The notes below the pieces were generated by a model. The model saw only the letters and a program-made list of their open reading frames with translations, searched no databases and was not told the DNA's origin. A stretch of 64,000 nucleotides of DNA from Modestobacter lapidis. Lineage in GTDB: Bacteria; Actinomycetota; Actinomycetes; Mycobacteriales; Geodermatophilaceae. The stretch spans positions 62,001 to 126,000 of the forward strand of contig JABAKE010000004.1 of the NCBI GenBank assembly GCA_019779905.1, given 5' to 3'. Made by a program: the position numbers and the translations under genes. Positions 1 through 64,000 of this stretch are shown here, piece after piece (the first letter of the stretch is position 1; every line of letters starts with the position of its first letter).

Positions 1-209
1 GCGTTGCGCCGCTGCACCCGCTGCCGGTTGTCCTGACGGGCCGCCGCCGCCTTCGCCGCCTTGTACGCAGGGTGATGCGGCCGGTCGGTGGCCTTTGGAG
101 TGGCGCCCCGACCGGCCAGCGAGCGGCGGTTCTTGCCCCCGGTTCCGGCGGTGGCGCCCTTCTTGCTCGTGCCGCTCGTGCGGCCCCGTCGTTGGCTGTT
201 GCCGGCCAT
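1..209 (-). CDS. rlmB: 23S rRNA 2'-O-methyltransferase RlmB, N-terminal part
   Basis: Only the first 69 codons lie in the window; the gene runs off the left edge. The visible protein starts [10 protein letters not shown] and is extremely rich in Lys, Arg, Gly and Ala ([12 protein letters not shown], then [12 protein letters not shown]). This is the typical disordered basic leader of actinobacterial RlmB, which methylates the ribose of G2251 in 23S rRNA; the SpoU methyltransferase domain itself is not visible. The ATG overlaps the cysS stop by one base (TGATG), so the gene is probably translated with cysS as the last known member of the ispD-ispF-cysS-rlmB operon. The call rests on leader composition and on the usual cysS-rlmB order. 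Confidence 0.8.
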
Positions 210-1609
210 CAGGTCAGCTCCCATCGTGTGCCCTGGGATGTGTCCTCGACCTGCACGCCCAGGGCGCCGAGCTGGTTCCGGATCGCGTCAGCCGACGCGT
301 AGTCCTTGCGGGCCCGGGCCGCCGCGCGCTGTTCCAGCGCGAGGGCCACCAGGCCGTCGGTCACCGCGGGAAGCCGGGAGTCGCTGCCGCCGGCGGCCCA
401 CTGCGGGTCCAGCGGATCCAGGCCGAGCACGCCCAGCATCGCGCGGACCGAGCCCAGCGCGCCGGCCACCGCCCGGTCGTCGCCGGCAGCGAGGGCGGTG
501 TTGCCCTCCCGGACCGTCTCGTGCACGGCCGCGACCGCCGCCGGCGTGCCGAGGTCGTCGTCCATGGCGTTGCTGAAGTCGGCGCACAGCACGCGGGCCC
601 CGGCGTCCGCCCCCACCCGCTCGGCCGCCCTGCGCACGAAGGACTCCAGCCGCCGGTAGGCGGTCCCCGCCTCCTCGAGCGCAACCTCGGTGAACTCGAT
701 CGTCGAGCGGTAGTGCGGGGCCACGAGGTAGTAGCGCAGCTCGACCGGCCGCACCCGCCGCACGACCTCGTCGACCAGCGCCGTGTTGCCCAGCGACTTG
801 CTCATCTTCTCACCGCCCATGGTGACCCAGCCGTTGTGCAGCCAGTAGCGGGCGAACCCGTCGCCGGCCGCCTGCGACTGGGCGCGCTCGTTCTCGTGGT
901 GCGGAAAGCGCAGGTCGAGGCCGCCGCCGTGGACGTCGAACTCGGGGCCGAGGTACTTCTCGGCCATCGCCGAGCACTCCAGGTGCCAGCCCGGACGCCC
1001 CCTGCCCCACGGCGTGGGCCAGGCAGCGGTCGCCGGCTCGTCGGGCTTGGCGGCCTTCCACAGTGCGAAGTCACGGGGGTCGCGCTTGCGCTCGTCGGTC
1101 GCGGTGTCGGCGGCCGGCTGCAGGTCGCCCAGCTTCTGGCCGGTGAGCTCGCCGTACCCGGGGAACGAGCCGACGTCGAAGTAGACGTCGCCGCCGACGG
1201 CGTAGGCGTGCCCACCGGCGACGAGCCGCTCGATCAGCTCGACCATCTCCGGCACGTGGCCGGTGGCGCGCGGCTCGTAGGTGGGCGGCAGCGTGCCGAG
1301 CACCTCGTAGGCCCGGGTGGCGGCCCGCTCGTTCTCGTAGGCCCAGGCCCACCAGGGCACCCCCGCCGCGGCGGCCTTGGTGAGGATTTTGTCGTCGACG
1401 TCGGTGACGTTGCGGACGTAGGTGACCTCGGAGCCGGTGTGCAGCAGCCAGCGGCGCAGCACGTCGAAGGCGAGGGCGAACCGGACGTGCCCGATGTGCG
1501 GGGGGCCCTGCACGGTCAGCCCGCAGACGTACATGGAGACCTGCCCTGCACGCAGGGGTGTGAAGTCGCGCACGGCACGTGCGGCCGTGTCGTACAGGCG
1601 GAGGCTCAC
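209..1609 (-). CDS. cysS: cysteinyl-tRNA synthetase
   Basis: Class I aminoacyl-tRNA synthetase that charges tRNA-Cys in the cytoplasm. With the GTG at 1609 it has 466 residues, the normal CysRS length. Visible features are the HIGH motif (residues 38-41, in GPPHIGH) preceded by the zinc-binding Cys29, a zinc-site region HLECS, the KMSKS motif near residue 266 and a C-terminal helical domain. The complete C-terminal half argues against the paralogue MshC, which is shorter. The GTG overlaps the ispF stop by four bases (GTGA), which fixes the start; the longer reading frame upstream is only the complement of ispF. The downstream rlmB ATG overlaps the cysS stop. Confidence 0.96.
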
Positions 1610-2115
1610 TGCGCGGAGTCTACGGGCGCGGGCGGAGTGGCCCGGACCACGAGCGCGGTGGCCACCGCGGCCCGCCCCTCCCCCCGCCCGGTCAGGCCCA
1701 GCCCGTCGGTGGTGGTGGCGGTGACGCTCACCGGAGCGCCGAGGGCGGCCGACAGCGCCGCCTCGGCCTCGGCCCGGCGGGGCGCCACCTTCGGGGTGTT
1801 GCCGATCAGCTGGACCGCGGCGTTGCCTACCTCCCAGCCGGCCTCGGCGAGCACCTCGCGGACGTGCACCAGCACCGCTGCCCCGCGGGCGCCCGCCCAG
1901 CGGGGATCGTCGGTGCCCAGGAGGCCGCCGATGTCGCCCAGCCCGGCAGCGGACAGCACCGCGTCGGTGAGGGCATGCGCGGCGACGTCGCCGTCGGAGT
2001 GGCCGGCGCAGCCGTCGGCGCCGGGCCACTCCAGCCCGGCCAGCCAGCAGGGGCGGCCGGCCTCGACCGGGTGCACGTCGGTACCGATGCCCACCCGCGG
2101 GAGTGGCGCTGTCAT
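1606..2115 (-). CDS. ispF: 2-C-methyl-D-erythritol 2,4-cyclodiphosphate synthase
   Basis: Catalyses ring closure of CDP-ME 2-phosphate to ME-cPP in the non-mevalonate (MEP) isoprenoid pathway. The 169-residue protein is of family length. It begins with the metal-binding GIGTDVHP signature (residues 9-16), has [15 protein letters not shown] with the second histidine ligand, and ends with the [14 protein letters not shown] substrate loop. Its ATG overlaps the ispD stop by four bases and its stop overlaps the cysS GTG by four, so ispD, ispF, cysS and rlmB form one translationally coupled operon. This order is common in Actinobacteria. Confidence 0.97.
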
Positions 2116-2801
2116 GAAATCTCCCCGGAGAGCTGCAGCTCGGCGAGCGCGAGGTCATGGGCGACGGTGATCTTCGCGGCCCGCTCGTCGCCGGCCACCG
2201 TGTGCACCGCGACGCCGGCGGCGCGGACCACCGAGGCGTCATCGGTGTACGCCGCAGCGGTGCCGGACACCCGCCCGTAGGCGGCCACCAGGGTCGCCCG
2301 GTCGAAGCCCTGGGGCGTCTGCACCCGGCGCAGCGGGGCGCGGGGCACGTCGGCGGTGACGCGGCCGTCGTCGTCCACCACGACCGTCGTGTCCACGACC
2401 GGCAGCACCGGGACGACGGCGTCCGCACCGGCGGCGAGGGCCTCGAGAACCCGGGCGACGACCGCCGGCGGGGTCAGCGGGCGGGCGGCGTCGTGCACCA
2501 GGACGGCGGTGCGGTCGGTCCCGTCGGCGTGCTCGCGCGCCGCGGCGAGCGCCGCGCGGACCGACGCGGTGCGGGTGTCGCCACCGACGACGACGTGCAC
2601 GCCGGCGGGCAGGACGTCGGTGAAGGCGGCGCGCTGCGGCGCGGGGACGGCGACGACGACCTCGTCCACCCCTCCGACGTGCAGCGCGTCCACGGCCCAG
2701 CACACCAGGGGCCGGCCACCCAGCCCGACCAGCGCCTTCGGCACGTCCGCCCCCAGACGCAGACCACTCCCGGCCGCTGCGACGATGCCGACAGCGTGCA
2801 C
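2112..2801 (-). CDS. ispD: 2-C-methyl-D-erythritol 4-phosphate cytidylyltransferase
   Basis: Transfers CMP from CTP to MEP, the step before IspE in the MEP pathway. The 229-residue protein starts at a GTG and shows the nucleotide-binding loop [10 protein letters not shown] (residues 8-17) followed by PKAL, then [11 protein letters not shown] (the conserved HDAARP motif) and RVQTPQGF. These are the IspD catalytic signatures. The stop overlaps ispF by four bases. The gene follows carD after only 53 bp, so it may be cotranscribed with it, as in mycobacteria where carD, ispD and ispF are adjacent. Confidence 0.97.
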
Positions 2802-2854
2802 GGGAGTGGTCCGGCGATCTCTGGGGTGGAACGCAGTGCTCAGGGGGGCCCTGA

Positions 2855-3337
2855 TCAGCTGGCCAGGACCTCGTCGAGGAGGACCTCGGCCTTGTCCTCG
2901 TTGGTGCCCTCGGCGAGCGCGAGCTCGCTGACCAGGATCTGCCGTGCCTTCGAGAGCATCCGCTTCTCGCCGGCCGACAGGCCGCGGTCCTTGTCGCGGC
3001 GCCAGAGGTCGCGCACGACCTCGGCCACCTTGTTCACGTCACCGGAGGCCAGCTTCTCGAGGTTGGCCTTGTAACGCCGCGACCAGTTGGTCGGCTCCTC
3101 GGTGTGGGGGGCACGTAGCACCTCGAAGACCTTGTTCAGGCCCTCCTGACCGACGACGTCACGGACGCCGACGATCTCCGCGTTGTCCGCCGGGACGCGC
3201 ACCGTCAGGTCGCCCTGGGCGACCTTGAGCACGAGGTAGCGCTTCTCGACACCCTTGATCGTCCGCTGCTCGATGGCCTCGATGAGCGCAGCGCCGTGGT
3301 GCGGGTAGACAACGGTCTCGCCAACAGTGAAACCCAT
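2855..3337 (-). CDS. carD: CarD-family RNA polymerase-binding transcription regulator
   Basis: Essential actinobacterial regulator that binds the RNA polymerase beta subunit and stabilises open promoter complexes, mainly at rRNA promoters. The 160-residue protein has the N-terminal RNAP-interacting Tudor-like domain (about residues 1-60, beginning [15 protein letters not shown]) and a helical C-terminal DNA-binding domain with the conserved Trp85 in TNWSRRYK, which in mycobacterial CarD wedges the minor groove at the -10 element. An AAAGGGG ribosome-binding site lies about 10 bases upstream of the ATG. It heads the minus strand and is divergent from the prenyltransferase gene. Confidence 0.97.
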
Positions 3338-3468
3338 GTGTGTGTAACCCCTTTCGCTCAGTCCAGGTTACCACGGAAGAATGCCTCCCGGCTCGTCCAA
3401 GTCCGGCAAAAGTGCAGGTCAGCGGCCCGATCGAGGTCAGGCGGGGGGTTGACAGGGAGGTGGTCGGT

Positions 3469-4329
3469 GTGCGTGGCGGCACTCGTGGCGGCCGGGCCGG
3501 TGCCCCGGCGACCCTGCTGGCCCTGGCCCGGGCGACCCACCTGGGGCCCGCGCTGGCGGTGAGCCTGGTGGCGGTCCTGCTGGCCGCTGCCGCCGGCGTG
3601 GGCGCCGGGCGCACCGTGCTGCTCGGGTTCGCCGTGCTCACCGGCCAGGCCTCGATCGGCTGGAGCAACGACTGGATCGACGCCGACCGCGACCTCGCCG
3701 TCGGTCGAGCCGACAAACCGGTGGTCCAGGGCGTGCTGACCCCCGCCCTGCTGCGGACGGCGGCGCTGGCCTCGGCGGCGCTCAGCATCGCGCTGTCCCT
3801 GCTGCTGGGGGTGGTCCCCGGCCTGCTGCTGCTGGTGCTCGTGGCCAGCGGCTGGGCCTACAACGCCGGCCTGAAGCGCACCGCGGCCTCCCCGTTGCCC
3901 TACCTGACCGGCTTCGGGTCCCTGCCGGCCGGCGTGGTGGCCGCCGCCCCGGGGGCACCGGGCGCGCCCTGGTGGCTGATCGCCGCGGGCGCCGCGCTGG
4001 GCGGCGCGGCGCATGTGGCCAACGTGGCACCCGACGTCGCCGACGACCTGGCCACCGGTGTGCGCGGGCTGCCGCACCGGGTGGGGGCGACGCCCTCGGC
4101 GGTGGCCGGAGCGCTGCTGCTGGGTGCGGCCACCCTGCTGCTGGTCATCGGCCCGGACGGCTCCCCGGGCGCCCTCGGCTGGGTGGCGGTGGCGCTGGCC
4201 GTGCCGGCCGTCGTCCTCGCGGCACTGGCCGGCAGCCCACGCTGGCGGCGGGCGGCCTTCCCCGCGGTGCTGCTGCTGACCGTGCTGGACGTCGTCCTGC
4301 TGCTGCTCGGCGGCGGCTCCCTGAGCTGA
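3469..4329 (+). CDS. UbiA-family prenyltransferase
   Basis: Integral membrane prenyltransferase of the UbiA superfamily, about 286 residues, with eight to nine hydrophobic segments. It carries the first Asp-rich motif NDWIDADRD (about residues 67-75), which binds Mg-prenyl diphosphate, and a second acidic motif DVADD (about 189-193). I chose the GTG at 3469 because GGGAGG precedes it by eight bases; the open frame extends to 3340 but would overlap the carD promoter region. The aromatic acceptor (benzoate, quinone precursor or other) cannot be told from the sequence. It is inserted between carD and the lpqE-radA-disA block, where mycobacteria have no such gene. Confidence 0.85.
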   Translation: MRGGTRGGRAGAPATLLALARATHLGPALAVSLVAVLLAAAAGVGAGRTVLLGFAVLTGQASIGWSNDWIDADRDLAVGRADKPVVQGVLTPALLRTAALASAALSIALSLLLGVVPGLLLLVLVASGWAYNAGLKRTAASPLPYLTGFGSLPAGVVAAAPGAPGAPWWLIAAGAALGGAAHVANVAPDVADDLATGVRGLPHRVGATPSAVAGALLLGAATLLLVIGPDGSPGALGWVAVALAVPAVVLAALAGSPRWRRAAFPAVLLLTVLDVVLLLLGGGSLS

Positions 4330-4463
4330 CGTCCCACGCCGGGCGACCGCCGCGGGACTCCCCGACCCCGCCTCCCAGCGGGCACCGGGGATCGACCGTT
4401 ACGCTCGTCGCGTCTCAGGCCACCCCTTCCCGCGGTGGCCGGCACGTCCTGGAGGTCGACGCT

Positions 4464-5063
4464 GTGAACCGCGCCCTGCGCGCTGCCGCGATGAGTGTCC
4501 TGCTGCTCTCGCCGGTCGCCCTCACCGCCTGCAGCGCCGGCCAGGTCGCCCAGACCGCCGAGCAGGACCGGGACCAGTCCGGCGGGACCGCCACCGTGGG
4601 CGACCTCACCATCCGGGACGCCCAGCTGGCCTACCCGCCCAGCGGTGAGCACGCCGCCGGCAGCGACCCCCGGCTGATCGTGGCCGTCTCCAACACCGGC
4701 CAGGAGGACGACACCCTCCTGGACATCACCGGCGAGGGCTTCGCGTCCGCAGAGCTGGTCGGCAGCGCCGCGACGCCGGCCCCCGCGGGCACGCCGGCGT
4801 CGACCGGCCTCGACATCCCGATCCCGGCCGGGAGCACCGTCTTCATCGGCGGCGAGGGCCCGGCCGTCGCCCTCACCGACCTCGACGAGCCGCTCACCGT
4901 GGGGCAGGCCCTCGACGTGACGATGAGCTTCGAGGAGGCCGGCGACATCGAGGTCAGCGTCCTGGTCGACACGCCGACCCGCGACCTGCCGCGGGGCGAC
5001 GCCTTCGACTTCCACGAGGAAGAGGGCGGCGAAGGGCACTCGGGCGGCAGCGCCTCCGAGTGA
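4464..5063 (+). CDS. lpqE: LpqE-like secreted lipoprotein
   Basis: A 199-residue exported lipoprotein. The signal peptide ends in the lipobox LTAC with the lipidated cysteine at residue 23. The mature part is a beta-rich domain (GDLTIRDAQLAYPPSG, then LIVAVSNTGQEDDTLLDITG) followed by a Gly/Glu/His-rich tail (DFHEEEGGEGHSGG) that could bind metal. GGAGG lies eight bases before the GTG start. Its position directly upstream of radA and disA matches mycobacterial lpqE, and the fold resembles PCu(A)C copper chaperones, but the Met/His copper motif is not clearly present. Name by position and architecture; function unknown. Confidence 0.75.
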   Translation: MNRALRAAAMSVLLLSPVALTACSAGQVAQTAEQDRDQSGGTATVGDLTIRDAQLAYPPSGEHAAGSDPRLIVAVSNTGQEDDTLLDITGEGFASAELVGSAATPAPAGTPASTGLDIPIPAGSTVFIGGEGPAVALTDLDEPLTVGQALDVTMSFEEAGDIEVSVLVDTPTRDLPRGDAFDFHEEEGGEGHSGGSASE

Positions 5064-5118
5064 GCCGGCTGCCCGGCTCCCGGGCGGAACTGTCGTACCT
5101 TCCCGGCACGATCGCCCG

Positions 5119-6483
5119 GTGCCCCCGTCCGTGAAATCAGCCCGTCCCGCGCACCGCTGCACCGAATGCGGCTACACCGCCGCCAAGTGGGTCGGCCGCT
5201 GCCCCGAGTGCCAGACCTGGGGGAGCATCACCGAGGTCGGCGTCATCGCCTCCCCGCTGCGCGCGGTCAGCGCCGGCCCGGTCAGCGCCAAGGCCCGGCC
5301 CATCGCCCAGATCGAGCTGGCCGGGGCGCGGGCGGTGCCCACCGGCATCGACGAGTTCGACCGGGTGCTCGGCGGCGGGCTCGTGCCCGGGGCGGTCCTG
5401 CTCGTCGCCGGTGAGCCCGGGGTGGGCAAGTCCACGCTGCTGCTGGAGGTCGCCCACCGGGTCGCCGCCCGCAACGGCCCCACTCTCGTCGTCTCGGGCG
5501 AGGAGTCGGCCGCCCAGGTCCGGCTGCGCGCCGAGCGCATCGGCGCGCTGCACGACGAGCTGTACCTCGCCGCCGAGACCGAACTGGGCGCCGTCCTATC
5601 CCACGTCGAGGACGTCAACCCCTCGCTGCTCGTGCTCGACAGCGTGCAGACCGTCCGCTCCCCGGCAGTCGACGGCACCGACGGCGGCGCCACGCAGGTC
5701 CGCGCCGTGGCCAGCGCGCTCTCGGCGGTGGCCAAGGGCCGGGGCATGACCACCATCCTCGTCGGCCACGTCACCAAGGACGGCGCGATCGCCGGCCCCC
5801 GGGCCCTGGAGCACCTGGTCGACGTCGTGCTGTCCTTCGACGGCGAGCGGCACTCCACCCTGCGGATGGTGCGGGCGACGAAGAACCGCTTCGGCCCCGC
5901 CGATGAGATCGGCTGCTTCGAGATCGGCGACAACGGCGTGATCGGCGTCCCCGACCCCTCCCACCTGTTCGTCTCCCGCCGGTCGGCCCCGGTGCCGGGC
6001 AGCTGCGTCACGGTGACCATGGAAGGCAGCCGTCCCCTGCTGGCCGAGGTGCAGGCGCTGGTCGCCACCTCCGGCGGCGGCGGCTCACCGCGCCGCGCGG
6101 TGAGCGGGCTGGACTCCCAGCGGGTGGCGATGGTCAACGCCGTCGTGGAGCGCCGCGGCGGGGTCAAGCTGGCCGAGGCCGACGTCTTCGCCGCCTCGGT
6201 GGGCGGGGTGCGGATCGTCGAGCCGGCCGCCGACCTGGCGCTGGCGCTGGCCATCGCATCGGCGGCCAAGGACCGCCCACTGCCGCAGGGGGTGGTCGCC
6301 ATCGGCGAGGTGGGCCTGTCCGGCGAGATCCGGCGGGTGGGTGGCACCGGCCGCCGGCTGGCCGAGGCAGCGCGCCAGGGCTACACCGCCGCCCTCGTGC
6401 CGGAGGACGCCGGCCCGGCGCCCAAGGGCATGCGCCTGCTCGAGGTTCCCGACCTGGGAACGGCGTTCGCCCGGCTGTGGTGA
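5119..6483 (+). CDS. radA: DNA repair ATPase RadA (Sms)
   Basis: RecA-like branch-migration helicase acting in recombinational repair. The 454-residue protein has an N-terminal C4 zinc finger (CTECG ... CPECQTWG, about residues 14-33), a RecA-type ATPase with Walker A GEPGVGKST (near 98-106), the RadA-specific KNRFG motif (near 253) and a C-terminal Lon-protease-like domain without the catalytic dyad. The GTG at 5119 is used; the in-frame GTG at 5131 is an equally possible start because RadA usually begins only a few residues before the zinc finger. It is followed by disA, the typical partner. Confidence 0.96.
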   Translation: MPPSVKSARPAHRCTECGYTAAKWVGRCPECQTWGSITEVGVIASPLRAVSAGPVSAKARPIAQIELAGARAVPTGIDEFDRVLGGGLVPGAVLLVAGEPGVGKSTLLLEVAHRVAARNGPTLVVSGEESAAQVRLRAERIGALHDELYLAAETELGAVLSHVEDVNPSLLVLDSVQTVRSPAVDGTDGGATQVRAVASALSAVAKGRGMTTILVGHVTKDGAIAGPRALEHLVDVVLSFDGERHSTLRMVRATKNRFGPADEIGCFEIGDNGVIGVPDPSHLFVSRRSAPVPGSCVTVTMEGSRPLLAEVQALVATSGGGGSPRRAVSGLDSQRVAMVNAVVERRGGVKLAEADVFAASVGGVRIVEPAADLALALAIASAAKDRPLPQGVVAIGEVGLSGEIRRVGGTGRRLAEAARQGYTAALVPEDAGPAPKGMRLLEVPDLGTAFARLW

Positions 6484-6548
6484 CCGGTCGACCACCTCCC
6501 GGCGCCGCGGCCGCCCCCCGAGGTCGCCGGCCACCTGCCCGCGGCACG

Positions 6549-6554
6549 TAGGAT
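6549..6554 (+). promoter_or_regulatory. possible -10 element of disA
   Basis: TAGGAT matches the actinobacterial TANNNT consensus and lies 35 bases before the disA GTG, inside the 105-bp radA-disA gap. No convincing -35 hexamer is visible, so this is a weak call. Confidence 0.3.
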
Positions 6555-6588
6555 CAGCACCCGTACCGCCCGACCGTCAGGAGCGCTC

Positions 6589-7668
6589 GTGCCCCCCGCC
6601 GTGGACCCAGAGGTCGCCCTGCGGGAGCTGCTGGGCCGGATCGCCCCCGGCACCGCCCTGCGCGACGGGCTCGAGCGCATCCTCGCCGGGCGCACCGGCG
6701 CCCTGATCGTGCTCGGCTACGACCGGGTGGTCGAGTCGATCTGCACCGGTGGGTTCGCCCTGGACGTCGCCCTGTCGGCGACCCGGCTGCGCGAGCTGGC
6801 CAAGATGGACGGCGCGGTGATCGTCTCCTACGACGGCACCCGCATCGTCCGCGCCGGCGTCCACCTGATGCCCGACCCGACCATCCCCACCGATGAATCC
6901 GGCACCCGTCACCGCACCGCCGAGCGGGTGGCGCTGCAGACCGGCTTCCCGGTGATCTCGGTCAGCCAGTCGATGCACATCATCTCCGTGTACGTGGCCG
7001 GGCGCAGGTACACCCTGGAGCACCCCACCACGATCCTGGCGCGGGCCAACCAGGCGCTGGCCGCACTGGAGCGCTACAAGCTCCGGCTGGACGAGGTGGC
7101 CAGCACGCTGTCGGCGCTGGAGATCGAGGACCTGGTCACGGTGCGCGACGCGATGAGCGTCAGCCAGCGCCTGGAGATGGTCCGCCGGATCGCCGACGAG
7201 ATCGAGGGCTTCGTCGTCGAGCTCGGCACCGACTGCCGGTTGCTCGCCCTGCAGCTGGACGAGATGCTGGCCGGCGTCGAGGAGGACCGTGGGCTGCTGG
7301 TGCGCGACTACCTGCCGGGTGGTCGGCGCCGCACCGGCGAGGAGGTCCTGGCCGACCTGCGGGCGCTGACGGCCACCGAGCTGCTCGACCTGTCCGCGGT
7401 GTCCCGCTGCTACGGCCTGCCCACCTCCCCCGACGCGCTGGACTCCCCGGTCAGCCCGCGCGGGTACCGGCTGCTGGCCCGCGTCCCCCGGCTGCCCGCC
7501 GGGATCATCGACCGGCTGGTCGCCCACTTCGGCGGGCTGCAGAAGCTGCTGGCCGCCACCATCGAGGATCTCCTGGCCGTGGAGGGCGTGGGCGAGGCCC
7601 GCGCCCGCGGCATCCGGGAGGGCCTGTCCCGCCTCGCCGAGACGTCCATCCTCGACCGCTACAGCTAG
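6589..7668 (+). CDS. disA: DNA integrity scanning diadenylate cyclase DisA
   Basis: Condenses two ATP into cyclic di-AMP and monitors DNA structure. The 359-residue protein has the DAC domain with the catalytic DGA motif (residues 74-76) and RHR motif (107-109, in TRHRTAE), a central helical linker, and a C-terminal helix-hairpin-helix DNA-binding domain ([35 protein letters not shown]). AGGAGCG lies just before the GTG. All catalytic motifs are intact. The upstream neighbour radA encodes the protein that inhibits DisA in mycobacteria and Bacillus. Cyclic di-AMP commonly controls osmolyte and potassium uptake, which may connect it to the OpuC-type transporter at 23397-27106; that link is inference. 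Confidence 0.97.
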
Positions 7669-7722
7669 CACGGGCGAACGTGCGGCGCAGCCGAGGCCAC
7701 GCCCTGCCACACCGCAGGTGCG

Positions 7723-8433
7723 CTATTCGAGCCTGATCGGGGCGTCCCCGCTGGTCTTGGTGTCCAGCCGGCCACGGAGCACGTAGTCCCCGGGAGCGGG
7801 CGTCACCCGGGGAGCAGCGCAGCCCGGCTCGCTGGTCAGCCCGCCCCAGACCAGCGGGAAGATGGCCGCCTCACCGGGCGCCAGTGTCCGGGTGTCGTCG
7901 GTCGCCTCGGGGAAGCAGTCGTTGCTGCCCCAGACCCGGGTACCGCCGCTTTCGAGCAGCACGATCTCCTGCAGGTTCTTGTCGAGCGCGCGCACGCACG
8001 GCACCTCCGACACGTTGGTGACCACCAGGTCCAGCGTCGGCTTGCTGCCCACCGCAACGGGTCCGCCGGGTGGGCGCACCTGAACGGAGATCATGTCGTC
8101 ACTGCACGGTCCCCCGGGCGCCGGCCCGGGCGGCCCCGGTGCCGCGGGCGGCGGTGCCGCCGTCTCCGTCGCCGGTTCGGGACTCGGGGCCACGGTGGGC
8201 ACCTGGACCGAGGCCAGGGAGGGCACGACCTGCTCCAGGGACGGCGGCGCGAGGCTGGGATCGGCCTCGCCGGTCGCGCCGGATGCCACGGAACCTCCGC
8301 CGCCGTCCCGACCGCTCACCGCGACGACGGTGAGCCAGCCGCCACCGGCGAGCACGGCGAGCACGAGCCCGAGCAGGAGGAGACGCCGCCGCCAGTAGAC
8401 GGCGGCAGGCAGCGGGCCGACCGGGTGGAGCAC
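7723..8433 (-). CDS. membrane-anchored extracellular protein (Rv3587c-like position)
   Basis: About 236 residues. After a short basic stretch (YWRRR) there is one transmembrane segment (LLLLGLVLAVLAGGGWLTVVAV), a Pro/Ala/Ser-rich linker with several PAP and PEP repeats, and a C-terminal beta-type extracellular domain with conserved cysteines (PCSDDM, VPCVRAL, NDCFPE, PGCAAP) likely to form two disulfides. The domain resembles actinobacterial DUF4232-like Ig folds. The position, converging on disA and next to mutY, matches the mycobacterial membrane protein Rv3587c. No enzymatic motif seen. The start GTG at 8433 puts the membrane segment near the N-terminus; the frame is open further upstream but that would overlap mutY. 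Confidence 0.7.
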   Translation of the reverse strand: MLHPVGPLPAAVYWRRRLLLLGLVLAVLAGGGWLTVVAVSGRDGGGGSVASGATGEADPSLAPPSLEQVVPSLASVQVPTVAPSPEPATETAAPPPAAPGPPGPAPGGPCSDDMISVQVRPPGGPVAVGSKPTLDLVVTNVSEVPCVRALDKNLQEIVLLESGGTRVWGSNDCFPEATDDTRTLAPGEAAIFPLVWGGLTSEPGCAAPRVTPAPGDYVLRGRLDTKTSGDAPIRLE

Positions 8434-8564
8434 GGACAGGACGCTAACCGTCGGCACGGTTCGCCGTGGCGCGCCACGCCCTGACGGACCTGCCGGGTCG
8501 GACCGGTTCGGTCCCGTCACCCGGCAGGCGCCCGCCCGAGCGGAGGACGGCAGACTGGCAGCCG

Positions 8565-9470
8565 ATGAGCGCCGCCGTCCGCACGCCCCCCGACCCGGCG
8601 GACCCAGCGACGGTGGACGACACCATCGTCGACTGGTACGCCGGGGCGGCCCGCGATCTCCCGTGGCGGGCACCGGGCACCGCCCCCTGGGCAGTACTGG
8701 TCAGCGAGGTGATGCTGCAGCAGACCCCCGTGGCCCGGGTCGAGCCGCGCTGGCGGGAGTGGCTGGCCCGCTGGCCGGCTCCCGCCGACCTGGCCGCCGC
8801 CAGCCCTGCCGAAGTCATCCGCGCCTGGGGGAAGCTCGGCTACCCGCGTCGGGCGCTCCGGCTGCGGGAAGCCGCCGCGGCGATCACCGAGCGGCACGGC
8901 GGCGCCGTCCCGGCCGACGTGGCCGCGCTGGAATCGCTGCCGGGTATCGGCACCTACACCGCCCGCGCGGTCGCCTGCTTCGGGCACGGGCAGCGCCAAC
9001 CGGTGGTGGACACCAACGTGCGCCGGGTGGTGGCCCGGCTGGTGCACGGGAACGCGACGGCCGCTCCCGCGCGATCCAGCGACCTCACCGACATCGCCGC
9101 GCTCACCCCCGATGATCACGACCGGGCGGTGCGGTTCTCCGTAGCGGTGATGGAGCTGGGCGCACTGGTCTGCGTGGCAGGCACGCCACGGTGCGCGCTC
9201 TGCCCGGTTCGTGACCAGTGCGCGTGGCGGCTGGCCGGCTCCCCCGCCGCCACCGGGCCGCCCCGGCGGGTGCAGAGGTACGCCGGCACCGACCGGCAGG
9301 TGCGCGGGCGGCTGCTGGACGTGCTGCGGGGCGCCTCCCAGCCGGTCGCGCCGGCCGAGCTCGACCGGGTGTGGGAGGACGCCGTCCAACGGTCGCGGTG
9401 CCTGAACTCGCTGCTCGCCGACGGCCTCGTCGTCCAGACCGCCGACGGGCGCTTCACGCTGCCCGAGTGA
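8565..9470 (+). CDS. mutY: A/G-specific adenine glycosylase MutY
   Basis: Base-excision repair glycosylase removing adenine mispaired with 8-oxoguanine. With the ATG at 8565 the protein has 301 residues. It shows the catalytic Glu in SEVMLQQTPVARV, the helix-hairpin-helix LPGIGTYTARAVACFG, the catalytic Asp in VVDTNVRRVVARL, and the [4Fe-4S] motif C-x6-C-x2-C-x5-C (CVAGTPRCALCPVRDQC). The usual C-terminal MutT-like domain is absent; a short winged-helix-like tail is present instead, as in other actinobacterial MutY. A GTG at 8466 would add 33 residues of low similarity. A strong terminator follows. Confidence 0.95.
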   Translation: MSAAVRTPPDPADPATVDDTIVDWYAGAARDLPWRAPGTAPWAVLVSEVMLQQTPVARVEPRWREWLARWPAPADLAAASPAEVIRAWGKLGYPRRALRLREAAAAITERHGGAVPADVAALESLPGIGTYTARAVACFGHGQRQPVVDTNVRRVVARLVHGNATAAPARSSDLTDIAALTPDDHDRAVRFSVAVMELGALVCVAGTPRCALCPVRDQCAWRLAGSPAATGPPRRVQRYAGTDRQVRGRLLDVLRGASQPVAPAELDRVWEDAVQRSRCLNSLLADGLVVQTADGRFTLPE

Positions 9471-9490
9471 CGGAGGACCACCACGCTGTC

Positions 9491-9547
9491 GATCATCGGC
9501 ATGTGGCTGCCGGCCACGCCGGTGGAAGCAGCCATTCGCCGATGATC
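9491..9547. repeat. 57-bp imperfect palindrome downstream of mutY
   Basis: The outer arms GATCATCGGC (9491-9500) and GCCGATGATC (9538-9547) are a perfect 10-bp inverted repeat. Inside, TGGCTGC (9504-9510) pairs with GCAGCCA (9528-9534) across a symmetric 3x3 internal loop, and the tip holds CCGG ... CCGG. It could fold as one long hairpin in RNA from either strand. It lies 20 bp after the mutY stop and 23 bp before the rho-independent terminator. Confidence 0.7.
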
Positions 9548-9569
9548 ACCGTCGGCTCCGGGCACGACG

Positions 9570-9608
9570 AAGGGCCGCCGCCCGCTCGATGAGCGGGCGG
9601 CGGCCCTT
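9570..9608. terminator. bidirectional terminator between mutY and clpC
   Basis: A perfect 18-bp inverted repeat: the left arm at 9570-9587 starts AAGGGCCGCC, the right arm at 9591-9608 ends GGCGGCCCTT, with a 3-nt loop. The A/T ends give short T-tracts in both directions. It lies between the convergent mutY (plus) and clpC (minus) genes. Confidence 0.85.
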
Positions 9609-9615
9609 GTCAACC

Positions 9616-9675
9616 GGCCTCCCTGCAGGGTCCCGCCGCGAGCTTGCGAGCGGGGGGGGGCAGGGAGGTCCTTCT
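9616..9675 (-). repeat. stop-codon-proximal hairpin repeat, copy A (after clpC)
   Basis: A 60-bp element beginning at the base after the clpC stop. Read in the clpC direction it has AGAAGGA, a 9-bp outer stem (CCTCCCTGC with GCAGGGAGG), a C-rich internal strand, a 4-bp inner stem (CCGC with GCGG) and the apical loop TCGCAAGCTC. Related copies occur after lsr2, hpt, folP, between dacB and the zincin gene, and near the SDR gene, with compensatory changes in both stems. Confidence 0.85.
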
Positions 9676-12219
<2,544 letters not shown>

Positions 12220-12459
12220 CTGCTGTTTCTCCTCTGACCGGCTGGACCTGCTGTGCTCGGTCCCCTGGGGGACGGTGGACACCCGACGTTCGTCGGCGCG
12301 CTGGGCACCGGTCGCTCCACTGTAGTTCGCACCACGTCCCCGGCGTCGGCAACCGGTGTGCCGGGACGGCGAGTGGCTCGTCTGGTCCAACTCCCGTCAC
12401 AGGAGTGGTGTTCCGACCCGGTTACGCCGTCAGCGGACGCCGGCTCCCGGAAAGCACGA
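12220..12459 (-). promoter_or_regulatory. clpC upstream region with a candidate -10
   Basis: This 240-bp gap has no gene. On the minus strand TACAGT (12319-12324) is a good -10 hexamer about 100 bases from the clpC ATG. No -35 at normal spacing was recognised, and I did not find a convincing ClgR palindrome, although a GCGAAC half-site overlaps the region just upstream. Confidence 0.35.
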
Positions 12460-12490
12460 CGGCCCGGCCCCCACGAAGGGGACCGGGCCG
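12460..12490 (-). terminator. rho-independent terminator downstream of lsr2
   Basis: A GC-rich hairpin: CGGCCCGG plus four C pair with four G plus CCGGGCCG around one mismatch, with an ACGAA loop. It lies about 100 bp beyond the lsr2 stop and 240 bp before clpC. There is no long T-tract. Confidence 0.7.
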
Positions 12491-12531
12491 GCCGGCGACG
12501 TACTCGGGTGGCCCCATGCAGGGACCGAGGC

Positions 12532-12591
12532 GGCCCCCTTGCAGGGTCCCGGCACGAGCTTGCGAGTGCTGGGGGGCAAGGGGGTCCTTCT
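12532..12591 (-). repeat. stop-codon-proximal hairpin repeat, copy B (after lsr2)
   Basis: Begins one base after the lsr2 stop. In the lsr2 direction: AGAAGGA, outer stem CCCCCTTGC with GCAAGGGGG, inner stem GCAC with GTGC, loop TCGCAAGCTC. Both stems differ from copy A by paired changes while the loop is identical. A short partial copy (CCCCATGCAGGGACCG) lies just beyond it, near 12512. Confidence 0.85.
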
Positions 12592-12592
12592 G

Positions 12593-12946
12593 CTAGTGCG
12601 CGGCCTCGAAGGCCTCGACCACGCTGGCCGGGATGCGACCGCGGTCGCTGACCTCGTGGCCGTTCTTGCGCGCCCAGTCGCGGATCGCGCCGGCCTGCTC
12701 GCGGTCCATCCGGCCACCGCCTCCGGTGGCGCGGGAACGACCGGCGCCCGAGGCGCGGGTGCCACGGCTGCTCACCTTGCGGGCGGCCGAGACGTACTTG
12801 CCGAACACGTCGCGCATCTCCGCGGCGTTCTTCTCGGACAGGTCGATCTCGTACGTCGTCCCGTCGAGGGAGAAGGTGACCGTCTCGTCAGCGGAGATGC
12901 TGTCGTCGAGGTCGTCGCTCAGGATCACCTGGACCTTGCGTGCCAT
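12593..12946 (-). CDS. lsr2: nucleoid-associated protein Lsr2
   Basis: Actinobacterial H-NS-like xenogeneic silencer that bridges AT-rich DNA. The 117-residue protein (ATG at 12946, AGGAGTGAG site upstream) has the N-terminal oligomerisation domain ([16 protein letters not shown] ... [16 protein letters not shown]), a basic linker, and the C-terminal AT-hook-like domain with the RGR motif at residues 102-104 ([14 protein letters not shown]). The frame is open further upstream, but family members begin at MARKVQ. The 143-bp gap before it is less GC-rich than its surroundings and presumably holds the promoter. Downstream are hairpin copy B and a terminator. Confidence 0.97.
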
Positions 12947-13089
12947 TTGTCTACTCACTCCTGTTGCTGCGGGGATCCGGACTGTCGAATTACCTGCCCC
13001 GTGTTCCGACAGCGCCATTGCACCACAACGGACAGCAATGCAGCCAATCCCTCGGCAGCACGCGCCCGGGATTCGCCCGGACGGGTGCA

Positions 13090-14604
<1,515 letters not shown>

Positions 14605-14614
14605 CCGCAGGAGC

Positions 14615-15451
14615 CTACGGGCCGGTCGGACGACGTCCGCCGGGCTGCCCGGCCGTGCCGGCATGGGTGCTGGCCTGGTGCCGGGCGAAGGCCAGCCGCA
14701 ACCCGTGGACGGTGAGGTCGGGGTCACGCTCGGCGATGGTGCGGCAGCTGTCGACCACCAGCCGGTGCAGGCCGCCGGTGGCAACCACGAGCGGCGGGGT
14801 GCCGAACTGGGCGACCAGCTCCTCGGCGATCCGGCCCACCAGACCGTCGACGAGGCCGGCGAAGCCGAGCACGAGGCCGGATTGGAGCGCCGCGACCGTG
14901 TTCTTCCCGATCGCCTGCGCCGGCACCGTCAACTCGACCGAGCGCAGCTGGGCGGCGCGGGTGGCCAGCGCGTCCAGGCTCACCTCCACGCCGGGTGCCA
15001 GCGCGCCGCCGAGGAACTGGCCGGCGGGGCCCACCGCATCGACGTTCGTGGACGTGCCGAAGTCGACGACGACCACCGCCCGGGAGCTGCCGTCCGGTGC
15101 CCGGCCGTGGCGCTCGTGCGCGGCCAGGGCGGTGACCACCCGGTCGGCGCCCACCTCCCGCGGGTTGTCCACGTGCAGCGGGACGCCGGTGCGCACTCCC
15201 GGGCCGATCAGGGTCACCGGGACGGCGAGGCGGTCGAGCAGCTGGCGCAGCGCGGGAAGCAGCGCCGGCACGGTGGAGCAGGCGCTGACCCCGGTGACAT
15301 CGGTGTCGTGCAGCAGCCCGCGCCACAGCAGCTGCAGCTCGTCGGTGGTGGCCCGGGAGTGGGTGGTCACCCGCCAGCAGTCGACCCGGCGGTCGCCGTC
15401 GAAGGTGGCCAGGACGGTCTGGCTGTTGCCGACGTCCACGGTGAGCAGCAC
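14615..15451 (-). CDS. coaX: type III pantothenate kinase
   Basis: First step of CoA synthesis, phosphorylating pantothenate with ATP. The 278-residue protein has the ASKHA-fold signatures of Coa[15 protein letters not shown] at the N-terminus (phosphate loop), [28 protein letters not shown] with the catalytic Asp, and [22 protein letters not shown]. The C-terminal 20 residues are a Gly/Pro-rich extension. Its GTG is two bases after the nadC stop. The position in one operon with panC and panD joins three CoA-pathway steps. Confidence 0.95.
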
Positions 15452-15453
15452 GG

Positions 15454-16380
15454 TCAGCCCCCGGTCCGCAGGTCCAGCGCGAGATCCAGGATCGGCGCCG
15501 AGTGGGTGAGCGCCCCCACCGACAGGTAGTCCACGCCGGTCTCGGCCACCGCCCGGGCGACCCCGAGGGTGAGCCCGCCGGTGGCCTCGATCTGCACCTC
15601 GTCCCCGACCTCGGCCACGACCGCGCGCAGCTGGCCGGGGGTCATGTTGTCGCAGAGCAGGAAGTCGGCACCGGCATCGACGGCCTCGCGGGCCTGCCCG
15701 ACCTCGTCCACCTCGACCTGGATGGCGACGTGGGATGCCCGGTCCCGGACCAGCGCCACCGCCGCGGCCACCGACCCGGCCGCGGCGACGTGGTTGTCCT
15801 TGACCATGGCCACGTCGTAGAGGCCCATCCGCTTGTTGGCGCCGCCGCCGCAGCGCACCGCGTACTTCTCCAGCGGCCGCAGCCCCGGCGTGGTCTTGCG
15901 GGTGTCCAGGACGACGGCGCCGGTTCCGGCCACGGCGTCCGTCCAGGCGCGGGTGGCGGTGGCGATGCCGCTGGCCCGGCTGGCGATGTTGAGGGCGCTG
16001 CGCTCGGCCGCCAGCACGGCGCGGACCGGGCCGGTGACGGTCAGCAGCACGTCCCCGCGGGCAACCCGGTCGCCGTCGGCGGCCCGGGCGGTGAGGGCGG
16101 CGCCGGGCGCCAGCCGGGCGATCACCCGGGCGGCCAGCGGCAGCCCGGCGACGACGCCGGGTGCACGCGCCACCAGGTCCGCGGTACCCACCTGGCCGGC
16201 GGGCACGGTGGCCGCGCTGGTCACGTCCAGGTCCGCCGCTGCGGCCGGGTCGGCCGGCAGCGGGGCGCCACCGGTCAGGTCCTCGGCGAGGGTGCGCTCG
16301 ACCAGCCCGGTCACCCAGGACTCGGTCAGCCCGGTACCGGCGAGGTCCAGTGCGGTCCGCTCGCTGCGCCGCTCGCTCAC
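15454..16380 (-). CDS. nadC: nicotinate-nucleotide pyrophosphorylase (quinolinate phosphoribosyltransferase)
   Basis: Converts quinolinate and PRPP to nicotinate mononucleotide in de novo NAD synthesis. The 308-residue protein shows LNIASRASGIATATR, the PRPP-binding RKTTPGLRPLEKYAVRCGG, NKRMGLYDVAMVKDNH and the C-terminal EATGGLTLGVARAVAETGVDYLSVGALTHSA. The start is the GTG at 16380 (or the adjacent GTG at 16383), within the junction of the last 74-bp repeat; its first residues VSERRSER are themselves related to the repeat-encoded VSEHRSER. Translation is probably coupled to the upstream mini-ORF by a GTGA overlap. Confidence 0.95.
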   Translation of the reverse strand: MSERRSERTALDLAGTGLTESWVTGLVERTLAEDLTGGAPLPADPAAAADLDVTSAATVPAGQVGTADLVARAPGVVAGLPLAARVIARLAPGAALTARAADGDRVARGDVLLTVTGPVRAVLAAERSALNIASRASGIATATRAWTDAVAGTGAVVLDTRKTTPGLRPLEKYAVRCGGGANKRMGLYDVAMVKDNHVAAAGSVAAAVALVRDRASHVAIQVEVDEVGQAREAVDAGADFLLCDNMTPGQLRAVVAEVGDEVQIEATGGLTLGVARAVAETGVDYLSVGALTHSAPILDLALDLRTGG

Positions 16381-16602
16381 CACGTCATGCCTCGCTCCGC
16401 TCGGGCGTTCGTTCCGCTCCTCGCTCGCTGGCGCTCGCTGCGATGCTCGCTCACCACGTCATGCCTCGCTCCGCTCGGGCGTTCGTTCCGCTCCTCGCTC
16501 GCTGGCGCTCGCTGCGATGCTCGCTCACCACGTCATGCCTCGCTCCGCTCGGGCGTTCGTTCCGCTCCTCGCTCGCTGGCGCTCGCTGCGATGCTCGCTC
16601 AC
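16381..16602 (-). repeat. exact triple tandem repeat, 74-bp unit, at the nadB/nadC junction
   Basis: Three identical 74-bp units (16381-16454, 16455-16528, 16529-16602) fill the space between the nadB stop and the nadC start. Read on the minus strand each unit begins with a GTG that overlaps the preceding stop by four bases and encodes a 25-residue peptide beginning [10 protein letters not shown] and ending AERGMTW, whose TGA overlaps the next GTG. The mini-ORFs span 16602-16525, 16528-16451 and 16454-16377; the last overlaps the nadC GTG in the same way. The sequence is a GAGCG-rich low-complexity motif. Whether the peptides are made is unknown. Confidence 0.95.
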
Positions 16603-18272
16603 CAGCCCACCGCCACGGGCGTCCCGGCGGTGCGGCGGGACAGCTGGACGTGGCCGGCGTCGTCGAACCGGACGTCCAGGTGCACCCGCCAGCCGTCCTC
16701 GGCGTCGGGATGGTCCTCCCGCCAGTGGCAGCCGCGGGTCTCCTCGCGCGCCGCGGCGGCCGCGGTGAGCGCGGTCGCCACGGTGAGCAGGTCGGTGGCC
16801 TCCCAGCTGTCCACCCCCGGCCGGACGTCGTCGCCGCGGGCGGCGAGCCCGGCCAGCCGGTCGGCGGCCTCGGCCAGCCCGGCCCCGCTGCGCAGCGCGC
16901 CGACCCGGCTGGACATCGTGGCGGTGAGCTCGGCGCGGACCGCGGGGTCGAGCAGGCCGCCGGGGACCGCCGGGGCCGGTTCGGCGGCGGCCGGGACCGG
17001 CAGGTCGCGGGCCAGCGCCGCGCCGATCCGGCCGGCGAACACCAGCCCCTCCAGCAGCGAGTTCGAGGCCAACCGGTTCGCGCCGTGCACCCCGGTGCAG
17101 GCGACCTCGCCGCAGGCGTACAGCCCGGCGACGGTGGTGCGGCCGGTGAGGTCGGTGGCCAGCCCACCGGAGGCGTAGTGGGCGGCGGGGGTGACCGGCA
17201 CCAGGTCGGTGGCGAGGTCGATGCCGACCTGCCGGCAGCTGGCGGCGATGGTCGGGAACCGCTCGGCCACCCCGGGCACGTCCCGGGCGTCGAGCCACAC
17301 GTGGTCGACGCCGTCCCGCAGTTGCACGCGGGTGATCGCCTTGGCCACGACGTCGCGGGGGGCGAGCTCGGCCAGCTCGTGCACCCCGGTCAGGAACCGC
17401 ACGCCGGCGCCGTCGCGGAGCACCGCGCCCTCGCCGCGCAGCGCCTCGGAGACCAGCGGCTGCTGCCCGCGGGCCCCGGGGCCGACGTGGAGCGCGGTCG
17501 GGTGGAACTGGACGAACTCCAGGTCGGTGGCGACCGCCCCGGCCCGCAGGCCCAGGGCCACGCCGTCGCCGGTGGAGACCGCCGGGTTCGTCGTCGCCGC
17601 GTACACCTGGCCCATCCCACCGGTGGCCAGCACGACCGCCCGGGCCCGGACGGCGCCCACGCCGTCGGCGGAGCCCTCCCCGAGCACGTGCAGGGTGACC
17701 CCGGCGGCGCGGCCGGTCGCATCGGTGAGCAGGTCGAGCACCATGGCGTGCTCGACCAGGGTGATGCCGGGGTCGGCCGCGACCGCCTCGGTCAGCGCCC
17801 GCTGCACCTCCACGCCGGTGGCGTCGCCGCCGGCGTGCACGATGCGGTCGGTGGAATGCCCGCCCTCGCGGGTGAGCAGCAGCCGGCCGGCGCCGTCGCG
17901 GTCGAAGGCGGCCCCCCAGCTGATCAGCTGGTGCCGCCGCTCGGGCCCCTCGGTGACCAGGGCGAGGACCGCCGCGCGGTCGCAGAGGCCGACACCGGCG
18001 ACCTCGGTGTCCCGGGCGTGCGCGGCGGGGGTGTCGTTCGCACCGAGCACCGCGGCGATGCCGCCCTGCGCCCACCGGGTCGAGCCGTCGTCCACCTGCA
18101 CCTTGGTGACGACGGCGACGGTGAGCCCGGCCGCCCGCGCGTGCAGCGCGACGCAGAGCCCGGCCACGCCGGAGCCCACCACGCAGACGTCGGCGGAGAG
18201 CTCCCAGCCGGGAGGCGCGGCCCGCAGCCGCACCGGCAGCCCGGTCGACCGGGCCGCCGTGCGGGTGGTCAC
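16599..18272 (-). CDS. nadB: L-aspartate oxidase
   Basis: FAD enzyme that oxidises aspartate to iminoaspartate for quinolinate synthesis. The 557-residue protein has the Rossmann motif [15 protein letters not shown], the substrate loop [49 protein letters not shown], and the C-terminal [33 protein letters not shown] typical of the fumarate reductase/aspartate oxidase family. GTG start overlaps the panD stop (GTGA). NadA, the partner quinolinate synthase, is not in the window. The stop overlaps the first GTG of the 74-bp tandem repeat. Confidence 0.96.
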
Positions 18273-18691
18273 CGGGGCGCGACCACGTCGCCGCGCAGCT
18301 GCCCGAGGACGCCGGGAGACGGCGCCGCGGGGTCGGCGCCCAGCTCGACGATGCGGTTGCCGCCGTCGACGTGCACGACCTTGGGGAGGTAGGACTTCGC
18401 CTCGGTCTCGTCCATCAGCCCGTAGCTGATCAGGATCACCAGGTCGCCGGGGTGCACCAGGTGCGCGGCCGCGCCGTTGATGCCGATCACCCCGCTGCCC
18501 CGCTCCCCGGGGATCACGTAGGTCTCCAGCCGGGCGCCGTTGGTGACGTCGACGATGGCGACCTGCTCACCGGGCAGCAGGTCCGCGGCGTCGAGCAGGT
18601 CCTCGTCGATGGTCACCGACCCGACGTAGTGCAGGTCGGCCTGGGTGACCGTCGCCCGGTGGATCTTGGACTTCAGCATGGTGCGCATCAT
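18269..18691 (-). CDS. panD: aspartate 1-decarboxylase proenzyme
   Basis: Pyruvoyl enzyme that makes beta-alanine for pantothenate. The 140-residue proenzyme is self-cleaved between Gly24 and Ser25 (YVGSVTID), the invariant site. It also has [26 protein letters not shown] and [14 protein letters not shown], matching the family. The first of two consecutive ATG codons overlaps the panC stop (ATGATG), and the stop overlaps the nadB GTG by four bases. Neighbours panC and coaX complete the path from beta-alanine and pantoate to phosphopantothenate. Confidence 0.97.
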
Positions 18692-19572
18692 CGGGGTCCT
18701 CCGGGCTTCGGGTCGTGCAGGGTCACGGCGAGGTTGTCGATCAGCCGGGTGCTGCCGGCGCGGGCGGCGACGAGCAGCCGGGCCGGTCCGGCGGCCGGGG
18801 CCGGCCCGAGGTCGGGGTCGGTGAGCTCGAGGTAGTCGGGCACCAGGCCGGGAACGCCGGCCAGCACCTGACCTGCGGCGTCGAGGACCGCAGCCGCGCC
18901 GCGGGGCCCGGCCGCCGCCCCGGCCCGCAGCGCGGCCGAGATCGCCGCGGCCGCCGATCGCTGCTCGGCGCTGAGGTAACGGTTGCGCGAGGACAGCGCC
19001 ATCCCGTCGTCCTCCCGGACGGTCGGGACGCCGGCCACCTCCACCCCCAGCGCCAGCTCGCGGGACATCGCCCGGATCAGCGTCAGCTGCTGGTAGTCCT
19101 TCTCCCCGAACACCGCGACGTCCGGCCGGATCAGGCCGAACAGCTTGGCCACGACCGTGAGGACGCCGGCGAAGTGACCGGGCCGCACCGCCCCCTCGAG
19201 CACCGCGCCGAGCGGACCGGGCTGGACGGTGACGCCGAGCGAGCCGGGCGGGTAGACGTCGTCGACGGCCGGATGGAAGACCAGGTCGGCGCCCTCCTCG
19301 GCGAGTGCGGCGAGATCGGCGTCCCAGGTGCGCGGATAGCGGTCGAAGTCCTCCCCCGGACCGAACTGGGTGGGGTTGACGAACACCGAGACGACCACGC
19401 TGCCGCCGCGCGCACGGGCGGCGCGCACGAGCGCCCGGTGCCCCTCGTGCAGGGCGCCCATGGTGGGAACCAGCACCACCGGGCCGGGCAGCTCGGCGCG
19501 CAACCGGGCCAGCTCGGCCGGAGTGCCGGCCACGGCGGGCCGCCGCAGGATGCCCGTCGTCGTCGGGTTCAC
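18688..19572 (-). CDS. panC: pantothenate synthetase
   Basis: Joins pantoate and beta-alanine with ATP to form pantothenate. The 294-residue protein has the HIGH-like motif [10 protein letters not shown] (near residue 37), [21 protein letters not shown], the FGEKDYQQL motif and the KMSKS-like region [16 protein letters not shown]. Its GTG start overlaps the stop of the DUF2520 gene and its stop overlaps panD, so translation of the three is coupled. Confidence 0.97.
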
Positions 19573-20555
19573 CGGGGCACGTCCGCGGCGGCCTGCAGCA
19601 GGTCCAGCAACGGCGACCCCTCGAGGGGCCGCAGCCGGCCGGCGGCCAGCGCGCGCTCGGTGGTGCGCTGGGCCATCGCCACGTAGGCCGGGACAGCGGC
19701 CGGTGCCCGTTCGGACAGCGTGTCCAGGTGGTCGCGGACGGTGCCGACGTCACCGCGGCTCACCGGCCCGGTCAGCGCCCGGTCACCCTGCCGCAGCCCG
19801 TTCTCCAGCGCTGCATTCAGCAGCGGGCCGAGCACCCGCCCGGGGGCGCCCACGCCCGCCGCGCGCAGCAGGTCGGCGGCCTCGGCGACCAGGGTGACCA
19901 GGTGGTTCGCGCCGGTGACCAGGGCCGCGTGGTAGAGCCGACGGTCGGCCTCGTCCACACAGAACGGCTCGCCGCCCATCTCGAGCACCAGGGCCTCGGC
20001 GACCACCCGGTGCTCCGGGCGGCTGGTCACGCCGAAGGGGGCGGCGGCCAGCCGGGCGACGTCGTCCGGAGCGCCGGTGAACGTCATCGCCGGGTGCAGT
20101 GCCAGACCCAGCACGCCCGCCCGCTCCGCGGGCGCGAGCACCGCCAGCCCGTGGGCGCCGGAGGTGTGGAACACCAGCTGACCGCGACGCCAGGTGCCGG
20201 TCTCGGCCAGGCCGGCGACCAGGCCGGGCAGGGTGTCGTCCGGAACCGCCAGCAACACCAGGTCGCTGGCCGCGACGACGTCGTCGGCAGGGAGCAGGGG
20301 AACGCCGGGCAGCAGCCGGGCGGCGCGCTCCGCGGAGGCGGCCGACAGGCCGGCCGCGGCGACCACGTCGTGCCCCGCGGCGGCGAGGGCGGCCCCCAGG
20401 ACGGCGCCGACCCGGCCGGCGCCGATCACCCCGACCCGGAGCCGGGCGGGGGCATCGGCGGCCGGGGGCAGCCCGGCGGCGGGCAACGCAGCAGGTGGGG
20501 TCGCGGCGGCAGGTGGGGTCGCACGCGGTGACGCGCGCAGCGGACCAGCAGACAT
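19569..20555 (-). CDS. Rossmann-fold NAD(P)-binding protein with DUF2520 domain (Rv3603c-like)
   Basis: About 328 residues starting at the ATG at 20555 with GAGAGG upstream. A 40-residue Ala/Pro-rich leader precedes an N-terminal Rossmann domain ([25 protein letters not shown], then [17 protein letters not shown]) and a helical C-terminal DUF2520 domain ([39 protein letters not shown]). The architecture is that of short-chain or ketopantoate-reductase-like dehydrogenases, and the conserved place directly upstream of panC suggests a part in pantothenate metabolism, possibly pantoate formation. That role is inference. Confidence 0.85.
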
Positions 20556-20844
20556 CCCGGTGCACCTCTCGTTCCAGTCCCTGGCGGGTACCGGACTCGG
20601 GTCGCGCCCACGTCGTCGTGGACCGCGGTCGAAGGCCGTGCGGTTCGTGCCGTGGCGTCCCGCCCGCTGCGACCACCCGGCGATCCGGGTGTGCCACGCA
20701 GGAGGCGCGCCACACGCGAGTCTGTAACCCGCCGCGGGCGGCCGCAATGCCCGGGGGTGTGGACTGGCTCACCGCCGGCGCAGCGGGGCGCGCCGGTTAC
20801 CTTGTGCCCGCCGGCACCGCGGCCGGCCGGTCGGGAGGAGCACG
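20556..20844. promoter_or_regulatory. divergent intergenic region between the DUF2520 gene and the SDR gene
   Basis: A 289-bp gap with no gene. It must hold promoters in both directions. On the plus strand TACCTT near 20799-20804 is a possible -10 for the SDR gene, about 40 bases from its GTG. No operator-like palindrome or riboswitch was recognised. Confidence 0.3.
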
Positions 20845-21597
20845 GTGGACACGTTCGAGGGACGGACCGCACTGGTCACCGGCGCGAGCCGGGGCATCGG
20901 GCTGGCCATCGCGTCCAGCCTGGTCCAGCGGGGCGCCCGGGTCGTGGTCACCGCCCGCAGGGCGGACGCCCTCGCCGAGGCCGTCGAGTCGCTCGGCGGG
21001 CCGGAGAAGGCCGTCGCCGTCGCCGGCAACGCCGCTGACCCCGAGCACCGCGCCGAGGCGGTGCGCACCGCCATCGGAACCTTCGGCAGCCTGGACGTGC
21101 TGGTCGGCAACGTGGGCATCAACCCGGTGTTCGGTCCGCTGATGGACACCCCGCTGGACGCCGTCCGCAAGATCCTGGACACCAACGTGGTCGCCAGCCT
21201 GGGGCTGGTCCAGGAGGCATGGCGGGCCTGGATGTCCGAGCACGGCGGGTCGGTGCTGATCGTCGCGTCCGTGGCGGGTCTGAAGTCGAGCGAGGGCATC
21301 GCCGCCTACGGCATCAGCAAGGCCGCGCTGATCAACCTCACCACCCAGCTCGCCGTCGAGCTCGGCCCCACGGTCCGGGTCAACGCCGTGGCCCCGGCCG
21401 TGGTGAAGACCCGGTTCGCCGAGGCGCTGTTCACCGGGCGCGAGGACCAGGTCTCGCGGCAGTACCCGGCCGGCCGGCTCGGCGTGCCCGAGGACATCGG
21501 CGAGGCGGCGGCCTACCTGCTCGGCGACGGCGCGGGCTGGGTCACCGGCCAGACGCTGACCCTCGACGGCGGCGCGCTGTCCCGCGGCCCGATCTAG
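20845..21597 (+). CDS. SDR-family oxidoreductase (FabG-like)
   Basis: Classical short-chain dehydrogenase/reductase of 250 residues. It has the cofactor motif TGASRGIG (residues 12-19), NVG in place of NNAG, the catalytic Ser in VASVAG (near 142), and the YxxxK pair Tyr155-Lys159 in AYGISKAA. The C-terminus WVTGQTLTLDGGALSRG is family-typical. GGGAGG precedes the GTG start. FabG-like enzymes act on 3-ketoacyl or other keto/hydroxy substrates with NADP(H); the substrate cannot be read from sequence. It lies on the plus strand inside an otherwise minus-strand core cluster and is absent from the equivalent mycobacterial order, so it is probably an insertion. Confidence 0.88.
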   Translation: MDTFEGRTALVTGASRGIGLAIASSLVQRGARVVVTARRADALAEAVESLGGPEKAVAVAGNAADPEHRAEAVRTAIGTFGSLDVLVGNVGINPVFGPLMDTPLDAVRKILDTNVVASLGLVQEAWRAWMSEHGGSVLIVASVAGLKSSEGIAAYGISKAALINLTTQLAVELGPTVRVNAVAPAVVKTRFAEALFTGREDQVSRQYPAGRLGVPEDIGEAAAYLLGDGAGWVTGQTLTLDGGALSRGPI

Positions 21598-21598
21598 C

Positions 21599-21657
21599 GG
21601 CCCCTCTGCAGGGACCCGCCCGAGCCTGCGAGGGGCGGGGGGCAGAGGAGTCCTTCT
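21599..21657 (-). repeat. stop-codon-proximal hairpin repeat, copy C (between SDR and DUF6779-like gene)
   Basis: In minus-strand direction: AGAAGGA, outer stem CTCCTCTGC with GCAGAGGGG (one G-U pair), inner stem of three to five pairs (CCC with GGG), loop TCGCAGGCTC. It begins one base after the SDR stop, in opposite sense to that gene, and lies 72 bp downstream of the minus-strand gene ending at 21730. It is the only copy not next to the stop of a gene in its own direction. Confidence 0.8.
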
Positions 21658-21688
21658 ACTCGTCCTTCCGCACGCCACGCTCCGCGCG

Positions 21689-21718
21689 CCGCGGGCCTTC
21701 GGGGACGAGGCCGCGGGG
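21689..21718 (-). terminator. possible terminator after the DUF6779-like gene
   Basis: An imperfect hairpin CCGCGGGCC with GGCCGCGG, loop about 12 nt, 12 bp beyond the stop of the minus-strand gene. No T-tract; weak. Confidence 0.35.
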
Positions 21719-21729
21719 GCGAAGGGTCT

Positions 21730-23073
21730 TCATCCCCGGCCGAGCACCCGCGCCAGGACGTCGTCCGGCGGCTGCGGGTCGTCCTCGTCCCGGTAGCGCC
21801 GCCGGCGCCGTCCGGGAGCCGGACGCACACCGCTCCCGGCGAGGATCTGCTCCAGCCTGGCCGGCCCGCCCGCCGGCGCGGCAGCGGAGGGCACCGGCGG
21901 GGCGGCCGGCACCTCGGCGGCCGGTGGTGGAGCCGGGGCGTCGCGGCCGCCGGCTCCTCCGTGCGCGGCGACCCGGGTCGAGCCGATCGGCAGCCGGTCG
22001 TCGTCCGGTTCGGCCGCCCGGCGGTGCCGGTGCGGCGCGGCGGCGTCGCCGGTGGCCGGTACCGGGTCCAGCCCGACCCGGTACCGGCCGCGCGGCGCCG
22101 GCGTCGGGCGCTCGGGCGACTCGGGCGACTCGGGCGACTCGGGCGACTCGGGCGACTCGGGCGGCTCGGGCGACTCGGGCGACTCCGGCGAACCGGGCGG
22201 CTCCGGCGGCTCGGGGCTCGACTCCTCCCGGGGCCTCCGCCGCGGGAGTTCCACGGGCAGCGCGGCCGACGGCTCCGCCGGCTGCGTCAGCTCGTCCAGG
22301 ACCGACCGGCCGGTTCCCGGGGCGGCGGTGACCGGCCCCCCGGCGGGGACGGCCGCGACCGGCGGGGTGGGCGTGGCAAGGCCCCGGCCACGGACCGGCT
22401 CCCGGCCCGCCGGCCACCGTTCAATCGTGGCGTGCTGCTCCCACGAGGCGCTGCGGAGCCCGTCGCCGGCGCCGTCCAGCGTGCGGCCGTCGTCACCGGG
22501 CCGCTCGGCCGGCAGCCGGACCGCCTGGGCCCGCATGACCATGCGCTCGATCAGCAGCTCACCGGACAGCTGCTCGGTCAGCTCGCCGCGCAGCCGGCCG
22601 AGGTCGGCGCGCAGCTCCCCGAGGGCCGCGAGGTCGTTGCGCAGCCCGGACAGGCCGGCGAGGTCGGCGCGCAGCGCGGCCAGCTCGCGGCGCATGCCGT
22701 CCTCGGCCTCGCGCCGCAGCCGCTTCTCGAGGTCCAGCTCGAAGACCTTGCGGGCGGCGACCTCCCGATCGAGCTCGCGGTCGTAGGCGTGCCGCAGCTC
22801 GGCTTCCCGGCTCTGCGCAGCGAGCTGGTCGGCCCGCCGCCCGCCGGCGAGGAAGGCCGCCACGAGGAAGGCCCAGCAGGTGGCCAGCAGTGCCACCCGC
22901 AGGTGGACGGCGTCGTCGGTGAAGAACACCGCCACGGTGCCGGCCAGCGCCAGCAGGAGCCCGGCGACCAGGCCGACGGTGCGGAGCGGGCCACGGCGGG
23001 CGGGCGGCTCGACGCGCCGGGCCGCGGCGCCGGTGAGGTGGTCGGGGGTGCTGTCGTCCCGACGACCTGCCAT
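21730..23073 (-). CDS. DUF6779-like two-TM coiled-coil membrane protein (Rv3604c-like)
   Basis: About 447 residues, function unknown. Near the N-terminus two transmembrane segments (VGLVAGLLLALAGTVAVFF and VALLATCWAFLVAAFLAGG) are followed by a charged helical, probably coiled-coil region (about residues 80-165, rich in REAELRHAYDRELD and LRADL heptads), then a disordered Pro/Ala/Arg-rich C-terminus of some 250 residues. That tail contains a 9-bp tandem repeat encoding PES units (22112-22210). Position and architecture match mycobacterial Rv3604c. The start at 23073 is chosen by homology of length; an upstream ATG at 23112 is open. Confidence 0.65.
   Translation of the reverse strand: MAGRRDDSTPDHLTGAAARRVEPPARRGPLRTVGLVAGLLLALAGTVAVFFTDDAVHLRVALLATCWAFLVAAFLAGGRRADQLAAQSREAELRHAYDRELDREVAARKVFELDLEKRLRREAEDGMRRELAALRADLAGLSGLRNDLAALGELRADLGRLRGELTEQLSGELLIERMVMRAQAVRLPAERPGDDGRTLDGAGDGLRSASWEQHATIERWPAGREPVRGRGLATPTPPVAAVPAGGPVTAAPGTGRSVLDELTQPAEPSAALPVELPRRRPREESSPEPPEPPGSPESPESPEPPESPESPESPESPESPERPTPAPRGRYRVGLDPVPATGDAAAPHRHRRAAEPDDDRLPIGSTRVAAHGGAGGRDAPAPPPAAEVPAAPPVPSAAAPAGGPARLEQILAGSGVRPAPGRRRRRYRDEDDPQPPDDVLARVLGRG
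22112..22210. repeat. 9-bp minisatellite inside the DUF6779-like gene
   Basis: About eleven near-perfect copies of a 9-bp unit (TCGGGCGAC and variants CGGGCGGCT, CCGGCGAAC) code for a run of Pro-Glu-Ser/Pro triplets. The 9-bp period keeps the frame, so copy number can change without breaking the protein. Confidence 0.8.
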
Positions 23074-23396
23074 GCCAGCAGGGTACGGGCGGCGGCTCCC
23101 GATGCCGGTCATCTCCGGGCCCGTGCGCGCCGGGATCTTCCGCTCGGCCGGTGTGCTCGGGGATCATCCGGGCCCGCACGGGGCGGTTCCGGCGCCGGAG
23201 CCATCCGATGGCGCACGACGGGATGTGTTTCGATGGCAGACCACATGCTCTCGATCAGCCCGGACACCACCGGCCGGATGTCCCCGGAACCGCGAGTCGA
23301 TCGAGGAGAGCCGGTGCCCACACCCTTCTCCGCAGGGGCAGCGGGCTCTCGGGCCGGCGCGAGGACCAGCGGCGCGACGGCCCAGGGAGGACCCCG
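23074..23396. promoter_or_regulatory. divergent regulatory region upstream of the OpuC-type operon
   Basis: A 323-bp gap with no convincing gene. It holds a locally less GC-rich stretch (23223-23255) with the spaced inverted repeat ATGTG ... CACAT, and farther down GGACA ... TGTCC (near 23263-23284) with 11-12 bases between arms. These could be operator sites for osmotic control of the transporter. The ATPase start is set by GGGAGG at 23385-23390. No known riboswitch recognised. Confidence 0.35.
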
Positions 23397-24530
23397 ATGA
23401 TCCGGTTCGACGCGGTGTCGAAGGAGTACCCCGGCGGAACCGTCGCGGTCGACGAGCTGAGCCTCACGGCCCCGTCGGGCACGATCACCGTGCTGGTCGG
23501 ACCGTCCGGCTGTGGCAAGACCACCAGCCTGCGGATGGTCAACCGGATGATCGAGCCGACGTCGGGCACGATCACGATCGACGACCGCGACATCACCTCC
23601 GTGTCCGCCACCGAGCTGCGTCGGGGCATCGGGTACGTGATCCAGCACGCCGGCCTGTTCCCGCACCGCACGGTCGTCGACAACGTGGCGACCGTCCCGA
23701 TGCTCACCGGCACCGGTCGGCGGCAGGCACGCAGCCGGGCGGTCGAGCTGCTGGAGCGGGTCGGACTGCCGGCAGCCTTCGCCGACCGGTACCCCGCCCA
23801 GCTGTCCGGCGGGCAGCAGCAGCGGGTGGGGGTGGCCCGGGCGCTGGCCGCCGACCCGCCGGTCATGCTGATGGACGAGCCCTTCAGCGCCGTCGACCCG
23901 GTGGTCCGCGACCAACTGCAGCAGGAGTTCCTGCGGCTGCAGCAGGAGCTGGGCAAGACCATCGTGTTCGTCACCCACGACATCGACGAGGCGATCCGGC
24001 TCGGCGACACCATCGCGGTGCTGGCCGTCGGCGGCCGGCTGGCCCAGGTCGCGACCCCCGCCGCCCTGCTGGCCACCCCCGCGGACCCCTTCGTGGCCGG
24101 TTTCGTCGGCCGCGACCGCGGTTACCGGGCCCTGGCCTTCATGTCCGCCGAGGTGGCCCTGGCAGCCGAGCCCGCCGTGGCCCTCGGCTCGCCCCTGGCC
24201 CGGGCGCGCGACGTCGCCGTCGACGACTGGGTACTCGTGGTCGACGAGAACGACCGGCCGCAGGGCTGGCTGCACCTCCCCGCCCATCCCGCGGGCGGCC
24301 CCGGGCCGGCACCCGGCGAGGTCGGCCCCGCGCTGCTCAACCTCGGCGGCACGCTGGCCCCGGTCGGCGGAACCCTGCGGGAGGCGCTGGACGCCGCCCT
24401 GTCCTCCCCGAGCGGACGGGGCATCGTCGTCGACGACGCCGGCCGGCTCGTCGGCTCGGTCAGCGCCGCGACCGTTCTCGACCACGTCCACGACACCGCC
24501 GCGGACACCCCCGCGAGGGGCGGGGCATGA
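23397..24530 (+). CDS. quaternary-amine (glycine betaine/carnitine/choline) ABC transporter ATPase, OpuCA/ProV type
   Basis: Energises uptake of compatible solutes. The 377-residue protein has Walker A GPSGCGKT (near residue 36), the Q-loop VIQHAGLFPHRTV, signature LSGGQQQRVGVARAL (near 136), Walker B VMLMDEPFSAVDP and the H-loop VTHDIDEAIRLGD. After residue about 240 there is a degenerate CBS-type pair (WVLVVDENDRPQGWL and GIVVDDAGRLVGSVSAATVL), which in OpuCA homologues senses ionic strength or cyclic di-AMP. GGGAGG lies six bases before the ATG. First gene of a four-gene operon; overlaps the next by ATGA. Confidence 0.93.
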   Translation: MIRFDAVSKEYPGGTVAVDELSLTAPSGTITVLVGPSGCGKTTSLRMVNRMIEPTSGTITIDDRDITSVSATELRRGIGYVIQHAGLFPHRTVVDNVATVPMLTGTGRRQARSRAVELLERVGLPAAFADRYPAQLSGGQQQRVGVARALAADPPVMLMDEPFSAVDPVVRDQLQQEFLRLQQELGKTIVFVTHDIDEAIRLGDTIAVLAVGGRLAQVATPAALLATPADPFVAGFVGRDRGYRALAFMSAEVALAAEPAVALGSPLARARDVAVDDWVLVVDENDRPQGWLHLPAHPAGGPGPAPGEVGPALLNLGGTLAPVGGTLREALDAALSSPSGRGIVVDDAGRLVGSVSAATVLDHVHDTAADTPARGGA

Positions 24531-25219
24531 CCTCGGCGGCCGGCTCGGCGCCCTGGGACCTGTTCGGCTACTTCGCCGACCACCGCGAACAGGTACTGGA
24601 GCTGCTCTGGTCGCACACCTGGCTCTCGGTCCTGCCGGTGGTCGTCGGGCTGCTGGTGGCGCTCCCGATCGGCTGGCTCGCCCGCCGGTACCGGTGGGCG
24701 TACCCGCCGATCGTGTCGGTGACCGGCCTGCTGTACACGATCCCGTCGCTGGCGCTCTTCGTGATCATGCCCACGCTGCTGGGCACCCAGATCCTCGACC
24801 CGCTCAACGTGGTCGCCGCGCTGACCGTCTACACCGTCGCGCTGCTGGTGCGGGTGGTCGCCGACGGCCTGGCCGCCGTTCCCGAGGACGTCCTGCAGGC
24901 GGCCACCGCGATGGGCCTCACCCGCCTCCAGTTGCTGCGGATGGTGCAGCTCCCGCTGGCCGTCCCGGTGATCGCCGCGGGCCTGCGGGTGGCCACCGTG
25001 GCCAACGTCAGCCTGGTCGCGATCGCGGCGACCATCGGGATCCCCCAGCTCGGGCAGCTGTTCATCACCGGGTTCCAGCTGTCGGTGAGCGGGCCCTACT
25101 ACCCGCCGATCGTGCTGGGCATCGTGCTCTGCGTCGCGCTGGCGCTGCTGCTCGACCGGTTGATCGTCCTGAGCGCCCGACTGCTCACCCCCTGGCAGCG
25201 GGTGGTGACTGCTCGATGA
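24527..25219 (+). CDS. quaternary-amine ABC transporter permease (OpuCB type)
   Basis: A 230-residue inner-membrane subunit of the BPD_transp_1 family with about five to six transmembrane segments. It has the EAA-loop region (VPEDVLQAATAMGLTRLQLLRMVQLPLAVPVIAAGLRVATV) that contacts the ATPase, and GLLYTIPSLALF, typical of OpuC/YehW-type permeases. The ATG overlaps the ATPase stop and the TGA overlaps the next permease start, so the three are coupled. Confidence 0.92.
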   Translation: MTSAAGSAPWDLFGYFADHREQVLELLWSHTWLSVLPVVVGLLVALPIGWLARRYRWAYPPIVSVTGLLYTIPSLALFVIMPTLLGTQILDPLNVVAALTVYTVALLVRVVADGLAAVPEDVLQAATAMGLTRLQLLRMVQLPLAVPVIAAGLRVATVANVSLVAIAATIGIPQLGQLFITGFQLSVSGPYYPPIVLGIVLCVALALLLDRLIVLSARLLTPWQRVVTAR

Positions 25220-26058
25220 ACGAGGTGCTCGTCTGGCTCAACGACCCGCAGAACTGGACCGGCACCCGGTCCACGCCCGGTATCGGCGACCAGGTCGCCG
25301 CTCACCTGGCGTACACCGCGGTCGCCCTGCTGATCGCCGGGGGAATCGCCTTTCCGCTGGGGCTCGTCCTCGGCCACACCGGCCGGGCGTCGTGGCTGGT
25401 CTCGGTGGCCAACGGGCTGCGGTCGCTGCCGACGGTCGGCCTGCTCATCCTGCTCTACGTCATGGTGTCGCCGCTGGTCAGCGGCCGTGGGGACGCCGTC
25501 TACCTCGTGCCGACCGAGATCGCCCTGGTCGTGCTGGCCCTGCCGGCGATCCTGGCCAACACCTACGCCGGCGTGCGGAACGTGTCGCCGGCCGTCCGCG
25601 ACGCGGCGTTCGGCATGGGGATGACCGGGCGGCAGGTGCTGTTCCGGGTGGAGCTGCCCAACGCGCTGCCGCTGGTGTTCTCCGGCGTCCGCAGCGCAGC
25701 ACTGCAGGTCATCGCCACCGCGACGATCGCTGCCTACGTCGGTCTCGACGGGCTGGGACGCTACGTCTACGACGGGCTGGCCAGCCGGCAGTTCGGCGAG
25801 ATGGCCGGTGGCGCGGTCCTGGTCGCCGTCCTGGCCCTGCTCGTCGACCTGCTGCTCGCGCTCGTCCAGCGGGTCACCGTCTCGCGGGGGGTGTCCGGCA
25901 GGTTCTCCCGGCGGGCCGCCGGAGGGGACGGCCGTACCGCGAGGATCACCGAGCTCGCCGCCGCCGATCCGGACGACCTGTCGCCGGCGGCGGGCGACCC
26001 GGCGGCAACGGACCCGGTGCCCGTTCCGGAAGGTTCCGGCGGGCGTTCCACGGGATGA
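25216..26058 (+). CDS. quaternary-amine ABC transporter permease (OpuCD type)
   Basis: Second permease, 280 residues, five to six transmembrane segments and an EAA loop (VSPAVRDAAFGMGMTGRQVLFRVELPNALPLVFSGVRSAALQV). It differs from the first permease in a longer periplasmic N-terminal stretch (LNDPQNWTGTRSTPGIGDQ) and a hydrophilic C-terminal tail of about 50 residues rich in Asp, Pro and Ala. Two different permeases are usual for OpuB/OpuC-type systems, which form heterodimeric pores. Overlaps the previous gene by ATGA. Confidence 0.92.
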   Translation: MNEVLVWLNDPQNWTGTRSTPGIGDQVAAHLAYTAVALLIAGGIAFPLGLVLGHTGRASWLVSVANGLRSLPTVGLLILLYVMVSPLVSGRGDAVYLVPTEIALVVLALPAILANTYAGVRNVSPAVRDAAFGMGMTGRQVLFRVELPNALPLVFSGVRSAALQVIATATIAAYVGLDGLGRYVYDGLASRQFGEMAGGAVLVAVLALLVDLLLALVQRVTVSRGVSGRFSRRAAGGDGRTARITELAAADPDDLSPAAGDPAATDPVPVPEGSGGRSTG

Positions 26059-26075
26059 CCCGTCCCTGTCTGTGC

Positions 26076-26097
26076 ACGGGCGGCGACCGCCGCCCGT
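26076..26097 (+). terminator. intra-operon stem-loop before the binding-protein gene
   Basis: A perfect 9-bp stem (ACGGGCGGC with GCCGCCCGT) with loop GACC in the 88-bp gap after the second permease. Such hairpins often protect or partly terminate transcripts so that the binding protein is made in a different amount from the membrane subunits. No T-tract. Confidence 0.55.
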
Positions 26098-26146
26098 TAC
26101 CCGGTGACCCGGCGCGAGCGCCGCGGCTGACCCCAGGAGAGAAGCA

Positions 26147-27106
26147 ATGAACCGCAGGATCGCCATGGCGCTGACCGGCGCGACAGTCCTGCTCACGGCG
26201 CTGACCGCGTGCGGCGAGTCGGGCAGCAGCAGCGCCGGTGGGAGCGAGACCGGGTCCGACGGGGGCGCGGAGACGATCGCCTCCGGCATGGTCCTCGGCG
26301 GACCCCCGGAGTTCGAGAACCGGCCCGACGGGATCCCCGGCCTGGAGGAGGTCTACGGCGTCACCTTCGGCGAGTTCCGCAGCCTCGACGCCGGCGGCCC
26401 GCTGACCATCAACGCCCTGAAGAACGGGCAGATCGACGCGGCCGACATCTTCACCACCGACCCGAACATCGCGGCCAACGACTGGGTCGTGCTCGAGGAC
26501 CCGGAGAACCTGTTCGCGGCGCAGAACGTGCTGCCGCTCATCAACACCGAGAAGGTCACCGACGGGGTCACGGCCGTGCTCGACGCGGTGTCCGCGGAGC
26601 TCACCACCGAGGACCTCCTCGCGCTCAACGAGCAGGTGATCATCGACCGGCAGGACCCGGCCGCGGTCGCCGGGCAGTGGCTGGCGGAGCAGGGGCTGGA
26701 CGCGACCGGCACCCAGGCCGCCGGGGTGGACCTCACCATCGGGTCGGCGAACTTCCCGGAGAACATCATCCTGGCCAACATCTACGCCCAGGCGCTGCAG
26801 GCCCAGGGTGCGACGGTCGACACCCAGCTGAACATCGGCAGCCGGGAGGTCTACATGCCCGGGCTGCAGGACGGTTCGATCGACCTGATCCCGGAGTACA
26901 GCGGCGTGCTCCTGGAGTACTTCGACCCCGAGGCGACCGCGGTCAGTTCCGAGGACGTCTACGCCGCGCTGCCCGAGGCCCTGCCGAGCGGCCTGACCGT
27001 CCTGGAGCAGTCGGCGGCCGAGGACAAGGACGCGATCGTGGTGACCCGGGAGACCGCGGAGGAGTACGGCCTGACCTCGATCGCCGACCTGGCCGAGCAG
27101 CCCTGA
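26147..27106 (+). CDS. circularly permuted OpuC/ProX-type substrate-binding lipoprotein
   Basis: Binding protein of the transporter, 319 residues. It has a lipobox signal peptide (LTALTAC, lipidated Cys22) and a Gly/Ser linker to about residue 45. Normal family members begin with IGSANFPEN ... and continue to SIADLA before GGPPEF ... RPDGIPGL ... LKNG ... LEDPENLFAAQNVLPL ... LDAVSAELT. Here the second half comes first (about residues 48-184) and the first half last (about 195-317, from DLTIGSANFPENIILANIYAQ to LTSIADLAEQP). Both halves look complete, so the fold is expected to be kept with new termini. AGGAGA precedes the ATG. It is the last gene of the operon. Confidence 0.93.
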   Translation: MNRRIAMALTGATVLLTALTACGESGSSSAGGSETGSDGGAETIASGMVLGGPPEFENRPDGIPGLEEVYGVTFGEFRSLDAGGPLTINALKNGQIDAADIFTTDPNIAANDWVVLEDPENLFAAQNVLPLINTEKVTDGVTAVLDAVSAELTTEDLLALNEQVIIDRQDPAAVAGQWLAEQGLDATGTQAAGVDLTIGSANFPENIILANIYAQALQAQGATVDTQLNIGSREVYMPGLQDGSIDLIPEYSGVLLEYFDPEATAVSSEDVYAALPEALPSGLTVLEQSAAEDKDAIVVTRETAEEYGLTSIADLAEQP

Positions 27107-27127
27107 CCCACCCCGGACGACGCCGGC

Positions 27128-27153
27128 GCCGGGTGGGCACCGCCCCACCCGGC
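27128..27153 (+). terminator. terminator after the binding-protein gene
   Basis: Perfect 10-bp stem GCCGGGTGGG with CCCACCCGGC and a 6-nt loop, 22 bp past the stop, between two convergent genes. A further GC-rich inverted repeat follows to 27170. Confidence 0.75.
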
Positions 27154-27192
27154 CCCGGGGCCCGGCGCCACGAATCCCCCGCGGAGGCGTGC

Positions 27193-27699
27193 TCAGGCGT
27201 GGGCGGCGCCGGCCGGTTCGTCCCGGTCCGGCGGGATCCGGCACTCGTGCTCGAGCCACAGCGCGGCGGCGACCAGGGCGAGTGACAGCAGCACGCCGAT
27301 GACGCCGGTGGTGGTGTCGCCGCCGGCCGCGGCGAGCCGGCCCAGCGCCGGAACGGTGTACAGCAGCAGCCCCGCCCAGCAGCCGGCGAACACCGCCCCC
27401 ACGTAGGCGCTGGCCTGGGCCAGCACGGCGAGCCGGGCGACCAGCAACGGCTCCACCGGACGGGCGGCGGCCGCGGGCGACGGGCGACCGGGCCGGGGAC
27501 GGCGGTCCCGCTCGGCGGCGAGCCGGGCCCGCAGGGTACGGGCACCCAGGGCCTCCGCGACGGCGAGCACACCCACCGGCACCGGCAGCCACCACTGCAG
27601 CGGTGGCAGGATCCCGTAGCTCGCGCGCACCACCAGCCACGAGCCGAGGGCCAGCCCGGCGACGACCACCAGGAGGTCGCGGCGGCGTACGGGTCTCAC
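27193..27699 (-). CDS. DUF3180 membrane protein (Rv3605c-like)
   Basis: A 168-residue integral membrane protein of unknown function with four predicted transmembrane segments arranged as two pairs: DLLVVVAGLALGSWLVV, LPVPVGVLAVAEALG, then after an Arg/Pro-rich loop AYVGAVFAGCWAGLLLYTV and GVIGVLLSLALVAAALWL, followed by LEHECRIPPD. It sits at the end of the folE-folP-folB-folK operon in the same place as mycobacterial Rv3605c. The GTG overlaps the folK stop by four bases. Confidence 0.85.
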   Translation of the reverse strand: MRPVRRRDLLVVVAGLALGSWLVVRASYGILPPLQWWLPVPVGVLAVAEALGARTLRARLAAERDRRPRPGRPSPAAAARPVEPLLVARLAVLAQASAYVGAVFAGCWAGLLLYTVPALGRLAAAGGDTTTGVIGVLLSLALVAAALWLEHECRIPPDRDEPAGAAHA

Positions 27700-28199
27700 G
27701 CCGGCTGTTCCCACCGCACGACGCCGGCGATGTCGTCGGCGGGGAGCGCCTGCACCAGGTCGGCCACCGGTCCGTACCCGGGCAGCTCCGCGCCGGGGTC
27801 GAGGGTCAGCCAGGGCACCAGCACGAATGCCCGCTCCGCGGCCCGCGGGTGCGGCAGGGTGAGCTCGGGGTCGGCGGAGAGCACCGGCGTGCCGTCGTCC
27901 CCGGTCACGGTGATGACGTCGACGTCGAGGGTCCGCGGGCCGAACCGGACGTCGCGGGTGCGGCCGGCGGCCTGCTCCAGCTCGTGGGCGAGGGCCAGCC
28001 AGCCGGCGGCGTCCCGGTCGCCCCGGACGACGGCGATCGCGTTCAGGTACGGCGGCTGCTCGACCGGACCCCAGGGCGGGGTCTCGTAGAGCATCGAGCG
28101 GGCCACCAGCCCGTGCTCCCCGAGCGCGACCAGGGCGCCGCGCACGGTGCCGGACCGGTCGCCCAGGTTGCCGCCGAGGGAGAGCACCGCGCGGGTCAC
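27696..28199 (-). CDS. folK: 2-amino-4-hydroxy-6-hydroxymethyldihydropteridine pyrophosphokinase
   Basis: Transfers pyrophosphate from ATP to hydroxymethyl-dihydropterin, the step before FolP. The 167-residue protein has SLGGNLGDR (residues 6-14), the pterin-site YETPPWG, PYLNAIAVV, the RFGPRTLDVDVI signature with the two catalytic Asp, and LTLPHPRAAERAFVLVPW. The GTG start overlaps the folB stop by four bases; longer open frames upstream are shadows of folB. Confidence 0.96.
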   Translation of the reverse strand: MTRAVLSLGGNLGDRSGTVRGALVALGEHGLVARSMLYETPPWGPVEQPPYLNAIAVVRGDRDAAGWLALAHELEQAAGRTRDVRFGPRTLDVDVITVTGDDGTPVLSADPELTLPHPRAAERAFVLVPWLTLDPGAELPGYGPVADLVQALPADDIAGVVRWEQPA

Positions 28200-28645
28200 C
28201 GGTGCTCCTCGCCGGCGCCCGGCTGCTGGCGCCGGATGGCGACCGTGACGTCGTCGGCGGGGACCCCCAGGTCGGCGTCGGGCTTGTGCACGGTGATCTC
28301 GACCGCCTGCACCGGCTGGTAGGCCAGGCACGCATCGGCCAGCCGCTGCGCGAGGGTCTCGATCAGGTCGACGGGCTCGCCGGTGAGCAGCGCGTGCAGC
28401 TGCTGGGAGAGCTCTGCGTAGTTGACCGTCAGGGTGAGGTCGTCGGCGGCGGCGGCCGGGGCGGTGTCGAGCTCGAGCACCGCGTCGACGCGGAAGGTCT
28501 GGCCGCGCTCGCGCTCGACGTCGTACACCCCGTGGTGGCCGTGGCCGGTGAGGCCGGAGACGGTGATCCGGTCGGGCGTGGCCCGGTCCAGCGGCTCCCC
28601 CCGAGCCTGCGAGGGGTGCGGGGGACGGGGTCCTTGCTCAGGCAC
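28196..28645 (-). CDS. folB: dihydroneopterin aldolase with repeat-derived N-terminal extension
   Basis: Cleaves dihydroneopterin to hydroxymethyl-dihydropterin. The catalytic core (DRITVSGLTGHGHHGVYDVERERGQTFRVD ... VNYAELSQQL ... LIETLAQRLADACL ... VHKPDADL) is complete and of normal length. No ATG, GTG or TTG lies near the usual start; the first usable codon is the GTG at 28645, overlapping the folP stop. The resulting protein of 149 residues has an extra N-terminus of about 25 residues ([20 protein letters not shown]) that is translated from hairpin repeat copy E. A CTG start nearer the core cannot be excluded. Confidence 0.9.
   Translation of the reverse strand: MPEQGPRPPHPSQARGEPLDRATPDRITVSGLTGHGHHGVYDVERERGQTFRVDAVLELDTAPAAAADDLTLTVNYAELSQQLHALLTGEPVDLIETLAQRLADACLAYQPVQAVEITVHKPDADLGVPADDVTVAIRRQQPGAGEEHR
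28592..28637 (-). repeat. stop-codon-proximal hairpin repeat, copy E (folP/folB junction)
   Basis: A shortened copy directly after the folP stop. It keeps AAGGAC, an inner stem CCCC with GGGG and the loop TCGCAGGCTC, but has lost the distal outer-stem arm. It lies inside the folB reading frame and encodes the start of FolB. Confidence 0.8.
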
Positions 28646-29522
28646 GGAGCCCACTGTGCCCGACGGGCGCCCCACCGCGTGCAGCGCGCACCGCGGCGAC
28701 GGTGCGCACGGCGTCGGCGGACGCGCCCGCGTCGTGCACCCGCACGCCCCAGGCGCCGGCCCCCGCAGCCAGCACGGTGCTGGCCAGGGTGGCGGCGTCC
28801 CGCCCCTCGGCGGGGCGGACGGCGCCCTCGGCGTCGGCCAGCAGCCGGCCGAGGAAGGTCTTGCGGGAGGCGCCCACCAGCACCGGCAGGCCCAGGCCGA
28901 CCAGCCGGTCCAGCCCGGCGAGCAGGGCCCAGTTGTGCTCCGCGCGTTTGGCGAAGCCGAGCCCCGGGTCGAGCACCAGTTGCTCGGGCGCGACTCCTGC
29001 GGCCACCACGTCCTCGACCCGCGCGGTCAGCTCGGCGGAGACCTCGGTGACCACGTCGCCGTACCGCGCCGCGGCGTACATCTCGCGGCTATGCCCCCGC
29101 CAGTGCATCAGCACCCACGGAACGCCGGTGTCGGCCACCAACCGGGCCATCCCGGCGTCGGCGAGCCCGCCGCTGACGTCGTTGACCAGTTCAGCGCCGG
29201 CCGCCAGCGCGGCCGCGGCGACCTCGGCCCGGGTGGTGTCCACGCTGATCCGCACCCCCGCGGCGACGAGCTCGGCGACCACCGGGATCACCCGGCGGCA
29301 CTCCTCGGCGGCGTCCACCCGATCGGCGCCGGGACGGGTGGACTCCCCGCCGACGTCGACGTAGTCGGCCCCGGCGGCGTGCATCGCCAGCCCGTGGGCC
29401 ACCGCCGAGGCGGTGTCGGCGAAGCAACCGCCGTCGGAGAAGGAGTCGGGCGTGACGTTCAGGACACCCATCACCACGCAGCGCCCCGGCCGGATCAGCT
29501 CGGGCGCCGTCCGGCTGCTCAC
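28638..29522 (-). CDS. folP: dihydropteroate synthase
   Basis: Condenses hydroxymethyl-dihydropterin pyrophosphate with para-aminobenzoate; the sulfonamide target. The 294-residue TIM-barrel protein has [15 protein letters not shown] (near residue 17), [54 protein letters not shown] and the C-terminal VRVHD. GTG start overlaps folE by four bases. The stop overlaps the folB start through hairpin repeat copy E. Confidence 0.96.
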
Positions 29523-30117
29523 CTGCCCAGGACCAGGCTCATCGCCTCGGCGCGGGTGGCCGCGTTCTCCCGGAAGATCCCGCGCACGGCCGAGGTGACC
29601 GTCCGGGAACCGGGCTTGCGGATGCCGCGCATCGCCATGCACAGGTGCTCGGCCTCGATGACGACGAGAACCCCCCGCGGCTTGAGCCCCTCCACCATCG
29701 CGTCGGCGATCTGCCGGGTCATCCGTTCCTGGACCTGCGGGCGGCGGGCGTAGAGGTCGACCAGCCGGGCCAGCTTCGACAGCCCGGTGACCCGGCCGTC
29801 CTCCCCCGGGATGTACCCGAGGTGGGCGACTCCGTGGAAGGGCACCAGGTGGTGCTCGCAGGTCGAGTACATCGGGATGTCCCTGACCAGCACCAGCTCG
29901 TCGTGGTCCTCCTCGAAGGTGGTGGCGAGCACCGCGAGGGGGTCGACGTGCAGCCCACCGAACGTCTCGGCGTAGGCCCGGGCCACCCGGGCCGGGGTGT
30001 CCTGCAGCCCGGGCCGGTCGGGGTCTTCCCCCACCGCGATCAGCAGCTCGCGGATCGCGGCCTCGGCCCGGTCCCGGTCGATCGGGGAGACGACCGGGAC
30101 AGCGCCGTCCGTGCTGG

Positions 30118-30121
<4 letters not shown>
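29519..30121 (-). CDS. folE: GTP cyclohydrolase I
   Basis: Opens GTP to dihydroneopterin triphosphate, the first folate step. The 200-residue enzyme has the zinc-binding CEHH ([13 protein letters not shown], near residue 88) and the second Cys in [10 protein letters not shown], plus [20 protein letters not shown] and [11 protein letters not shown]. The GTG overlaps the ftsH stop by four bases. FolE, FolP, FolB and FolK are encoded in order after ftsH, as in mycobacteria, and give nearly the whole dihydropteroate pathway. Confidence 0.97.
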
Positions 30122-32094
<1,973 letters not shown>

Positions 32095-32251
32095 ACATCG
32101 ATGCCGGGCCATCCGGGACGGCCCGGCTCGCCCGTCGACCCTCCTGATCGTCGGGGACGCCGCTCGCGACCCGGTGGGCACCCCGCCGCGGGGGCGACGT
32201 CGTTGCTCCCGAAGGTACACCGCAGAAGGACCCCGCCCTCCCCGTCGCGAC

Positions 32252-32307
32252 GGCCCCGCTGCAGGGGCCCGCCGCGAGCCGGCGAGCGGTGGGGGGCAGC
32301 GGGGTCC
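32252..32307 (-). repeat. stop-codon-proximal hairpin repeat, copy D (after hpt)
   Basis: Starts within the hpt TAA itself (TAAGGAC). Outer stem CCCCGCTGC with GCAGCGGGG, inner stem CCGC with GCGG, loop TCGCCGGCTC. A second partial piece in the opposite sense (AGAAGGACCCCGCC, 32224-32237) lies 15 bp away. The rest of the 213-bp hpt-ftsH gap shows no gene and should hold the ftsH promoter. Confidence 0.85.
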
Positions 32308-32901
32308 TTACCGGTAGACCTCGGGCTTGAGCGTGCCGATGTAGGGCAGGTCGCGGTACCGCTCGGCGTAGTCCAGGCCGTAGCCGACGACGAACTCGTT
32401 GGGGATGTCGAAGCCGACGTACCGCACCGGGACCTCGACCTTGATCGCGTCGGGTTTGCGCAGCAGGGCGCAGACCTCCAGGCTCGCCGGCCGCCGGCTG
32501 CCCAGGTTCTTCAGCAGCCAGGACAGCGTCAGCCCGGAGTCGATGATGTCCTCGAGCACCAGCACGTGCTTGCCGGCGATGTCCCGGTCGAGGTCCTTGA
32601 GGATGCGGACCACGCCGGAGGAACTGGTGGCGGACCCGTAGGACGAGACCGCCATGAACTCCATCTGGGTGGGCAGCTGCAGGGCCCGGGCGAAATCGGA
32701 CATGAAGAGCACCGCGCCCTTGAGGACGCCGACGAGCAGCACCTCGCGGCCGGCGTAGTCGTCGGCGATCCGGGCGGCCAGCTCACCGATCTTGACCTGG
32801 ATCTGCTCCTCGGAGAGCAGGACGTGGTCGATGTCCGGGCCGTAGCCGTGGTCGGGGCCGAGGGACCCCGTACCAGGGACGGGGGCTTCGGATGAGCTCA
32901 C
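32308..32901 (-). CDS. hpt: hypoxanthine phosphoribosyltransferase
   Basis: Purine salvage enzyme joining hypoxanthine or guanine to PRPP. The 197-residue protein has the N-terminal [16 protein letters not shown], the [10 protein letters not shown] flexible loop, the PRPP motif [18 protein letters not shown] and the C-terminal [21 protein letters not shown] start overlaps the tilS stop by four bases; the tilS-hpt-ftsH order is common across bacteria. Confidence 0.96.
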
Positions 32902-33923
32902 GGCACGTGCTCCTCGGGGAGGTCGGGGGCGGCAGCGGAACGCCGGCCGGGGGCGCCGGGCGGCTGCAGGACCAGCCTGCCAGATGTCCGGACGACGCCG
33001 GCACCGCCCGGCAGGTGCACCCGGCCCTGCCCCCGCCACCGGGTGAGCAGCGCGTCGACCGCGACCAGGTGCACGGCCTGGACGTCGGGCACCCCGGCGT
33101 TCCGCAGCCAGCCGCGCAGCACCCGGCGGCGCAGCGCGGCGGGCAGCGCCGCAGCCGGCCGCGCGGGCAGCCCGTCGGCGCCCACCAGGCGGGCCCGTTC
33201 GGTGTCGGCCAGGGCGTCGAGGGCCTCGAGGTCCTCGCGCAGCAGCCCCGCGGTGCGGGCCAGCGCGGGCGCGACCCCGCCGCCGAGCACCTGCTCCAGC
33301 AGTGGCAGCACCTCGGTGCGCAACCGGACCCGGGTGTACGCGGGGTCGGTGTTCCACGGGTCGTCCCAGACCGGCAGCCCCTGATCGGCGCACGCCTGCC
33401 GGGTGTCGGCGCGGCGGATGCCGAGCAGCGGGCGCCACCACATCGCTCCCCCGTGCGCGCGGTCGGCCACCATGCCGGCCACCGACCGGGGGCCCGAGCC
33501 GCGGCCCAGCCCGAGGAGCACCGTCTCGGCCTGGTCGTCGAGCGTGTGCCCCAGCGCGACGCGCGCGCCGTGTTCGCCGGCCGCCGCGGTCAGGGCGGTG
33601 TACCGGGCGGTCCGTGCGGCCGCCTCGGGGCCGCCGTCGTCCCCGACCGGGACGGCCACGGCGAGCACCGGGTCCAAGCCGAGGCCGCGCAGCAGCATCG
33701 CCGTCGCGGTCGCCCGCTCGGCGGACCCGTCCTGCAGTCCGTGGTCGACGGTCACCGCGCCGACGCGTACGCCGGCCGCCGGGCCCTCGAAGGCCAGGGC
33801 GGCCGCCAGCGCCACGGAGTCCGCTCCCCCGCTGCAGGCGGCCAGCACCGGCTGCGACGAGGCGCGCAGCCCCTGGCGCACGGCACTGCGGACGACGGCG
33901 ACCGCCCGGGGCGGGCCGACCAC
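32898..33923 (-). CDS. tilS: tRNA(Ile)-lysidine synthase
   Basis: Modifies C34 of tRNA-Ile(CAU) to lysidine so that it reads AUA. The 341-residue protein has the PP-loop SGGADS (residues 31-36), [31 protein letters not shown] and [11 protein letters not shown], which are diagnostic. The C-terminal tRNA-binding part is short as in other Actinobacteria. GTG start, four bp after the zincin gene stop; the stop overlaps hpt. Confidence 0.95.
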
Positions 33924-33926
33924 CGC

Positions 33927-35024
33927 TCAGGCGGGGATGGCCGGGCGGCTGCCCAGCACGCGCTCGACCCAGGCGGCCGGGTCGGTCAGCTCGTCCTTGA
34001 GCGGGAGGTTCTGCGGGCCGGCCCACACCTGGTTGAAGCCGTCCATCCCGGCGAGCCCGACGACCCCGGCCACGAACACCCGGCCGTCGGCGTACTGCTG
34101 CATCTTCTGCTCCAGCCCCAGCAGGCGGCGCAGCACCCGGTCGATCGGGCCCCGGCCCTTGCGGCGCTGGGCGAAGCGCTTGCGCAGCGTGCGCACCGAG
34201 GGCACGACGTCGGGGCCCACGCCGTCCATGACGAACTCGGCGTGCCCCTCGACCAGGCTCATCACCGCGGTCACCCGGTCCAGCACGGCGCGCTGCTCGG
34301 GGTCCTGGACGAGCGCCATCAGGCCCTGCGGCGTGTCGTCGTCGGTCTCCGCGCCGCGCACGGCGTCGGCCAGGCTCCGGACGACGTCCTGGATGCGCTC
34401 GCGCAGCACGTCGGCGTCGAGGTCGGTGGCCCGCGCGAAAGCGGTGACCTGCTCCTCGAGGTAGCCGCGCAGCCACGGGACGGCGGTGAACTGCAGCTGG
34501 TGGGTGACCTCGTGCAGGCACACCCAGAGGCGGAAGTCGCTGGGGTCGACCCCCAGCTTGCGCTCGGTCTCCACGATGTTGGGCGCCACGAGCAGCAGCC
34601 GGCCGCCGGTGCCGAACACCTCGTACTGGCCGAGCACGCGGGAGCAGAGGAAGGCCAGCACGCCGCCGGCCTGGACGCCGGTGACCCGCGCACCGATCGC
34701 GGCGGCCACCGCGCCGGGCCGCTTGCCGCCCTGGGCCTCGGCCAGGGCGTCGGCCAGCGGATCCAGCAGCGCGGACATCCCGGCGGTGTTGGCGTCGACC
34801 CAGCCGGGCCGGTCGACGACGGCGACGACGGGTTCCGGGCCACCGGCGACCGGGTGCAGCCCGGTGAGCTCCTCGACGTGCGCGACGGCGATGGCGGCGG
34901 CGCGGTGGAGCTCCTCGACCACCGCCGCGGCCTCCTCGCGGGAGGTCGCGGGCCCCGGGCTGGACAGCCGGCGGGCGGTGCGGCCGGCGAGGTCCCAGTC
35001 GACGAGAGAAGAGGGTCGGCCCAT
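33927..35024 (-). CDS. zinc-dependent metalloprotease-like protein (DUF2342, Rv3626c-like)
   Basis: A 365-residue zincin-fold protein with the motif HEVTHQ (near residue 170, in [14 protein letters not shown]) and a downstream Glu in [15 protein letters not shown] that would complete the zinc site. Known in databases as a zinc-dependent metalloprotease or coenzyme F420-biosynthesis-associated protein; no substrate is established. No signal peptide, so cytoplasmic. Located between dacB and tilS exactly as in mycobacteria. ATG start [20 protein letters not shown]. Confidence 0.88.
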
Positions 35025-35057
35025 CGCCTCACCGTACGCGGCGAGCCGCTCGCCGTC

Positions 35058-35161
35058 CGGCCCTGCGGCATGGGCCCGCGTCGAGCGTGCGAGGGGTGGG
35101 GGCGGACGACGGACCCCGCTCTCCTCATCCCTCGCAGGCTCGGGCGGGCCTCGGGACGGGG
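35058..35161. repeat. inverted pair of hairpin-repeat copies (F) between dacB and the zincin gene
   Basis: One degenerate copy (35058-35114, loop TCGCACGCTC on the minus strand) faces a second partial copy in opposite orientation (35127-35161, containing CCCTCGCAGGCTCGGGCGGG). The two could pair with each other into a longer hairpin. They fill the 138-bp gap, just after the dacB stop. Confidence 0.7.
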
Positions 35162-35162
35162 C

Positions 35163-37442
35163 CTAGCGGCAGCCGCAGCCGGCGAGGGTCGCCGCGACCA
35201 CGTCGAGCGCGGTCTCGGCGGCGGCCGGGCTGCCGGTGGTCCCGTCGGCGAGCACCGCGAAGGCGAGCAGCCGGCCGTCGGCGGTGACGACCGTCCCGGC
35301 CAGGTCGTGCACGCTCCGCAGGGTGCCCGTCTTCGCCCGCACGGAACCGGGGACGGCACCCTCCACGGTCCGGTCGGCCAGCGTGCCGGTGTACCCGGCG
35401 ATCGGCAGCCCGGCCAGCAAGCCGGCGGCCTCCGGGGCGGTGCCGTCGGAGGCGGCCCGGAGGGCGTCGACCAGGAGCCGGGCCGGTGCGCGGTCCCGGT
35501 CGGACAGGCCGCTGGCATCGGCCAGGGACAGGCCGGTGGTGTCGAGGCCGGCGTCGGCGACCGCGTCGGTGACCGCCTGGGCGGCACCGGCGAAGGTCGG
35601 CGGCAGGCCCCGGGCGAGGGCCACGTGCCGCGCCAGCGACTCCGACAGCAGGTTGTCCGACTGGGTCAGCGCCTGCTCCACCAGCCGCTGGATCGGTGCG
35701 GACTCCACGGTGCCCAGCGTGCGGGCCCCGGCCGGGGCGGTGCCGAGCACGACCTCGGCCGAGGGCACCCCGAGGGCCGCGGCCAGTGCCGTTCCGGCGT
35801 CGATCCCGGGCTGCCCGCTCCGCGGGCTGCCCGCCGGGTTCACCCGGGCGCCGTCGACGGCGGCGGCGGTGACCGGTGCGGCGTAGGTCGACGGCGCGTC
35901 GTCGGGCTGCCAACCGGGGGCGGTGAGCGGGCCGCTGAACAGGGAGTTGTCGACGACGACCCGGGTGATCGGCGTGCCGGCGAGCTGCGCCCGGACCTGG
36001 TCGGCGAGGTCGGCCACGGTCGCCGCGCCGGGGTAGGTGCGGGAGGGATCGGTGGTGGACAGGGTCGGGTCGCCACCGCCCACGAGCACGACCTCACCCG
36101 GGGTGGAGCCGGCGACCACCCGGGTGGTCAGCGTGCTCTCGGGATCCAGGGAGGTGAGCACCGCCATCGCAGTGAGCAGCTTGGTCGTGGAGGCGGGCGT
36201 TCCGGGGTCGGTGCCGGCCCGGTCGAACAGCACGTCGCCGGTGGCCACGTCGACCACGCGGGCAGACAGGCCGGTGCCCAGGGCGGGCTCCTCCAGCAGC
36301 GGGGTGAGCATCCCGGCCAGGACGGCCGGGTCGGGGACCGGGGCCTGCGCGGAGAGCTCGGCGAGCGCCGGGGCCGGCTCCACCAGGTCGGGCAGGACGG
36401 CGTCGGGTACCTGCTCGGCGACCGGCCCGTCGCTGCGGTCGCCGAGCAGGCCGGGGCCCCAGACGGCGCCGGCTCCACCCAGGACCGCGAGGACCAGCAG
36501 GGCGACGAGCAGCACCGGCCAGCGCCGCCGGCGCCGCGTCGGCCGGGCGCCGGGCGGGGACGCGCCGGGGCGCGCGGTCGACGCCGCCCCCTTCCTGCTC
36601 TTCCCCTGCGCGGTGGCGGCTGCCTTTCCCGATGCCCGGGTGGCGGCCCGGGTCGGGCCGGCCGCCGTGCGCGGGCGGGGCCGGGGCGCCGGCGCGGGCG
36701 CGGGCGCAGCAGGCTCCGCCGGTGCGGGCGCCTCGGCGGCAGCGGACGGCACGGCGGCAGCGGACGGCACGGCGGCGGCCGGCGGGCCGGCCGGAGCCGA
36801 TGGGCGCGGCGCCGGACCCGGCCGGGGACGCCGGGCCGGAGGTGCCTGCGGCGTGGGGACAGCTGCCGCCGCGGGCGGCGGGTCGGCTGCCGGTGCGTCG
36901 GCGGCCGGCCCAGGTGCAGCGGGTGCGGCCGCTTCGGGCATGTCGTCCGGTGGCGGGGCCGGCTCGGGCGCAGCGGGTGCCGGCTCCAGGGCATCCGGCT
37001 CGGGCTGCTCCTCCGGCGGGTCCACGGACCGGAGCGGGCCGGCGGCCGGCGAGAGCGGCGCGGAGCGGAGGTCGCCGTCCGGGTCGGCGGGCCCGCCCGC
37101 GTCCGTGCCGGGGTCCGGCTCGGGAGCCGGTCCGGGGGCTGCTGGGGCCGCCGGCGGAGTGGCGCCGTCCGGGGCCGCCCCGCCGTCCGGGGCCGCTTCG
37201 CCCTCCGCCGCTGCGCCCGGCTCGGCCGCGGGCGCGGCGGGGAACGTCCCACCGTCCGGTGGCGCACTCCCGTCCGGAGCCCCGGCGGGGTCGGCGGCGT
37301 CCTGAGCCGGGGGGACGTCGCTCACCGGGCCGGGCACGGGCGTCCCGTCCGGCGGCGCCGGCGCGTCCGGCTCGTCGAGCGACGGCTGCGGGGGCTCTCC
37401 GGGCGCGCCGCCAGGTACCGACGAGATGCTGCTCACCCCCAT
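35163..37442 (-). CDS. dacB: D-alanyl-D-alanine carboxypeptidase/endopeptidase (PBP4 family)
   Basis: Class C penicillin-binding protein trimming peptidoglycan outside the membrane. The 759-residue protein has a very long disordered Pro/Ala/Gly/Asp-rich cytoplasmic N-terminus (about 300 residues, becoming Arg/Lys-rich), a single transmembrane anchor (WPVLLVALLVLAVLGGAG, near 307) and the catalytic domain with STTK (near 415), SDN (near 595) and KTG (near 704). The catalytic part and the position next to ppa and tilS fit mycobacterial dacB (Rv3627c). The N-terminus is far longer than usual; a start farther downstream is possible but the frame and codon use stay consistent to the ATG at 37442. 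Confidence 0.93.
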   Translation of the reverse strand: MGVSSISSVPGGAPGEPPQPSLDEPDAPAPPDGTPVPGPVSDVPPAQDAADPAGAPDGSAPPDGGTFPAAPAAEPGAAAEGEAAPDGGAAPDGATPPAAPAAPGPAPEPDPGTDAGGPADPDGDLRSAPLSPAAGPLRSVDPPEEQPEPDALEPAPAAPEPAPPPDDMPEAAAPAAPGPAADAPAADPPPAAAAVPTPQAPPARRPRPGPAPRPSAPAGPPAAAVPSAAAVPSAAAEAPAPAEPAAPAPAPAPRPRPRTAAGPTRAATRASGKAAATAQGKSRKGAASTARPGASPPGARPTRRRRRWPVLLVALLVLAVLGGAGAVWGPGLLGDRSDGPVAEQVPDAVLPDLVEPAPALAELSAQAPVPDPAVLAGMLTPLLEEPALGTGLSARVVDVATGDVLFDRAGTDPGTPASTTKLLTAMAVLTSLDPESTLTTRVVAGSTPGEVVLVGGGDPTLSTTDPSRTYPGAATVADLADQVRAQLAGTPITRVVVDNSLFSGPLTAPGWQPDDAPSTYAAPVTAAAVDGARVNPAGSPRSGQPGIDAGTALAAALGVPSAEVVLGTAPAGARTLGTVESAPIQRLVEQALTQSDNLLSESLARHVALARGLPPTFAGAAQAVTDAVADAGLDTTGLSLADASGLSDRDRAPARLLVDALRAASDGTAPEAAGLLAGLPIAGYTGTLADRTVEGAVPGSVRAKTGTLRSVHDLAGTVVTADGRLLAFAVLADGTTGSPAAAETALDVVAATLAGCGCR

Positions 37443-37493
37443 GAGTGACCTCCGCTGACGGGAGCCGAGAGGTCGTACGCCACACTAGCGGGC

Positions 37494-37988
37494 GTGCAGT
37501 TCGACGTGACGGTAGAGATCCCCAAGGGCCAGCGGAACAAGTACGAGCTGGACCACGCCACCGGACGCATCCGCCTCGACCGGATGTTGTTCACCTCGAC
37601 CCGGTATCCCGCCGACTACGGGTACATCGAGGAGACGCTGGGCATGGACGGTGACCCGCTGGACGCCCTGGTCCTGCTCGAGGAACCCACCTTCCCCGGC
37701 TGCCTGATCACCTGCCGGGCCATCGGCATGTTCCGGATGACCGACGAAGCGGGCGGGGACGACAAGGTCCTCACCGTGCCGGCGACCGACCCCCGGATGG
37801 CCCACCTGAAGGACATCGGGGACGTGTCGGAGTTCGACCGGCTGGAGATCCAGCACTTCTTCGAGACCTACAAGGACCTCGAGCCGGGCAAGTCGGTCGA
37901 GGGCGCGGAGTGGGTCGGCCGCGAGGCGGCCGAGGCCGAGATCGACGCGTCCCGCGAGCGGGCGCTCGAGGCTCCGCCCGAGCACTGA
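37494..37988 (+). CDS. ppa: inorganic pyrophosphatase
   Basis: Family I soluble pyrophosphatase that hydrolyses PPi. The 164-residue protein has [14 protein letters not shown], the [12 protein letters not shown] region and the [10 protein letters not shown] signature, followed by D-rich metal sites ([16 protein letters not shown]). The GTG lacks a ribosome-binding site and lies only 51 bp from the divergent dacB start, so a leaderless transcript is likely. A perfect hairpin terminator follows seven bp after the stop. Confidence 0.97.
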
Positions 37989-37994
37989 GCTCTC

Positions 37995-38035
37995 GTTCGA
38001 CCGCCGGCCCCGCGGAGCCGGGCCGGCGGTCGAAC
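37995..38035. terminator. bidirectional terminator between ppa and the EAL gene
   Basis: A perfect 16-bp inverted repeat (left arm 37995-38010 starting GTTCGACCGC, right arm 38020-38035 ending GCGGTCGAAC) with a 9-nt loop, between the convergent ppa and EAL-protein genes. Confidence 0.85.
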
Positions 38036-38126
38036 CGACGTCCACCACTCCCCTGCGCCCTGGCCGTCCCGGCCGGGGCGTTCGTCGTCCCCGGCCCACG
38101 TCGCCGCGCGGCGGGACGACCGACGG

Positions 38127-40208
38127 TCACCGGACGCCGGACAGCCCCGGCACGGACGACGCCCCGTCCGGTTCCGGGGCGGGCGGCAGCGCCCGCGGTC
38201 GACCGAGGTGGTGCCCCTGGCCCAGCTGGCAGCCCAGGCGCTGCAGCACCGCGCTCTCCCGGGCGCTCTCGATGCCCTCGGCGACGACGTCCGCGCCGAT
38301 CTCCGCCCCGAACGCCAGCAGTGCCCCGGCCAGCGCGCGCCGGGCGGGGTCCCCGTCCAGGCCGGTGACCAGGGCGCCGTCGAGCTTGATGACGTCCGGT
38401 GCGAGGTGGAGGATGTGCCGCAGCGAGGCGAAGCCCGACCCGGCGTCGTCCACGGCGAGCCGGAGGCCCAGGCAGCGCAGGCGGTCCAGGGCCTCGGCGA
38501 GCTGCGAGTAGTCGTCCACCCCGACGTGCTCGGTCAGTTCCAGCACCACCCGACACGGCTGGACACCGCTCAGCAGGTCCGACAGCGCGGGGCACGCCAC
38601 GGTGGCCGGGCCGGCGTTGACCGAGAGGTGGGCGCCCGGGGGCAGCCGGTCGAGCTGCCCGAGCGCCGCCCGGATGGCGGACAGCTCCAGCTCCACCCCG
38701 AGCCCGACCTCGGCCGCGTCGGCGAACCACTCGTCGGGCCCCCGCCGTGACGGGCCGGGGAAGCGGGCCAGCGCCTCGAAGCCCACGACCCGACCGGTGG
38801 CGAGCTCCACGATCGGCTGGAAGACCATCTCCGGCCCGCCCTGCTCGACCACCTCCGCGATGATCGCGCGCCGGGCGCGGCGGGCCTCGGCGCCGGCCAC
38901 TGCGGCGGTGTGCTGCTCGGTCACGTCGGTGAGGGAGGACACGACGTGGTCCACCGACCCGGACGGGCCGCGCACGGGTTCGGTGGTGACGGACAGCCAC
39001 CGCAGCGGCCCCCCGAGGGACTGGAGCAGGACCTCGTCGCGGCAGGGCTCGCCCGTGGCGAAGGTGGTCTCCGACGGGAGTCCCGCCGTCCCCCACGGGG
39101 TGCCGTCCGGGCGGAACGCCCGGCAGGCCAGTTCCTGCAGGACGCTGCCCTCCATCTGGTCGGCGGTCAGCCCCACCAGGGTCCGGGCCGCCGGGTTGCT
39201 GGCGACGACCTCGCCGTTGCGGTCCCACATCAGCACGCCGTCGGCCATGTGCCCCAGGAGCGTGTGCTGCAGCCGCTCCAGCTCGTTCGTCCGGTCCAGC
39301 GCACCGCGCAGCCGCTCGCCCTCGACCGCCAGGCGCTGCCGGATGCCGTTGAACTCCGCCAGCAGCGCCGCCACCATCACACCCGCGGCGAGGATCGACA
39401 GCGACCTCCCGGCGTACCAGGCGCCACTGGCGCGGGCGTCGGTCGACAGGGTCAGCAGCACGTCGCCGAACGATGCCGCGGCCGCCAGCGCCGTCCACCG
39501 CATGGGCCCCGTCCGCCGCCGGGCCGCGAGGACCGTGACGCCGGCCGCCAGGCCGACGACGGGCACCACGACCGGCCCGGTGACCTGCACCAGCGCGGAC
39601 GTGTCCGTGCCCTCGATCAGCCGGGGCAGCCGGTCGGCCAGGAGGAGCAGGCCGGCGCCCACGGCGACGGCGACGAGCGCCGCCGCCGCCATCGCCCGGC
39701 CGGCCAGCCGGGTGCGGTGGGCGAGCGGGACGGGGGCGGCGGCCGCGGCCGGCCACGGCACCATCGCGCCGGCGAGCAGGATCACGAAGCCGGTGTGCCA
39801 GAGCACCCACAGCCACGCGGCAGCCGCCGGGACCCCGCCCCACCAGCCCGACGCCCCGGGCTCGGCAGCGAAGGAGACCCCCCGGGCCAGCAGCATGACC
39901 AGGGCGAACAGGTACGCGCATCCGACGGCCAGGATCCGCGGCTCCCCGGTCACCCGGAACTGCCCGATCAGCAGGACGACGCTGAACAGGTCGAGGCAGC
40001 AGAGGAGCGTCAGCAGGACCGGCACCAGGGCCGACTGCTGCGGCAACGGAACGCTCGGGAGCATGGCCAGGACGAGGACGACGACCAGCACGACCGGAAC
40101 GGCCACCTGCCACCGCAGCCGCGAGCGGCCAGCAGACTGCCGCGGACCACCGCCCCGGGTCAGGAGCGACCCGGTGCCGATACGGCTCGGGCCGGCGTTG
40201 AGCACCAC
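38127..40208 (-). CDS. membrane PAS-EAL protein, probable c-di-GMP phosphodiesterase
   Basis: A 693-residue signalling protein. The N-terminal 290 residues hold about eight transmembrane segments (MASE-like sensor), followed by a short coiled coil, a PAS domain (about 320-440, MADGVLMWDRNGEVVASNPAARTLVG) and an EAL domain. The EAL residues needed for catalysis are visible: FEALARF (near 475), SVNAGP, ELTEHV, AVDDAGSGFAS, VIKLDGAL and VAEGIES. There is no GGDEF domain, so it should degrade rather than make c-di-GMP. GGAGGAG precedes two adjacent GTG codons (40208, 40205). Ligand of the sensor unknown. Confidence 0.9.
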   Translation of the reverse strand: MVLNAGPSRIGTGSLLTRGGGPRQSAGRSRLRWQVAVPVVLVVVLVLAMLPSVPLPQQSALVPVLLTLLCCLDLFSVVLLIGQFRVTGEPRILAVGCAYLFALVMLLARGVSFAAEPGASGWWGGVPAAAAWLWVLWHTGFVILLAGAMVPWPAAAAAPVPLAHRTRLAGRAMAAAALVAVAVGAGLLLLADRLPRLIEGTDTSALVQVTGPVVVPVVGLAAGVTVLAARRRTGPMRWTALAAAASFGDVLLTLSTDARASGAWYAGRSLSILAAGVMVAALLAEFNGIRQRLAVEGERLRGALDRTNELERLQHTLLGHMADGVLMWDRNGEVVASNPAARTLVGLTADQMEGSVLQELACRAFRPDGTPWGTAGLPSETTFATGEPCRDEVLLQSLGGPLRWLSVTTEPVRGPSGSVDHVVSSLTDVTEQHTAAVAGAEARRARRAIIAEVVEQGGPEMVFQPIVELATGRVVGFEALARFPGPSRRGPDEWFADAAEVGLGVELELSAIRAALGQLDRLPPGAHLSVNAGPATVACPALSDLLSGVQPCRVVLELTEHVGVDDYSQLAEALDRLRCLGLRLAVDDAGSGFASLRHILHLAPDVIKLDGALVTGLDGDPARRALAGALLAFGAEIGADVVAEGIESARESAVLQRLGCQLGQGHHLGRPRALPPAPEPDGASSVPGLSGVR

Positions 40209-40523
40209 TCCGCTCCTCCGCGTGAGCCGACGACAGTTGCACCGCGACGAGCGGCCGGCCGCGGTGCGGAGATCGCGACCCGGCGTTCCTGCAGTGTCAC
40301 CGTGCGCAGGGCAGTGGGCGCAAATCGGCGGAGGGCCGAAGGTCCCGGCTGCCTGCGGCGCAGCGCCCCACCCCGGGAACGAGGCGTGGGCAGGAGGAGA
40401 GCCGCCTGTCGGAATCGAACCGACGACCTTCTCAGCGCGAGCCGCATGGGGAGGCGCGGAGGACGGCGACGCCCACCACTGACCTGGCCCCGCCCGGGCT
40501 GCCGGCCGCCGAGCGCGGCGCGA
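40209..40523. other. gene-free region holding the truncated tRNA-Thr copy
   Basis: A 315-bp gap between the divergent end of the EAL gene and the amidase stop. Its left part should contain the EAL-gene promoter. The only recognisable element is the 42-bp copy of the tRNA-Thr 3' end at 40393-40434; beyond it (40435-40523) nothing was recognised. Confidence 0.6.
40393..40434 (-). repeat. attachment-site-like duplicate of the tRNA-Thr 3' end (left copy)
   Basis: Identical over 42 bp to 45121-45162: seven bases beyond the tRNA plus 35 bases of tRNA (discriminator, acceptor 3' strand, T-arm, variable region and part of the anticodon stem). The 5' part of the tRNA is missing, so this copy is not a gene. 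It lies in direct orientation with the intact tRNA, the usual trace of site-specific integration. Confidence 0.88.
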
Positions 40524-41999
40524 TCAGCGGCGGGCGCCCTCTCCGGCCGCGCCCAGCGGATGCGGGACGAGGTCGGTGATGCGACGAGCCATCGCGAGTA
40601 CCTCGTGGTCACGGAAGGGCCGGCCGACGATCTGCACGGAGACGGGCATCCCGTCGCGTGACCTCCCGCACGGAACCGACGCCGCCGGAACTCCGAAGAG
40701 ACTGATCGCGCGGCACGGGGCGACGATCTTCCAGTAGTTCACGTGCTGCCCGTCGACCCTCAGTTCTCGATCCCCGAGGGGAAAGGCAGGGGTCAGCGAG
40801 ACCGGCATCAGCACGAGCGGAACCTCCTCGAGCATTTCCAGCAATTGCATCCGCAGGTAGTCACGCTCCGCCATGGCCTCCAGGTACTCAGCGACGTGGC
40901 CGGGCCTCGCCGCGAGGACGTCCCTGAGGTGCGGACTGAGCTGACCCTCCCGGCCGTCGACCAGCGGGCGGACGTCTGCCATCCCTTCGATGGCTCGCAC
41001 CCGGGTGAACACCTCCTCCGCTCTCCGGAGCACGCCGGGATCACGCTCCTCGACGCGCAAGCCGGAGGCCTCGAGCGTCTGGACGAGTCCGCGGAGCACG
41101 TCGAGGATGTCCGCGCGCACCGGGTGGCTCCCTTCGCCCGGCAACCAGCCCACCCGGAGGCGCGACAACTCCACGGTGCGAGATGGCAGAAGAGGTACCG
41201 GAACCGCGTGCGGATCCTTGCCGTCCGGACCCGCCATGACCGTCAACGCCAGCTCGAGGTCGTCCACCGAACGAGCCATCGGACCGATGGTCTGCAGCCC
41301 GGCCTGGAACCCCAGCGCGTTGGGAAGTCCCTGGTCGCGATACGAGTGGGCGAACTGGCCAGTGCCCGGGACCAGCCCGCAGGTGGGGCGAAGTCCGACC
41401 AGTGCCACGCACTGGGCCGGCCACCGGATCGAGCCGCCGTAGTCGGTGCCGATGCCGAGCGGCGCGAAGCCGGCTGCCACGGCAGCGCTGACCCCACCGC
41501 TCGAGCCACCGGGTGTGAGCCTGAGGTCCAGCGGGTTACGCGTCGGCCCGAACAGGTCGTTGTCCGTCTGGAGGTCCGTGGCGAACTCCGGGGTGTTCCC
41601 CTTGCCGACCACGATGGCGCCCGCTTGTCGCAGCCGCGCGACCGCCGAGGCGTCGGCTCGCGGGACGTGGTCGGCCAGGAGCTTGCTGCCCCAGGTCGTC
41701 CGCATGCCGGCGGTCGCGATGCTGTCCTTGACCACCACGGGGATCCCGGTCAGTGGACGTTGCCCACCGCAACGCAGCTGCGCGTCGGCCTCGGCCGCGG
41801 CCTGGAGGAGCGCCGCCTCGTCCTGGAGGGTGACGATGGCGTTCACCTCCCCGTTCGCCAGAGCGATCCTGGCCAGGCAGGCCCGCATCACCTCAGCGGC
41901 GGAGACGTCGCCGTCCCGCATGAGCCGGGCCAGCGTCGACGTGTCCAGGCCGGTGACGTCTCCGGCCAGCGGAAGGGTCGACGACGGGCTACTGGGCAT
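40524..41999 (-). CDS. amidase (amidase signature family)
   Basis: Amide-bond hydrolase of 491 residues. The Ser-Ser-Lys triad motifs are visible: the catalytic Lys in PVVVKDSIATAG, the Ser in TPGGSSGG and the nucleophile Ser in GTDYGGSIRWPA. Substrate unknown; family members act on amides, carbamates or cyclic ureide products. The ATG at 41999 lies 11 bp inside the end of the symporter gene, so the two are translated together. The island context (importer, PucR regulator) suggests it hydrolyses the compound taken up. The DNA is visibly less GC-extreme than the flanking core genes. Confidence 0.92.
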   Translation of the reverse strand: MPSSPSSTLPLAGDVTGLDTSTLARLMRDGDVSAAEVMRACLARIALANGEVNAIVTLQDEAALLQAAAEADAQLRCGGQRPLTGIPVVVKDSIATAGMRTTWGSKLLADHVPRADASAVARLRQAGAIVVGKGNTPEFATDLQTDNDLFGPTRNPLDLRLTPGGSSGGVSAAVAAGFAPLGIGTDYGGSIRWPAQCVALVGLRPTCGLVPGTGQFAHSYRDQGLPNALGFQAGLQTIGPMARSVDDLELALTVMAGPDGKDPHAVPVPLLPSRTVELSRLRVGWLPGEGSHPVRADILDVLRGLVQTLEASGLRVEERDPGVLRRAEEVFTRVRAIEGMADVRPLVDGREGQLSPHLRDVLAARPGHVAEYLEAMAERDYLRMQLLEMLEEVPLVLMPVSLTPAFPLGDRELRVDGQHVNYWKIVAPCRAISLFGVPAASVPCGRSRDGMPVSVQIVGRPFRDHEVLAMARRITDLVPHPLGAAGEGARR

Positions 42000-43476
42000 C
42001 CGTGCTCTCCACCCGGGCGGGCTCACCGCTGTGCCGGGACGGGAAGAACTGCTCGATCACGCGGGCGGGCGGCGGAGGCGTCAGGTAGGTCACCGCCAAC
42101 ATGGCCGGCACGGTGCAGAGCAGGGCCACCTGGATGTGGTACAGCCCCAGCGGGTTGCCGAGCTGGTTCCACACGATGAACGAGACCGGCGCCACGATCA
42201 TCACCGTCAGCGCCCCCGGCTTGTTGAAGCGCGGCCAGTACACCGCGCCCACGAAGAGCAGACCGAATACCAGACCGAGCACGCCGAACGCGGGGTAGAG
42301 CAGGAAGGCGAGCAGCTCCGGCGGGTTCAGCGCGTAGATGATGCTGAGCACGCCGATGACCAGCGTGGTCCCTCGTGCGACCAGCACACGCTGGTGATTG
42401 CTCAACGAGACATTGAACGTCTTCGTCATGATGTCGTTCTCGACCGTCGATGCCAGTACCAACAGGATCGAGTCGATCGTCGACATCATGGCGGCCGCGA
42501 GGGCAGCGAGCACGATGGTGCTGACGAACAGCGGGAGCAACTCCTCCGCCATCACGAGGAAGGTGCTATCCGGGTCCTCGGTCAGCTGGGGGAACAGTGC
42601 TCGTGCGTACAGGCCGATCAGGACCACCACGATCTCCATGATGGCGACCAGCGACATCACCAGCACGAAACCGGAACGGAGGGAGCGCGCGTTTCGGACG
42701 GAGAAGAACCGCACGATGAAGTACGGCGCCCCGAAGGCTCCGAAGAAGTTCAGCATGATGAAGGAGATGAAGTAGCTGCTCCCCGGCTCGATGCCGGTGG
42801 GCCAGGACACCATTCCGGTGGGGTTGCTCTCCGACAGCGAGCCGCCCAGGCCGCCGAACCCGACCTCGTAGACGGCGACGGCGAGCAGGATGGACGCTCC
42901 GATGGCCAGCATCAGCCCTTGGATGGCGTCGGTCCACACCACCGCCCGGAAGCCACCGAACGCCACGTAGAGAAAGACGAGCGCACCGAACACCCAGACG
43001 CCACTCGTGTAGCTGAACGGCGTCAGACGCTCGATCAGGAGGCCGGCCGCGAAGTAGTTGGCCGCCAGCAGGGGCACCAGGAACACGAGCAGGATGAGGG
43101 ATGAGAGCAGCCGGGGCGACTTGCCGTCGAACCGCGCGTGCATGAAGTCGGGGATGGTGACCGCGCCGACTCTCTTCGCGAGCACCATGACGCGTGGGCC
43201 GAGCAGGTACCAGGTCAGGAAGATGGCAAGGGTGAAGAACACGGCGACCCAGATGAAGAACGGTCCCCACAGCATCGAGAGCGACGTCCAGCCGATCAGG
43301 GCGCCGGCGCTCACCATGCTGGCCAGGTACGTGAGTGCGGTGAGGGGACCGGAGATGCCCCGGTCCCCCAGGTAGAACGACTCCGTCGTCCCCTTGGTCC
43401 GACGCCCGGCCAGGAGCCCGACGGCGAAGACGGCGACGAAGTAGACGATGAATACGGTCGCGACCGTCCCGTTCAT
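41989..43476 (-). CDS. sodium:solute symporter (SSS family)
   Basis: A 495-residue secondary transporter with about 13 transmembrane segments. The start (MNGTVATVFIVYFVAVFAVGLLAGRRTKGTTESFYLGDRG), LASMVSAGALIGW, GGFRAVVWTDAIQG and ALAAAMMSTIDSILLVLAS (sodium-site region in TM8) are diagnostic of the SSS family, closest in style to PanF/proline-type carriers. The transported solute is unknown. Its ATG overlaps the stop of the 40-residue membrane protein by four bases and its end overlaps the amidase start. Confidence 0.93.
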   Translation of the reverse strand: MNGTVATVFIVYFVAVFAVGLLAGRRTKGTTESFYLGDRGISGPLTALTYLASMVSAGALIGWTSLSMLWGPFFIWVAVFFTLAIFLTWYLLGPRVMVLAKRVGAVTIPDFMHARFDGKSPRLLSSLILLVFLVPLLAANYFAAGLLIERLTPFSYTSGVWVFGALVFLYVAFGGFRAVVWTDAIQGLMLAIGASILLAVAVYEVGFGGLGGSLSESNPTGMVSWPTGIEPGSSYFISFIMLNFFGAFGAPYFIVRFFSVRNARSLRSGFVLVMSLVAIMEIVVVLIGLYARALFPQLTEDPDSTFLVMAEELLPLFVSTIVLAALAAAMMSTIDSILLVLASTVENDIMTKTFNVSLSNHQRVLVARGTTLVIGVLSIIYALNPPELLAFLLYPAFGVLGLVFGLLFVGAVYWPRFNKPGALTVMIVAPVSFIVWNQLGNPLGLYHIQVALLCTVPAMLAVTYLTPPPPARVIEQFFPSRHSGEPARVESTDAQ

Positions 43477-43595
43477 CGACCCGTCCCCGCCTGCTCGTCC
43501 TCGACGCCTCGGGCGAGGAACCTGCCACTCATGAGGAATGCGGCGATGAGGATCGAGGCTTGAAGGACAAGCGCGATCCAGAATCCGATGGGCAC
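43473..43595 (-). CDS. small membrane protein, probable symporter accessory subunit
   Basis: A 40-residue ORF starting at a GTG preceded by AGGAGG, a strong ribosome-binding site. The peptide has one transmembrane helix (IGFWIALVLQASILIAAFLM) and a charged C-terminal tail (SGRFLARGVEDEQAGTGR). The TGA overlaps the symporter ATG (ATGA). Small single-helix partners directly upstream of SSS transporters are known, for example YhdT with PanF, so a stabilising or regulatory subunit is likely. Too short for standard length cut-offs. Confidence 0.8.
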   Translation of the reverse strand: MPIGFWIALVLQASILIAAFLMSGRFLARGVEDEQAGTGR

Positions 43596-43682
43596 GGAGA
43601 CCTCCTGGTCATCTCACTGGGCTGTCGCGCGACCATGCCTCACCTCACGTCCAACGTGATGCGAGAGGCGTCACATCTGGCG

Positions 43683-43712
43683 ACAGTAGGAGCGACCTGC
43701 GACTGCGGACAA
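43683..43712 (-). promoter_or_regulatory. candidate promoter of the symporter-amidase operon
   Basis: On the minus strand TTGTCC (43707-43712) and TACTGT (43683-43688) are spaced by 18 bases, a fair sigma-70-type match. The leader to the GTG at 43595 would be about 80 bases. CTGTCGC-type half-sites near 43624 and 43680 flank the leader and may bind the PucR protein; this is weak. Confidence 0.5.
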
Positions 43713-43746
43713 TGTGCACGACAGCCACCGTCGCGGCCCGGAGGTG

Positions 43747-44985
43747 TCAGTCGCCGCCAGTGCCGTTCAAGGAAACCGCGCCCTCGCCCGTGAGGCGGCT
43801 CCTGGTCTCGCAGGCGAGGAGCAGTTCCGCTCGGCGATGCCCACTGTCGACGAAGGGACCGACCAGGGACTCCAGCCGCGCCAGGCGATTGCGGATGGTG
43901 TTGTAGTGGAACGTCATGTCCCCGGCGGTCCTGACTATCGAGCAGTTGTTCGTCAGCAGGACGTGGAGGGTGCTCAGCATCTCGTCATCCTGGTGGAGCG
44001 CCCCCAGGGCGTTCTGGACGAAGGCCGGAGCCAGTCCCTGGCTCACGAGCGCATCGACCAACTGGTGGGTCCCCGTCTCGGAGAACCACAGGATGCGCTC
44101 GATACCGGCCCGAGGATCTCCCTCGGTGACCTGGAGCGCTCGATTCGCCTGGCCGAACGAGCGCCGCCACTCGACGAGGGAGTCGGCCCGGTTCCCGACC
44201 CCGCACCTGACCGCTGGTTCGCTCGGGGCCAGGACGTCCAGGGCTTCGCGGAGGGAAGCCAGGACCTCCTGCACACACCCCTGCGGTACGACCAGGACGA
44301 TGTGATCCGCGTAGGGGAACAGCAGGACGCGCTGCGCGGTCGGGCCCATCGACCTCGTGATGCGCTCGCACAGCCGCTGGTAGGAACTCAACGTGAGTGG
44401 GCGGCCCACGCGCAGCACGCAGACGTGGACCGACGTGCCGACCGGCACCGCCAGCACGTCGAAGACCGTGGCGAGCTCCTGCTCGGATGCCGAAGATCGC
44501 TCGTTCATGAGTTGCCGGAGGTACTCACCGAACTCGCGAACCCTTGCCTGACCCGCCAGCGCACGGCGGTGGCGGTCGATCACCTCGGAGAAGTAGGTCT
44601 CCTGCAGATCGGTGAAAGCCAGGTCGAGGGGCATGGCCACGACCGGGAAGTTCAGCTCGTCCGCGCGTCGGATCACCGCTGAGGAGAAGCCACCGACGTA
44701 TCTCCCGCCGATCTTGGCGACGAGCGCGGCCACGCCCTTGCGCTTCAATCCTTCGATCAGCGCGATCAGTTGGTCGTCATCGAAGCTCTGCATCGGGTAG
44801 CCAGAGGTGACAAGGAGCTCCCCGGCTCTGACCCAGGGCAGGACATCCGGCACCTCCATCATGTTCATCCGCACGACTCGGGCGGTCAGCCCCGTCGCAC
44901 CGGCGACCACGGACGCGCCTCTCAGGGGCGGCAACCCCAGGACCTCCTGGACGGAGAGGTGTTCAGGCGCGAGTTGGTCCTGCAT
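43747..44985 (-). CDS. PucR-family transcriptional regulator
   Basis: About 412 residues. The N-terminal PucR ligand-sensing domain (SVQEVLGLPPLRGASVVAG ... RMNMMEVPDVLPWVRAGELLVTSGYP ... LIEGLKRKGVAALVAKIGG) is followed by a central GGDEF-like domain and the C-terminal helix-turn-helix (TLHVLLTNNCSIVRTAGDMTFHYNTIRNRLARLESLVG, near 355-395). PucR proteins usually regulate purine, amino-acid or amine catabolism. It lies directly upstream of the symporter-amidase operon on the same strand with a 151-bp gap, so it probably controls it. The ATG at 44985 is favoured by AGGG upstream; ATG 45003 and GTG/ATG farther up are possible. Confidence 0.9.
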   Translation of the reverse strand: MQDQLAPEHLSVQEVLGLPPLRGASVVAGATGLTARVVRMNMMEVPDVLPWVRAGELLVTSGYPMQSFDDDQLIALIEGLKRKGVAALVAKIGGRYVGGFSSAVIRRADELNFPVVAMPLDLAFTDLQETYFSEVIDRHRRALAGQARVREFGEYLRQLMNERSSASEQELATVFDVLAVPVGTSVHVCVLRVGRPLTLSSYQRLCERITRSMGPTAQRVLLFPYADHIVLVVPQGCVQEVLASLREALDVLAPSEPAVRCGVGNRADSLVEWRRSFGQANRALQVTEGDPRAGIERILWFSETGTHQLVDALVSQGLAPAFVQNALGALHQDDEMLSTLHVLLTNNCSIVRTAGDMTFHYNTIRNRLARLESLVGPFVDSGHRRAELLLACETRSRLTGEGAVSLNGTGGD

Positions 44986-45120
44986 GCCGGCGACCCTAGC
45001 CATCGCCATACCGGCGGGGGTTACCCCGACTTCGGTGACTGGTAGCGGTCCCGCCAGGGCCGCGCCGGTGAGCTGGCCGAGCTCCACCGGGGAAGCCCCC
45101 AGTTAGGGCAACCGCTGTGG

Positions 45121-45162
45121 GGAGGAGAGCCGCCTGTCGGAATCGAACCGACGACCTTCTCA
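45121..45162 (-). repeat. attachment-site-like repeat overlapping tRNA-Thr (right copy)
   Basis: Exact 42-bp direct repeat of 40393-40434. It covers the 3' 35 bases of the tRNA gene and seven bases beyond it, and marks the right end of the PucR-symporter-amidase segment. Confidence 0.88.
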
Positions 45163-45200
45163 TTACGAGTGAGATGCTCTACCGACTGAGCTAAGGCGGC
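45128..45200 (-). tRNA. tRNA-Thr (anticodon CGT)
   Basis: A 73-nt cloverleaf on the minus strand: acceptor GCCGCCT with AGGCGGC, D-arm GCTC-AGTCGGTA-GAGC, anticodon stem TCTCA with TGAGA around the loop CTCGTAA (anticodon CGT, reads ACG), T-arm GTCGG-TTCGATT-CCGAC and discriminator T. CCA is not encoded. The same tRNA gene sits next to holB in mycobacteria. Confidence 0.96.
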
Positions 45201-45215
45201 GGGCGTGCGGCGCTG

Positions 45216-45221
45216 AGCTTA
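45216..45221 (-). promoter_or_regulatory. possible -10 of tRNA-Thr
   Basis: TAAGCT on the minus strand, ending 16 bases before the mature tRNA 5' end. It fits the TANNNT consensus; no clear -35. Confidence 0.35.
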
Positions 45222-45268
45222 CGGCACCCATCCCGGTTCCCGGCGCCACCCCCGGGCCTGCCGGGCGG

Positions 45269-46480
45269 TCAGGCAGGCAGCCGCAGCCCCACGGTGAGCG
45301 CCTCGATCGCGATCTGCGGCTTCACGTTCTGCTCCAGCGCGGTGCGCGCGGCCAGAACCGCGTCGATCCGCCGCAGCGCCCCTTCGGCACCGATCCGGCG
45401 AGCCAGTTCCGTCGCGTCGGCGCGCCGGTCGGGGTGGGCCAGCGGGATCGCCCCCGCGCCCGCGGCCGAGTCCACGGCGCTGATCATCAGCGCGTCCCGG
45501 TACAGCGCCGCCAGATCGACCAGCGCCCGGTCCAGCGAGTCCCGGCCCAGCCGGGTGGCCCGCGACTTCTGCCGTTTCTCCAGGTCCTTCAGCACACCGG
45601 CGCTGCGGCTGGCGGCCGCGACCCCCGGCCCCCGGGCCCCGACGCCCAGACTCGCCTTCACCGCGTCGGTCTCCGCACCGTCGACCTCGGCCACCGCCCT
45701 GTCCGACTCGTCCTTCGCCGAGCCGACCAGGTCATCGGCGGCGTTGAGGCAGGCGGCGAGCGAGACCAGCGAGAGCGGGATGTCCAGCACGGCCTTGCGG
45801 GCCAGCCGGGCCGACTCGTCCCGGGCCAGGTGCCGGGCCCGGCCGACGTGCCCACCGGCCGCGGCGGCCGACCAGGCGGCCAACGCCGGGTCGATCCCGT
45901 CCCGCCGGACCAGCACCTCCGCGACGGCATCCACCGGTGGGGTCCGCAGCCCGACGACCCGGCAGCGGGAGCGGATGGTGACCGGCACGTCGTCGGGGTG
46001 CAGCGACGGTGCGCACAGCAGGATCACCGTCCGCGGCGGCGGCTCCTCGAGCATCTTGAGCACGGCGTTGCCGGCCTGCTCGGTCATCCGGTCGGCATCC
46101 TCGACCACCACGACCTGCCAGCGCCCCTGCGACGGCGCCCGGGCCGCGGTCCGGACGATCTCACGTACCTCCAGCACCCCGATCGACAGCCCCTCCGGCA
46201 CGATCCGGTGCACGTCGGCGTGGGTGCCGGCCAGCGCGGTGCGGCAGGCGTGGCAGGTGCCGTCGCCACCGGCGGGGCACTGCAGGGCCGCCGCAAAGGC
46301 CCGGGCGGCGACCGACCGGCCCGATCCGGGCGGGCCGGTGAACAGCCAGGCGTGCGTCATCGAGCCCGGCTGGGCGATGGCCGCCTGCAGCTCGGCGACC
46401 ACGTCCGGCTGGCCGATCACGTCGGCCCACACCCCCGCGCCGGCGGCCTGCACGCGGGGCCCGGCCGTCGGGGCGCTCAC
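45269..46480 (-). CDS. holB: DNA polymerase III delta' subunit
   Basis: Clamp-loader subunit that helps load the beta clamp. The 403-residue protein has an AAA+ core with the altered P-loop GPPGSGRS (Arg for Lys, as expected for a subunit that does not hydrolyse ATP), a zinc module with Cys residues in LQCPAGGDGTCHACRT, VVEDADRMTEQAGNAVLKMLEEPP and the SRC motif RSRCRVV. The C-terminal domain is helical. GTG start overlaps the tmk stop by four bases, a frequent tmk-holB pairing. Confidence 0.95.
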   Translation of the reverse strand: MSAPTAGPRVQAAGAGVWADVIGQPDVVAELQAAIAQPGSMTHAWLFTGPPGSGRSVAARAFAAALQCPAGGDGTCHACRTALAGTHADVHRIVPEGLSIGVLEVREIVRTAARAPSQGRWQVVVVEDADRMTEQAGNAVLKMLEEPPPRTVILLCAPSLHPDDVPVTIRSRCRVVGLRTPPVDAVAEVLVRRDGIDPALAAWSAAAAGGHVGRARHLARDESARLARKAVLDIPLSLVSLAACLNAADDLVGSAKDESDRAVAEVDGAETDAVKASLGVGARGPGVAAASRSAGVLKDLEKRQKSRATRLGRDSLDRALVDLAALYRDALMISAVDSAAGAGAIPLAHPDRRADATELARRIGAEGALRRIDAVLAARTALEQNVKPQIAIEALTVGLRLPA

Positions 46481-49053
46481 CGGCGCAACTGGGGAGCCAC
46501 GTCGGCCGCTCCCTCCCCTGCCGGGCGGGCGTCCTCGGGCCGGGCCAGCAGCGGCAGGCCGGCCAGCAGCTGGGCGACCCGGGCGCGGATGGCCCCGGTG
46601 AGCTCGTCAGCCGTCCCGGTGGCGTCCAGCACCAGGTACCGGTCGGGCTCGGACTCGGCCAGCGCGCGGAAGGTGCGCCGGACACGCTGGTGGAACTCCA
46701 GGGACTCGGCCTCCAGCCGGTCGGCGGTGGCGCGACCGCGGGCCCGGGCCAGCCCCACCTCGGGCGGCAGGTCCAGCAGCACCGTGAGGTCGGGCCGCAG
46801 ACCCTGGGTGGCCCACCGCGAGATCGAGCGGACGTCGTCCATCGGGATGGCCCGGCCCGCCCCCTGGTAGGCCAGCGAGCTGTCGACGAACCGGTCGGTG
46901 ATGACGACCTCGCCGGCGTCGAGCGCCGGCCGCAGGACGTCGTGCACGTGCTGTGCCCGGTCGGCGGCGTAGAGCAGTGCCTCCGAGCGCGGGGACAGCC
47001 CGGCGCTGGCCGGATCGAGCACGATCGAGCGGATGCCCGCTCCCGACGCGGTCGCGCCGGGCTCGAACGTCGCGCGGGCGGCGTAGCCCTCGTGCATCAA
47101 CCACTCCTGCAGCCGCTTCACCTGCGTGGACTTCCCGGCGCCCTCGCCGCCCTCGAAGGCGATGAGCACGCCGCCCCCGGCCAGCCGGCGGCGGGCGGTG
47201 GTGTCGCGGCGCAGCGCGGTGACGACGTCGGCCACCAGCGGCACCGGCCGGCCGTCGTCCATCTGCCGGTACGCGACCACACCGACGCCCACGGCCAGCA
47301 CCCCGGCGACGAGCAGCATGACCCGCTCGCCGGTGACCGGGATGACGAAGGCCCCGACGTCGACGGAGTTCTGGCCGAGCAGCCCCACCCCGAACGGCAC
47401 CAGCGCCAGGGACAGGATCAGCGCGGCCCGGACCAGCGACTGCACGAGCGCGAAGGTGCGCCCGCGGATCGCGTCGTCGATCTCGGTGCCCAGCAGCGTG
47501 AAGCCGGCCAGGTAGGCGATGCCGGCGAAGAAGCCCATCAGCACGACCAGCAGCAGGGCGATCCACAGCGTGAACGTGCAGGCCAGCAGCACCACGACCA
47601 CGCCGGCCCCGACGATGGCGACCCCGAACAGCCGCTCGCGGGACAGGTCCTTGGCCACGCTCGGCCCCAGCGCGATGCCCAGGCCCAGGCCGATGAAGAC
47701 GGCGCCGAACAGCAGGCCGTAGGCGGCCTGTCCACCACCCAGGGCGTTGGCGAAGGCCTGACCGGTGGCGATGACCACTCCGGCGGCGGCGAACGCGCCG
47801 GTGATGCCGACGACCAGCCCGCGCACCAGCGGCGTGTGCCCGGCGAAGGAGAAGCCCTGCCGCAGGGAGCCGAAGAAGCTCAGCCCGCTGTCCTGCGCAC
47901 GGCCGGAGCGGCGGCCGCTGATCGAGGGCAGGTTCCAGATGACGACCGCGGCGACCAGGAAGGTCAGCGCGTTGACGTAGAGCGCCAGGTCGACCTCGTT
48001 GGTGCCGGGCAGCAGCTCGCTCGTGCGGCCCCCCAGGGAGGTGAGCAGCGCGAAGACGACCGCGGCGAGCACCGGGGTGAAGCCGTAGGTGGTGACCAGG
48101 GAGAGCTGGTTGGCCGGCTCCATCTGGTCCTTGCGCAGCATGTTCGGCACCGCGGCGTCCTTCGCCGGGATCCAGAACAGGCTGAGCGCCTCGATCACGA
48201 ACTGGGCGATGAACAGCCAGATCAGCTCGTCGACCAGCGGGATGGAGGCGAACAGGCCGAAGCGGAGGAGGTCGGTGACCACCATCGTCTTGCGCCGGTC
48301 GAAGCGGTCGGCGAACGCGCCGGCCAGCGGGCCCAGCACGATGGCCGGCAACAGCCGGAACAGCAGCACGGCCCCGAGCGCGAAGTTCTGCCCGGCGAAG
48401 CTGTCCACCAGCGAGGTCGCCGTGGCGGTGATCGCCAGCAGGCCGAGCCAGTCGCCGAAGCTGGACAGCGACATCGACAGCCACAGTTTGCGGAAGTCGC
48501 GGACGCGGAGCACCGCCCGCAGCTTGGCGGCCAGGGACAACGCCGACGGCGCACCGAGCTCGTCGGCCGCCGGGTCGCCCGTTGCCGGCTCGGCACCGGA
48601 GGGGGCCGGCCCGTCCGCCCCGAGGTGCAGCTCGGACGGCAGGCCGGCCGGGGCGTCCGGCGCCGTGGGGACGCCGGCGGGTGGCAGTCCGTCGGCCCCG
48701 GGCGGGGACACCAGCGGATCCCCGGGCAGCGCGGTGGCGCCGGGAGGCGGGCCCGCCTTCCGGGGGGCGCCGGCGGGCACGCCCGGAACGCCGTCCGTGG
48801 ACGGTACGTCCCGGTCGGAACGTCGCGGCGACGGGCCGGCCGTCGGGTCGGAGCTGATCGAGACCCCCGGGGAGAAGGCGGCGCTGGGTGCGGTCGGGCT
48901 CGGTGGTCGGTCGGGCTCGGCGCAGCAACCGTACCGGCCGGAGACGACGGTTCCGGCGTTCTGCGCAGTGACGTCGGACCGGCCTGCGCCCACGGCACCG
49001 GACCGGCCGCCTGGGGCCCAGCGGCCGGACGACCGGGAGGCGACCGCCTGCAC
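46477..49053 (-). CDS. tmk: fused MFS transporter and thymidylate kinase
   Basis: An 858-residue fusion. Residues about 1-175 are disordered and Pro/Gly/Ala-rich. About 180-605 form a 12-TM major facilitator domain (FRKLWLSMSLSSFGDWLG ... DRFDRRKTMVVTDLLRFG ... IPAKDAAVPNMLRKDQMEPANQLS) of the macrolide-exporter-like type. About 625-840 are a complete dTMP kinase: Walker A FEGGEGAGKST, the DRFVDSSLAYQGAGR motif, LDLPPEVGLARARGR and a LID region. There is no stop or frameshift between them. The kinase makes dTDP for DNA synthesis; the role of the membrane carrier is unknown. The exact start is uncertain; a GTG at 49053 opens the frame. Confidence 0.92.
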   Translation of the reverse strand: MQAVASRSSGRWAPGGRSGAVGAGRSDVTAQNAGTVVSGRYGCCAEPDRPPSPTAPSAAFSPGVSISSDPTAGPSPRRSDRDVPSTDGVPGVPAGAPRKAGPPPGATALPGDPLVSPPGADGLPPAGVPTAPDAPAGLPSELHLGADGPAPSGAEPATGDPAADELGAPSALSLAAKLRAVLRVRDFRKLWLSMSLSSFGDWLGLLAITATATSLVDSFAGQNFALGAVLLFRLLPAIVLGPLAGAFADRFDRRKTMVVTDLLRFGLFASIPLVDELIWLFIAQFVIEALSLFWIPAKDAAVPNMLRKDQMEPANQLSLVTTYGFTPVLAAVVFALLTSLGGRTSELLPGTNEVDLALYVNALTFLVAAVVIWNLPSISGRRSGRAQDSGLSFFGSLRQGFSFAGHTPLVRGLVVGITGAFAAAGVVIATGQAFANALGGGQAAYGLLFGAVFIGLGLGIALGPSVAKDLSRERLFGVAIVGAGVVVVLLACTFTLWIALLLVVLMGFFAGIAYLAGFTLLGTEIDDAIRGRTFALVQSLVRAALILSLALVPFGVGLLGQNSVDVGAFVIPVTGERVMLLVAGVLAVGVGVVAYRQMDDGRPVPLVADVVTALRRDTTARRRLAGGGVLIAFEGGEGAGKSTQVKRLQEWLMHEGYAARATFEPGATASGAGIRSIVLDPASAGLSPRSEALLYAADRAQHVHDVLRPALDAGEVVITDRFVDSSLAYQGAGRAIPMDDVRSISRWATQGLRPDLTVLLDLPPEVGLARARGRATADRLEAESLEFHQRVRRTFRALAESEPDRYLVLDATGTADELTGAIRARVAQLLAGLPLLARPEDARPAGEGAADVAPQLRR

Positions 49054-49170
49054 CGCCGCGTACGCCGCGGAACTGCGCGCCGCCTACCCGCAGCGGGACG
49101 ACGGTGCGGCCGTTCCGCCGGGTCCTCGCCATCGGGCACCGCACCCGAGCGAGTCGTCGTCCGGGGGCGC

Positions 49171-49914
49171 TCAGCGTGGAACGAGCCGGTATGCCCGGGT
49201 CGTGTACGGCAGGTCGAGCAGCTCCGCACCACTGGTGTCGGGACGGGTGGCCAGCAGGTGCCGCACCCGGCCGAGGAATTCCGCCCGGCGGGCGTCGTCC
49301 ATCGTGGCCACGTAGCTGCGGGTGCCGATGCCCCGGACGACCTGCTCGGGGCCCACCCGCTGGACCACCGACGAGTCGGCCACCTCCACCGTGGCCGGCA
49401 GCGCGGCGGCGAACCGGTCCACGACGCCCTGGTCGGCCTCGTGGTCGCGGGACTCGGCGGCCAGCAGCTCCCCCAGTGCGCGCACCCAGGGCACCCGCTG
49501 GTCGCGGGTGTTCCAGACGAAACCGACGACCCCGCCGGGCCGCAGGACGCGGCGCAGCTCGGCGGCGGCCGGCACCGGGTCGAACCAGTGCGCGGCCTGC
49601 CCGGCGACGACGGCATCCACCGACGCGTCGGGGAGCGGCACCGACTCGGCTCCTCCGACCTGCACCTGCACCTGCGGCAGCCGGGCGGCGAGCTCGGCCA
49701 GCATCGGTCCCGAGGGGTCGACGGCGACCACCTCGTGCCCGGCGTCCAGCAGTCCGTCGGTCAGCAGCCCGGTGCCGGCGCCCAGATCCAGGACCCGCCG
49801 CGGCCGCTTCCCGAGCAGGAAGGCGACCGCCTCAGCCGGATAGCCCGGCCGGAGTGCGGCGTAGTCGGCCGCGACCGCACCGAACGACGCCCGCCGGGCC
49901 TGCCAGTCCTCCAC
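49171..49914 (-). CDS. class I SAM-dependent methyltransferase
   Basis: A 247-residue cytoplasmic methyltransferase. It has motif I VLDLGAGTGLLTDGLL (near residue 41), the acidic motif II EVVAVDPSGPML, motif III region AESVPLPDASVDAVVAGQAAHWFD and a post-motif VLRPGGVVGFVWNTRD. The form is that of the UbiE/trans-aconitate methyltransferase-like group (Methyltransf_11); the substrate cannot be assigned. It begins ten bp after the topA stop and is probably cotranscribed with topA, with tmk following after 117 bp. Confidence 0.88.
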   Translation of the reverse strand: MEDWQARRASFGAVAADYAALRPGYPAEAVAFLLGKRPRRVLDLGAGTGLLTDGLLDAGHEVVAVDPSGPMLAELAARLPQVQVQVGGAESVPLPDASVDAVVAGQAAHWFDPVPAAAELRRVLRPGGVVGFVWNTRDQRVPWVRALGELLAAESRDHEADQGVVDRFAAALPATVEVADSSVVQRVGPEQVVRGIGTRSYVATMDDARRAEFLGRVRHLLATRPDTSGAELLDLPYTTRAYRLVPR

Positions 49915-49924
49915 CGCGCCCCGC

Positions 49925-52780
49925 TCAGCCGGCGGAGACCGGATCGGCCGCCGTCTCCGCGGCCGCGGTCTTCTTCGCGGTCGCCTTCTTGGCCGGGGTC
50001 TTCTTGGCCGGGGTCTTCTTCGCCGTCGTCTTCTTCGCGGCGGCCTTCTTGGTGGCCTTCTTCTTCACCGGCGCCCGCTCACGGCGGTCGGCCAGCAGCT
50101 CCGCGGCCCGTTCGAGGGTGATCGACTCGATGTCGTCGCCCTTGCGCAGGCTGGCGTTGACCTCACCGTCGGTGACGTAGGGCCCGAACCGGCCTTCGCG
50201 CACCGTGACCTGGCCCTGGCTGACCGGGTCGGCCCCCAGCTCCTTGAGCGGTGCGGCGGCGGCCTTGCGCCCCCGCTGCTTGGGCTGGGCGAAGATCGCC
50301 AGCGCCTGCTCGAGGGTGACGGTGAACAGCGCCTCCTCGTCGTCCAGGGAGCGCGAGTCGGTGCCCTTCTTCACGTAGGGCCCGTACCGGCCGTTGAGCG
50401 CCTGGATCTCCTCGCCGTCCGGGGCAGCCCCGACCGTGCGCGGCAGCGTGAGCAGCTGCAGCGCCTGCTCGAAGGTGACGGTCTCCGGCGACATCGACTT
50501 GAACAGGCTCGCCGTGCGGGGGGCGTCCTTGCTGCCCTCGGGGACGACGGTGGTGACGTAGGGGCCGTACCGGCCGGCCTTGACCGCCACCGGGTGCCCG
50601 GTCTCCGGGTGGGTGCCCAGCTCCCGATCACTGGAGGGCGCGTCGAGCAGCTCGGCGACCTTCTGCACCGTCAGCTCATCGGGCGCGATGTCCTCCGGGA
50701 TGCTCACCCGTGCGCCCTCCTCGCCGCCGGCCTGGAGGTAGGGCCCGTAGCGGCCGACCCGGACCAGGACCGGCTCGCCGTTGGGCGCGGTCGCCCGCAG
50801 CGGGATCGAGTTGACGCCGCGGGCGTCGATCTCCTCCAGCCGCTGGCCGATGATCGACTTGAGGCCACCGGACGCGGCGATGCCGCCGGCGTGCCCGCCG
50901 CCACCGCCGAAGTAGAACTCGGTCAGCCAGTCGACCCGGCGCAGGTCGCCGGCGGCGATCTCGTCGAGCTCGGCCTCCAGCGAGGCCGTGAAGTCGTAGT
51001 CGACCAGCGCCGCGAAGTGCTGCTCCAGCAGGTTGACCACGGCGAAGGCGACGAAGGTCGGCACCAGCGCCGAGCCCTTCTTCCACACGTACCCGCGGTC
51101 CTGGATGGTCTGGATGATCGAGACGTAGGTGGAGGGGCGGCCGATGCCGAGCTCTTCCAGCGCCTTGATCAGGCTCGGCTCGGTGTACCGGGCCGGTGGC
51201 GTGGTGGCGTGGCCCTTGGGCTCCAGCGCCGCGATGTCGAGCCGCTGCCCCCGCTCCAGGCGGGGCAGCCGGCGCTCGGCGTCGTCGGCCTCCTCGTCGG
51301 TGGCCGCACCCTCGTCCCTGCTCTCGACGTAGGCACGCAGGAAGCCGGGGAAGGTGATGGTGCGACCGCTGGTGGAGAACTCGACGGCTTCGTCCGTGCT
51401 GGACCGCCCGGCCAGCCGGATCGACACCGTCTGCCCGACCGCGTCGGCCATCTGGGAGGCGACGGTGCGCTGCCAGATCAGCTCGTAGAGCCGGAACTCG
51501 TCGCGGCCGAGCTGGCCGGCCAGCTGCCCGGGGGTGCGGAAGGAGTCGCCGGCCGGACGGATGGCCTCGTGCGCCTCCTGGGCGCCCTTGTTCTTGGTCG
51601 CGTAGCGGCGCGGCTCCGCCGGCACGTAGGCGTCGCCGTAGAGCTCGCGGGCCTGGCTGCGGGCCGCGCTCAGCGCCGTCTCGGACAGGTTCGTCGAGTC
51701 GGTGCGCATGTAGGTGATGTAGCCGTTCTCGTACAGCCGCTGCGCGGTGCGCATCGTCACCTGGGAGGACCAGCCGAGCTTGCGGCCGGCCTCCTGCTGC
51801 AGGGACGAGGTCATGAACGGGGCGTAGGGACGCCGCCGGTAGGGCCGCTCGTCGACCCGGCTGACCGTGACGCTGCTGCTCTCCAGCCGGGCGGCCAGCC
51901 CGCGGGCACCGGCCTCGTCCAGGTGCACGACGTCGCTGGTGACGGTGCCGGTGTCGGCGTCGAAGTCGCGACCGGTGGCCACCCGGCGGTCGTCGACGGT
52001 GACCAGCGTGGCGTTCAGCCGGGCCGGCTCCCCGGCGTCGGTGGACGTCGTCCGCCCCACGTCGAAGGTGCCTTCCAGGCCCCAGTAGTCGGCTACGGTG
52101 AAGCGCATCCGGGCACGCTCCCGCTCGACGACGATCCGGGTGGCCACCGACTGCACGCGCCCGGCCGACAGCTTCGGCAGGACCTTCTTCCACAGCACCG
52201 GCGAGACCTCGTAGCCGTAGAGCCGGTCGAGGATGCGGCGGGTCTCCTGGGCGTCGACCAGCGCGGTGTCCAGCTCTCGCGGGTTGGCGACGGCGCGGGC
52301 GATCGCCTCCCGGGTGATCTCGTGGAAGACCATCCGGCGGACCGGCACGGTCGGCTTGAGGGTGTCGATCAGGTGCCAGGCGATGGCCTCGCCCTCGCGG
52401 TCCTCATCGGTGGCGAGGTAGATCTCGCTGGCTTCCTTCACCAGCTGCTTGAGCCGGGTGACCTGCTGCTTGCGGTCGGGGCTGACCACGTAGAGCGGGG
52501 AGAAGCCGTTGTCGACGTCGACGCCCAGCCGGGCCCACGACTCGCCCTTGTGGGCGGCGGGCACGTCGGCAGCGTTCCGCGGCAGGTCACGGATGTGCCC
52601 GACGCTGGCCTCGACGACGTAGTCGCTGCCCAGGTACCCCGCGATCGTCTTGGCCTTCGCCGGGGACTCCACGATGACCAGCGGCTTCCCCCCGCCGGCG
52701 GCGGCCCGCTTGCGGGGGGTGCGCGTGGTGGGGCCGGAGGCGGCGGCTGCGGCTGCTGGCGAGGTCTTGGTGGGCGGCAC
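49925..52780 (-). CDS. topA: DNA topoisomerase I
   Basis: Type IA topoisomerase relaxing negative supercoils. The 951-residue protein begins at the GTG at 52780 with AGGAG six bases upstream. It has the TOPRIM domain (PLVIVESPAKAKTIAGYLG, then IYLATDEDREGEAIAWHL with the DxD-type metal site), the active-site Tyr in GYITYMRTDSTNLS (near residue 353), and about four C-terminal TopA repeats (each with GRYGPYV and a leading TLEQAL). The typical zinc fingers are absent, as in other Actinobacteria. The C-terminus is a Lys/Ala-rich tail (KKTPAKKTPAKKATAKK) that aids DNA binding and processivity in mycobacterial TopA. Confidence 0.97.
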   Translation of the reverse strand: MPPTKTSPAAAAAASGPTTRTPRKRAAAGGGKPLVIVESPAKAKTIAGYLGSDYVVEASVGHIRDLPRNAADVPAAHKGESWARLGVDVDNGFSPLYVVSPDRKQQVTRLKQLVKEASEIYLATDEDREGEAIAWHLIDTLKPTVPVRRMVFHEITREAIARAVANPRELDTALVDAQETRRILDRLYGYEVSPVLWKKVLPKLSAGRVQSVATRIVVERERARMRFTVADYWGLEGTFDVGRTTSTDAGEPARLNATLVTVDDRRVATGRDFDADTGTVTSDVVHLDEAGARGLAARLESSSVTVSRVDERPYRRRPYAPFMTSSLQQEAGRKLGWSSQVTMRTAQRLYENGYITYMRTDSTNLSETALSAARSQARELYGDAYVPAEPRRYATKNKGAQEAHEAIRPAGDSFRTPGQLAGQLGRDEFRLYELIWQRTVASQMADAVGQTVSIRLAGRSSTDEAVEFSTSGRTITFPGFLRAYVESRDEGAATDEEADDAERRLPRLERGQRLDIAALEPKGHATTPPARYTEPSLIKALEELGIGRPSTYVSIIQTIQDRGYVWKKGSALVPTFVAFAVVNLLEQHFAALVDYDFTASLEAELDEIAAGDLRRVDWLTEFYFGGGGGHAGGIAASGGLKSIIGQRLEEIDARGVNSIPLRATAPNGEPVLVRVGRYGPYLQAGGEEGARVSIPEDIAPDELTVQKVAELLDAPSSDRELGTHPETGHPVAVKAGRYGPYVTTVVPEGSKDAPRTASLFKSMSPETVTFEQALQLLTLPRTVGAAPDGEEIQALNGRYGPYVKKGTDSRSLDDEEALFTVTLEQALAIFAQPKQRGRKAAAAPLKELGADPVSQGQVTVREGRFGPYVTDGEVNASLRKGDDIESITLERAAELLADRRERAPVKKKATKKAAAKKTTAKKTPAKKTPAKKATAKKTAAAETAADPVSAG

Positions 52781-52925
52781 GGTGCTCCTGTCGGGGTGCT
52801 GACTGCAGGCGCCGGGAGGACCCGGACGCACGTGGGAGCACTGGCGTGCACCCACTCGGCGAGGGCCACGGTAGGCCACGTCTCCGTCCGGGGGCCGGGC
52901 AGCGAGGGAGGACGGGCGCGCCGCA

Positions 52926-52960
52926 GCGGGCCCGGGGGCCGCCGGCGACCCCGGGCCCGC
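52926..52960 (-). terminator. terminator after the DUF1023 hydrolase gene
   Basis: Perfect 12-bp stem GCGGGCCCGGGG with CCCCGGGCCCGC and an 11-nt loop, 17 bp past the hydrolase stop and 146 bp before the topA start. The remaining sequence 52781-52925 should carry the topA promoter; TACCGT near 52870 on the minus strand is a weak -10 candidate. Confidence 0.75.
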
Positions 52961-52976
52961 CCCAGGCGGACGGCGT

Positions 52977-54575
52977 TCAGGACTGCCGCCGGGTGCCGGC
53001 CACGACCTCGCCGATCGCGGCCAGGGTGACCCGGTCCGGGTCGTAGTACTCGGTGTGCCCCTGGGTGACCTCGGTGGGCAGCGGGGTGTCGCCGAACCAC
53101 GGGCTGACCGGCCCCCGGCCGAACCAGCCGGACCAGGAGATGGGATCGGCCGGCGACCAGGCGCCATGGACCTCCGCCGCCTCCAGGTCCGCGGCCGTGA
53201 GCGCCTCGGTGCCCGGGCTGCCCAGCAGGACGAGCGCGTCGGTGGCCAGCTGACCGGGCGCCTGTGCGGCGCGGGAGGCCACGAGGGTGCCGTAGCTGTG
53301 CGCCACCACCGTGGTGCGGGCCGGTAGCGGGGACCCGGGCGCGGTGCGGGCCGCTGCCCAGCCGTCCAGTGCCCGATCCAGGGCCGGCCCGCCGCGTTGG
53401 GCGAGCTGGCTGGACGGCGCAGCGAGCACGGTGGCCGGTGTCCGGTAGCCGAGCCAGGCCACGGTGGCCACGGCCAGCCCGGGTGCGGCGGCCTTCGCGG
53501 CCGTGGCCACGCCCGCAGCGTCCGACGTCAGCCCCGCCAGGTCGTCGTCCGGGCTGGTGAGGATCCCGGGCACCAGGACGGCGACCGCGGCGGCCGTGTC
53601 GAGGTCGCCGAGGGCCAGCCCGACCAGGTCGTCATCCGGCTGGAACTGCAGCAGCTGCACCTGTTGCCCGGCGTCCTCCTGGTGGTCGATCTCCGCTGCG
53701 ACCGCCGCAGCTGTCCGGTGCGGGTCGCTGCCGGGCGCGAGCTCCTGCAGCGCCCGGTCCAGCATGATCCGGTTGGCCTGGTCCCGGGCCCAGGCCGGCA
53801 GTCCGTCGAGTGCGCCCACGGCCGCGGGGGCGGCGTTCACCGCGGCGGACTGCTGGGCGGCGGTCAGCGTCGCCCACCAGGCAGTCACCCGGCCAGGGTC
53901 CTCCGCGGGGACGGGTACCGGCGGTGGCGTGACCTGCCCGAACAGGGTGGGGCGCGCGGCGGAATCGGCGAAGCCGACGGCGCCATCCGCCCACCCCGCG
54001 GCCAGGGGCTCACCGGCGAGCACCGCTGCGGCGAGCGCCCGCGCGGCCGCCGCATGCGCCTCGTCCGCCAGCAGGTGTGCCTGCTGCGCCGGATCGACCG
54101 GGGCAGCGGGGGGCCGCCAGACACCGCCCGGCCGGAAGAGCGCGGCGGCGGCGCGATCGACCCGCTGCTCCGCCGTCTCCACCGGAGGGACCAACCCGAG
54201 GCCGGGCATCGGGTCGCCGGCCGCATTCAACTCCACTCCCCCGACCGCCGCCGTGGTCAGCGCGGCCACCGCCAGCTCCTGCGCCTCGTCGGCGGCGGCG
54301 ACCAGGGCGCCGAGCAGCCGTGCCGACTCCTCCAGGGCGGCCTGCACCCCGCTGCTGACGGTGGACACCTCGAGCAGGGCTGCGGCCGCCACCGTGCCGG
54401 CCGGGCCCGACCAGCACTCCGCCGTGCCGAGCCGGCGACCGACCGCGTCCAATCGGAAGCGCCACGGCACCAACCGCTCGGCGATCAGCCCCAGGGCCCC
54501 GGCCGCTGCGCGCAGCTGCGGGATGTCCCAGGCGGCGATGCCGCCCAGCCGCGACCCGGCGCCCCTGCCGCTCAC
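52977..54575 (-). CDS. alpha/beta hydrolase of the DUF1023 family with helical N-terminus
   Basis: A 532-residue protein. The N-terminal 200 residues are Ala-rich helices resembling WXG/PPE-like secretion-substrate modules (AAWDIPQLRAAAGALG, CWSGPAGTVAAAALLEV with the W-x-G motif). The C-terminal half is a DUF1023 alpha/beta hydrolase with VAVLVPGILTSPDDD, the nucleophile Ser in VVAHSYGTLVASRAA (near residue 422) and an acidic residue in LLGSPGTEAL. The family is known from ESX-associated loci, and the GTG start overlaps the preceding small helical protein by four bases. Substrate unknown; possibly exported by a type VII pathway. Confidence 0.85.
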   Translation of the reverse strand: MSGRGAGSRLGGIAAWDIPQLRAAAGALGLIAERLVPWRFRLDAVGRRLGTAECWSGPAGTVAAAALLEVSTVSSGVQAALEESARLLGALVAAADEAQELAVAALTTAAVGGVELNAAGDPMPGLGLVPPVETAEQRVDRAAAALFRPGGVWRPPAAPVDPAQQAHLLADEAHAAAARALAAAVLAGEPLAAGWADGAVGFADSAARPTLFGQVTPPPVPVPAEDPGRVTAWWATLTAAQQSAAVNAAPAAVGALDGLPAWARDQANRIMLDRALQELAPGSDPHRTAAAVAAEIDHQEDAGQQVQLLQFQPDDDLVGLALGDLDTAAAVAVLVPGILTSPDDDLAGLTSDAAGVATAAKAAAPGLAVATVAWLGYRTPATVLAAPSSQLAQRGGPALDRALDGWAAARTAPGSPLPARTTVVAHSYGTLVASRAAQAPGQLATDALVLLGSPGTEALTAADLEAAEVHGAWSPADPISWSGWFGRGPVSPWFGDTPLPTEVTQGHTEYYDPDRVTLAAIGEVVAGTRRQS

Positions 54576-54892
54576 CGGGCCACCACCAGGCCGGGGCGGC
54601 CGGCACCGAGCCGGCCGGCCAGTGCGGCGTCGGCAGCGCGGTACGACGACAACGCCGCGTCGAGCGTGGCGGTGACGGCGAGGACGCGGGTGGCCAGTGC
54701 GGCCAGGCCGGTGGCCCACAGCGCACCGGTGTCGCCGGCCGCCGCACCGACCGCGCCGTCCAGCGCGGTGCCCAGCGTGCGTCCGGTGACCGCGCCGAGC
54801 TCACCCTCCTGCCCCAGCTCCGCCCCCAGCGCCGACAGCTCGTCGAGCAGAACGTCCAGCACATCGAGCTGGACGGAGATGAGGTCGGACAC
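54572..54892 (-). CDS. small helical protein, partner of the DUF1023 hydrolase
   Basis: A 106-residue protein predicted to be almost all helix (SDLISVQLDVLDVLLDELSALGAEL ... TGLAALATRVLAVTATLDAALSSYRAADAALAGRL), without cysteine. Size, heptad pattern and the following DUF1023 gene fit an ESX-type (WXG100/DUF6507-like) chaperone or secretion partner; a canonical WXG is not seen. The GTG start has GGGAGG nearby and the stop overlaps the hydrolase GTG. Function not established. Confidence 0.7.
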   Translation of the reverse strand: MSDLISVQLDVLDVLLDELSALGAELGQEGELGAVTGRTLGTALDGAVGAAAGDTGALWATGLAALATRVLAVTATLDAALSSYRAADAALAGRLGAGRPGLVVAR

Positions 54893-55023
54893 AGGGCCTC
54901 CCGGCGCGGCGGCGGCCCCCCGCCGGGGCCGACGAGAGCGACGCTAGGAAGCCCACCCACCACTTCGGGCACCGTCGTCCACACCGGTTCCGGCCGTCCA
55001 CAACGGGAGACCGCCGGCACCGC

Positions 55024-57285
55024 TCACGACGCCCGGGTGGTCAGCGACGGAGCGGCCGTGTCGGTGTCACCACCCACCACGACCGACCTCCGCTTGCTGA
55101 CCACCACGGCACCGACGATGACCAGCAGTGCGGCCACCGCGATCAGCACCCGGAGCGCGGTGTTCGAGTCCTGCCCGACGGAGAGGCCGACCACCGCCGG
55201 GGCGATGAGCAGCGCGACCAGGTTCATCACCTTGATCAGCGGGTTGATGGCCGGCCCGGCGGTGTCCTTGAACGGGTCGCCGACGGTGTCGCCGATGACC
55301 GTCGCGGAGTGCGCCTCGCTGCCCTTCCCGCCGTAGGCGCCGTCCTCCACCATCTTCTTGGCGTTGTCCCAGGCTCCACCCGAGTTGGCCAGGAAGACCG
55401 CCATCAGCGTGCCGGTCGCGATGGCGCCGACCAGGTAGGCGGCCAGCGGGCCGAAGCCCAACCCGAAGCCGACGGCGACCGGGGCCAGGACGGCGAGCAG
55501 GCCGGGGGTGGCCAGTTCCCGCAGCGAGTCCTTGGTGCAGATGTCCACCACCGCGCCGTAGTTCGGCCGCTCGGAGTAGTCCATGATCCCGGGCCTGGTG
55601 CGGAACTGCTCACGCACCTCGAAGACCACCCGGCCCGCCGCCCGGGAGACGGCGCTGATCGCCAGCCCGGAGAAGAAGAAGACGACCGCGGCGCCGATGA
55701 CCGCCCCGACGACGTTGTTGGGCGAGGAGAGGGTGAACGCGTCACCGAGCGTGGCGCCGGCATCCTCCAGCGCGTCGCCGATGCTGGCGTTGTAGGAGCC
55801 GAACAGGGCCGTCGCCGCGAGGACGGCGGTGGCGATGGCGATCCCCTTGGTGATCGCCTTGGTCGTGTTGCCGACGGCGTCGAGGTCGGTGAGGACCTGG
55901 GCGCCCTCGGCGTCGATGTCCCCGGACATCTCGGCGATGCCCTGGGCGTTGTCGCTGACCGGACCGAAGGTGTCCATCGAGACGATCACCCCGGCCGTGG
56001 TGAGCAGCCCGGTACCGGCCAGCGCGACGGCGTAGAGCGCGGCGGCCCCGCCGATCAGGAACGCGCCGTAGACGGCGGCCCCGATGAGCAACGCCGCGTA
56101 CACGGCCGACTCGAGGCCGAGGGAGATGCCGGAGAGGATCACCGTCGCCGGCCCGGTCAGCGAGCTGCGGGTGACGTCCTTGACCGGCCGCCGGGAGGTC
56201 TCGGTGAAGTATCCGGTGAGCTGCTGGATCGCCGCGGCGAGCACGATGCCGATCAGCACCGAGACGAAGCCGAGCACCTGCGGGCTCACCGCGACGTCGA
56301 ACCCGTCGGAGATCGCCGGGAGGATGGTGAAGGAGGCGGCCGCCACGAGCACCAGCGAGACCGCGGCGGAGGTGAAGAAGCCGCGGTTGATCGGCGCCAT
56401 CCAGGAGCTGTCCCCGGCGGTCGGGTTGCTGGCCAGGATGCCGACGACCGAGGCGATGATCCCGATCGCCGCGACGACGAGCGGGAACACCATCCCCACC
56501 GGGCCGAAGAAGACCTGGCCGAGGATGAGAGCGGCGACCAGGGTGACCGCGTAGGACTCGAAGAGGTCCGCGGCCATGCCCGCGCAGTCACCGACGTTGT
56601 CGCCCACGTTGTCGGCGATGGTGGCGGCGTTGCGTGGATCGTCCTCGGGGATGCCGGCCTCGACCTTGCCGACCAGGTCCGCTCCCACGTCGGCGGCCTT
56701 GGTGAAGATGCCGCCCCCGACGCGCATGAACATGGCCAGCAGGGCGCCACCGAAGGCGAAGCCCTCGAGCACCACGGGGCCGGTCTCCCGGAACAGGAGC
56801 AGCGCCAGGGAGGCACCGAACAGGCCGAGGCCGACGGTGATCATCCCGCAGACGCCGCCGGTGCGGAACGCGATCCGGAAGGCCGGGCGGTGGCCACCGG
56901 CGGCCGCGGCTGCGGCGACCCGCACGTTGCCCCGGGTGGCCAGGGTCATGCCGATGAACCCGACCATCGCCGAGAACAGCGCGCCGATCAGGAAGAACAC
57001 CGCCCGGCCCAGCCGGGTACCCAGCCCACCGTCGGAGACCGGGAGCACGAGCAGCAGCAGGAACACGATGACGGCGAAGATCCCCAGCGTGCGGAACTGC
57101 CGTCGGAGGAACGCGCCGGCTCCCTCCTGGATCGCCTTGGCGATCTCCTGCATCTTGACCGTTCCCTGGTCGGCGGCCATGACCGCGCGGGACAGGTAGT
57201 AGGCGAAGCCCAGGGCGGCGAGGGAGATGGCGAGGACGACCGCCACCAGGGTGAGGTCGCCTCCGGACAGTTCGGTGTCTGGCAT
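55024..57285 (-). CDS. hppA: K+-independent membrane-bound proton-pumping pyrophosphatase
   Basis: Couples PPi hydrolysis to proton export. The 753-residue protein has about 16 transmembrane segments, the substrate motifs IPEDDPRNAATIADNVGDNVGDCAGM and GSEAHSATVIGDTVGDPFKDTAGPAINPLIK, and the active-site acidic cluster typical of the family. The residue after GNTT is Lys (near 472, GNTTKAITKG), which marks the K+-independent class; the K+-dependent class has Ala. GGAGG precedes the ATG by six bases. Together with soluble Ppa in this window the cell has both ways to remove PPi. Divergent from the helicase. Confidence 0.97.
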   Translation of the reverse strand: MPDTELSGGDLTLVAVVLAISLAALGFAYYLSRAVMAADQGTVKMQEIAKAIQEGAGAFLRRQFRTLGIFAVIVFLLLLVLPVSDGGLGTRLGRAVFFLIGALFSAMVGFIGMTLATRGNVRVAAAAAAGGHRPAFRIAFRTGGVCGMITVGLGLFGASLALLLFRETGPVVLEGFAFGGALLAMFMRVGGGIFTKAADVGADLVGKVEAGIPEDDPRNAATIADNVGDNVGDCAGMAADLFESYAVTLVAALILGQVFFGPVGMVFPLVVAAIGIIASVVGILASNPTAGDSSWMAPINRGFFTSAAVSLVLVAAASFTILPAISDGFDVAVSPQVLGFVSVLIGIVLAAAIQQLTGYFTETSRRPVKDVTRSSLTGPATVILSGISLGLESAVYAALLIGAAVYGAFLIGGAAALYAVALAGTGLLTTAGVIVSMDTFGPVSDNAQGIAEMSGDIDAEGAQVLTDLDAVGNTTKAITKGIAIATAVLAATALFGSYNASIGDALEDAGATLGDAFTLSSPNNVVGAVIGAAVVFFFSGLAISAVSRAAGRVVFEVREQFRTRPGIMDYSERPNYGAVVDICTKDSLRELATPGLLAVLAPVAVGFGLGFGPLAAYLVGAIATGTLMAVFLANSGGAWDNAKKMVEDGAYGGKGSEAHSATVIGDTVGDPFKDTAGPAINPLIKVMNLVALLIAPAVVGLSVGQDSNTALRVLIAVAALLVIVGAVVVSKRRSVVVGGDTDTAAPSLTTRAS

Positions 57286-57472
57286 TCCGGTCCTCCACGC
57301 GAGACGAAACGCTGCGGTGGGAACCCGGGGCCTGCTCCCCAGGGTGGTCGCGGCGTGGCTGCACTGTGCCGTAGCGGGAGCTCGACCACCAGACCTGGGC
57401 GTGAGGCGGATCACACGGGCGGTGAGAAGTGCCGGGGCCGCAACACCGCTTGCGCCGGGGTGTGACAGTGGG

Positions 57473-59983
57473 GTGGTGACGTCGCTGCACCCTTCCCCGG
57501 TCGCGACCGACGGCCGGGACACCGCTGCCCGGGACACCGCCGCCGGCTCCCCGCCGGACGTCCTCCCGGGGGCCGACCTGCTCGAGGCGCTGCTCACCGG
57601 TACCGACCCCGAACACGACCCGGTCACCCACGTCCACCGGCTCCCGGCCCGGTGCAGCCGGCTCGCCGAGTGGCCCTCCTGGATGCGGCCGGAGCTGCGC
57701 GACCGCCTGGCTGCCCGTGGGGTGCCCGCCCCGTTCAGCCATCAGTTGGCTGCCGCCGAGCTCGCCCGCAGCGGGCAGCACGTGGTGGTCGCGACCGGGA
57801 CGGCGTCGGGGAAGTCGCTGGCCTACCAGCTGCCGGCGCTGACCGCCCTCGCCGAGGACCCCAGGGCCTGTGTTCTCTACCTGGCGCCCACCAAGGCGCT
57901 GGCCCGCGACCAGCTGGCCGCGGTGTCCGCGCTCGCCGACCCCTCGGTGCGGCCCGCCGCCTACGACGGCGACACCCCGATGGAGGAGCGGGAGTGGGTC
58001 CGCCGGCACTCGCGGTGGATCGTGACCAACCCCGACATGCTGCACCGCGGGGTGCTGCCCGCACACCAGAAGTGGTCGAGCACCCTGCGCCGGGTCGCCT
58101 ACGTGGTGGTCGACGAGTGCCATGCCTACCGCGGCGTCTTCGGCTCGCACGTGGGGCACGTGCTCCGCCGGCTGCGCCGGATCTGCCGGCGGTACGGCGC
58201 GGACCCGGTGTTCGTCCTGGCCTCGGCGACCGTGGCCGACCCGGCCGCGGCCGCAAGCCGGCTCGTGGGCGCCCCCGTCACCGCGGTGACCGAGGACGGC
58301 TCGCCCCGGCCGGGTGCGACGTTCGCCCTCTGGGAGCCGCCGCTGACCGAGCGCACCGGCGAGCAGGGCGCACCGCTGCGCCGCTCCGCTGCCTCGGACG
58401 CCGCCGGCCTGCTGGCCGACCTGGTCGAGCAGGGCGCCCGGACACTGGCGTTCGTCCGGTCGCGGCGCAGCGCCGAGTCCGTCGCCGACCAGGCCCGCCG
58501 GGTGCTCGCCGACCGGGGACGCGGCGACCTGGTGTCCCGGGTCGACTCCTACCGGGGCGGCTACCTCCCGGAGGAGCGCCGCGAGCTGGAGCGCGCGCTG
58601 TCCACCGGAGCCCTGCTCGGGGTGGCCACCACCAACGCGCTGGAACTGGGCATCGACATCGCCGGCCTCGACGCGGTGGTGCTGGCCGGGTACCCCGGCA
58701 CGCTGGCCTCGCTGTGGCAGCAGGCCGGCCGGGCCGGGCGTGCGCAGCGGGAGTCGCTGGTCGTCTTCATCGCCCGTGACGATCCGCTGGACCACTACCT
58801 GGCCCACCACCCGAAAGCCGTGTTCGGCCGGCCGGTGGAGGCGACGGTCACCGATCCGACCAACCCCTACGTGCTCGGGCCCCAGCTGTGCTGCGCCGCC
58901 GCCGAGCTGCCGCTGCGACCGGAGGAGCTGGTCGAGTTCGGCGGGGCACCCGCCGAGGAGCAGATCGCCGACCTGGTCGCGACCGGGCAGCTGCGCTCCC
59001 GGCCGACCGGCTGGTACTGGGCCGGCCGCGGACGGCCCGACGTCGACATCCGCGGCGACGGGGACCCGCCGGTGTCGATCATCGAAGGCGCCACCGGACG
59101 CCTGCTGGGCACCGTCGACGGCGGGGCGGCGCACTCCGCGGTGCACGCCGGGGCGCTCTACGTGCACCGGGGGGAGAGCTACGTCGTCGACGAGTTCGAC
59201 GTGGCGGACGCCTGCGCGGTCGTGCACCCCGAGAGCCCGGAGTGGACGACGGTGTCCCGCGACGTCACCGACTACGCCGTCGTCTCGATCGATCGGACCC
59301 GCCGGCTGGGGCCGGTGACCGCGCACACCGGCGTGGTCGACGTGCGGAACCAGGTGGTCGCCTACCAGCGGCGCCGGCTGGGCACCGGCGAGGTGCTCGC
59401 CGAGTTCCCGCTGGACCTGCCCTCCCGCCAGCTGCGCACCCGGGCGGTCTGGCTGACCTTCGACGAGCGGGCCATCACCCGGGCCGAGCTGGCCGAGTCG
59501 GAGCTGCCCGGCTCGTTGCACGCTGCCGAGCACGCCGCCATCGGGCTGCTGCCGTTGATGGCCACCTGCGACCGGTGGGACCTCGGCGGGGTGTCGACCG
59601 CGCTGCACCCGGACACCGGTGCGGCCACGATCGTGGTCTACGACGGGCACCCCGGTGGCGCGGGTTTCGCCGAGCGCGGCTACGCCGTGCTGCGCCAGTG
59701 GCTGCAGGCCACCCGGGCCACGGTGGCCAGCTGCGAGTGCGAGGCCGGCTGCCCGTCGTGCGTGCAGTCGCCCAAGTGCGGCAACGGCAACGAGCCGCTG
59801 GACAAGCCCGGTGCCGTCCGGCTGCTCGACGTGGTGCTCGACGAGCTGGCCGCGGCCGCGGACCGGGAGTTGGACGAGCGGGCGGACGGTGGCCGGGACA
59901 CGGGCAGCGATCCGGCCGACGACGATGCCCCGGCCGGGGCCGCCGCCCCTGGTGACGCCCTCACCGACGACCTGGTCTTCTGA
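57473..59983 (+). CDS. mrfA: MrfA-type DEAD/DEAH-box helicase
   Basis: An 836-residue superfamily 2 helicase (GTG at 57473 or the adjacent 57476). It has motif I ATGTASGKS, motif Ia LYLAPTKALARDQ, motif II DECH (VVDECHAYRG), motif III SAT, and helicase C with ATTNALELGIDIAGLDAVVLAGYPGT and QQAGRAGR. The C-terminal DUF1998 domain has the four-cysteine signature CECEAGCPSCVQSPKCGNGNEPLDK that defines MrfA (YprA), a mitomycin C and nucleotide-excision-type repair helicase. In mycobacteria Rv3649 occupies the same place. A hydrophilic acidic tail of about 45 residues follows. Confidence 0.93.
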   Translation: MVTSLHPSPVATDGRDTAARDTAAGSPPDVLPGADLLEALLTGTDPEHDPVTHVHRLPARCSRLAEWPSWMRPELRDRLAARGVPAPFSHQLAAAELARSGQHVVVATGTASGKSLAYQLPALTALAEDPRACVLYLAPTKALARDQLAAVSALADPSVRPAAYDGDTPMEEREWVRRHSRWIVTNPDMLHRGVLPAHQKWSSTLRRVAYVVVDECHAYRGVFGSHVGHVLRRLRRICRRYGADPVFVLASATVADPAAAASRLVGAPVTAVTEDGSPRPGATFALWEPPLTERTGEQGAPLRRSAASDAAGLLADLVEQGARTLAFVRSRRSAESVADQARRVLADRGRGDLVSRVDSYRGGYLPEERRELERALSTGALLGVATTNALELGIDIAGLDAVVLAGYPGTLASLWQQAGRAGRAQRESLVVFIARDDPLDHYLAHHPKAVFGRPVEATVTDPTNPYVLGPQLCCAAAELPLRPEELVEFGGAPAEEQIADLVATGQLRSRPTGWYWAGRGRPDVDIRGDGDPPVSIIEGATGRLLGTVDGGAAHSAVHAGALYVHRGESYVVDEFDVADACAVVHPESPEWTTVSRDVTDYAVVSIDRTRRLGPVTAHTGVVDVRNQVVAYQRRRLGTGEVLAEFPLDLPSRQLRTRAVWLTFDERAITRAELAESELPGSLHAAEHAAIGLLPLMATCDRWDLGGVSTALHPDTGAATIVVYDGHPGGAGFAERGYAVLRQWLQATRATVASCECEAGCPSCVQSPKCGNGNEPLDKPGAVRLLDVVLDELAAAADRELDERADGGRDTGSDPADDDAPAGAAAPGDALTDDLVF

Positions 59984-60412
59984 GCCGTCCGGGACCGAAC
60001 CGGGCTGCCCGGTCGCGACCGTGCCGAGCTCCGGCGGCGCCGGCCCCGCGCGGGCCCGGCCGCGGGCGTCGACCACGCCCAGCGGCCCGAGCCGGACGGG
60101 CACCCGGACGTGCAGCTCGACGACAGCGCCCGGCGCTACCCGGCAGCTGTCCACCGATGCCCCGTTGGCGGCGGCGACCGTGCTGGCGACCGCGCATGCC
60201 GCCGGATCGCCCAACACGGCCCGGCCGGCGCCGGCCAGGGCCGCCAGATCGGCCGCCGCACCCGCCCGGTGCCGGCCCACCACCGCTCCACCGACGAGGA
60301 CCACCGCGACGCCGACCGCGGCGAGCAGGCCGGCCAGGGCGACGACCCACACCGTCGCCGACCCCCGCTCCCCGGTTCCTGCCTCCGCCGCGTCGGCGCG
60401 GTGCCCTGTCAC
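59984..60412 (-). CDS. TadE/TadG-like protein of the helicase/secretion neighbourhood, 3' end unresolved
   Basis: Start at 60412 with an N-terminal membrane helix (GSATVWVVALAGLLAAVGVAVVLVGGAVVGRHRAGAAADLAALAGAGRAVLG), two cysteines (AACAVA, SCRVAPG) and a short beta domain ending [22 protein letters not shown]. This matches the helicase/secretion-neighbourhood TadE-like family (Rv3655c), normally 110-130 residues. The expected stop near 60040 is missing: the frame remains open antisense through the helicase to 56588. I give only the part up to the helicase stop. Either a frameshift removed the stop or the protein has a foreign tail. Confidence 0.65.
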
Positions 60413-60780
60413 GGCACCGCCCGGTCGGCGCCCGGTTCACGCAGGCCGGTCGCGGTTGCGCTCACCGGGACGTGCAGCGGCACCGGACCCAGCGGCTGCA
60501 GCGCAGCGGTCACCGTGACGGTCACCGTCGTCCCGGAGGTGGACACCTCGACCCGGGCGCCGTCGGGCGCCGCCCGACCGGCCAGCTCGACGACGACCGC
60601 GATCGGCTCGCCGCGGGCAGCGGCCCGGACCCCCTCCCGGGCCGCGTCCACGCACCGCAACTGGGCTCCGACCACGACGACCGCCGCCACCGCGGCGGCC
60701 AGCACGAGCAGGAGGACCGGGAGGACCACCGCCGTCTCGGCAGTAACCATCCCGGCCTCCCGGTCGCGACGGGCGGACAT
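60409..60780 (-). CDS. TadE-family minor pilin-like protein
   Basis: A 123-residue protein with a short basic N-terminus (MSARRDREAGMVTAETAVV) and a single hydrophobic helix (LPVLLLVLAAAVAAVVVVGAQLRCVDAAREG), followed by a beta-type extracellular domain. This is the TadE arrangement, with E in TAETAV at the prepilin position. It lies three bp after the Flp-like gene and overlaps the next TadE-like gene, as in Rv3655c-Rv3656c. Confidence 0.85.
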   Translation of the reverse strand: MSARRDREAGMVTAETAVVLPVLLLVLAAAVAAVVVVGAQLRCVDAAREGVRAAARGEPIAVVVELAGRAAPDGARVEVSTSGTTVTVTVTAALQPLGPVPLHVPVSATATGLREPGADRAVP

Positions 60781-60783
60781 CGG

Positions 60784-61074
60784 TCAGGACAGGGTCGACA
60801 GCGCCGACTGCACGAGGTCGCCGAGGGCGTCGACGACCGACCCGCCGGTGACCACCTGGTAGAGCACAGCGGCGAACGCGCAGGCCGCGACGGTGCCGAC
60901 GGCGTACTCGGCGGTGCTCATCCCCGCCTCGCCGGACTCCTGCACCCGGGCCCACCGCCGGGCGAGCCGCCGCCGCACCGACCGCTGCCCGTCCGGCGGC
61001 GGCACCGCCGCCGCACCGGCGCTCTCCGGCTGTCGCTGCAGCTCCTGCTGGGTGGTCGGGACCGTGCTGGTCAT
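60784..61074 (-). CDS. DUF4244 Flp-type pilin
   Basis: A 96-residue prepilin-like protein (ATG at 61074, GAGGAGG upstream). After a 58-residue hydrophilic leader comes the cleavage-type motif G-M-STAEYA (Glu at +5 with Tyr) and one hydrophobic helix (GTVAACAFAAVLYQVVTGG). DUF4244 proteins are the Flp-like pilins of actinobacterial Tad systems (Rv3656c). It is likely cleaved by a prepilin peptidase encoded elsewhere and assembled by the TadA, TadB and TadC proteins encoded upstream. Confidence 0.88.
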   Translation of the reverse strand: MTSTVPTTQQELQRQPESAGAAAVPPPDGQRSVRRRLARRWARVQESGEAGMSTAEYAVGTVAACAFAAVLYQVVTGGSVVDALGDLVQSALSTLS

Positions 61075-61227
61075 GGCTCCTCCTCCGTGGGCCACCGGCG
61101 GGCCCGTCGCTCCCGAGATTGCGGCCGGCAACCCCGTTCCGACCGGTCGCCGGCCCAGCTGTGGACCGCAGTTCCGGCTGGGGACACCGGCCGGCCCGGG
61201 AGGGCGCGGTGTGCTGGCCGGAGCCGG

Positions 61228-61995
61228 TCAGCCGAAGACGTCCGCGGCGATGCCGAGCACCATCGGCACCACCCCCAGGCAGAGGAAGGCCGGGAGGAAG
61301 CACACGCCCAGCGGCGCGAGCACCCAGACCCCCGCCCGGCGGACCGCTGCCTCGACCGCGCTCCGCTGGGCGGTGCGCAGATCACCGGCCAGCCGCTGCA
61401 GCGCGGGCACCACGGACGAGCCGGACTCGCCCGCGCGCACCAGCACCCGGGCCAGCGGGGCCACCGGCGCAGGCACCCCCGACCACGCCTGACGCGGGGC
61501 AGCACCCAGCCGGTACAGGACGCCCACCTGGTCGAGTTCGACGCCGAGGGGACCGGGCACCGACGTCGCGACCGCCGCGACCGCCGCGCCGATCGGTGTG
61601 CCGGCGGCCAGGCAGACCGCCAGCAGGTCGCAGGCCACCGGCAGGTCCCGGACGCCGTCGTCGGCCGGCGGCCCTCCTCCGCGGCGGAGCAGCCGCTCGA
61701 CCAGGACCGCCGTCCCGACGCCGGCCACCGCCCCGCCGAGGCCGCCGCCGAGCACCGCGAAGGCGGCGACGCCGGCCACTGCTGCCTCCGCCCGCCGGCG
61801 GAGCCGACCGGGCGGGCCCGCGCCCGGGCCGGCGGGGCCACGCAGGGCCCTGCGCGACGCGCGGTCCGGCAGGACGCCGTGGGATGCGGGAGCGAGCTGC
61901 CGGACCCGATCCCGCCGGACCGAGTCGGGCGGCCGCCACAGCAGCAGCGCAGCGCCCAGCGCGACGAGCGCGAGCGCCGGCCCGCCGGCGGTCAC
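61228..61995 (-). CDS. Tad secretion system membrane protein TadC-like
   Basis: A 255-residue type II secretion F-domain protein, the second platform subunit. It has hydrophobic segments at both ends (ALALVALGAALLLW; GVWVLAPLGVCFLPAFLCLGVVPMVLGIA) and the T2SF region VCLAAGTPIGAAVAAVATSVPGPLG ... RVLVRAGESGSSVVPALQRLAGDL. The GTG overlaps the tadB stop by four bases. The 153-bp gap to the pilin gene carries no clear hairpin. Confidence 0.85.
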   Translation of the reverse strand: MTAGGPALALVALGAALLLWRPPDSVRRDRVRQLAPASHGVLPDRASRRALRGPAGPGAGPPGRLRRRAEAAVAGVAAFAVLGGGLGGAVAGVGTAVLVERLLRRGGGPPADDGVRDLPVACDLLAVCLAAGTPIGAAVAAVATSVPGPLGVELDQVGVLYRLGAAPRQAWSGVPAPVAPLARVLVRAGESGSSVVPALQRLAGDLRTAQRSAVEAAVRRAGVWVLAPLGVCFLPAFLCLGVVPMVLGIAADVFG

Positions 61996-62798
61996 CGGGT
62001 CACCGCACGCCGCACCAGCCGCGCCGACCAGGCCACCCCGGCCAGCTCCAGCGCGACGCCGCAGACCAGGAGGACGGTGCCGGTGCCGGTCGTGGTCAGC
62101 ACCCGCCAGGGATCCGCACCCACGCCACCGCCCATCAGCAGCCCGAGCACCGGCAGGCCGGCCAGGACGGCGGCACTGGCCCGGGGCCCGGCCACCGCCG
62201 CCCGCAGCTCGGTCTCCGCCCGGGCCCGGGCCCGCAGGTCGTCCTCGACGGCGGCGGCCACGCCGGCCAGCGAGCAGCCCGTCCGGGCACTCAGCCGGAC
62301 CGCGGCCGCCACCCGGGCGAGGACGCCGTCCACGTCGCCCGGGGAGCCGGCCGCGGGAGTCGGTGGCCCGGCGCCGGGTCGCAGCACCCGGCCCAGCGCG
62401 GCCCCGGCCACCTCGTCCGGGCAGCCGGCCACGGCGGCGTCGGCCGCCTCCTCGACCGACCGGCCGGCCCGCAGTTCGGCGGCAAGCACGCCCAGGCCCT
62501 CCGCGACCGCCTGCACGCGCCGCCGGCCCTCGGCCGCCCGGCGCGCGCCCCGGAGGGCGCGAACGGCCGCCCCGGCGCACACGCCGGCCAACGCGGCCAC
62601 CAGCGGCGTGCTGGCCACCGCCACCACCGCGGCCGCCAGCAGCCCACCGGCACCCACCGCGCCGGGCCGGTCCACCAGTGCGCCGAGCTCCACGGCGGGC
62701 ACCGACCGCGTGGCGCGCAGTCGGCCCGGGGGCTCCTGGACCCCGCGGGCCGGCCAGCACACCGCGGCCGCGGCCAGGCAGCACAGGGCACCGGTCAT
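61992..62798 (-). CDS. Tad secretion system membrane protein TadB-like
   Basis: A 268-residue membrane protein with four predicted helices (ALCCLAAAAVCW, VGAGGLLAAAVVAVASTPLVAALAGVC, SAAVLAGLPVLGLLMG, TVLLVCGVALELAGVAW) and the F-domain core LGVLAAELRAGRSVEEAADAAVAG ... ARVAAAVRLSARTGCSLAGVAAAVEDDL. With TadC it forms the inner-membrane platform of the pilus. The ATG overlaps the tadA stop. Confidence 0.85.
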   Translation of the reverse strand: MTGALCCLAAAAVCWPARGVQEPPGRLRATRSVPAVELGALVDRPGAVGAGGLLAAAVVAVASTPLVAALAGVCAGAAVRALRGARRAAEGRRRVQAVAEGLGVLAAELRAGRSVEEAADAAVAGCPDEVAGAALGRVLRPGAGPPTPAAGSPGDVDGVLARVAAAVRLSARTGCSLAGVAAAVEDDLRARARAETELRAAVAGPRASAAVLAGLPVLGLLMGGGVGADPWRVLTTTGTGTVLLVCGVALELAGVAWSARLVRRAVTR

Positions 62799-63949
62799 CC
62801 CGGCACCCGGCAGCCCAGCACCGCGGCCAGCTCGGCGCGGCCCGGGCTCTCCCCGCCGTCCGACCGCCATCCGGGGACGACCTCGATGAGCTCGCGCCGC
62901 CGGCGGACCACCGCCACCTCGGCGACGCGCCGGCCGACCGGGGCCCGCTGGAGGTGCACCACCAGCGACAACGCGGCGGCCGCCTGGCTGTGCACCGCGA
63001 CCCGGCCCAGACCGGCCGCCACGCCGAGGGCCTCCAGCCGGGCCGGCACCTCGGCGGGCCGGTTCACGTGCAGCGTGCCGCAGCCGCCGTCGTGGCCGGT
63101 GTTGAGCGCGGCGAGCAGGTCGACGACCTCGGCACCACGTACCTCCCCGACGACCAGCCGGTCGGGCCGCATGCGCAGCGCCTGCCGCACCAGGTCGCGC
63201 AGCGTCACGGCGCCCACCGCCTCCACGTTGGGCGGCCGGGTGAGCAGCCGGACGACGTGCGGGTGGTCGGGCCACAGCTCCGGCGCGTCCTCGCAGAGCA
63301 CCAGCCGCTCGTCCGGCGGCACCAGGCCGAGCAACGCCGAGAGCACCGTGGTCTTGCCGCTGCCCGTGCCGCCGGTGACGAGGAACGCCGCGCGGCGCTG
63401 CACCGCGGCACGGAGCAGGTCCGCGGCCGCCCCGGGCAGCGCTCCGCGGGCAGCGAGGTCGGCGAAGGACAGCCGCGCGCGGCGCAGCACCCGCAGCGAC
63501 AGGCAGGTACCCCCGCCCGAGACGGGCGGCAGGACCGCGTGCAGCCGGGTGCCGTCGGGCAGCGAGGCATCGACCCACGGAGCGGCATCGTCCAGCCGCC
63601 GTCCGGCCGCGGCGGCGAGCCGCACCGCCAGCCGGCGGACCGCCTGCTCGTCGGGGAACCGGGCATCCGCCGGCTCCAGGCCCGATCCGCGGTCGACCCA
63701 GACCTGGTCCGGCCCGTTGACCAGCACGTCGGTCACCCCGGGAGTGCGCAGCAGCGGCTCGAGCGGGCCGGCGCCGGAGAGTTCGTCGCTGGCCATCCGA
63801 ACCGCCTCCAGGACGGCGCGGTCGCCCAGGAGGCCCCCGGACTCCTCCCGTACCAGAGCCGCGACCGCTGCCGAGCTGACCACACCCGGCCCGGCCGCGA
63901 GCCGGGCCCGGACCCGCTCGACCAGCGGCCCGGGCGCCCCGACGCTCAC
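62795..63949 (-). CDS. Tad pilus assembly ATPase TadA/CpaF
   Basis: Secretion ATPase of the VirB11/PilT family, 384 residues. It has Walker A VTGGTGSGKTT (near residue 192), the Asp box LVLCEDAPELWPDHPHVV, Walker B MRPDRLVVGEVRGAEVVDLLAALNTGHDGG and His box GTLHVNRPAEVPARL. GTG start overlaps the preceding cpaE-like stop by four bases, so cpaE, cpaF, tadB and tadC are a coupled unit. Matches mycobacterial Rv3659c. Confidence 0.93.
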   Translation of the reverse strand: MSVGAPGPLVERVRARLAAGPGVVSSAAVAALVREESGGLLGDRAVLEAVRMASDELSGAGPLEPLLRTPGVTDVLVNGPDQVWVDRGSGLEPADARFPDEQAVRRLAVRLAAAAGRRLDDAAPWVDASLPDGTRLHAVLPPVSGGGTCLSLRVLRRARLSFADLAARGALPGAAADLLRAAVQRRAAFLVTGGTGSGKTTVLSALLGLVPPDERLVLCEDAPELWPDHPHVVRLLTRPPNVEAVGAVTLRDLVRQALRMRPDRLVVGEVRGAEVVDLLAALNTGHDGGCGTLHVNRPAEVPARLEALGVAAGLGRVAVHSQAAAALSLVVHLQRAPVGRRVAEVAVVRRRRELIEVVPGWRSDGGESPGRAELAAVLGCRVPG

Positions 63950-64000
63950 CCCGGGCCGCCGTGCGGGAGCTCGGCCAGGAGCTGCCGGCTGAGCACGCCC
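63946..64000 (-). CDS. C-terminal end of a CpaE-like (septum-site-determining type) protein, partial
   Basis: Only the last 17 residues (GVLSRQLLAELPHGGPG) are in the window. The stop overlaps the cpaF GTG. In mycobacteria and relatives this place is taken by the Rv3660c-type MinD/CpaE-like ATPase, so the assignment rests on context alone. Confidence 0.55.
   Translation of the reverse strand, partial: GVLSRQLLAELPHGGPG

Follow-up and report, generated by a model that had tools for sequence, protein, structure and literature searches.

Circularly permuted chain order in an OsmF/OpuC/AfProX-type binding lipoprotein of Modestobacter lapidis, with signs of repeated permutation among its actinobacterial relatives

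The window analysed here, a stretch of 64,000 nucleotides from one contig of the Modestobacter lapidis draft genome, contains an operon with the order ATPase-permease-permease-substrate-binding protein (SBP). The final gene encodes the protein P0001. Features are listed with coordinates, strand and, in brackets, their basis.

23397..24530, + strand: ABC ATPase of the same operon, matching ABC_tran, with a CBS match under its cut-off (domain search)
24527..25219, + strand: permease 1, BPD_transp_1 (domain search)
25216..26058, + strand: permease 2, BPD_transp_1 (domain search)
26135..26140, + strand: AGGAGA, a likely ribosome-binding site (reading of the sequence)
26147..27106, + strand: P0001, SBP lipoprotein, circularly permuted (type I, B1-B2-A), 319 aa, ATG start (ORF, Pfam, phmmer, profile)
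26147..26212, + strand: signal peptide and lipobox LTAC (residues 19-22), Cys22 predicted to be lipidated (sequence)
26213..26278, + strand: Ser/Gly-rich anchor linker, residues 23-44 (pN comparison)
26279..26698, + strand: block B, residues 45-184, equivalent to AfProX 135-273, the canonical second half (phmmer, profile)
26699..26728, + strand: linker, residues 185-194, tying the old C terminus to the old N terminus (phmmer, profile)
26729..27097, + strand: block A, residues 195-317, equivalent to AfProX 7-133, the canonical first half (phmmer, profile)

A sequence-only reading of the window had proposed that this OsmF/OpuC/AfProX-type binding protein is circularly permuted, and separate alignment of the two blocks bears this out. 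When P0001 was compared with PDB sequences by phmmer (27 distinct sequences at E<=10), the blocks aligned to AfProX (1sw1) in the reverse of that chain's order, each matching the opposite half, and the block limits first proposed are correct within a few residues. The match to the Pfam family OpuAC (PF04069) is split into two stretches (E 4.6e-53; 180.9 bits against a gathering score of 21.2), the better of which pairs residues 49-181 with profile positions 116-257. On a 269-position profile made from 67 canonical-order ORFs, duplicates removed, the two pieces fall at 127-268 and 5-127 and together fill 264 of the 269 positions, so that the earlier statement that nothing is missing becomes almost nothing. 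Since the halves occupy different parts of the profile they do not repeat a single lobe, and a repeated-lobe protein, which had been named as a possible refutation, is rejected. The permuted order is common to close homologues: among the best 120 of 7883 matches, 118 of the 119 other proteins align over 85-100% of P0001 in one local alignment, the sole protein with lower coverage being P0106 (78% of P0001 covered).

The gene looks functional, as had been suggested. Besides its position in the operon, it has a dN/dS of 0.26-0.32 against five Modestobacter orthologues, and the AlphaFold2 model of the protein reaches a pLDDT of 88.9, with residues 1-39 below 50. The lipobox noted earlier at the new N terminus is present, LTAC being lipobox-like, and the anchor linker that follows has diverged faster than the gene overall (pN 0.14-0.18 versus 0.06-0.07). 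That the order is an assembly error, or the gene a pseudogene or decayed duplicate, is barely conceivable: the genome is indeed a draft of 383 contigs, but eight genomes of the genus, counting the window's own, show the order free of internal stops and it is found in other genera too, and this conservation, to which the dN/dS values and the lack of a second PF04069 gene on the window's contig can be added, already refutes such a reading. Two further full-length PF04069 genes of canonical order do exist in the genome (ORFs of 314 and 364 aa), along with a third, weak match on contig C90 (E 2.5e-4). One of the two canonical paralogues was matched by tblastn in its second half only, at 34% identity, and the other gave no match. 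Both are therefore too distant to be a recent parent, and the decayed-duplicate refutation fails with them.

In trees of the SBP and of the operon genes, P0001 nests among canonical actinobacterial members of the OsmF/OpuC/AfProX type. EgtUC and AfProX are assigned to subcluster F-III in PMC9732360, and the F-III operon arrangement of an ATPase with two permeases is present at the P0001 locus. The score against the OsmF equivalog NF049931 is 80.9 bits, under the NCBI cut-off of 400. Because the canonical A-B order is absent, we regard P0001 as F-III kin by descent with a permuted chain rather than as a canonical member. The nearest solved sequences, AfProX, Lmo1422 and EgtUC, all have the canonical order, relative to which the halves of P0001 are swapped.

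The chain topology of the predicted P0001 structure is that of OpuAC, the glycine/proline betaine-binding protein of Bacillus subtilis (2B4L). Domain dislocation in OpuAC is prior art, as the sequence-only reading had said, and circular permutation among betaine-binding proteins was already described in PMC2395249. The OpuAC-type betaine site is Trp-based according to PMC9732360. P0001 might have inherited its B-A order, as an old topology, from the OpuAC lineage, with no permutation having taken place here. The shared topology notwithstanding, this is most improbable: identity to OpuAC is just 14-15% (15% with 2B4L), no OpuAC-named entry occurs among the 27 PDB sequences matched, and the best PDB relatives align with halves swapped. 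Canonical proteins of Nakamurella (61-74%) and Kineosporia (55-71%) match P0001 block by block, and the window clade lies within canonical genes and operons in trees built without the OpuAC sequence. By sequence P0001 appears to belong to another lineage than OpuAC, and its order to have arisen within a canonical-order family.

Another natural circularly permuted binding lipoprotein has been solved, Treponema TpMglB-2/Tp0684 ('type Ic / cluster Bc'), which binds glucose and changes shape. As presented in PMC4990184, it differs in having an unrelated cluster B sugar-binding fold, with one topology change and permuted portions that are poorly similar. Assignment of P0001 to a Tp0684-like cluster B fold was rejected by the Pfam OpuAC match and by whole-length superposition on OpuAC.

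The relatives were surveyed in samples of 296 genomes from the phylum, 394 from the class and 112 from the family, together with 27 loci from contigs of named genomes. Related genomes hold both the permuted order, which many of them share, and close canonical-order relatives. The orders found are canonical (A-B1-B2), type I (B1-B2-A, that of the window) and type II (B2-A-B1), and a third cut, inside B1 (type III), is seen in genome G194 and again in G782. The closest database protein to this kind of type III protein (99%) is from a Nitriliruptor MAG; the type III cut also occurs in G861 and G867, in a distant part of the family. On the profile the cuts lie at about 127 for type I (126-129), about 192 for type II (187-196) and about 157-164 for type III; one protein that ends at a contig edge (L128) was counted as type I with its cut outside these ranges. 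The fetched loci yielded 195 non-identical ORFs, 127 canonical and 68 permuted, a set enriched for permutants by the way it was gathered. When a doubled window protein was used as probe on 396 phylum genomes and the cut read from the start of each match, 135 of the 150 matches listed were canonical (one of them incomplete), 12 type I and 1 type II, and 2 had the type III cut. Named carriers of type II include Angustibacter luteus and Motilibacter deserti. Rare as this kind of rearrangement is, there appear to have been several separate permutations among the actinobacterial relatives, at three known places in the protein.

The canonical SBPs of Nakamurella and Kineosporia (L043, L044) stand in operons of the same gene order as the window's, with 55-74% identity to P0001 by block (74% and 61% in the two halves for a Nakamurella protein). 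This group shares most pocket residues with P0001; unlike P0001, it has the order A-B1-B2 and the anchor on lobe I. In type II proteins (e.g. L120, 1666-2664, minus strand) cysteines recur close to each of the new termini (CxP ahead of B2, a Cys ending A, ECPxRPxC in B1), and disulphides between them might staple the cut site. The NCBI label of Spirochaetaceae MAG on the type II relative P0163 is probably wrong (compare contig C26 of G375, a genome of the window's class).

Sequences were rotated to canonical order before tree building, and the trees were built without OpuAC and without non-actinobacterial F-III proteins; many of the genomes outside the window's class are fragmented. In the first SBP tree (77 rows, without the four long or odd rows L026_2048, L129, L002 and L023_588) type I requires three changes, the 5-95% range over 200 bootstrap trees being 3-3, and enforcing one type I clade costs 182 log units (AU p 9e-67). 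Each half alone also gives three type I changes, with a single clade clearly rejected by the A half (p 2e-6) and marginally by the B half (p 0.049). The 81-row set from which these 77 rows came and a wider set of 84 rows were thinned by identity and cleared of rows with fewer than 225 filled columns. In the 84-row tree, type I occupies four places by four changes: Ia, which comprises the window, Streptacidiphilus, Jatrophihabitantaceae, Allobranchiibius and others (support 100/99), Ib, Ic, and Id, a single genome (G805). Type II forms one clade (100/100). Type III needs three changes, two of them forced by well-supported branches; the Nitriliruptor-type pair splits in the free tree, joining it as a clade is not rejected (p 0.515), and it was therefore counted once, giving two type III events. 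AU tests reject clades of all type I (p 1e-49), of Id, Ib and Ic (p 3e-6), of Ib and Ic (p 0.006) and of all type III (p 8e-5).

A tree built from the ATPase and permeases only, and so independent of SBP order, was made from 41 of 43 operon loci and does not contain the Ib loci L166 and L167. It has three type I changes, two of them forced, and rejects a single type I clade (dlnL 577, p 1.6e-5). The nearest canonical neighbour of Ia differs between the trees, being G482/G296 in the SBP tree (90/91) and Kineosporia in the operon tree (99/93); in either case the neighbours are canonical. These results point to about seven separate permutations in the family, four of type I, one of type II and two of type III. 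Five are firm, namely Ia, the Ib/Ic group, type II and type III twice. Evidence is thinner for Id as a separate event and for the split of Ib from Ic, which rests on the AU value of 0.006 and on a 91/86 branch of the operon tree in which Ib is one row.

The near-identical cut in all type I proteins (profile 126-129) is what would be expected if one ancient permutation had given rise to all of them and canonical order had been restored several times. We consider such a history quite improbable, as one type I clade is rejected both by the rotated SBP sequences and by the operon genes alone, reversion would be required in several canonical clades, and the solved homologues are canonical in order.

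The type I operons examined all have the order ATPase-permease-permease-SBP in one direction. At the type II and G861/G867 loci checked, the ATPase is divergent from the permeases and SBP, and the short G194 and G782 loci showed the permeases alone. Of 23 genomes from the window's genus, the window's included, 8 carry type I, 14 have rows of type II pattern and 1 has neither; none has both types at E<=1e-20. Loci fetched from three genomes (G747, G753, G768) confirmed type II and showed it where the window has its own operon, beside an FtsH neighbour, and the flanks match window positions 16788-21595 and 27228-31402, or parts of these, at about 80-90%. The shared site and matching flanks indicate that types I and II act as alternative cassettes, exchanged at window positions 21595-27228 (type II counterparts L179, L180 and L181). 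The window also contains a 9-bp tandem repeat, TCGGGCGAC, in 12.6 copies at 22104-22215, within an ORF on the minus strand (21730-23112) whose translation contains Ser-Pro-Glu repeats.

Among the permuted forms, type III has the closest canonical counterpart. The G194 protein is 83% identical to canonical L141 of G795, a genome that shares the family code of G194, over 168 residues covering A and early B1, and 76% over 114 residues covering late B1 and B2; other canonical genomes of that family give 65% to 81% over the first part. The segment joining the type III halves (SGDELSGAE, GDGSLDGAE) lines up with the canonical residues between the lipobox and block A (GGESLDGAE), a likeness to be expected if a first gene copy had been fused to a second at a point downstream of the latter's signal peptide. 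The type III linker thus carries a footprint of duplication, fusion and truncation. It is visible in type III only, the linkers of the window clade having diverged too far for comparison. With a loose tblastn cut-off no leftover gene pieces were found beside type III genes, the best E beyond the gene itself being 0.56.

SBP genes stand in tandem pairs at loci of canonical (L138), type I (L042) and type II order (L100-L102, L104, L109); at Allobranchiibius L042 (6001-7856) the two genes in tandem are both type I. A P[VIYF]A motif is found at the canonical A/B1 junction in 40 of 127 canonical ORFs, and before B2 type II proteins have CxP[VIE] (37/38) and P[VI]A[GD] (24/38), a likeness that hints at a remnant of duplication.

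For the window gene itself we infer the following route. Within the window's class, a canonical-order gene near those of Kineosporia, Nakamurella, G482 and G296 would have become permuted. Its tandem duplication is the likely first step. The first copy would then have been fused in frame to the second, with loss of the intervening stop codon and spacer and of the second signal peptide, after which the first copy would have lost its first half and the second been truncated. The fold and cleft would be reassembled from the same parts, and P0001 should therefore bind and deliver the ligand of its canonical relatives. It would differ from these in two ways: lobe II would now carry the lipid anchor, and the linker of about 10 residues would join what were once the termini in lobe I.

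The residues of the window clade that correspond to AfProX ligand positions are A201, Y251, D293, D295, F56, R59, F102 and Q126. Compared with AfProX, Tyr63 and Arg149 are kept as Tyr251 and Arg59, Tyr190 has become Phe102, the cage tyrosines Tyr111 and Tyr214 have become Asp295 and Gln126, and Lys13 has become Ala201. Near canonical rows have mostly the same pocket residues, and all 13 show Asp and Gln at the 295/126 positions. In Ic these positions are occupied by Asn and Glu (4/4), as they are in both of its canonical neighbours. The Nitriliruptor-type row, in a pocket table of 81 rows that holds this type III as a single row, has Tyr at the 295/126 positions and Lys at the 201 position, and by eye the motifs of canonical L141 are the same. 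The pocket residues thus follow the neighbours, indicating that pocket chemistry goes with ancestry and not with chain order and was not visibly altered by permutation. An aromatic cage for quaternary ammonium ligands, as judged from the roles of the AfProX residues, is absent from P0001 (Y251, D295, F102, Q126) and likewise from its near canonical relatives. Since Asp295 and Gln126 replace two tyrosines of the cage, the ligand is probably not a quaternary ammonium compound; our guess would be a zwitterion held by Arg59 and Asp295. An aromatic cage is described for EgtUC in PMC9732360.

By homology with residues N339, Y341 and Y443 of EgtUC, as given in that paper (PMC9732360), the two crossings between lobes were placed near the equivalents of AfProX 109-111 and 214, that is, at profile positions 105 and 210. 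The three cut sites all fall in the lobe II stretch bounded by these crossings, so that each permutation would take the lipid anchor away from lobe I and place it on lobe II, the canonical relatives being lipoprotein-like in sequence as well. Relocation of the anchor may thus be an effect of permutation. Membrane anchoring was raised by the authors of PMC4990184 as a possible reason for the topology of TpMglB-2.

It is possible, though we advance it tentatively, that about seven or more permutations in one family used three sites only, all in lobe II, because selection has repeatedly favoured moving the anchor to that lobe; that types I and II are interchangeable operon cassettes at one Modestobacter locus; and that type I re-invents the OpuAC topology, which might itself have the same cause. 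As regards the anchor, there is an even chance that the cuts are instead a neutral by-product, lobe II perhaps having the sole loops that tolerate a break and tandem SBP duplicates supplying the material. The tandem pairs in all three of those orders and the use of just three sites in the set examined fit this view, whereas neutrality alone leaves the absence of lobe I cuts unexplained. Under a uniform null, in which loop constraints are ignored, seven cuts within 105-210 of 269 positions have p ~0.0015, and five ~0.01.

Taken as a whole, we are confident that P0001 is a functional, membrane-anchored SBP serving an OsmF/OpuC/AfProX-type ABC importer, permuted from a canonical-order gene and one of about seven permutations in its family, with all cuts seen in lobe II. 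The chain order, its recurrence, purifying selection on the gene and retention of the operon and of pocket residues are matters of observation. That many genomes carry permuted orders, apparently of more than one origin and with two further cut sites, goes beyond what the sequence-only reading could show. Searches of open-licence PMC papers, mostly judged from their listings, gave no report of permuted OsmF/OpuC-type proteins, nor of an SBP family permuted more than once; in the EgtU paper, the one occurrence of 'permut' refers to an engineered GFP.

As a rule, a natural circular permutation is an old event that happened once, and neither its parent nor its route can still be traced. Here, canonical and permuted forms coexist, the closest pair sharing 83% and 76% over the two rotated parts, and events recur at the same sites. 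This coexistence and recurrence make the route by duplication, fusion and truncation, the preference for certain sites and the functional effect all testable, and they bear on the question of why the chain order of OpuAC and of other binding proteins departs from that of their kin.
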